A stretch of DNA of 35,025 bases from Cyclobacteriaceae bacterium (GCA_013140555.1 JABFSO010000051.1:1-35025), one strand, 5' to 3'; counted from the first letter of the stretch, positions 1-35,025 are shown. Made by a program: numbers and translations. The notes: generated by a model not told the origin, from the sequence alone.

Positions 1-387
1 CTTGAATTTGTCACACTTAGTATGATTATCAATAAATTCCGATATAATTTCCCAAGACTCTTCTCGTGATCGATAGCAAATAGCAGGAACAAGCATCGGC
101 TCTGAACCAATGAAATGTTTAATTACGACTGTGTCCTTTAAAGGGGTATTTTTAATTAGCGGCACAAATTTAACATCATAATAAAGGAAAAAACCATGCG
201 GGTGGTCATAGAAAAAAACCAATATTAAATCCCTATTATTCTCGCGTACTACAATTGCTGAATCTCCAGTGGTTTCTTTAGACCAGTAATTTTGATCATA
301 GTTATAGATTATCTTTTTTATGAAATCTTCATCTGGATCCTCTACCTCGTCTCCTAGCGGAGATCTATAAGTGCACCTAGTCTTCAT
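1..387 (-). CDS. Putative immunity protein (Imm1-like appearance), truncated by the left window edge
   Basis: Manual minus-strand translation from ATG at 387..385, open for 129 codons to the edge: MKTRCTYRSPLGDEVEDPDEDFIKKIIYNYDQNYWSKETTGDSAIVVRENNRDLILVFFYDHPHGFFLYYDV...EPMLVPAICYRSREESWEIISEFIDNHTKCDKFK. Begins 2 nt after the stop of a deaminase-like remnant. Not in the ORF track because it has no stop inside the window. Confidence 0.6.
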   Translation of the reverse strand, partial: MKTRCTYRSPLGDEVEDPDEDFIKKIIYNYDQNYWSKETTGDSAIVVRENNRDLILVFFYDHPHGFFLYYDVKFVPLIKNTPLKDTVVIKHFIGSEPMLVPAICYRSREESWEIISEFIDNHTKCDKFK

Positions 388-389
388 AA

Positions 390-566
390 CTACTGTTTTG
401 CCTTTAAAACTTTAGATTTCAACAATAGACCACTACTGGTCTTCCATTGGATAATTTTGACTTCCTGAACTTTCATAGCTTTTAAGACATATTCCATTTG
501 CCCGACACACATGTTACAAGTTACCCTATCTACAAATACAATTACTTTATAGTGTTGTGATCGAAA
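390..566 (-). pseudogene. C-terminal remnant of a deaminase-type toxin domain
   Basis: Minus-strand reading frame FRSQHYKVIVFVDRVTCNMCVGQMEYVLKAMKVQEVKIIQWKTSSGLLLKSKVLKAKQ*, stop at 392..390. In-frame TAA at 569..567 blocks upstream extension. The TCNMC (CxxC) followed by a helix and strand resembles the C-terminal half of nucleic-acid deaminase toxins; the HxE half is not visible. Confidence 0.5.
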
Positions 567-689
567 TTATCTAAAAAGATAGGTATATAGATTGAATAAT
601 CCGAGGAGTGGGTTGATGGGTCTATTAACTGCTAGAGTAGCTTATGAGAGCAGACTAGACTAACATTAGGTTCGATGTCACTAGTTGCA

Positions 690-790
690 AACTAAGGACA
701 GCAATTTAGACTAACACAAGCTGCCGATAGCTGAAGGGGAAAACTAAGGATAGCAATTGAGGTTGGCACCAACTAAAGATAGCTGAGGGA
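690..790. repeat. Three degenerate copies of AACTAAGGAYAGC in a non-coding stretch
   Basis: aactaaggacagc (690-702), aactaaggatagc (742-754), aactaaagatagc (771-783), with gatagctga-like segments near 726 and 779. Confidence 0.4.
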
Positions 791-826
791 TTTAATCCGA
801 AATAATTACTACATTAGTGTATCAAA

Positions 827-1132
827 ATGATTAATGATATCCAATTCAAATTTAGAGAACGCTTACAAAGCAATTCCTCGATTCCGTATAAAGAAATTTG
901 TGAAATTATGAGTGCTTTCCAAATTGCTTCAGGACAAAACTTTGCTATCGGTAAAACTAAAGCCTTGCTAGATTTTATCAAACAAGGTAAATCAATCATA
1001 ATTGAAAATTTCGATTATACAGACAAGAACAAAGAAGTATCGTCTATAAAAGAATTGGTCAATATCTTTAAAGACATTGACCAATTTGTTGATCTATCGA
1101 ATGATAAAGATTTTAAAGAATATTTTGCTTAA
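827..1132 (+). CDS. Hypothetical protein (101 aa)
   Basis: Intact ORF with ordinary amino-acid composition in a region with no competing minus-strand gene. Confidence 0.45.
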   Translation: MINDIQFKFRERLQSNSSIPYKEICEIMSAFQIASGQNFAIGKTKALLDFIKQGKSIIIENFDYTDKNKEVSSIKELVNIFKDIDQFVDLSNDKDFKEYFA

Positions 1133-1209
1133 TGAACTATTGTGGATTTTTCATAAGTAATCCAATAATTAGCAGGTAAAAATATTTAATTAACATTCCT
1201 TAATAATCC

Positions 1210-1593
1210 TTACGGATAATTGGTTGGATTTTTTTGATTATACTTCTCTATATAGTCTCGCCACTCCCGCATCAACTCGTATACTTCAGCGGTAGGTATT
1301 ACTGCATCCACCTTACCACCTTCAAAAATATTCTTTACTTTAGCATTTTCCTTATCGCACTCTATCATATACATTTCATAACCAAAACCGTCATAATTTT
1401 TCAACTTGCCGCTTAATACTTCTTCTAATTTTGATACTATTTCTTTGACGTAATCGGGATTGAATGAAAGGTTATTGATCTCATCGTAAAAAAACCATCC
1501 ATATTGGATGGGATTTTCAATATCGACAATCGGTCTTTCTTTTTCTATTCCATTTGGGGTTGAATATTTGTGAATATTAAATTTATACTTCAT
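1210..1593 (-). CDS. Small hypothetical protein, candidate cognate immunity protein for the upstream EndoU-tipped toxin
   Basis: 127-aa acidic, soluble-looking ORF with no signal peptide, 7 nt downstream of the toxin stop and on the same strand. Confidence 0.65.
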   Translation of the reverse strand: MKYKFNIHKYSTPNGIEKERPIVDIENPIQYGWFFYDEINNLSFNPDYVKEIVSKLEEVLSGKLKNYDGFGYEMYMIECDKENAKVKNIFEGGKVDAVIPTAEVYELMREWRDYIEKYNQKNPTNYP

Positions 1594-1600
1594 TGAGATT

Positions 1601-4600
1601 TTAATTTTTTGCTGGAAAATAAGAACCTATAGCTCCGTCTGACATATAATAAAAATGTATTTCTACTTTTCCATCGCTTGATAATCCAAAATATTCATTA
1701 CTACCGGGCTTTGTAGGATCATATTTTCCATTATTATTTGCAATTGCATACTCTACTTCATCTAATATTTTAGCCTCATTCCAAGCATCTGGGAAGAATG
1801 TAGATTTACCCGCATTATTTGTCTTAACTAATTCAGTACCATTTTGCAATTTGATTACTGGGTTAGCTTCATACACTCCATTACCGCTTGCATCCATTAC
1901 CTTGTTTCTAAATTCAAATGTTGCTGTTCGGTTGTTGGCTATGTAGTCATCTAATGCAATTTTACTATGACATCCGTTAAAACCTGTGTTGCTAGCATTG
2001 ATATCTATTCTTAAAACATGAGATTTTTTAGCTATTACTTTATTTGTAATGTCAGTGACTTCAATCCAATTGGCGTGTTTGATACCAAGCCAATTTTTAA
2101 TGTTCTGGAATTCTGCTTCAGAAACATTCTTCGGCTTATATCCCTTCGTAGCTAAATAATTTAGCTCCTGAGCGTAAGCGCCTTTTAAATTCCCTGCTGC
2201 ATCAACTATATCTGCTTTGGTAGGAATTGTGGCAAGATAAATGTCATCTCCTCTCTCAATTGCCTTCTCAAGCCAAGGTTTGTTGTAAGCGCTCCACCAA
2301 GAAGATGCATCATAATAGTAATCAGGTTTATTAAGAATATTTATGCCTCCCTTTGTTTCGCCAAGTCCCACATTTTTAAACGAACCAAATTCATTAAGTA
2401 GATTTGCAATGTCAGGCCTAAATCTCCCAAGTATTGTGGTTACCTTACTTGTACTGAGCGAAACGGTTCTTCCGGAAATAGTTAATTGCCTTGAAACAAC
2501 TCCCGAAAGCACTTTTAACTTATCAGAATTGGTCAATAATAAATCTGATAATTTGGTTTTAAACACATCATCACTAACATTTAATACAGATGACTTGAAT
2601 GCTCCAAAGTCATCATTGAAAACAGCAAAAGCATTATAGTTGCCGTTAGTGTTTCCCAATAATATTCTACCATCATCCAAGTCAAATTTAACATAGTAGC
2701 CATCGGTTAAAACCGCATCATACAAAGATGTACCCGTTTCATTTGCAAAAGATTTTGCATTTGATAAAACATTAGTATTGGGGTTGGCCCAAATTAAATT
2801 TGTTTCGTCAAGGTTCTTCCATGAAATATTTTCAGAAGATGCCTTACCTATTAATTTATTTAGTGAGCCAGATATAATACCATTATTACTTGCGACAACT
2901 TTACTGCTTTCGATATAATTCGCTTGGTCGTCTAAAAGCTCTACAAATTCTTCTTGCTGAGAAAGTTTTTGTTTAGTCGCATCATCCAAGTTATCCCAAC
3001 CACCTCCAGGCCTTTTAAGATCGGCAAGGTATTTTTTAAATGTTTGGATCTGAACCGATAAAAATAAGCGTAAACTTTGTTTGTTTTGAATAGCTGTATT
3101 AACGTAATCGGGGATATTTTTTATTACATTCTTTACTCCTTTGGCTGCATTTTTTAATCCCACGACTGCCATCACTACATTGAAGGCGTTTACGGTCTTA
3201 GCATAGTTTGAATTGGGGTCGATGCTTCCCGTGTTGATAGCAATATTACTTCCAGCTGCCACTATTTCAGTAATTGCCCAGATTCTCCTTGCCCAAGTAA
3301 CCTTTGTTGCAAGAGCGACACCACCACTTGTTGCGATTGTGATGGCATCAAAGGTGATCATAACACCTTTTTCTACTGCGTCATTAAATTCCTTTTGTGT
3401 TTTGTATTGCAAAAAAATAGCAGGTACTACGCAAAGGTTTTCTCCTATCGGTTCAATTCCATTTATCACAGATTCAACTAAAGGGAGTTCCTGCTTAGTC
3501 AATATTATAATAGGGTCAAGAGGACTTAATTGGACCGGATCAAAGTCATCGTCTTTTACCCAAGATGGGACTGAAATGCTTCCATTTGGGGAGGTCGTAG
3601 AGACTAAGTATTTGACATACCTTTTTATTTCGACTCTAGCTCCATTTAGATCACCTTCAAATTTGGCTTCTCCAAGCGCTGGCATTAAAATATCAATGAT
3701 TGGTCCATTGCTTGGCGCAGAGAACTTGAAAGGAGCCAATGAAACAACCTGCCCAATAAGATCTGTGTTTGTAAAAGGCTTTATTCTTTCTATCCAGATT
3801 TCAGGCTTGAGTTTGTAAATAGCACAAAGACCACTAATGAAAGACGTGAAATTATCACCATCCCAAGGATTAATAGATTTGTCTTGAATTTTGGAAATTA
3901 GGTTCAATAACAACTTGTTATCTGCTTTCTCAAGTAATGCGATAAAATCTTTGTAATTAGAAGAATTGATTGCTGACATCAATCGCAAGATTGTTATCTC
4001 CCTTTTCTCCCATATCGACTCACTCGAATTTCCCAACTGTTCAATCCCTTTACTCAAATTTTCCCAGGTCAACCTTCTAAGGGCTGCTAAACAGACACCT
4101 CCGTCATATACCAAACCGGTTAATTCATCATTAGTGAAACTTTGTCTGGCAAAAAGCTTTTCTAATTTTTCAGAATCTGATTCAATTTTTAAAATTGAGC
4201 ATTGATTTGAATTTTTATCCTTTGAAATCAAGGACAATAGAGAGTTTATCATTGTACATGAGGCATCTGGTTTGAATAAGCTTAATGTCTCCCAGTTTGG
4301 CTTTTGCTCATTGATTTTTAATTTAATGGTCTCTTTTATTGAAGTGGGATCCGAAGGTTTTACCCAAGCAGTTAAATTGCATATACTATAAGTACATTGA
4401 TCGTTTAGGATCGCAATCATTGCATTCCCAGAACTCGAGACTTCAACAGAATAGGGCATCTCTTTACTTGATGCATCTCGATAAACTACTTTTCCAGCTT
4501 CTATAAAAGCGTTGTAAGAAGCTAAAAGGGTTTTGCTCTCATCATCCGTATATTCACGGTATCCTGTTCTCAAATAGGGTCTATCTTTGTCTAGTGTTCC

Positions 4601-7429
4601 GACCAGTTTCCTACCTGGAACTCCAAATACAACTCTTGTAATAATGTTACCAACCAAATCAATGCCATCGTTAATTCTATTTTCCGAATCCTTATCATCC
4701 TCAAACAATCCCATCACAATCTCCGGATAGCGCATCCTGTCCCATTGGTATTTGTATAATGCAGTGCCAGACAATGTATAATCCATCAGGTTGTTGGTAC
4801 TTCCTTGAGGCTTCATTGTATATTTCTCATCCGCAAATGGGTGCTGCAGCGTAAATGCGCCATGGCCCAACTCATGCGCTATCGTGCGGACTATCGCTTC
4901 CTCGCTGCCATTTTTATCAACGAAAATAAATCCGCACTCTTTGCTGCGTGGCATGAAGCCCGCCAACGTGCTTCTCTTGGGGTTCTTTACTAAAAACAAA
5001 TAGTAGGTATTAGGCTGTAGGTTTGCCTTGTAGGCATTCACTACTTTGCGCATGTCGGGGCTGTAGTTACTCAGCAGTCCACTGCCGCCATCGTCAAACG
5101 GATCGATACCCGGCACATCGAAATTGGAAGCAAAGGTGATGTTCCACTTTACTACTGCCTGTCCATAAATTTTATTGAGTTGTGTGCGCAGTACATCTTC
5201 GCTGTAAGGATACTTGTTTCCATTTACCGGAACGATCACCAAGTCTTTAACAATTTGATCGTAGGTAATCACACTCAGTTTACCTAGGACTTGAGTCTTG
5301 GTCACTGGTGAATTGTCATTGGTCACTGGGGCTTGCGCATCGTAGAGAGCGATGAGTTCGCTTTCCACACCGTCTCCGGCACCTAAAATGCTAATAGTAG
5401 ATTGGTCATTGGTCATTGAGGTGGAGCCACCATTGACTAGTGACCATTGACTATTGACCATTGCCCCATTAAGTTCAAAGCGTATCTTTGATTTATCGAT
5501 GCCAGTCCCTTCAAGCTGCGCAATGACATTGTCGGCCTGCCCTGTGGCAACAGACTTCCACGAGAGGTATTGGTCTTCTACTTTTGTGTAGGTAGACGCA
5601 ATCGGATCATACCGTTTTGCATCAAAGCCAAACTTCTGATCTTGTGCTTCTGCAAACTTTAATTTGAGGTTGTACTCGCGCTTAGCAGCTGCTGTTGCAA
5701 TAGCGGCTGTGGTGGTGTGTACTTTTCCTTTACTGTCAATAATATATCCTTTGCCACTGCTATCTACCACCGAAGCAGTAGTACCCGCAGGTACTTCCGT
5801 GCGCTTACCGCTTCCATCTACAATCACCACGCTACCATTGCTGCCTGGCGTAACCGTAGCTGTGCCCGGCACGGTGATTAGTGTGCTGGTGACGGCTGCG
5901 TTTTCATCAAACTGTTGGGGAAGATTCCTCTCAATGCTATCGAGTTTTTGATCGATCTTGTTCAACGTCTCGCTCAAATCATCCATCAGAGCCATCACGC
6001 CTGCTGGGATCACTTCTACTCCGGCTCCGGTCACGTTCATGTAACCGTTCACCATCCGCATTTCATTGTTGACGTTGATGTTGGTGAACTCGGCTTTTAC
6101 TTTTGCCTGATTGAAATACGAAACTTCAATCACGCCCTCACCCGAGAAGGTGCCGTTGCTGCCTGACACTTTACTGAGCACCACATCAAAATCTCCTGCC
6201 TTAATGACATCGCCTATTTTCAAGCTATTGATTAACTGCGAGGGGTCCAGATTAAATGGAGTAAGTGGAACACCACATGAATATTGAATGCCCGGATTAT
6301 CTTTGGTGGTCACATTTGTCACTAGCGAATAGTCACTCGTGAAGGTGCCACAACCGGCATTGACTTGAAATTCGTAGCGTGTGTTTGGCTGAAGTGAGTT
6401 GACGGTCACATTTGGCGTAAGTGATTGATTCGTGTACCAGTTACCCGTATTTGCAAATCGATAGCGCAGCGCATAAGTCGTTTGATTCGATGCTCCATCC
6501 CAACTCACATTAAAGCGCGTAGTTCCCACATCGCTAACCGAAATATTTTTTGGAGGTAAACAGGCATCGCCATATACAAATGTGTAGACCTGACTGTAGC
6601 CATTGTTTTTGAAAAGACTTAGTTCGTCCGCACCCGCATACGCATGTGCACGCAGCTGAAACGCATAGCGCCTGCCCGGCTCCAGCGGTGTTTCGGCAGG
6701 GCCATAGATGATTGTCGTTTCACTGGTCGTAGTTTGAAAAATAACCGGTGACGTTAATATCGCATCATTCGGGTTGCGTGTGGACGGCCAAACTTCCACT
6801 AACTTAAAATCATACTCCGCATTGAATGCGCTGTTGGGGGTGCCCCGATGGCGAGGTGTCCACTGGAAGATAACTTGTTGTGGATCTTGAATGCGAATCT
6901 TCTCATTGTCGGCCGGCACGTTTACAATAGGAGGATCATTTAAAATCAACCAAGCTACTGCGCATCCGGTATTCGAAATTTTAACACCGCGATTGTATTC
7001 GATTACTTCAAAACAAAATTGATAAAGGCCTTCCGGCAAAGCACCGCGTTGTTCGATCTCGCGTTGCGTGATGCCGGTGAAATTTAAATTGCGCGGATCG
7101 AAGTAAGCCGCCAGATCAGAGCTGATCAATTGCAATGGTACACCACCCAACAACGTAACAGGCGGTGGCATGAACTCCGGCTTCGTCTCAATTTTTATTC
7201 CATTGCCCTCGATGCGTAAGCGAAAGCGAACGTTCAGTTCAGGACGGGTAGCATCAATCAGGAAAGCCGTTACCCGTAATCGCTCCGAACCCGGTGCCGC
7301 ATAATCCGACAGGTACAATGAATACGGAGGCGTCAACTGCACCGTGGATTGGACGGGGAAGACTTGGCCCTCACTCATTAATGAGGCCACCGTCAATAAA
7401 AAAAGTAATATGGTTTTAATTCGTGTCAA
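1601..7429 (-). CDS. Polymorphic toxin: signal peptide, TANFOR-like/Fn3 N-terminus, HELGH metallopeptidase motif, hydrophobic segment, C-terminal bacterial EndoU-like nuclease
   Basis: N-term LLFLLTVASLMSEGQ signal. GITQREIEQRGALPEGLYQFCFEVIEY..GCAVAWLILNDPPIVNVPADNEKI resembles the TANFOR domain. Fn3 near CLPPKNISVSDVGTTRFNVSW. TIAHELGHGAFTLQHPF motif. C-term GVYEANPVIKLQNGTE..KSTFFPDAWNEAKILDEVEYAIANN..YFGLSSDGKVEIHFYYMSDGAIGSYFPAKN matches my recollection of the EndoU_bacteria pattern. Start codon in the track is TTG. Confidence 0.8.
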   Translation of the reverse strand: MTRIKTILLFLLTVASLMSEGQVFPVQSTVQLTPPYSLYLSDYAAPGSERLRVTAFLIDATRPELNVRFRLRIEGNGIKIETKPEFMPPPVTLLGGVPLQLISSDLAAYFDPRNLNFTGITQREIEQRGALPEGLYQFCFEVIEYNRGVKISNTGCAVAWLILNDPPIVNVPADNEKIRIQDPQQVIFQWTPRHRGTPNSAFNAEYDFKLVEVWPSTRNPNDAILTSPVIFQTTTSETTIIYGPAETPLEPGRRYAFQLRAHAYAGADELSLFKNNGYSQVYTFVYGDACLPPKNISVSDVGTTRFNVSWDGASNQTTYALRYRFANTGNWYTNQSLTPNVTVNSLQPNTRYEFQVNAGCGTFTSDYSLVTNVTTKDNPGIQYSCGVPLTPFNLDPSQLINSLKIGDVIKAGDFDVVLSKVSGSNGTFSGEGVIEVSYFNQAKVKAEFTNINVNNEMRMVNGYMNVTGAGVEVIPAGVMALMDDLSETLNKIDQKLDSIERNLPQQFDENAAVTSTLITVPGTATVTPGSNGSVVIVDGSGKRTEVPAGTTASVVDSSGKGYIIDSKGKVHTTTAAIATAAAKREYNLKLKFAEAQDQKFGFDAKRYDPIASTYTKVEDQYLSWKSVATGQADNVIAQLEGTGIDKSKIRFELNGAMVNSQWSLVNGGSTSMTNDQSTISILGAGDGVESELIALYDAQAPVTNDNSPVTKTQVLGKLSVITYDQIVKDLVIVPVNGNKYPYSEDVLRTQLNKIYGQAVVKWNITFASNFDVPGIDPFDDGGSGLLSNYSPDMRKVVNAYKANLQPNTYYLFLVKNPKRSTLAGFMPRSKECGFIFVDKNGSEEAIVRTIAHELGHGAFTLQHPFADEKYTMKPQGSTNNLMDYTLSGTALYKYQWDRMRYPEIVMGLFEDDKDSENRINDGIDLVGNIITRVVFGVPGRKLVGTLDKDRPYLRTGYREYTDDESKTLLASYNAFIEAGKVVYRDASSKEMPYSVEVSSSGNAMIAILNDQCTYSICNLTAWVKPSDPTSIKETIKLKINEQKPNWETLSLFKPDASCTMINSLLSLISKDKNSNQCSILKIESDSEKLEKLFARQSFTNDELTGLVYDGGVCLAALRRLTWENLSKGIEQLGNSSESIWEKREITILRLMSAINSSNYKDFIALLEKADNKLLLNLISKIQDKSINPWDGDNFTSFISGLCAIYKLKPEIWIERIKPFTNTDLIGQVVSLAPFKFSAPSNGPIIDILMPALGEAKFEGDLNGARVEIKRYVKYLVSTTSPNGSISVPSWVKDDDFDPVQLSPLDPIIILTKQELPLVESVINGIEPIGENLCVVPAIFLQYKTQKEFNDAVEKGVMITFDAITIATSGGVALATKVTWARRIWAITEIVAAGSNIAINTGSIDPNSNYAKTVNAFNVVMAVVGLKNAAKGVKNVIKNIPDYVNTAIQNKQSLRLFLSVQIQTFKKYLADLKRPGGGWDNLDDATKQKLSQQEEFVELLDDQANYIESSKVVASNNGIISGSLNKLIGKASSENISWKNLDETNLIWANPNTNVLSNAKSFANETGTSLYDAVLTDGYYVKFDLDDGRILLGNTNGNYNAFAVFNDDFGAFKSSVLNVSDDVFKTKLSDLLLTNSDKLKVLSGVVSRQLTISGRTVSLSTSKVTTILGRFRPDIANLLNEFGSFKNVGLGETKGGINILNKPDYYYDASSWWSAYNKPWLEKAIERGDDIYLATIPTKADIVDAAGNLKGAYAQELNYLATKGYKPKNVSEAEFQNIKNWLGIKHANWIEVTDITNKVIAKKSHVLRIDINASNTGFNGCHSKIALDDYIANNRTATFEFRNKVMDASGNGVYEANPVIKLQNGTELVKTNNAGKSTFFPDAWNEAKILDEVEYAIANNNGKYDPTKPGSNEYFGLSSDGKVEIHFYYMSDGAIGSYFPAKN
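5283..5331. repeat. Intragenic heptamer-type repeats
   Basis: cctaggacttgagtcttggtcactggtgaattgtcattggtcactgggg: GGACTTG-type plus TTGGTCA-type units, in frame inside the toxin CDS. Confidence 0.6.
5401..5466. repeat. Intragenic inverted TTGGTCA/TGACCAA heptamer arrays around a GGTGG-AG-CCACC palindrome
   Basis: attggtcattggtcattgaggtggagccaccattgactagtgaccattgactattgaccattgc; the right half is the opposite orientation of the left half. Confidence 0.7.
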
Positions 7430-7553
7430 TGGTCAGTGGTCAATAGTCAATAGTCATTGGTCATTAAGTCATTAGTCATTAAGTCGATAGTCATTGGTCA
7501 TTAAGTCAATAGTTAGTAGATGGTCTTACTAATGAATATTGACAAATGACTAT
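7426..7553. repeat. Heptanucleotide array (TCATTGG / TCATTAG / TCAATAG), with opposite-orientation remnants at its right end
   Basis: tcaatgg tcagtgg tcaatag tcaatag tcattgg tcattaag tcattag tcattaag tcgatag tcattgg tcattaag tcaatag: period 7 with occasional 8; then actaatgaatattgacaaatgacta. Confidence 0.85.
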
Positions 7554-7967
7554 CTATATATCATTTAAGCCATAGGGTTCTATTGGTTCATTTATTTCTT
7601 TTGAGTCTGGTTTCGGGCCGATCGTTTTTATATAGTTGTTTAGCATTTTTACTAAAATAGTCAATGAAGCAGAATACTCGGAAAATCTTTGCTCACTTAT
7701 TAGGTTCCGGTTTTTAGCCTTCGTCAACCAAGTCTTTGTTTCGTACAGAGAACCACGAGAATAATAGGCAAAATTCTTTTCTTCCTTAAAATGATATCTG
7801 CCATAACCTTCACTCAAATTTGCCGCAATAGAATCTACTGCTCGTATCAATTGCTTTCCTACCGTGTCCTTTTCTAAATAATTCCAACCGGTTACATCCT
7901 GCCACACTTTCTCTCCTATTTCCATTGCCTGATTGTAAATCTTCAAATCATTCAAGTTTTTGCTCAT
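7554..7967 (-). CDS. Four-helix-bundle protein (23S rRNA intervening-sequence protein / S23 family)
   Basis: LKIYNQAMEIGEKVWQ...GKQLIRAVDSIAANLSEGYGRYHFKEEKNFAYYSRGSLYETKTWLTKAKNRNLIS is the hallmark pattern of this family. Confidence 0.9.
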   Translation of the reverse strand: MSKNLNDLKIYNQAMEIGEKVWQDVTGWNYLEKDTVGKQLIRAVDSIAANLSEGYGRYHFKEEKNFAYYSRGSLYETKTWLTKAKNRNLISEQRFSEYSASLTILVKMLNNYIKTIGPKPDSKEINEPIEPYGLNDI

Positions 7968-7993
7968 ATCCTCACCGCTTACCTGTACTAAAC

Positions 7994-8066
7994 ATTGGTC
8001 ATAGGTATTGATTACAAATGACTAATGACTACTGTCTATTGACCAATGACTAATGACCATTGACCA
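7994..8066. repeat. Heptanucleotide array, inverted relative to the 7426 array
   Basis: aaatgactaatgactactgtctattgaccaatgactaatgaccattgacca; one forward unit (attggtcatagg) at the left end. Confidence 0.8.
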
Positions 8067-8070
8067 GCAA

Positions 8071-9837
8071 CTAAAACGAATACACATACCCAAGCGTGGC
8101 AGTAAATTCCGTGAAGGATTTTGCTGCGCCTTCTTGTACGCTGTTTCGATTTACTACTACTGTGCTTAAGTTAATATTATGTTTCTTTTTAATCGACACG
8201 TTGCCGGACAATCGGCCATTTAAAATACTTCCGGTATGCAAACCATTGGCATACGACTCGTTGTGCGAGATCGAAGCGGTGGTTCGTAACTTTTTTTCAA
8301 AGAACTGTTTTGTAACTGCTACCGTTGGACCGAAGGTGCGTGACTGCGATGCAACGCCATCGCTCATACTTAAATTGAATGAAGTTGAAAGAGTTAAGCT
8401 CTGTGGCGTGAGCGACAGGCTATAGGATGAATTGAAATTATAAAACCGCAATCCGGAATTTTGTTCTACTTGTCCCTGCTTATCAGAAGCATCTTGCGCG
8501 GTCAGGTTAAGGCTGATAGTTTGTCGCCTGTTTTTATTGTTGCCCAACTGATACATGGAATTAATGTTGGCGTTCTGGCTGATTTGTGTGAAGTTGAGTG
8601 TATCTAAAAAATCAAACTGTGTGAGTCGGTTGATGTTCACAAACTGCGAACGGACATTGGTGAACGATTGAAAGCTCGAATAGGAAACTGACAAATTAAA
8701 TTTCTGTGACGGTGCAAAGGCTACATTCAAAGCTGTCACCACCCGCCTCATGGTAGTGGCTTTGCTCTCATCGAGGTTATCGCGCTGCGTGCCTACGTTG
8801 GCCGACAAATTTACTTTGCCCTGTAGTACTGACGTGGCCGCGTTGACTGTAATGTTTTCTAAGTCGTTGTTGAAAAAATAGGAGCCTAATGTTCTGTATT
8901 GCGGGTCGATGCGTTCGTAACCCATTCCCACTGAATAACCGTTGCCCTGGTAGGTGACATTGGCCTTCATCGCATTGTAGTAAGATGATGATGTGCGCGG
9001 AGTGAATAGGCCACCCACATTACCTAACGGATTTTCAGTGGTGGTTTGACCTGCGCGCGTATCTCTGGTGATCGCGCTGGTAGCCCACTCAAATCGTAGT
9101 AATAATTTTTGGAACAATGATTTGCCTCCGGTAAATCCCAGAACTAAATTTTCCTGCGGCAAGATGCCTTGTGTCTCGGGTACGAAACGGATTGATTGCT
9201 GTTCGTCCTGTGCGCGGAACACAATGGCTTCCACAAAATCTTTTCCATCGCCATAGCCAACCTTCATGCCATATCCATAACGATCATACGCAGCTTGTAC
9301 TCTTGATCCGGCCGTTGTGTCGGGCTGAACCGCTTTTAAAAAGCGACCATAGAGCGCACTGATTCGTAATTTACTAGTTGGATTCGCATCTACTCCTACT
9401 CCACTGAATAAGTGACCACCTACGGTGTAAGGCGAAAAATTCATACTCGTAAATCCGGCATGAAGCGTAATCCACTTGTAGGTGGGATGCATTGAAAATT
9501 GATTGAAGGGTTGCTGGAATGAAACTCCCTGATTGGAGTAACTAAAGCTCAGCGGAATACTCCAACCATACAAACTCACATTCAAATTTCCGGTAGCATA
9601 ATACGAATAGGGATCACGCCTGCTGTCGATTCCACTGGCGGCATATCCAATCTGACTCAACGAAACACCACCTGATAATTTTATTGGTTTCTCTTTACCG
9701 ATGGTCTCCAAGTTCTGCGAAAAACTATTGAGAGAAAGAAAAAGCAGACATACCAATACAATGACCTTTGGACTTAGGACTTGGGTATTAGGCCAAGTCG
9801 CTACTCCAAAATCTTTGTATCTAAACAACGTGCTCAT
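8071..9837 (-). CDS. Putative outer-membrane beta-barrel protein
   Basis: Signal peptide VIVLVCLLFLSLNSFSQ, alternating-residue beta-strand pattern throughout, C-terminal ...FTATLGYVYSF ending in aromatic Phe. Confidence 0.75.
   Translation of the reverse strand: MSTLFRYKDFGVATWPNTQVLSPKVIVLVCLLFLSLNSFSQNLETIGKEKPIKLSGGVSLSQIGYAASGIDSRRDPYSYYATGNLNVSLYGWSIPLSFSYSNQGVSFQQPFNQFSMHPTYKWITLHAGFTSMNFSPYTVGGHLFSGVGVDANPTSKLRISALYGRFLKAVQPDTTAGSRVQAAYDRYGYGMKVGYGDGKDFVEAIVFRAQDEQQSIRFVPETQGILPQENLVLGFTGGKSLFQKLLLRFEWATSAITRDTRAGQTTTENPLGNVGGLFTPRTSSSYYNAMKANVTYQGNGYSVGMGYERIDPQYRTLGSYFFNNDLENITVNAATSVLQGKVNLSANVGTQRDNLDESKATTMRRVVTALNVAFAPSQKFNLSVSYSSFQSFTNVRSQFVNINRLTQFDFLDTLNFTQISQNANINSMYQLGNNKNRRQTISLNLTAQDASDKQGQVEQNSGLRFYNFNSSYSLSLTPQSLTLSTSFNLSMSDGVASQSRTFGPTVAVTKQFFEKKLRTTASISHNESYANGLHTGSILNGRLSGNVSIKKKHNINLSTVVVNRNSVQEGAAKSFTEFTATLGYVYSF
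9767..9800. repeat. Heptamer repeats (GGACTTA GGACTTG GGTATTA GG) inside the 5' end of the barrel gene
   Basis: tttggacttaggacttgggtattaggccaagtcg, encoding the N-region VATWPNTQVLSPK. Confidence 0.65.
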
Positions 9838-9884
9838 TATTCTAATTCAATTTACCTTCAATCTTATTTGATCAGATTCAACAT

Positions 9885-9918
9885 CCAAGTCCTAATCCCC
9901 AAGTCCCAAGTCCTAAAG
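9885..9918. repeat. Heptamer repeats CAAGTCC-TAATCCC-CAAGTCC-CAAGTCC-TAAAG overlapping the adhesin stop codon
   Basis: ccaagtcctaatccccaagtcccaagtcctaaag; the adhesin stop (cta, 9913-9915) lies in the last unit. Confidence 0.75.
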
Positions 9919-12900
9919 AATCACAATCCTCACCACTCGTTTTTGATCTTTTACATCTACTAATAAAAAATAAACACCCGGTGCTACTCCTTGCAATGTT
10001 ATTTCAAAATCGTAGGCATCCTTACCGCTATCACTAAAATCAGTGACGATCACATTACCTTCTAAACTTACCAACCGCACGCGCACGGGAGCCACCTCAT
10101 TTAATTCTAATTTTAAATTGATGAACCCTTGGGCCGTTGGGTTTGGAAATGCTTGGAGCAGTTTGATTAAGTCGGTGCTACCACCTCCCGATCCTCCACC
10201 TGTTTCTCCTGCCTTTAATATTTCTATTGACGCTGTGTATTCGCTTTGACACTCGGCTAATTTGGCCGTTATTTTCACCGGATAAACTCCTTCCTTCTTA
10301 AATAAAATAGATGAATAATCCTGCGATTGCAAAATGACAGTGGCCTCGGTTGGGAATGACCAGGTAATCTGATCCGGCAACGGCCAACTAATATCGATGA
10401 CAATAATCGTGTCATTCACATGAGCTTCGGGTGCCATCAAAAAGTCCGCTTTTAATAAATCATTGGATGTGGTGAGTTCGAATGAATCTTCGGCAATACA
10501 ACCATTGTTGTTCGTAACCCGAAGTTTGTAAACACCCGGTTGTGTCAATGTAACTTGCTTTCCTGTTTTGTTAAATCCTGCTAAGGAAGTCCACAAATAA
10601 TCTGCGGCATCGATGGGTGATGTAATCGTTAACGTACCGCCTGTACATATTTTTTTATCAGGACCTAAATCAATCGTAAACGGAGGAGGGTCAGTCATCG
10701 TAAACGATTTGGTAAAGGAACATCCATTGGCATCTTTTACCTCTAATTGAAAGTTGCCTGCTTTGATGTTTTGGATAAAAGAAGTTCCGGATTGACCGTT
10801 CCATTGAAATGAGTAAGGAGCTGTTCCGCCTGTGGCAGTGACTTGTATTGCGCCATTGCCTCCTGAGCAAACAGGAGCAAAAATTGTTTCAGCGATTAAT
10901 GAAATAGCCGAAGGAGAATTGACGGAAAAAGTTTGTTGCAATGAACAGCCATCGGCATCTGTTACTTTTACTGTATTGGTGCCGGCTACTAATTGCGTAG
11001 CGGCAACGGTTGTCTCTCCACTCGACCACAAATAAGTGTAAGGTGCCTTGCCCACTACATTAGCAACCACTGCCGATCCATCGGAAGAGATTGAACATTT
11101 TGTTGTAGTCACATTGGAGATTGAAAAACTTACATTCGTAGATGGAGCGATCGTAACTACTTTTGTGGATGTACATGAGTTTGCATCGGTGGTTATAATC
11201 TCGTAGTTACCGGCACTCGCATTTTGCAATGTGTTGGTAGAGGCTACTAATTGATTAGCTGAGTTGAACCATTGATAGGTATATGGTGCAGTGCCACCCG
11301 AACCGGAAGCTGTTGCAGATCCATTTGCTAATCCACAAGTGGTATTGGTAGTTGAACTAATCGTGCTCGATAAAACAGTTGGCTGTGTGATGACTACACT
11401 GGTCGTTCCGATACAGCCGTTGCTATCTCGTGTAGATGCCGTGAAGGTAGTAGCCGCTAAGCCGGTAAAAGTTGCCGATGTTTGCCACGTGCTTCCACCA
11501 TTGATGGAGTATTCATATGTTCCTGTTCCACCCGAAGCAGAAAGAGTAACACTTCCATTCGCGCCAGCAAAACAACTGACTTGTGTTGAGTTGACAATGG
11601 ATAAATTGAGAGCCGCAGGTGCGATCAATGTGATGGATTTTACTTGCGTACAATTCTTGGCATCTTTTGCTGTAACGGTGTAGGTTCCACCAACCAAGCC
11701 ATTGATCGATGCGCCTGTGGCTCCGGTATTCCAGGAATAGGTAAATCCTCCATTCCCTCCGGAAGAAGAAACTTGAATACTTCCATCTGCTGTTGCAGCA
11801 CAAGAAGGAGCTATCTGGTTTACGGTAGCAATGGTTATTGGAGCGGGATCGCTGAGTGTAATCGCTTGATTCAATGAACAGTTTTTAGAATCGTTGATCT
11901 GGAGATTATATGTGCCACTCGCAATTCCAGAAAGAATATTGGTTCCACTGGCGCCATTCCATTGATACGAATAGCCACCATTTCCTCCCACTGCTGTCAC
12001 TTGTATACTACCATTATTTCCGCCAACACAATCAGGAGAAGTATTAGTGATAGCACTCAAGGATATCGCTGCTGGTGATGGAATTGTAAATGTGGATGAC
12101 ACCGAACAATTGCCTGCATCTTTTATGGTGACCGAATTACTACCACCCGGTAATTGAATGGCTGACGTGCCTGTCTCTCCATTGCTCCAGGTGATTGTAA
12201 ATGGCCCTACTCCACTTGAAATATTTACTTGCGCTTTTCCATCGACTGAATTAAAACACGAAGTACTTACGAGTGAGCCCACCGTAAACACAGCTCCCCC
12301 ATTAGAGCCAACAGCTGTCGCGGAAGTTTTGGAGCACGAAAATTGATCGGTAACCGTTACCGAATAACTCCCACTAACGACATTTGATAAGGTAGAAGAA
12401 TTGCCAACAACATTGTTTGCCTGATCTCTCCACTGGTAGGTTAACGCACCCGTTCCACCGGATGCTATGGCTTGCACTGATCCGTCTGCCGCACCACAAT
12501 TCGCATTTTGAAATCCGGAAAAAGTGATTGTGATCGCAGCCGGTTGTGTAATGGATACCGCTAATGGAGTTGGGCTATTACAGTTATTCTGATCTCTTGT
12601 CAAAAATGTATAAGATCCTTGCGGCAAGGAAGTAAACGTATTACTTACCTGCCAAACGATACCGTCCTTTGAATAGTTATAAACTCCGGTACCACCCGCT
12701 GCACTGAGCGTTACAGCTCCATCGGTTCCACCATCACAGGTCACATTTGTTTTGTTTGTGAGTGCCACCGTAACCGTAGTTGGCGCTGTTAAGGTAGTAG
12801 ACGCTATGGCAGAACAAGATTTGGAGTCCATTATCGTTACCGAATACGTGCCAGCTGTTAAACCTGAAATATCTTTTACAGTTGCTCCATTCGACCATGT

Positions 12901-15900
12901 GTAGAAGTAGGGTGCTGTTCCTCCTGCTACAGTCAAATTTATAAAGCCTGTTGCAGCACCGTTACAGTTTACTCCAAAACCATTATAAGTTGAAGAGGTG
13001 GTGGATGCACTTAGCGCAACAGGTTGTGTAACTAAAAAACTGGCTGAACCTGTGCAGCCTTTTGAATCTGTAATTGCAACTGAATAGTTACCCGCTGCAA
13101 GAGAACTAATATTCTGTGAGGTTGCACCATTGCTCCAAAGGAAATTAAATGGTCCTGTTCCACCTGATACAGAAAGGTTAAGTGAGGCAGTACTTTGCCC
13201 GAAGCAATTGATGAAGACTGGTTGAGAAATGCTGCCGGCTATGGCAGTCACCGTAGTAATTGTTGCTGAACGTGTGATGGAACAATTGTTTGCATCTTTT
13301 ATGGTGATGGTATAATTGTTAGCATGCAGTCCGTTAAAAATCGAACTGAGTTGAAAATTTGTGCCATCAATGGAATACTGCAATGTGCCTGTTCCTCCGG
13401 AAGCCGAAACGGTCAATCGTCCGTCTGTGATGGCAGAACAACTTTGTGGTGAAGCTGTAACTGTAGCAGCGAGTGCGGCAGGGTTGACTAATGATTGAGA
13501 AGCCGAAACGACTGTACAATTATTTGCATCTTTTACAGTTACCACGTAATTGCCCGATGACAGTCCGCTAATTGTATTGGAGGAAAGAAAATTTGTTCCA
13601 TCAATAGAGTATTGATAGGGTGCGGTGCCACCAGTGACTGACACCACTAAACTGCCATTGGTATTTCCGTTACACAACGGATTATTTTTTACAATGCCCG
13701 AAATTGACAGTGCTGCAGATGGCTGCGTAATGCTGATAGCCGTAGTTACTTGCGTACAGTTATTTGCGTCTTTCGCTGTGATGGTGTAGTTGCCGGGAGC
13801 TAGACCCGTAAAGCTGGCGCTTGTTTGAAAATTGGTTCCGTCCTTACTGTACGTTATAGTTCCTGTTCCTCCGGATGCTGTTACAAGAATACTGCCATTC
13901 GACAAACCAAAACAAGTGACATTGGTTTTTGATTGTAGAGATACGGTTACAGCTGTAGCTGGTTCAGTAATAACAACGCTCGTGGAATTGTTGCTACAGA
14001 CATTCGCATCTGTTACCGTGACGGAATACGATCCAGACGCAAGTCCCGAAATATTTTGAGAGGTTGCGCCATTCGACCAAAGAAATGTTTTTGTACCTGT
14101 GCCTCCGTTTACCACGAGGTTAATACTTCCATTATTGCCGCCTTTACAACTGATATTGGTTGCACTCGGTGTAACGGTCAATACCGTTGGTTGAGTGATC
14201 GAAATACTTGCTGTTCCCGTACATGTTTTACTGTCTGTAATGGTGACATTGTAACTTCCTGCGGGAATGTTCGGATTGTTTTGAGTGGTAACACTATTCG
14301 ACCAAGAGTACGTATATGGCGCGGTGCCACCGGAAGGCGTTACGGATATAGAAGCTGTTGACTGGCCAAAACAATTAATAAATGAAGTTTGTGAAATAGT
14401 GCCGGTAATGGACGGCTGTAACGCAACCGCAGCGTTGTTGATGGTAAACTCACAACCATTCCCATCTTTTACTTTTAATACATACGTTGCTCCTGTCGCT
14501 AACGAAGAGAAAGTAATGCTTGCGCCAAACGCACCATTATTGATTGAGTAAGTATACGAGCCATTTCCTCCTGTTACACCGGTAATAGTGAGTGATCCAT
14601 CGTTGACTGCTGCACAACTTGCCGGCACAGAAGTATAGCTTGCTGCTATCGGAGTATTTACTACAAAATTAGATGTGTTAATAGAACATCCATTGGCATC
14701 TGTCACTTTTGCGTAATAGGTTCCGGCAGCTACACTGATTGCACTCGCCACTGCCGTTGATGCCGAAACAGCAACATTGGAAAGATTATAAATCTGCCAC
14801 GTGTATCCAGGAGTGCCACCGGATACTCCGGTGATGGAGATGGAGCCGGTAGTTGATGTGGCTCCCACGCATTGGGGGTGAATGATCGTAAAGGCACCTG
14901 GATTTATTAATACCGGCTGAAACACTTCAACCGCCAGTGTTCCGCTTTCACATCCATTTTGATCTTTTACTCTAAGTTGGTAAATGCCTGCTGTTAAGTT
15001 GGTAAAAGTATTTCCTGCTTGATAGGAGGCACCATTATTTTTACTGTATTGATAATTGCTTATTACTCCACCACCAACACCTCCACTTGGTGTAATTGTT
15101 AAAGCCCCTGAATTTCCTCCGTTGCATAGCACATCTGTCTTTGATGATGATCCAATTGTTACAACTGTTGGGGGAGAAATCGTAACTGATGGCGTTGACG
15201 TTAAAAGGCATCCATTTCCATCCTGTATTCCAAATATATAAGTACCTACACCAAGGCCAGCAAATACATTGCTAGCCTGATAAGCACCGGAATTTAATCT
15301 ATACTGTAAAGTACCCGTACCACCTCCTCCGGTAATTGTTATAATTCCATCTGTAGCAGTAGGGCAAGTTATTTGAGAACCACTATAATTGGAGGTTACT
15401 GAACCTGTAGCGGTAATTGTGGGTGGATTAGCAAAAGTGATAGCACTGGAAAAGCTCGCTGTTGAACAAGGAACAATATTGCTTTCGACCAAAACATAAT
15501 AGGTTCCTGGCGCTATCCCTGAGATACTATTCCCCGGACTGCTTTTATAAAAATAAATAGGATTTGCATCAGGCTGAGTGTAGAGCGAAGTTGAAACAAT
15601 ATTTTCGCCAAGTAATAAATTTCTATCAAATGAAGTAGAGGCTACGGGAATTGTTAACGATCCATTTGCTGAACCAACACATGTTATTTCATTCTTAACT
15701 ACCTGAGCAATATTCGTTTTAAGTGGATTTGGCGCAAACTTATATGGACCTATCGATGAAGAGTTAATGGCTGTGCAATTGCCAACAGAATATTGAAAGT
15801 ACACGTTTTGGTTAGATCCTAGTCCTAAAGCAGCTAATTCATTATAGCTAACAGAGATAGAATTTGTTGTTGATACCCTAAACGATTGGAATCCACTGGA

Positions 15901-16407
15901 GGAACTGCGACTATACTGCCAGTTGTATGAACCAAATCCACTTGTCGCGGTTAATAAGATGGATGAAGAACTAGCGCAATAGGTGACATTGACAGGTGGA
16001 CCCACAGGGGCACCTAGAATGGGCTCTATTGTAAATCCGATATTGCCTGAATAACATCCATTGTAGAAATAACTAAAGCTATCACAATCATTAAGACTTA
16101 GGCTTATGATCGGGTTATCACTACAAACTACAACAACATTATTACATTGTCCATCAGAAGTTTCTGAAGTTGAATTAATAACGAGTTCAGTTGGCTTATT
16201 ATTCCAAAAAGATGTACCAGCACCGCCATTCTCTGTGCTGTTTCTAATATAAGATGTAAAAGAAGATCCGTTGCATCCAGAAGCGCCATCGCTTTCAGAT
16301 CCTGAATAATTAGTAACCTTATACTTTTGAGCTAACAAAACTATAGGAGTACAAAAGGTTATAATTACAAAGGCTAGGATGTATTTCTTAGACATTACCC
16401 TTTTCAA
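9913..16407 (-). CDS. Very large SprB-repeat surface adhesin with PKD-like domain and T9SS type A sorting domain
   Basis: I count about 21 recurrences of the pattern C.G..(N/D)GS(I/L)xVxxSGGTgxYxYSW...GxYxVTVxDxxxC. C-terminal LLQAFPNPTAQGFINLKLEL...GVAPGVYFLLVDVKDQKRVVRIVIL is a type A CTD. Signal peptide near the start. Confidence 0.92.
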   Translation of the reverse strand: MKRVMSKKYILAFVIITFCTPIVLLAQKYKVTNYSGSESDGASGCNGSSFTSYIRNSTENGGAGTSFWNNKPTELVINSTSETSDGQCNNVVVVCSDNPIISLSLNDCDSFSYFYNGCYSGNIGFTIEPILGAPVGPPVNVTYCASSSSILLTATSGFGSYNWQYSRSSSSGFQSFRVSTTNSISVSYNELAALGLGSNQNVYFQYSVGNCTAINSSSIGPYKFAPNPLKTNIAQVVKNEITCVGSANGSLTIPVASTSFDRNLLLGENIVSTSLYTQPDANPIYFYKSSPGNSISGIAPGTYYVLVESNIVPCSTASFSSAITFANPPTITATGSVTSNYSGSQITCPTATDGIITITGGGGTGTLQYRLNSGAYQASNVFAGLGVGTYIFGIQDGNGCLLTSTPSVTISPPTVVTIGSSSKTDVLCNGGNSGALTITPSGGVGGGVISNYQYSKNNGASYQAGNTFTNLTAGIYQLRVKDQNGCESGTLAVEVFQPVLINPGAFTIIHPQCVGATSTTGSISITGVSGGTPGYTWQIYNLSNVAVSASTAVASAISVAAGTYYAKVTDANGCSINTSNFVVNTPIAASYTSVPASCAAVNDGSLTITGVTGGNGSYTYSINNGAFGASITFSSLATGATYVLKVKDGNGCEFTINNAAVALQPSITGTISQTSFINCFGQSTASISVTPSGGTAPYTYSWSNSVTTQNNPNIPAGSYNVTITDSKTCTGTASISITQPTVLTVTPSATNISCKGGNNGSINLVVNGGTGTKTFLWSNGATSQNISGLASGSYSVTVTDANVCSNNSTSVVITEPATAVTVSLQSKTNVTCFGLSNGSILVTASGGTGTITYSKDGTNFQTSASFTGLAPGNYTITAKDANNCTQVTTAISITQPSAALSISGIVKNNPLCNGNTNGSLVVSVTGGTAPYQYSIDGTNFLSSNTISGLSSGNYVVTVKDANNCTVVSASQSLVNPAALAATVTASPQSCSAITDGRLTVSASGGTGTLQYSIDGTNFQLSSIFNGLHANNYTITIKDANNCSITRSATITTVTAIAGSISQPVFINCFGQSTASLNLSVSGGTGPFNFLWSNGATSQNISSLAAGNYSVAITDSKGCTGSASFLVTQPVALSASTTSSTYNGFGVNCNGAATGFINLTVAGGTAPYFYTWSNGATVKDISGLTAGTYSVTIMDSKSCSAIASTTLTAPTTVTVALTNKTNVTCDGGTDGAVTLSAAGGTGVYNYSKDGIVWQVSNTFTSLPQGSYTFLTRDQNNCNSPTPLAVSITQPAAITITFSGFQNANCGAADGSVQAIASGGTGALTYQWRDQANNVVGNSSTLSNVVSGSYSVTVTDQFSCSKTSATAVGSNGGAVFTVGSLVSTSCFNSVDGKAQVNISSGVGPFTITWSNGETGTSAIQLPGGSNSVTIKDAGNCSVSSTFTIPSPAAISLSAITNTSPDCVGGNNGSIQVTAVGGNGGYSYQWNGASGTNILSGIASGTYNLQINDSKNCSLNQAITLSDPAPITIATVNQIAPSCAATADGSIQVSSSGGNGGFTYSWNTGATGASINGLVGGTYTVTAKDAKNCTQVKSITLIAPAALNLSIVNSTQVSCFAGANGSVTLSASGGTGTYEYSINGGSTWQTSATFTGLAATTFTASTRDSNGCIGTTSVVITQPTVLSSTISSTTNTTCGLANGSATASGSGGTAPYTYQWFNSANQLVASTNTLQNASAGNYEIITTDANSCTSTKVVTIAPSTNVSFSISNVTTTKCSISSDGSAVVANVVGKAPYTYLWSSGETTVAATQLVAGTNTVKVTDADGCSLQQTFSVNSPSAISLIAETIFAPVCSGGNGAIQVTATGGTAPYSFQWNGQSGTSFIQNIKAGNFQLEVKDANGCSFTKSFTMTDPPPFTIDLGPDKKICTGGTLTITSPIDAADYLWTSLAGFNKTGKQVTLTQPGVYKLRVTNNNGCIAEDSFELTTSNDLLKADFLMAPEAHVNDTIIVIDISWPLPDQITWSFPTEATVILQSQDYSSILFKKEGVYPVKITAKLAECQSEYTASIEILKAGETGGGSGGGSTDLIKLLQAFPNPTAQGFINLKLELNEVAPVRVRLVSLEGNVIVTDFSDSGKDAYDFEITLQGVAPGVYFLLVDVKDQKRVVRIVIL

Positions 16408-16428
16408 TTAACTTCATTATCTTTTTCA

Positions 16429-18489
16429 TCAAAAATCCACTACTTGCTCATTTGAAAATTGATTCTCAGATCCATTATCAAATACAGCCTTTATTCTGTA
16501 TTTATAAAGATTTCTGATCATTAAATTCAAATCCTTAAAAAGAAATTTACCACCTGCAACTGTTTTATAAAGCATCAGGGGTTCATTATTTACAGATCGG
16601 TAAATCAAAAACTTAGTAACATTTGATTCATTGTAGCTCCATCTCAAGGTTATACTCTTTTCGCTTCTGTCAATTTCAATCTTAATATTAGAAATAGTAG
16701 GTTTGATGAGATTGTTAATTAACCGACCTGCTGCTGGCTGAGATAGTGATGACATTAATTTCGATTTATCAGTAGCCACAATGGTGTACTGATATTCTTT
16801 TCCCAATGCCACACTTCTATCAGTAAAGACAAGAGAATCTTGAGCGCGAAAGGTTTTTAACGTATCCCATGATCCTGAAGACGGTACGCGTCTTAGTAAA
16901 CTATAGGAAACCACATCATCACTCGCGCTGGGCCCCCAACTAATTCTTACCCCTTTCGAAGTTGAACGGATCGATTCTATTACTGGAGAAAGCGGTGGTA
17001 TGATATCGGGCAATTCAACAACAACTGGTTCAGAAAAATCAGATGGATTAAATCTTCGGTCTACTGCTACTAGTTTGTAATAAACTTTAGAATTCAGTCG
17101 GTTTATATTAATCGAATCTACATAAAACGAATTTAAAAAAGGATCTCTATTAATTTGTGAGTATTCGGATTTAGAAAAGTTTGAACGATAAACTCTGTAT
17201 CCTAGTAAGTCGCTTTCTGTATTCGATATCCAGGAAAGTTTAGCTCTTCCACTTGTATCAATCACAACTTTTAATCCCTTTGGAGGCATAGGCGGCACGC
17301 TGTCCGCAAGTTGTGCTAAATATGGAAATGAAAAATTCTCTTGTCCATTTTCTCCCAACACCTTGATTCGGTAATAACTTGTACTTAATGGCCTGTCATC
17401 TGTATACGTAAAAGTCAATGAACTTAAGTTACTGTTATTTACGGTTTCAAATTTGCCATTAACGGTTCTTGATCTTTCAACACTAAATCCAGTAATACTA
17501 TTTCGATCACCGGATAATTCCCAATTGATAACCATCGTTTCATTCTTTTCTCTGGCACTTTTAATTGCTGCTGTTGCGTTTAGTAATTTGAAGCCTTTTC
17601 CTGAAACTTGTTCAGACTCCGGACCTAAATCTCCAAATGCGTCCAGCCCTCTGATACGATACAAATACTCAACTCCATTTTGAGGTAATGAGTCCATCGC
17701 CTGAAAGTGCGTCTCTTCTTTGGCAAGTGTATTAATCAAAGGAAGTTTATTAATCCGTTTGAATTCGCCTTTCGCTTCTGCACGCTCTACAATAAAACTA
17801 GTATACTCTCTTTCCACCGCAAAACGCGGCCACCGTAATTGAACGTGTCTATCACCAAACTTAGCTTGTAAACTAATAGGCGCTGTTTGTCTTACACTAT
17901 CCTTCAACCCGATATAAAACAAAGCTGTATCTGATTTAGCCTTCTCATCACCTATTAGAACGCTTACGCGATACAGATAGCGCTCATCTATCTTAACAGA
18001 ACTATCCTGAAAGCCAAGTGCCGAAAGCTTTGCTGTATTGAAAGATTGATCTGCGGCAAATAAAGCAAATGAAAACCGCTGCTCCTGCTCGCGAGATTGG
18101 TTCATAACCTGAGCAAGATCGCTCGTGTTTGAAACTTTCACTTGAAATGTCTTTCCATAAATAGCTTGAGCTGCTATTGCCGAATATCTGTTAACCGAGG
18201 CGTCTTCTTGCCATTGCTCCACAGGCTTTGGTCGAATGGTTTGAAGGATTACTTTCTCAGGTTTACTCAACAAAGTATTTCCTCTTACGATCGTATATCT
18301 CTCTATTTGATAACCATTGGTATTTCCCATAATCCATGTTGTCGGATCATTAGGAGCCCACCTTAACCAAATTGAATTTGACTTTACTTTTGCTAAAAGC
18401 TTTATAGACCTTTGTTGTTGCGAAATACCTTGCAAACTAACAAAGACAATTAACAATATGGTAAAGACTGTTTTCTTCATCTTACTCAT
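16429..18489 (-). CDS. Secreted fibronectin type III domain protein
   Basis: Signal MKKTVFTILLIVFVSLQGISQ; repeated Fn3-like segments (PPKGLKVVIDTSGRAKLSWISNTESDLLGYRVYRS; PVIESIRSTSKGVRISWGPSASDDVVSYSLLRR). ATG overlaps the upstream stop as TAATG. Confidence 0.85.
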   Translation of the reverse strand: MSKMKKTVFTILLIVFVSLQGISQQQRSIKLLAKVKSNSIWLRWAPNDPTTWIMGNTNGYQIERYTIVRGNTLLSKPEKVILQTIRPKPVEQWQEDASVNRYSAIAAQAIYGKTFQVKVSNTSDLAQVMNQSREQEQRFSFALFAADQSFNTAKLSALGFQDSSVKIDERYLYRVSVLIGDEKAKSDTALFYIGLKDSVRQTAPISLQAKFGDRHVQLRWPRFAVEREYTSFIVERAEAKGEFKRINKLPLINTLAKEETHFQAMDSLPQNGVEYLYRIRGLDAFGDLGPESEQVSGKGFKLLNATAAIKSAREKNETMVINWELSGDRNSITGFSVERSRTVNGKFETVNNSNLSSLTFTYTDDRPLSTSYYRIKVLGENGQENFSFPYLAQLADSVPPMPPKGLKVVIDTSGRAKLSWISNTESDLLGYRVYRSNFSKSEYSQINRDPFLNSFYVDSININRLNSKVYYKLVAVDRRFNPSDFSEPVVVELPDIIPPLSPVIESIRSTSKGVRISWGPSASDDVVSYSLLRRVPSSGSWDTLKTFRAQDSLVFTDRSVALGKEYQYTIVATDKSKLMSSLSQPAAGRLINNLIKPTISNIKIEIDRSEKSITLRWSYNESNVTKFLIYRSVNNEPLMLYKTVAGGKFLFKDLNLMIRNLYKYRIKAVFDNGSENQFSNEQVVDF

Positions 18490-20068
18490 TAATCACCAAT
18501 TGGATTTTCCAAAATCACTTGCTTAAAAGAATTGATAGCCGGCTTGTTCGGAAGAGTATATTGTACGTTGACCTTGTAGTCCCCTTTTAACATGATTGGA
18601 AACTGGCTCCAAAGTATTTTCTCTATTCTTGGGCTTGTGATGCCTTTAGCGAGGTATTGATTTGCCGCTTTATATTGAATTTCCAATAAATCATTATTCA
18701 TATAATATGATAAATCATACCAATAGTATTGCTGAAAAGAAGAAAATGAATTCATTGGATCAGTGAGGTTCATTTCGAAATTATCAGGACTTTGGATAAT
18801 TCGTAAACCACTCAAAGGCGGCACGCCTAATTCTGACGGTATTCTATTTGAAATAGTGATTTTACCATCTATTGGATATCCCTCATAAATCAATGGATAT
18901 AATTCTTGGTTATAATATCGATTATCAGAAACATCAGCTATAAAAGAAACTAGCGGTTTATTCTTTGTATAGATGTTTCCATATAGTTCTATTTTATCAA
19001 ATGGTTCATCTATTTCAAAAGATGTCATTAAACTATGCACTCTCCATAAAACCTGTAACACTCTATATGTTTGAGACAATTTTTGAGCGGTAATCTTCTG
19101 ATTAAAAGTGGAATATTTACTAGATCGAATAACGGCCGTAAAAATCGCCTTCTCTTCTAATTCGGTTAAGTTACCTTCTGCCTTCTTCGTTTTGATCTCT
19201 GTATTTGTATTTTCGCCTGCTACCACCAGATTTGTTTTTTGCGCTGTTACGTTTCGATCGATAGAGCCTGAAGCTTGCTTAGGAACATTCAATAATTCAA
19301 AAGCATATACTTGATTGGTTTGCAAATCATTGGGTGTTGCAAATGTTATTAATCCTGCATTGTAAGCGAATCCAAATTCAGATTTCTTACCTGTTGCTGT
19401 TGTAAACCGTCCTACCTGATTCCACTCTGCACCTGGTTCAAATAAATAAGGTTGTCCCTGCTTTAATTTGATATATCCCTCGCGGGTTTCGTCTTTGTAA
19501 TAATTCAATTGCCCGATGACAGGATAGGTATACTCAATATTCGAATGAGGAATGTAGTCTGGGGCTGTGCCGGTGGTAAACGTGGTCTCCAGTTTTTCTG
19601 TCACACGTTTTCCTTCAAACAACACTTGTGTCCATGTACCATTTTTATTTTCCTCAAAACTTACTTCCACAACTCCCTTAATCTCTTTTTTCGGAGGAAG
19701 TACATCGATGGAGTTAAAAGCAACCACATCCTGTGCTTCATTCCATTGCATGGCTCCGGTTATATCTTTTCCCTCACTGGTAAATTTGAATTGTTCTAGT
19801 TTAATCCGGAACGAACGTTGAACGGTTTTTCCGACTTGCTTATCGCTGACATTAAACTCTTTGTTTACTGCCATATTAAACACCGCTTGCGGAGCATTGA
19901 ATACGTTTACTTCTTTTTCTCCTTGCGATGGTGTAATCTGAGAAATCACGCGGATGCCGCTCAACACATTTTGCTGCTTCTGCACTAATTTACATTTATC
20001 ACCAAGTGTTACTTGAAAACTGCAACTGCCCGAAACAAGTCCACCTAAAAATGCTGAACCTTCCCCCC
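18489..20068 (-). CDS. C-terminal part of a large conserved surface protein, separated from its N-terminal part by a frameshift
   Basis: ORF track gives 18489..20129, but the first ~20 codons (MAQPRSYKHNSPIHFGCKAPW) are an out-of-frame read of the upstream gene. Sensible protein starts at GEGSAFLGGLVSGSCSFQVTLGDKCKLVQ right after the G6 run. Confidence 0.75.
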
Positions 20069-23000
20069 ACGGTGCCTTGCATCCAAAATGGATTGGGGAA
20101 TTGTGCTTGTAAGATCGCGGCTGCGCCAATACTTAAAATCTCAAAATCACCGCTCACTAAAAATAAGTCTACATGAATTCCAACGGAGCCTTCGAAGTAT
20201 GCATACACCTGTCCATTCGCATACCACCCATTCACACCAATCCGATCGCTACTGCCCTCGCATCGCACATCGCCATAATTTTTTAGCATGATGTCGAAGC
20301 CCATTCCTGCTTCAAAGCGTGCGTAGAAAATCAAAAAGTTAAGATTACCGGTGTTGAAACTAAATGAAGATCCAAAAGCAAAGCCACCACCAGTGCCAAT
20401 TTCATTTAGGTCTTTCATGTAGTTGAAATCGCGGCCGCCCAAAATGCGAGAAACTGCTTCCGGTGGCGGTGGGCTACCGAGTATTTTTGTGCCCACCATA
20501 AAATAAGCATCGGCTTGTGCACGAATCGATCCGACTCCAAAGCCCAAGTTGAATCGATTGTCAGGCGTGCCAATGTAAACATACCAGTCGCTTGGCGCAA
20601 AGTGGAGTACAGCTTCTCCACCACCTTTAATTAAACCCGAAGCCACATCGATGCCCACATTGAAATTTGCATGCAGCACACTGTTTTCAAAATCATAGCT
20701 AATAAAGACCCGCGCAGAGATGGCACCTCGCTTAATCACCCCAGGCCCTATGATACCATGAATCTCATTGATGAGTTGCGTATCGGCTGTTTGTGAATCC
20801 AACAGATCTTTGTTTTCTGAAGTGATGCCTTTCTTTTTCAATACTGCTAACATCTTTCCAGTCGAGGCCTGTATGTTACCCAGTACATTTTCCATACCTG
20901 CTGTAGCTATAAATGCATTTCCCATAAATGACATATATCTAACTCCACCTGCTGGGAAAAATGAAATTTCGAATGTAGCATCAGCATTAAATGCCTCTTC
21001 TGTTGGTGATGAACTAATCGCAACCGATGCTTTTAATCCTAAGCCTGCATTTTCAGAAGGAACATAAATTATTCCGGAAGCTGTCTTTCCTAATTCGCTG
21101 CCTCCTGCATTGTCCATCTTCATACCAAAGTAGGCGCCTCCACCAAAGCCGCTAATAGCTACACCCGGAAATATGGGAAGACCTGGTTTAAAATCTGCCA
21201 TCGCATCTGCATACCAATAGCGCATGCCCTTTACATTACCAAATATGGCAGAGGCTTTAACCTTAATCATGGAAGCAAAGTCGGCATCCACTATTCCGTT
21301 GAAGCCATCGCCATATGCTTTGTCATTGCGATAGAATACCAACCGACCTTTAAATTTAAATGCACCACCGTTAATGTCAACCGCAATATCTCTAACATCA
21401 ATACTTTTAAATCGCCAATTTTGGATTCCAGATTCGGTACCCATATTTCCTACGATTGTTAAACCTGCATCGGCAGCAAAAGCCCCATTTTTTTCTCCTA
21501 CCAAGTTCAACTTCAGATTGAATTCTAGACCTAGCTCTTTATCGGTGATATTTCGAAGTCCGATTTTATTTATACTTACCGGAAAACCAGCCATGGTCTG
21601 TTGCAATGCCTCCGATCCAAATGAGAAGGTGCCAACTTGTATAAATGGTTTTACAGATTGAATGCGTAAATTTTCAAATCGAATATCTGCCAATTCCAGT
21701 CCTTGACCACCATCACTTAGTTTTGCTTTGACGTTCATGCGTCCGTGCAAATTTGCCTTTGGCAAAAAGGTTCCGTTTAGCACACGAACTTCCAGCGATG
21801 ATCCGCGATAGATATCCACTTTGGCTGCCTGAAACATTGGGAAACTCATGTCGCTTTTAGCAACCACATTGAAAAGATAATTATCATCACCATTGATGAT
21901 TGCCTTATAATCAAATGATTTTTGTTCTCCTGAAATAGGAATGACTATTCCACCATTGAATCCGGCTTGAACGAGTTGATTGGCTTGCAATTCAATTCCC
22001 AACGAATCCAGTGAAAATGCCCAGCCACTCATATCACCTTTATCAAGTGCAATCAAATTCTTTCCTTCAAACAAGCCCGACACGCCTTGTTGATCGATGA
22101 TCATGTTGTAGGCCGAAAGTGAAGTACGGTTGTTGTCTTTCGTTTTAAATTGCTGTGGCAATCTCACGGAGAGTTGTCGCACATAAAATCCCCGCCATAA
22201 ATTTTGGTTGTCCGGCAGCATTTGCGTGCTCGTATATCCGTTTGGGAAAACGACTGCAGGTGAATTGCGCAAATCGCTGAAATCAAATACAGCCTGATCT
22301 ACAGTAAATCCAAATCCCGTAAGCCCCTTCACCTGAAAATTAGGTAAACTTACATGTACTAATAAATCATTCCAGTTACTAATGATTGATTGAAAGGAAG
22401 TTGTTACACGTCCTTCAGGTTGAACGGTGCCATTTAAATTTTCCGGAAGCAGCAGATCACGTGAAAAAACAACACTGGCATCTAATCCTATTTCCTTGAA
22501 ACCATCGCAGTCTATTTTTGCATAGGTGCCACCTAACTGCTCCTTTGATCCGCCCTTGATAATTAACTGAATTTTATCTCCACTAAAGTTAATTCCGTAG
22601 TCACCTATTAATTGAAGGGTGGCGTCACCAATTATTCCACCTTGATTTGAAAGTTTGATTCCTGTCGCCATGAAAGTAAGCTCTTTTCCATTTTGAGGAA
22701 TTTCAATCTGCATCACCACATCCAACTCAGCATAGAGTGGCTTGAGTCGGACTGCATATATTGCCACATCGTAATTGACACCCGCAATGGTCTTACTGAT
22801 TCCAACCGGAAGACTAAATTTAGAATTGGCATCAATTGTCTTTATGAAATTTTGTGCACTTCTAACTTGTTTAAGAATAGATCTTGCAAATTCAATCTTC
22901 TGAATTATGGAGTCATTTTGATCTATTTCCGTCAATAGACCTTCCTCCAAAAAATCAGGAATGGCATTAGATGAAGTAATTCCGGAAGACAGTACCGAGT

Positions 23001-23118
23001 CTAATCGGGCTTTTACATTTAAACTATCGCGTACGTCAAGGCCAAATGCGGAAGCACTCCATAAAAAAATCCCGAATAGAATAAAAAGTCTTTTCATATC
23101 ACAACTCAAATACGGCAC
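19999..23118 (-). CDS. N-terminal part of the same large secreted protein; frame breaks at the G6 run 20063-20068
   Basis: Signal peptide MKRLFILFGIFLWSASAFG (likely true start at 23097). After NPFWMQGTVGG the frame degenerates to RFSIFRWTCFGQLQFSSNTW*, while the alternate frame continues sensibly. Confidence 0.8.
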   Translation of the reverse strand: MPYLSCDMKRLFILFGIFLWSASAFGLDVRDSLNVKARLDSVLSSGITSSNAIPDFLEEGLLTEIDQNDSIIQKIEFARSILKQVRSAQNFIKTIDANSKFSLPVGISKTIAGVNYDVAIYAVRLKPLYAELDVVMQIEIPQNGKELTFMATGIKLSNQGGIIGDATLQLIGDYGINFSGDKIQLIIKGGSKEQLGGTYAKIDCDGFKEIGLDASVVFSRDLLLPENLNGTVQPEGRVTTSFQSIISNWNDLLVHVSLPNFQVKGLTGFGFTVDQAVFDFSDLRNSPAVVFPNGYTSTQMLPDNQNLWRGFYVRQLSVRLPQQFKTKDNNRTSLSAYNMIIDQQGVSGLFEGKNLIALDKGDMSGWAFSLDSLGIELQANQLVQAGFNGGIVIPISGEQKSFDYKAIINGDDNYLFNVVAKSDMSFPMFQAAKVDIYRGSSLEVRVLNGTFLPKANLHGRMNVKAKLSDGGQGLELADIRFENLRIQSVKPFIQVGTFSFGSEALQQTMAGFPVSINKIGLRNITDKELGLEFNLKLNLVGEKNGAFAADAGLTIVGNMGTESGIQNWRFKSIDVRDIAVDINGGAFKFKGRLVFYRNDKAYGDGFNGIVDADFASMIKVKASAIFGNVKGMRYWYADAMADFKPGLPIFPGVAISGFGGGAYFGMKMDNAGGSELGKTASGIIYVPSENAGLGLKASVAISSSPTEEAFNADATFEISFFPAGGVRYMSFMGNAFIATAGMENVLGNIQASTGKMLAVLKKKGITSENKDLLDSQTADTQLINEIHGIIGPGVIKRGAISARVFISYDFENSVLHANFNVGIDVASGLIKGGGEAVLHFAPSDWYVYIGTPDNRFNLGFGVGSIRAQADAYFMVGTKILGSPPPPEAVSRILGGRDFNYMKDLNEIGTGGGFAFGSSFSFNTGNLNFLIFYARFEAGMGFDIMLKNYGDVRCEGSSDRIGVNGWYANGQVYAYFEGSVGIHVDLFLVSGDFEILSIGAAAILQAQFPNPFWMQGTVGGRFSIFRWTCFGQLQFSSNTW

Positions 23119-23134
23119 AACAGACTATTATTTG

Positions 23135-24049
23135 TTAATAGGTATCTCTTAAAATCGAATAGTTCTTATTGTTCTTAAACCAATTTCTTACTTGTTGCAA
23201 GGCTGCCGTGTAATCGGTTGTCTCGATATCCCCGCTTGCGTTCTGTTTTAGAGGATAATTCTCAATAACCGCAGCGAGCATTTCCATTATGCGATACGCA
23301 CAGGGAATTCGCTCTGCGCTATCAGAGTTCGGGGACTCACAATTCTTTGCATCACTATAGATAGCTTCCACTAAAAATGCGATGGCTTCAGGTCTTCGCG
23401 TAAAAATCAAATCAGGAAAAATCTCATACACTACTGCATCTGTTAGTGGCATACGTTTCACTCGATTGAGTACGTCTGTCATGGCTTGTTCATCATTCAT
23501 TCGCGCAAGCGCCAGCATGGCGGTCCAGCGATCTTTTCTCCCCAGACTTTGATCTTGCGACAAATTGTATAAGTCATTTTTCGATGTTTGGATTTCGAGA
23601 TAACCCATCAATCGAATCAGTGTATTTAGGTGCGCTTGTTTTCGTTTAAAAAGTGAGTAGAGTGTATCCAGATTAGCCTTACTAAAGTCGTTTTTCTTAA
23701 ATTCGGTGAGGTATAAAAGTGCAGCACCCACGTTGCCATTGTCTTTATCTTTGGCTGATATTACTATTTGATCCACAGCTTTCGTACGTACTGAACTCAC
23801 CTTCGCTTGAGTGCCAACATATCTTGATAAAGATGCGGCTCGCTGTCTTATGATAGTAATGGAGTCACTTAAATATTTGTTCAATTCTTTTAAGGCGTTG
23901 AAAGCATTTTCCGGTTTGGAAATCTCAGCCGGAATTGAAGGATATTTTCCGGTGCGCACTTGATTAAAATAACTTTCCAGTTTGGATTGCTGGGCATAAA
24001 CTCCACATGCACTCATCACACAAACCGTAAACACTAGAAAACGCAGCAT
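23135..24049 (-). CDS. Secreted helical (HEAT-like) protein
   Basis: Signal MLRFLVFTVCVMSACGVYAQ; helical repeats such as LGRKDRWTAMLALARMNDEQAMTDVLNRVKRMPLTDAVVYEIFPDLIFTRRPEAIAFLVEAIY. Confidence 0.7.
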   Translation of the reverse strand: MLRFLVFTVCVMSACGVYAQQSKLESYFNQVRTGKYPSIPAEISKPENAFNALKELNKYLSDSITIIRQRAASLSRYVGTQAKVSSVRTKAVDQIVISAKDKDNGNVGAALLYLTEFKKNDFSKANLDTLYSLFKRKQAHLNTLIRLMGYLEIQTSKNDLYNLSQDQSLGRKDRWTAMLALARMNDEQAMTDVLNRVKRMPLTDAVVYEIFPDLIFTRRPEAIAFLVEAIYSDAKNCESPNSDSAERIPCAYRIMEMLAAVIENYPLKQNASGDIETTDYTAALQQVRNWFKNNKNYSILRDTY

Positions 24050-24068
24050 ATAAATTATCTAAGCCTAC

Positions 24069-24076
24069 CAAATATA
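24069..24076 (-). promoter_or_regulatory. Candidate Bacteroidota -7 element TATATTTG upstream of the six-gene set
   Basis: Minus strand TATATTTG fits TAnnTTTG, about 20 nt upstream of the ATG at 24049. No strong -33 element seen. Confidence 0.35.
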
Positions 24077-24194
24077 TTGAAAAATCACATAAAATATCTA
24101 CGAACATGGAGAACGTGGTCTAGGGAAGATGTTCACCAGCAGGACGAACTTTTCATTTCAATCGAAACCGATTGAATAGTAGGTGAAACAAAGA

Positions 24195-24226
24195 CAAAAA
24201 AAAGAGGCACCATTTAGATGCCTCTT
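24195..24226 (-). terminator. Rho-independent terminator after susD
   Basis: Minus strand AGAGGCA-TCTAAATGG-TGCCTCT followed by a T-run (stem arms 24219-24225 and 24203-24209). Confidence 0.85.
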
Positions 24227-24247
24227 AATGTCAAATCAAGAAACGAC

Positions 24248-25543
24248 TTAACTTGCCGGATCAGCCGGAGTATTTGGGTTGTTGTCTCTTTCTGAAAAAG
24301 GATATGGAAGGAAGTCACGGCCTCTTTCACTTGCAGGTCTTCCAAATCTTCTGCTGTCTTCCAGACGCATACCTGTAAGGTAAAGTTCAATGCAACGTTG
24401 CTTATAGATTTCAGTAAGAATATCTGCTTTAATGTTTGCCCCACTATAGGCAGGTAGATTTGCTCCGATTCCCCATGCATCTCCAACTGCTGTTTTTTGC
24501 AGAATTTTATTCAATTCTATCGTTGCATTTGCCAAATCATCTTTCCTCGCGTATGCTTCCGCTTTAATAAGCGTTACTTCACCACCTCGATAAATAGGCA
24601 AATCGCTATTATTTGCTGTAAAAAAACTAGCTCTTGCTAAATTGACCGCACCTGTTCCACCCGAAGGATTAATATAGAATGCTATTCGGCCGTCATTGGT
24701 AGGTGTCTGTAATGCCAATGGCAGACTAAACTTATTGTCAAGAGGTTCACACACATTTCTATTTGAAAAACTAGTTTCAAATAAGGCATTACGTGTCAGA
24801 TCATCGTGAGTAAACTTAGACTTAACGGATACGGCAAGATTAACAAGGTTAGCAGCAGCCAGGGCTTTGTCATAATTTCCAGCCATCAGTGCATATCGCG
24901 CAATAAGCGCATTGATTGTGTTTGCGTAATCAATTCCACTTACAATTCTCGATGTAAAAGCTGTGGAGATTGGCGCTTTTGCTAATTCAACAGACGCTGC
25001 TTCTAATATGGCAATCGCTTCATTCAAGACTTCCGTACGTGTAAGAAAAGGAGCCGCTGCTTGAGTTTTGGTTGGCGCCTTTTCCCAGAAAAGTGCAAGG
25101 TTTCCCAATGCCATCGCTTTAAAAATTGCTGCATGTGCCTGCAATGCTCCTTTCGTTCCCTGGTCAGATACAATTCCCAAATTGTTCAAAATCAAATCCG
25201 CATTTGATTTTATCAAATTGCATTGATTCCAAAGATTTGAGATCACGCCATTGTTACCGATAACACTCGCGCCACCCTGCATTAAATTTTGCTCATCTGT
25301 ATTACCTGCATTCAATACTACCAGCTCTTTTGATAATAAGCCACCAGTAGTTGGCAAAGTATAATTAGGTGATACTCTTGAAATGGAATACTTGTATTGC
25401 AATCCATTAGCTAGAGTGATTAAGCCAGTGACATCATTTACTACTTGTGTTTGACTGGCAGCACTTGGATTAAGGTATTCTTGATTGCACGAAGCAAACA
25501 TAAACACCCCGATCAGAAATAATATTGAAAATGACTTTTTCAT
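24248..25543 (-). CDS. RagB/SusD-family lipoprotein
   Basis: Lipoprotein signal FMFASCNQEYLNPS; NLWNQCNLIKSNADLILNNL; C-terminal LTEIYKQRCIELYLTGMRLEDSRRFGRP; directly after SusC. Confidence 0.93.
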   Translation of the reverse strand: MKKSFSILFLIGVFMFASCNQEYLNPSAASQTQVVNDVTGLITLANGLQYKYSISRVSPNYTLPTTGGLLSKELVVLNAGNTDEQNLMQGGASVIGNNGVISNLWNQCNLIKSNADLILNNLGIVSDQGTKGALQAHAAIFKAMALGNLALFWEKAPTKTQAAAPFLTRTEVLNEAIAILEAASVELAKAPISTAFTSRIVSGIDYANTINALIARYALMAGNYDKALAAANLVNLAVSVKSKFTHDDLTRNALFETSFSNRNVCEPLDNKFSLPLALQTPTNDGRIAFYINPSGGTGAVNLARASFFTANNSDLPIYRGGEVTLIKAEAYARKDDLANATIELNKILQKTAVGDAWGIGANLPAYSGANIKADILTEIYKQRCIELYLTGMRLEDSRRFGRPASERGRDFLPYPFSERDNNPNTPADPAS

Positions 25544-25561
25544 AGCTATTGTAATTGGGTG

Positions 25562-28500
25562 TTAAAATGTAAATGTTAACTGCATTTTGTACGAACGTGG
25601 AATAGGTACGTTACCAAAATCTACTCCTCTAATCCGATCGCTGTTTCCGCCCGCATTAGTTTCGGGGTCATAACCGTTGTAGCTATCCCATGAAATAAGG
25701 TTTCGTCCGGAAAATCCAATGTTAATATTTTCAATTCCTTTAACTGGGCTCTTTAAGCTGTACGATAGTCCTATTTCGCGAAGTTTAACAAATGAACCAT
25801 TATCTACACGCCACTCTTCAATTGGACCAATCGCGAATGTATAACCGCGCACGATTTCACCTTTCATTTCCTTTTCCGCAATAGGGCCAATCCCTACATT
25901 TTCTCTGGTTCTTTTATCCGCATTAAAGACACTCACCCCCTGTACAAAATCCAGCAAGAAATTAAAGCTAAGATTTTTGTAGCTTAGATTACTTACAATA
26001 GATCCGGTCCAGTCAGGATTGGGGTTACCAATGATCGTTCGAACACTGGACGTTCCAGCAATCACAGGTTGACCACTGCCATCTCTTACAGAAGTGTAAG
26101 TAAGAGGAGTGGCAGAATTTTGTATACCTCTTTCAGATTGTAAAAAACCTTGTGGTGTTAACAAGGGGTTTCCATTCGCATCTTTTGCAATGGTTGTACC
26201 ATAAAATACACTGGCCGGTGCGCCTTCTATCAAATAAACTGGTGCACCAGCAGAATTGGAAATTGAAATTGTAGGGCTTCCTAACTTGGTTACTTTATTT
26301 CTGTTTTGGTTAAAAATAAATGTTACATCCCAAGATAGATTTTGTGTCTTTACAGGATTGATGTTCAATGATATTTCCATTCCATTGTTCTCCATTGTAC
26401 CTACATTGTTCACAATATTGAGTCCGCCTTCAGATGAAGCTAACCCTCTGCTCACTACTAAATCAGAAATACTTTGATTATAGAAAGTTGCTCCTAAACT
26501 GATCCGGTTGCGCCATAAGGAAATATCAGCACCGAATTCATATTCAGTCATGCGTTCTGGTTTTACATTTGGATTAGCAAGCTGAGAGCCTGGTACAATT
26601 GTATTCTTACCTAGAAATCCGACAGGAGAGAATTGCCAGAATCTCGAAAATGGATCTAGTCCAACTAAGTTTCCAGATTGTCCCCATGAGGTTCTCAATT
26701 TAAGCGAGTTGATAATATCATTGGTTAACTTGTTCTTCCAAAACTCCATATCTGAGATTACAAAACTTCCACTCACTTTTGGATACGTTTGAGTTCTTTG
26801 ACTTTCTGAGAAAATGGAAGATTGATCTCTTCGTACAGCAGCGGTTACAAACGCATAATTTTTATAACCCAAAGTTGCCTGAACAAAATATCCACTCACG
26901 CTATATTGAGGAAGTCCGTAGCCGGACGTTACCGTGGTGCTGGTTGCGCCACTGACCGTTTCAATAAAAGGCGCTAAACCTTCGCCACTAGATCGCTGAA
27001 TCTCTACTCGTTGATATTGATAATTGGTACCGGCTACAGCATTTAGTTTAAGATCTTTTGTTAATTGACGTTCGTACGAAATATTTAAATCTGTATTGAA
27101 CTGCAACACGGAGTTACTGGCATTGGCAGCATATCCAGTTGGGTAACGTTCCAATGGCAAACCAGCAACTGCTTGATATGGATAAGGCTTTATGAGGCTT
27201 TTCCCGTTTTGAGTATATGAATCAACACCAATGACCCAATCAATACCAAGACCTTTAATAGGTGTAAGATTTAATTGCAGGTCATTAATTGTCCGGTTGA
27301 TAGATTGTGTAAAATTCATGTCTTCAATAGTAGAGAGGGGGTTTACCCTCGTAGGCTCTACTGCCAACAATTTTCCGGCACCATCCCGTTGATTAATGTT
27401 ATAGATATTGTTTGTTATGTTAACGGAGTTAATCGGGCTATAGAAAACATTTCCATTTGCTTTTTCATTTGAAAACGAATTAGCATACGAAAGCCCCACA
27501 CTCAATTTAGCCCAATCGGCTAATCGCTGCTCGATTCTGACACGCAAATTATAGCGCGTAAAATCTGTACCCTTTATGATCCCTTCGTTTTTTGTATACG
27601 ATAAAGATGTAAAATATTGTGTCTTGTCACTTCCACCGTTTATAGATAAATTATTATCCGTGCCATAACCTTTTTGAAAAATCTGATCCTGATAATCATA
27701 GCGAGTTACATCAACTAAATTGGTTCTTAAATTACTAACCACTCCATCCCGAGTAACGGCCGTAAAGGTTTCTCCTGGCTGGGGAACATAGCCGGCTAAT
27801 TGCGTATTTGATAACGCGGCTATTGGATGCAAACGCAAAGACGAAAACCCAAATTGCTTACCATAAGTAGTTATTGGTACTTTCTTTCGCAGTTCATTCA
27901 TTGTTACACTTGTTGTGAATGATATGCGGGGAGCTCCTTGCTTTCCCTTTTTAGTGGTGATTAATACCACACCATTAGATGCACGCGATCCATAGATAGC
28001 AGCCGCTGCCGCACCACTAATTACACTTATCGTTTCGATATCAGCGGGGTTGATATCAGTCATACGATTGCTACCCAACGTGGCTTCGCCTGCCTGGTTA
28101 GTAAGGGCAGTTTGAGAGACGTTAGAAGTTGCATTGCTTATAATTACTCCATCTATTACATATAAAGGATCTGAAGGACCAGAAAGCGACTTCACACCAC
28201 GCAAACGGATGGTCATTCCTCCACCTGGATCTCCTGAATTTTGAGTGATTTGTGCTCCCGGCACTTTACCTTGTAGTGAACTGAATAAATCACTGCTTCC
28301 AGATTTCTCGAGCATTGAAGAGTTAACCGTTGAAATATTATTACCTAATTCTCTTTTAGCTTGCTTGAGAGTAGATCCCGTTACAACCACTTCATCCAAT
28401 GCTTGAAAATCCGGTTGCAGTGGAATTGATAAGGGTGCTGTTGAACCATTGGAAACATTTACATCAATGGTGGTAGATGTATACCCAACAAAGCTTACAG

Positions 28501-28747
28501 CAAGTTTGATAGGACTGCTTCCATCAACTGAAAGTGTAAAATCACCATTCACATCGGTAACTGTGCCCGATGTGGTACCGACTACCAACACAGATGCTCC
28601 TGGTAGCCCCTGCTGTGTTTCGCTGTCTGTTACTTTACCTGTAATGGTCACTGACTGCCCCTGCGCCATCGCTGCAGATAAGGCAAACACAAAAGCCAGT
28701 CCTAGATACTTAAGGCTGCGCTTCCTGAAAGTGTAAAATTTAAGCAT
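25562..28747 (-). CDS. SusC/RagA-family TonB-linked outer-membrane protein
   Basis: Carboxypeptidase-regulatory-like N-terminus (ITGKVTDSETQQGLPGASVLVVGTTSGTVTDVNGDFTL); plug motif GDPGGGMTIRLRGVKSLSGPSDPLYVIDGV; DIETISVISGAAAAAIYGSRASNGVVLITTKKGK. Confidence 0.97.
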   Translation of the reverse strand: MLKFYTFRKRSLKYLGLAFVFALSAAMAQGQSVTITGKVTDSETQQGLPGASVLVVGTTSGTVTDVNGDFTLSVDGSSPIKLAVSFVGYTSTTIDVNVSNGSTAPLSIPLQPDFQALDEVVVTGSTLKQAKRELGNNISTVNSSMLEKSGSSDLFSSLQGKVPGAQITQNSGDPGGGMTIRLRGVKSLSGPSDPLYVIDGVIISNATSNVSQTALTNQAGEATLGSNRMTDINPADIETISVISGAAAAAIYGSRASNGVVLITTKKGKQGAPRISFTTSVTMNELRKKVPITTYGKQFGFSSLRLHPIAALSNTQLAGYVPQPGETFTAVTRDGVVSNLRTNLVDVTRYDYQDQIFQKGYGTDNNLSINGGSDKTQYFTSLSYTKNEGIIKGTDFTRYNLRVRIEQRLADWAKLSVGLSYANSFSNEKANGNVFYSPINSVNITNNIYNINQRDGAGKLLAVEPTRVNPLSTIEDMNFTQSINRTINDLQLNLTPIKGLGIDWVIGVDSYTQNGKSLIKPYPYQAVAGLPLERYPTGYAANASNSVLQFNTDLNISYERQLTKDLKLNAVAGTNYQYQRVEIQRSSGEGLAPFIETVSGATSTTVTSGYGLPQYSVSGYFVQATLGYKNYAFVTAAVRRDQSSIFSESQRTQTYPKVSGSFVISDMEFWKNKLTNDIINSLKLRTSWGQSGNLVGLDPFSRFWQFSPVGFLGKNTIVPGSQLANPNVKPERMTEYEFGADISLWRNRISLGATFYNQSISDLVVSRGLASSEGGLNIVNNVGTMENNGMEISLNINPVKTQNLSWDVTFIFNQNRNKVTKLGSPTISISNSAGAPVYLIEGAPASVFYGTTIAKDANGNPLLTPQGFLQSERGIQNSATPLTYTSVRDGSGQPVIAGTSSVRTIIGNPNPDWTGSIVSNLSYKNLSFNFLLDFVQGVSVFNADKRTRENVGIGPIAEKEMKGEIVRGYTFAIGPIEEWRVDNGSFVKLREIGLSYSLKSPVKGIENINIGFSGRNLISWDSYNGYDPETNAGGNSDRIRGVDFGNVPIPRSYKMQLTFTF

Positions 28748-28788
28748 GAAAAATTGGTTAAAATGAATAGATGGGTACCTAGTCTATA

Positions 28789-28801
28789 GGTTTTTAAAAC
28801 C
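28789..28801. promoter_or_regulatory. Short palindrome GGTTTTTAAAACC between susC and the DeoR-type regulator
   Basis: ggtttt-t-aaaacc inverted repeat in the divergent intergenic region; AT-rich, so could be chance. Confidence 0.25.
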
Positions 28802-28901
28802 GCAAAAAACCGTAAACATGATTTGAATTTGCGTTTTTTTTCGATAATTACAATAGATTGTGCATCAAATTTTGTAAAATCGTGCAACATACCTACTCCC
28901 T

Positions 28902-29651
28902 ATGCTTCGAGAAGAGCGCTATAATTATATAGTGAACGAAGTCAAAATCCGTAATAGGGTCTTGCTTACTGACATTGCGCGTAAACTAAATGTATCCGAA
29001 GACACCATCAGGCGTGATCTAAATCACTTGGATGAACAAGGCAAAATCAAAAAGGTACATGGAGGTGCCATTTCCAGTTCTTTTCATCTTTATAGCTACC
29101 GTGAAGATCAGATCTATGCTCATGAACATAAATCCACCATTGCAAGTAAGGCTGTGAAACTGCTTCACGAAAATTGTGTGGTACTGATGAGTGGCGGAAC
29201 AACCAATCTGGAGTTAGCTCGATTGATTCCGGATAATATACGCTTTACCGTTTTTACACCTAGTCTACCGGTTGCCATGCAACTAATCGCCCACCCTTTA
29301 GTTGAAACTATTTTTATTGGTGGCCGACTTTCGAAAGACGCACAAATTGCCTTAGGTGGCGATGCTATTCGCACGCTGTCTCATCTCAAAGCTGACATCC
29401 TGTTTATGGGTACGGGCAATTTAGATCTTGATTCTGGCCTGACTGAATTTGACTGGGAAGTAGTTCAGTTAAAAAAGGCTATGATGGAATCCGCCAAAAA
29501 AACAGTGGTACTCACTATTTCTGAAAAAATAAATTCGTCTCAACGATTCAAAATCTGCGCCACCAGCGAAGTGCATACACTTATTACAGAATTAGAACCA
29601 TCGCATTCGCTATTGATTCCCTTCCGGGAAAAAGGATTGGAACTAATTTAG
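28902..29651 (+). CDS. DeoR/GlpR-family transcriptional regulator
   Basis: N-terminal HTH LLTDIARKLNVSEDTIRRDLNHLDEQGKIKKVHGGAI and sugar-isomerase-like C-domain. Confidence 0.93.
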   Translation: MLREERYNYIVNEVKIRNRVLLTDIARKLNVSEDTIRRDLNHLDEQGKIKKVHGGAISSSFHLYSYREDQIYAHEHKSTIASKAVKLLHENCVVLMSGGTTNLELARLIPDNIRFTVFTPSLPVAMQLIAHPLVETIFIGGRLSKDAQIALGGDAIRTLSHLKADILFMGTGNLDLDSGLTEFDWEVVQLKKAMMESAKKTVVLTISEKINSSQRFKICATSEVHTLITELEPSHSLLIPFREKGLELI

Positions 29652-29664
29652 ATTGCTACAAGAA

Positions 29665-30357
29665 TTACTTCATGTACGAAGTTTCGAAATAGGTAAGCAT
29701 CTCCAACAATCCATCAAAGTCATTCGAAAAACGCTTTTCATCAACCATCTTCACCATTTCCGGATACTCCTTAAACAAGCGTTTTAATTTTGATTGTGCT
29801 TTATTCGGAAATACTTTCGGAAAGTAGTTCAATATATGGTATCCTTTCCCTGTGTGTTTTCCTACTTTAAATTCCAACAGCACACCATAATTCAGTTTTG
29901 CCTTCGCGCTTATTCTGATGTCTTCAATAGATACATTAACGGGAGCTGTCACCAAAAAATACTTATTCTCAAACAGAAGTCGATTAATGAAGAGACAATT
30001 AGCACCGCATCCGGTTAAACGTTGGTTGATTAGAACAATGGAATCTGTTCGTATCTGTTTAAAGTTTGAACTATTCAAAAGCAAACACCGATCCACACCA
30101 ACCAAGTCGTCACCTGCCAACCCCGAAGGCAATGAATCTAAGAAAAGTGCGTGATGGTAGAACCCAACAAAATTAGTTGCGAATGAAACAAAACCCTTTC
30201 TCACAGATTCATCTACCTTCATGATGACTGTTGCGGGTAGAAATGTTTTGATCTTTACGCTAGTAATGGTACGTTGTTGAACACTAACCGTTTGCCCTTT
30301 TACGAGACTCTTTGGGAGGCAAATCATTACTAGACAAAACACAAGAATCAATCGCAT
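29665..30357 (-). CDS. Hypothetical secreted protein (230 aa)
   Basis: Signal MRLILVFCLVMICLPKSLVKGQ; no family recognised. Confidence 0.65.
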   Translation of the reverse strand: MRLILVFCLVMICLPKSLVKGQTVSVQQRTITSVKIKTFLPATVIMKVDESVRKGFVSFATNFVGFYHHALFLDSLPSGLAGDDLVGVDRCLLLNSSNFKQIRTDSIVLINQRLTGCGANCLFINRLLFENKYFLVTAPVNVSIEDIRISAKAKLNYGVLLEFKVGKHTGKGYHILNYFPKVFPNKAQSKLKRLFKEYPEMVKMVDEKRFSNDFDGLLEMLTYFETSYMK

Positions 30358-30422
30358 AGAAAAAATTCAATTTGATAAGTTGCGACAAAAATAATTTTTT
30401 TTACCTAATTCGGATGGCAACT

Positions 30423-31625
30423 TCAACCTGGGAAAGAAATTTTTCCCATTGAAACCGAGGGGATTCCTTCGCGGTTCTTGCCGAACGAAACATTTCCTCC
30501 ACCAATACTTTCGTTCGCCAAAGTGGCAAACAGTACAGCTTCTTTTGCATCGGGATTGATACCAAGATCAGATGTGGTTAAAAAGTGCGCATCTTTCAGT
30601 TGACTTTGAATTCGCTCCATCAGCAAAGGATTGTGCATGCCACCACCACTGGAATAAATAACAGGATTTTTACTATTGCGCAATGTCTTCTGCATTGCAT
30701 CCACAATCGTATCGGCTGTGAGTTGATTGAGGGTGGCCATGCAATCTTCCATAGACAGATGAAGTGTATTTGTTTTCAGTTGTGCACGTTCCAAATAAGC
30801 AAGATTAAAAACTTCCGGTCCGGTCGTTTTTGGAAATGAAAGATTAAAAAATGGATTTTGCTTTAACTCATGAAGTAATTCAGAATGGCACTTGCCCGCC
30901 AGAGCGATCGTTGCATTCTCATCAAAATATTTTCCTGGAAAATATTTTTGTGTAAGTACATCCATCAATGTATTGCCAGGCCCTACATCCGTACTGAACA
31001 CCTCATCTGCGCGCAGGTTGCCCGGCAAAAAAGTAAAATTGGCAATACCGCCAATGTTTAAAAGAATCCGGTCTTCATCTTGTTTCGAAAAAATGAGATA
31101 ATCACCGTACACCGCCAGTGGAGCTCCCTCTCCTCCGGCCGCAATATGTTTTTGTCTGAAATCGCTCAGTGTAATGATTCCGGTATCAACTGCTAAATGA
31201 TCGCCATCACCAATTTGCAGTGTTGCATTTCCAAACTTAGTTTGTTGATGCTGACGTGCCGGAGCATGATAGATGGTTTGGCCGTGACTTGCTATCAAAT
31301 CAACATGCTTGGCATCCACGCCCCATTTGGTCAACAGTTGCAAAATCATTTGCGCATGCAGTTTAGCAACCCATGGATTGAGCAAGCAAACTTTTTCCAG
31401 GCTGGCTACTTCTTTTGCAAATACAGATTTAATTTCTTGCTTGAAGGTGGCATCGTAGCTTACTGTCTCAAAAGCAATCAACTCCACTTTTGTATTCAAT
31501 CCATGGCCGTGAAACTTACAGAGCGCTACATCCAATCCATCCAATGAAGTTCCGGACATCAATCCAATAATCAATCGCTCTGGTTTATTTGCAATTTGAT
31601 AGAGCTTTTCAATTTGTAGATTCAT
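30423..31625 (-). CDS. anmK: Anhydro-N-acetylmuramic acid kinase
   Basis: LIIGLMSGTSLDGLDVALC, IASHGQTIYHAP, LQIGDGDHLA, LLNIGGIANFTFLP, DVGPGNTLMD, YSSGGGMHNPLLM. Confidence 0.96.
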   Translation of the reverse strand: MNLQIEKLYQIANKPERLIIGLMSGTSLDGLDVALCKFHGHGLNTKVELIAFETVSYDATFKQEIKSVFAKEVASLEKVCLLNPWVAKLHAQMILQLLTKWGVDAKHVDLIASHGQTIYHAPARQHQQTKFGNATLQIGDGDHLAVDTGIITLSDFRQKHIAAGGEGAPLAVYGDYLIFSKQDEDRILLNIGGIANFTFLPGNLRADEVFSTDVGPGNTLMDVLTQKYFPGKYFDENATIALAGKCHSELLHELKQNPFFNLSFPKTTGPEVFNLAYLERAQLKTNTLHLSMEDCMATLNQLTADTIVDAMQKTLRNSKNPVIYSSGGGMHNPLLMERIQSQLKDAHFLTTSDLGINPDAKEAVLFATLANESIGGGNVSFGKNREGIPSVSMGKISFPG

Positions 31626-31635
31626 TTTTTCTCTA

Positions 31636-32631
31636 TTACCGCGATGCTCTTTCCATTCTTGATTTGCGCTGAAATGCTTCGACCGCTTCTACTTTTCTGC
31701 CATAATGTAAGCTCGCGTTGATCTCGTAACCATACAACAAAATAATAGTGACCAATTGAATCCACGCCATCAAGGCAATGAGTACGCCAATGGAACCATA
31801 CACTTTGTTGTAACTTCCAAAGTTGGTGATGTAATACGAAAATCCATACGACAAACCCAAGATTGCCAAAGTGGCCAACAAAGACCCAATGGAGAAAAAA
31901 CTCCAATTATAATGAACAGCCGGCCCAAAGAAGTAAATACAAGATATTGCAATGAAAAACACAATGAAGATAACCAGAAAGCGAAGCATGAATAATAAAT
32001 AAATTGTGTACTGATCTAAATTCAAATGACTGAATTCTGATAAGTGACCGGTAACGTAATCGAGGGCAAACTGACCTACTACCAAAAGCAAAATAGCAGA
32101 TACCATAACCAGTGCCAGCATAATAGTGAGTGCCAACGATGTAAAACGCATCCGAATCCAATGGCGCTTTTCTACCGTGCGATAGCATGCATTGAACGCG
32201 CGCATCAAAGCCATCATTCCATTTGAAGAAAGATACAAGGCAAAAACGAAACCAAACGTAAGCAAGCCTCCCCGCTGATTGCTGATGATATCGAATACGG
32301 TTGAAGCTATTGCACCATACATGGTAGATGGAACAAACTCTTTAATAAAATCCATGATGGATTCTGTTGTTACCTCCGGAAAATAGACAGAGATGTAAGG
32401 CAATAAAGTAAAAAGAAAAATGATAGCCTGGAATGTGGCGAGGATAAAATTATACGCTACGCCATTGGCGCGATCCATAATTTCATCTTCTTGAATATTA
32501 TGCCCGAATATTTTTAAAAATTTATAAAGCGATAAATCATCGTATCGTTTAAATTTAATACGCTTCAGCCAACTGCGACTGGTACGTGCGGTTGAATATT
32601 GAAGAATTCTCTTTCGGGTTACGTACTTCAT
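31636..32631 (-). CDS. YihY/virulence factor BrkB family membrane protein
   Basis: Multi-TM; ANGVAYNFILATFQAIIFLFTLLPYI; LYLSSNGMMALMRAFNACYRTVEKRHWIRMR; FGSYNKVYGSIGVLIALMAWIQLVTIILLYGYEINA. Confidence 0.95.
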   Translation of the reverse strand: MKYVTRKRILQYSTARTSRSWLKRIKFKRYDDLSLYKFLKIFGHNIQEDEIMDRANGVAYNFILATFQAIIFLFTLLPYISVYFPEVTTESIMDFIKEFVPSTMYGAIASTVFDIISNQRGGLLTFGFVFALYLSSNGMMALMRAFNACYRTVEKRHWIRMRFTSLALTIMLALVMVSAILLLVVGQFALDYVTGHLSEFSHLNLDQYTIYLLFMLRFLVIFIVFFIAISCIYFFGPAVHYNWSFFSIGSLLATLAILGLSYGFSYYITNFGSYNKVYGSIGVLIALMAWIQLVTIILLYGYEINASLHYGRKVEAVEAFQRKSRMERASR

Positions 32632-32720
32632 TATTCAATTTGAAATTTTGAAAATACTACTCTGCTAATTATTGATTCTTGAATCATCCATTAGAATCCA
32701 TTCAACAACCCATTTTAACA

Positions 32721-33125
32721 TCAAAAATAAGGCTTGAGCACATCCATGAATACTTGTGGCGGTCTACATGGGCGTCCGGTTTTCTTATTTACAAATGCTA
32801 AATGAGTTTCACCTTCGTGAATTAGTTTTCCGCTTCCGTTATAGATTGAATAATAAAACGCAATGCGCACTCCTGGCTTCTCTCGTATCGTTGTCACAAT
32901 TTTGAGGTGGTCATCATATAAAGCGGCCTGATGAAACTTCGATTTGTTTTCCAAGACCGGCATCATCACGCCCATATCTTCCAACTCTTTATAGGTAAGC
33001 CCCAACTGTCGCAAACTTTCTACACGCCCTACTTCGTAGTACATGGCATAGTTTCCATAATAGACATAACCCATTTGGTCGGTCTCTCCGTAGCGCACAC
33101 GTACAAATGTTTCGGATGTATACAT
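32721..33125 (-). CDS. Acyl-CoA thioesterase, 4HBT (YbgC/FadM-like)
   Basis: VRYGETDQMGYVYYGNYAMYYEVGRVESLRQLGLTYKELEDMGVMMPV hot-dog signature. Confidence 0.94.
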   Translation of the reverse strand: MYTSETFVRVRYGETDQMGYVYYGNYAMYYEVGRVESLRQLGLTYKELEDMGVMMPVLENKSKFHQAALYDDHLKIVTTIREKPGVRIAFYYSIYNGSGKLIHEGETHLAFVNKKTGRPCRPPQVFMDVLKPYF

Positions 33126-34195
33126 TATTTTTTATTCGCCTCCGCTTTCTTCATTTCGGCTGTCAATGCCTTCTGATACTTACGTGCATTTACATTGTGC
33201 TCGCTCAAATTTGCAGCAAAATTATGGTAACCGGAGAAATCTTCTTTGGCGCACATATAATAATAATCGCTCTTTTTATAGTTAAGCACCGCATCAATGC
33301 TTGCTATCTGTGGCACATTGATGGGGCCGGGTGGCAATCCTGCATTTTTGTAAGTGTTATACGGAGAGTCAATTTCCTTATGTCCATTCAGCACACGCTT
33401 TAAACCAAAATCACCCGATGCATAAACCAAAGTGGGGTCTGCTTGCAAGGCAATATCTTTCTTGAGGCGATTCAAATACAACCCTGCAATCAAAGGTGCT
33501 TCATCTTGTTTCACAGTTTCCGCTTGTACGATTGAAGCTAGAATTGAAACCTCAATTGGTGTTAAACCAATATCCTTTGCTTTTTGCTTACGCTTTTCGT
33601 TCCAGAATTTATTAAACTCTTCGTGCATTTTCTCAATCAAATCACTGGGCTGCACATTAAAATACACTTCATACGTATTTGGCAAAAACATGCATCGCAC
33701 ATTTTCTTTGGTAAAGCCCTCATTATTGTTCTCAACAAAATCATTCAATGCATCCAGAAATTCATCTTGCGATACTCCAATATTGCGAGTGAGCTTCTCG
33801 GCCAATTCATCGGTAAGTCGCACATAGGAAAACGTAATTTTAACAGGTTCTTGTTTGCCAGTTTTCAGGATTTTAATGGCCTGAAGATTGGTCATTCCTT
33901 TGCGTAGAATAAAACGACCCGGGATGATTTTTTTGTCGTATCCGGAGAGGCGGGCTAAAAAACTAAAGGAAACCATATCGTTCACAAAGTGCCCTTTGCC
34001 CAAATCGGTGAGTACTGTTTGATAGGAAGATCCCGGCTTTACTATAAATACACGATCGTCTCCTTCCACCAAAATATTGGGCACATAAACAATTTGGTAA
34101 GCATAAAAGATAAAAGAGATCAGCAACACCGATCCAACCAAAAACAAAACGAGTTTAACTTTTTTTACTTCAGCCATAATTAAAATTGATCTCAA
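33125..34195 (-). CDS. mltG: Endolytic transglycosylase MltG
   Basis: LEGRFxLRKGM-like GRFILRKGMTNLQAIKIL; LPNTYEVYFNV; LASIVQAETVKQDEAPLIAGLYLNRLKKDIALQADPTLVYA; DSPYNTYKNAGLPPGPINVPQIASIDAVL. Its TAA overlaps the next ATG. Confidence 0.96.
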   Translation of the reverse strand: MRSILIMAEVKKVKLVLFLVGSVLLISFIFYAYQIVYVPNILVEGDDRVFIVKPGSSYQTVLTDLGKGHFVNDMVSFSFLARLSGYDKKIIPGRFILRKGMTNLQAIKILKTGKQEPVKITFSYVRLTDELAEKLTRNIGVSQDEFLDALNDFVENNNEGFTKENVRCMFLPNTYEVYFNVQPSDLIEKMHEEFNKFWNEKRKQKAKDIGLTPIEVSILASIVQAETVKQDEAPLIAGLYLNRLKKDIALQADPTLVYASGDFGLKRVLNGHKEIDSPYNTYKNAGLPPGPINVPQIASIDAVLNYKKSDYYYMCAKEDFSGYHNFAANLSEHNVNARKYQKALTAEMKKAEANKK

Positions 34196-34287
34196 AAATA
34201 CGAAAGTATATCTACTATCCGATACATCGATTGGGCAGTGATATGTGGTCTCTGAAAAAAATTACAACTCTTCAACTTCAAATCAGC

Positions 34288-34295
34288 TATTTTTG
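34288..34295 (+). promoter_or_regulatory. Candidate -7 element TATTTTTG for the Sua5/YrdC gene
   Basis: Fits TAnnTTTG and lies 10 nt before the internal ATG at 34305, suggesting the track start at 34245 is too early. Confidence 0.35.
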
Positions 34296-34304
34296 CAGTT
34301 ACGT

Positions 34305-34928
34305 ATGGCAGCCGAGTTATTATCTATTCACCCGCTCAATCCGGAACCACGCAAAATCAGCAAAGTGGTGGAAATTCTACAAAACGGAGGTGTGATTATT
34401 TATCCGACTGACACCATCTACGGCATTGGCTGCGACTTGATGAATAAGCGGGCGGTGGAGCGTCTCTGCCAGATTGAAAACATCAAGCCGCAAAAAATGA
34501 ATTTATCTTTCATTTGCAACGACCTCAGCCACATATCTGAATATGTGAAGCGGATTGATACACCTGCATTCAAAATTTTGAAGAAGCTTTTGCCCGGCCC
34601 GTTTACATTTATATTTGAATCGAACTCAAATGTTCCGAAAATTTTAGGCGTCAATAAAAAAACAGTTGGTATTCGTATTCCACACCATGCCATTCCGGTT
34701 GAAATTGTAAAATTATTGGGCAATCCTTTGATTACCTCTTCTATCAAAGATGACGACTTGATTAAAGAATACACCACCGATCCGGACGAGATTTATGAGG
34801 ATTTCAAAAACAAAGTTGATTTGGTGATTAGTGGTGGGCAAGGAGGCAATGTGCCATCTACTATTGTTGATTTTTCGTCAGGCGAACCTGTTTTAGTTCG
34901 TCAGGGGTTGGGTGATTTCACGCACTAA
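34305..34928 (+). CDS. L-threonylcarbamoyladenylate synthase family (Sua5/YciO/YrdC)
   Basis: [95 protein letters not shown]. Track ORF begins at 34245; MAAELL at 34305 is the more likely start. Confidence 0.93.
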
Positions 34929-35025
34929 TTTCCATCCTTGAATTGGCTCTCAAGCGGCTCCTCTCGCTCTAAGTCCTGAATAATTTTCTTATCAAGCGCG
35001 CTTTCTTTGATCACGTTGTAGTTGT
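34925..35025 (-). CDS. C-terminal fragment of a gene running off the right edge
   Basis: Minus strand ...[32 protein letters not shown], stop TAG at 34927..34925 overlapping the convergent Sua5/YrdC stop. Confidence 0.5.

Follow-up and report, generated by a model that had tools for sequence, protein, structure and literature searches.

A gene for a 137-aa S23 protein, of a family so far known mainly from insertions inside ribosomal RNA genes, was found between two inverted arrays of 7-bp repeats that can fold into one long stem with the ORF in the loop. The same layout recurs at S23 genes in Bacteroidota, Cyanobacteriota and single loci of many other phyla, which suggests that the S23 protein and the unexplained heptamer repeats of bacterial genomes are parts of one spreading element. 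The window (the whole analysed stretch of 35,025 nucleotides, GCA_013140555.1 JABFSO010000051.1:1-35025) is a contig of the 4.78-Mb, 498-contig genome of a Cyclobacteriaceae bacterium.

The S23 gene (7554-7967, minus strand) matched PF05635 (E 1.5e-25, 89.9 bits against a cut-off of 33.8, positions 2-106 of 106) and TIGR02436 (E 5e-26, 91 bits against a cut-off of 24). It is located in a same-strand series of genes for exported-type proteins (fn3/EndoU and SprB/T9SS-tail proteins). The gene upstream of the cassette (8071-9837, minus strand) encodes a 588-aa protein with no Pfam match, and the gene downstream (1601-7429, minus strand) encodes a 1942-aa protein with an fn3 domain and a C-terminal EndoU nuclease domain. 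TRF reported period-7 arrays at 7425-7513 and 8017-8066. The left array reads TCATTGG/TCATTAG/TCAATGG on the plus strand, and the right one reads its reverse complement. In the sense of the transcript, the 5′ arm spans 8006-8074 (minus strand) and runs up to the stop codon of gene 8071-9837, while the 3′ arm spans 7420-7513 (minus strand) and contains the TTG start at 7429 of the downstream ORF.

The alignment score of the inverted arms was 29.5 against 8.84 ± 1.37 for 1000 dinucleotide shuffles (maximum 16.0, z 15.1), and the autocorrelation at lag 7, the strongest positive lag in both arms, had z values of 7.4 and 6.9. The cassette RNA (653 nt) was predicted to fold at −162.9 kcal/mol (z −2.9 against 20 shuffles), with 48 pairs between 8014-8071 and 7432-7484 and the whole ORF in the loop. 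Thus, the observation of the earlier note, a four-helix-bundle gene of the S23 family bracketed by inverted heptanucleotide arrays and interrupting an otherwise exported operon, was confirmed, except that the arrays fill roughly three quarters of the intergenic space rather than nearly all of it. It should be noted that arrays run in phase into the stop codon (e.g., AAATTGA CAGTTGA); the idea that the unit is seeded by the host stop or start codon rests on inspection only, without statistical support.

To assess how general this layout is, S23 loci from other genomes were analyzed. The genome of the window has five PF05635 hits (one a fragment), and the S23 loci read have their own short-repeat flanks of different units (GTTAATA, TTGTCAA, TGACYAW and CGAATTA types), so the idea of one genome-wide unit marking S23 loci was rejected. 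The family was found in 61 of 63 genomes of the genus, in 233 of 297 genomes of the phylum sample and in 40 of 79 genomes of a Cyanobacteriota sample. With 110-nt flanks and dinucleotide shuffles, the inverted arms reached z > 3 in 22/33 genus loci, 13/30 phylum loci, 51/78 named GTDB loci from many phyla and 18/25 cyanobacterial loci, against 1/22 loci of a control family of small genes (PF05973). Direct repeats between the arms were much less enriched. Averaged over loci, the autocorrelation stood out at lags 7 and 14 only and was flat at 7 in the control. The duplex energy of a locus's own arms, calculated with RNAduplex, separated poorly from that of cross-locus arms because the arms of all loci tend to be G-rich 5′ and C-rich 3′; for this reason, the alignment against shuffles and the control family was used instead. 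The unit differs by locus: GGGAACA in a Clostridiaceae genome, GGCACAA in Nitrospirae, TTAGTGG in Ruminococcus, and TGACYAW in the window and in four cyanobacterial loci (L386, L387, L390 and L391). In addition, the flanks of sixty more genus loci were read by eye, and heptamer-like arms were visible at nearly all of them. The case is not peculiar to this locus but holds at most S23 genes examined.

The orthologous sites were then compared, since an empty site in related genomes and an association of arrays with S23 genes had been named beforehand as tests of the cassette reading. At the thiolase/acyl-CoA dehydrogenase junction of 30 genus genomes, three states were found: 7 empty (25-57 nt), 12 short (81-187 nt, mostly inverted heptamer arrays without S23) and 11 full (393-532 nt with an S23 cassette). 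At the window's own junction, located by the 588-aa host protein, three relatives with a 97% identical host protein differ. Locus L239 has the same S23 and unit with a longer 3′ arm, L237 has another S23 (58% identical) with the unit GGACTTG/TTAGGGG, and L238 has a decayed remnant of that type. Loci L240 and L242 at this junction have further units, while L241, L244 and L246 are empty. Other junctions of the same close relatives show scars of one arm, short hairpins and replaced cassettes. The window's genome carries the same TTGACAA array start at two junctions of its fatty-acid operon, one with and one without S23. These results indicate that cassettes are gained, lost and exchanged on a short time scale.

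The earlier note inferred that the heptamer-flanked S23 gene is an inserted cassette acting as a mobile unit, and this interpretation was supported in part. The cassette reading is well supported: empty, hairpin-only and differently occupied orthologous sites exist, and arms and S23 are related as a unit. Neither condition named beforehand as refuting it holds, as orthologous loci do not always carry the gene without arrays, and arrays do associate with S23. However, presence, absence and replacement are what was demonstrated, rather than transposition itself, and arrays are not exclusive to S23 genes, since hairpins and unpaired arrays without S23 occur in the same genomes. A DNA element with terminal inverted repeats, moved by a transposase encoded elsewhere with S23 as cargo or an accessory protein, would also fit the inverted ends, the empty sites, the replaced cassettes, the S23-less short forms and the lack of a preference for G·U wobbles in the stems, but we consider it unlikely. 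The ends have no fixed sequence, and the unit differs from locus to locus, unlike ordinary transposon ends. The cassette contains no transposase gene, its one ORF of 80 aa or more between the host genes being S23, and no candidate transposase was identified, short of a genome-wide search. No target duplication was identified, short of a systematic search, and the empty sites are too diverged, or scarred, to read exact ends.

The arms and S23 proved to be related as a unit. Across 80 genus loci, array 4-mer similarity rises with S23 identity at different junctions (Mantel r 0.18) and at the same junction (r 0.78), and across 81 phylum-wide and cross-phylum loci, r is 0.35; none of 2000 permutations reached these values. 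Within one genome, the trend was not significant (p 0.09). S23 is under purifying selection, with a median dN/dS of 0.084 over 22 pairs (range 0.02-0.22); between the window's gene and its closest orthologue (L239), dS was 0.24 and dN 0.012. Both neighbours run in the direction of S23 in 59 of 61 callable genus and phylum loci, in 57 of 63 loci of the cross-phylum set and in 17 of 23 cyanobacterial loci, counts that stand without a baseline for other small genes. This fits expression from the host promoter, which is inferred.

It is possible that S23 is a domesticated regulator, which binds the hairpin in its own operon mRNA and controls the processing, stability or translation of the neighbouring genes. 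Cassettes recur at positions in conserved operons (fatty-acid oxidation, argC/D, suf, met, mraZ-rsmH and grpE-dnaJ type junctions), and the co-direction with the operon and the purifying selection agree with this. Cyanobacterial heptamer hairpins have been suggested to affect transcript stability or translational coupling (PMC2670836). However, the same junctions are empty, hairpin-only or filled by unrelated cassettes in related genomes, so no operon needs one, and we regard this reading as unlikely. Furthermore, if the arms were kept by RNA pairing, G·U wobbles should be commoner than A·C mismatches in the stems, but they were not (174 versus 200), which speaks against selection on the RNA stem. 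The arms may therefore be formed or corrected at the DNA level, or pairing may matter only over a short stretch.

Arrays without S23 were also found. TGACYAW arrays occur at about ten further places in the window's genome and are mostly unpaired. Two of them lie inside open reading frames, one in the window (5299-5470, minus strand, inside ORF 1601-7429); in an alignment with three relatives, these have other units or lengths there, still in frame. A 400-kb sample of a genus genome (G056) has 17 lag-7 arrays, none called inside an ORF, against 0-5 at the other lags from 4 to 13; these lags served as an internal control after a stricter lag-7 threshold had missed known arrays. We then sampled 11 genomes with and 11 without PF05635 hits, including five same-genus pairs. 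There were 37 arrays in about 1.13 Mb against 0 in about 0.76 Mb, that is, arrays in 9/11 against 0/11 genomes (one-sided Fisher p 1.1e-4). None of the 37 lies within 900 bp of an S23 gene, so the association is in trans. At a slightly lower threshold, one array appears in an S23-less genome (G101), and the samples of two S23-bearing genomes had none. It should be noted that one S23-less genome contributed only 4 kb, that base composition differs between the groups except in the pairs, and that the 22 genomes are few and not phylogenetically independent.

An alternative explanation is that the arrays are passive repeats, which arise and turn over by replication slippage and by template switching within hairpins, with S23 as a passenger that happens to be kept between them. 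Arm length changes between close relatives (L236 versus L239), arrays occur without S23 and even in frame inside a gene, where units change, and the lack of a wobble preference is expected if arms are corrected at the DNA level. However, this does not explain why distant arrays were absent from all 11 sampled S23-less genomes, why the period is 7 in unrelated phyla, why arms track S23 relatedness at different junctions, or why S23 is under purifying selection. We therefore consider it unlikely, though it is the strongest of the alternatives.

The closest studied object is the 23S rRNA intervening sequence (IVS) of Coxiella burnetii, with inverted ends forming a stem, an S23p ORF in the loop, cutting in the stem by RNase III in vitro, and two or three tandem heptamers in the 5′ arm, variable in number among strains (PMC4990558). 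CPR rRNA insertions can also carry the family (PMC11270868). The cassette of the window shares the complementary ends, the S23 ORF in the loop, the tandem heptamers in the 5′ arm and their variable copy number, but it is not an rRNA IVS by position: it lies between two protein genes, and no rRNA match was found in the window or near 19 further S23 loci. In addition, both of its arms are full heptamer arrays, and the unit differs between loci.

Tandem degenerate 7-bp, mainly intergenic units link the cassette to heptamer repeats described in Cyanobacteria (STRR, hairpin-forming, of unknown function; PMC2670836), in Xanthomonas and Nostoc (PMC4692102), and in Beggiatoaceae, Cyanobacteria and Bacteroidetes (PMC4679880, where no mechanism of horizontal transfer is said to be evident). 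These repeats are spread over the genome and variable in length, but they are not connected with an S23 gene in these papers. The P6b region of the Nostoc tRNA-Leu(UAA) group I intron likewise has degenerate heptanucleotide repeats that pair into a hairpin and vary in copy number, but inside an intron and with no S23 gene (PMC3488679). REPIN/RAYT systems combine many short hairpin elements without a gene with a few genes thought to act on them in trans; S23, however, is not a known nuclease, and the hairpin ends here have no fixed sequence. In the open-access literature, to which the search was confined, we found no paper connecting intergenic S23 genes with heptamer arrays, although a subscription paper could exist.

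PF05635 resembles in structure the Avd protein of diversity-generating retroelements, a four-helix bundle (PMC10053308). This raises the possibility that S23 works with a host reverse transcriptase that copies the hairpin RNA back into DNA, and an RNA intermediate would favour the observed co-direction with transcription. This is very doubtful, since no reverse transcriptase was found among the 15 window proteins scanned with Pfam, and co-direction is also explained by the need for expression. No template/variable repeat pair was seen, short of a specific search. A profile search found 2GSC and 2RLD as solved members of the family but did not hit Avd.

Based on the above results, we suggest, with moderate confidence, that the cassette is a free-standing relative of the 23S rRNA IVS: a hairpin element with arms of inverted heptamer arrays and a loop carrying one gene, S23, lodged in the short gap between two same-strand genes of an operon. 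In this view, S23 lies in operon orientation so that the host promoter can express it, and the stem should be cut in RNA by RNase III, by analogy with Coxiella, so that the host mRNA would be split at a harmless place. S23, a four-helix-bundle protein for which no enzymatic activity is known, most likely binds heptamer hairpins and acts in trans, promoting the gain, copying or maintenance both of full cassettes and of S23-less hairpins and arrays elsewhere in the genome. This is the most economical reading of the shared architecture and of the trans association. The architecture, its generality, the empty and alternative sites, the relatedness of arms and S23, the purifying selection and the association of distant arrays with S23 presence rest on the present data, while co-transcription, RNase III cutting, the binding and any activity of S23, and the chemistry of mobility are inferred.

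More tentatively, S23 proteins and inverted heptamer arrays may form one ancient two-part hairpin element system spread over many bacterial phyla, in which S23 acts in trans to create, copy or maintain heptamer hairpins. Such a system would account both for S23-bearing rRNA intervening sequences and for the unexplained intergenic heptamer repeats (STRR and the like) of Cyanobacteria, Bacteroidota and others. The role of S23/IVS proteins and the origin of intergenic heptamer repeats are two separate open questions in the papers cited here, and the link found here, with S23 genes bracketed by inverted heptamer arrays across phyla and distant arrays missing from the sampled S23-less genomes, makes both testable in ordinary laboratory strains. 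If S23 acts on heptamer hairpins, it would be a new kind of hairpin-element protein, with many natural targets per genome and a unit that changes from locus to locus.

Heptamer arrays were also found in frame inside ORF 1601-7429, at positions 5299-5470 of the window. In three relatives (loci L361-L363), the frame was retained, but the arrays differed in having other units, lengths or a deletion. At loci L198 and L357, arrays run in heptamer phase into the host stop codon, and TTGACAA arrays sit on TGA stops where relatives have TAG or TAA. It should be noted that several TGACYAW arrays (loci L013, L023 and L026) lie at contig ends, so these repeats probably break the assembly and are undercounted. 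In addition, a weak period-7 array (CCAAGTC) was found at 9885-9913, in the gap between genes 8071-9837 and 9913-16407, and is possibly a one-arm remnant.

Two Acido-Lenti-1 RNA matches (L106:2986-3031 and 3559-3604) were found near the S23 gene of a KSB1 genome (locus L106). In the window, the gene downstream of the cassette (1601-7429) ends in a bacterial EndoU nuclease domain (residues 1843-1940), which suggests a polymorphic-toxin-like protein.
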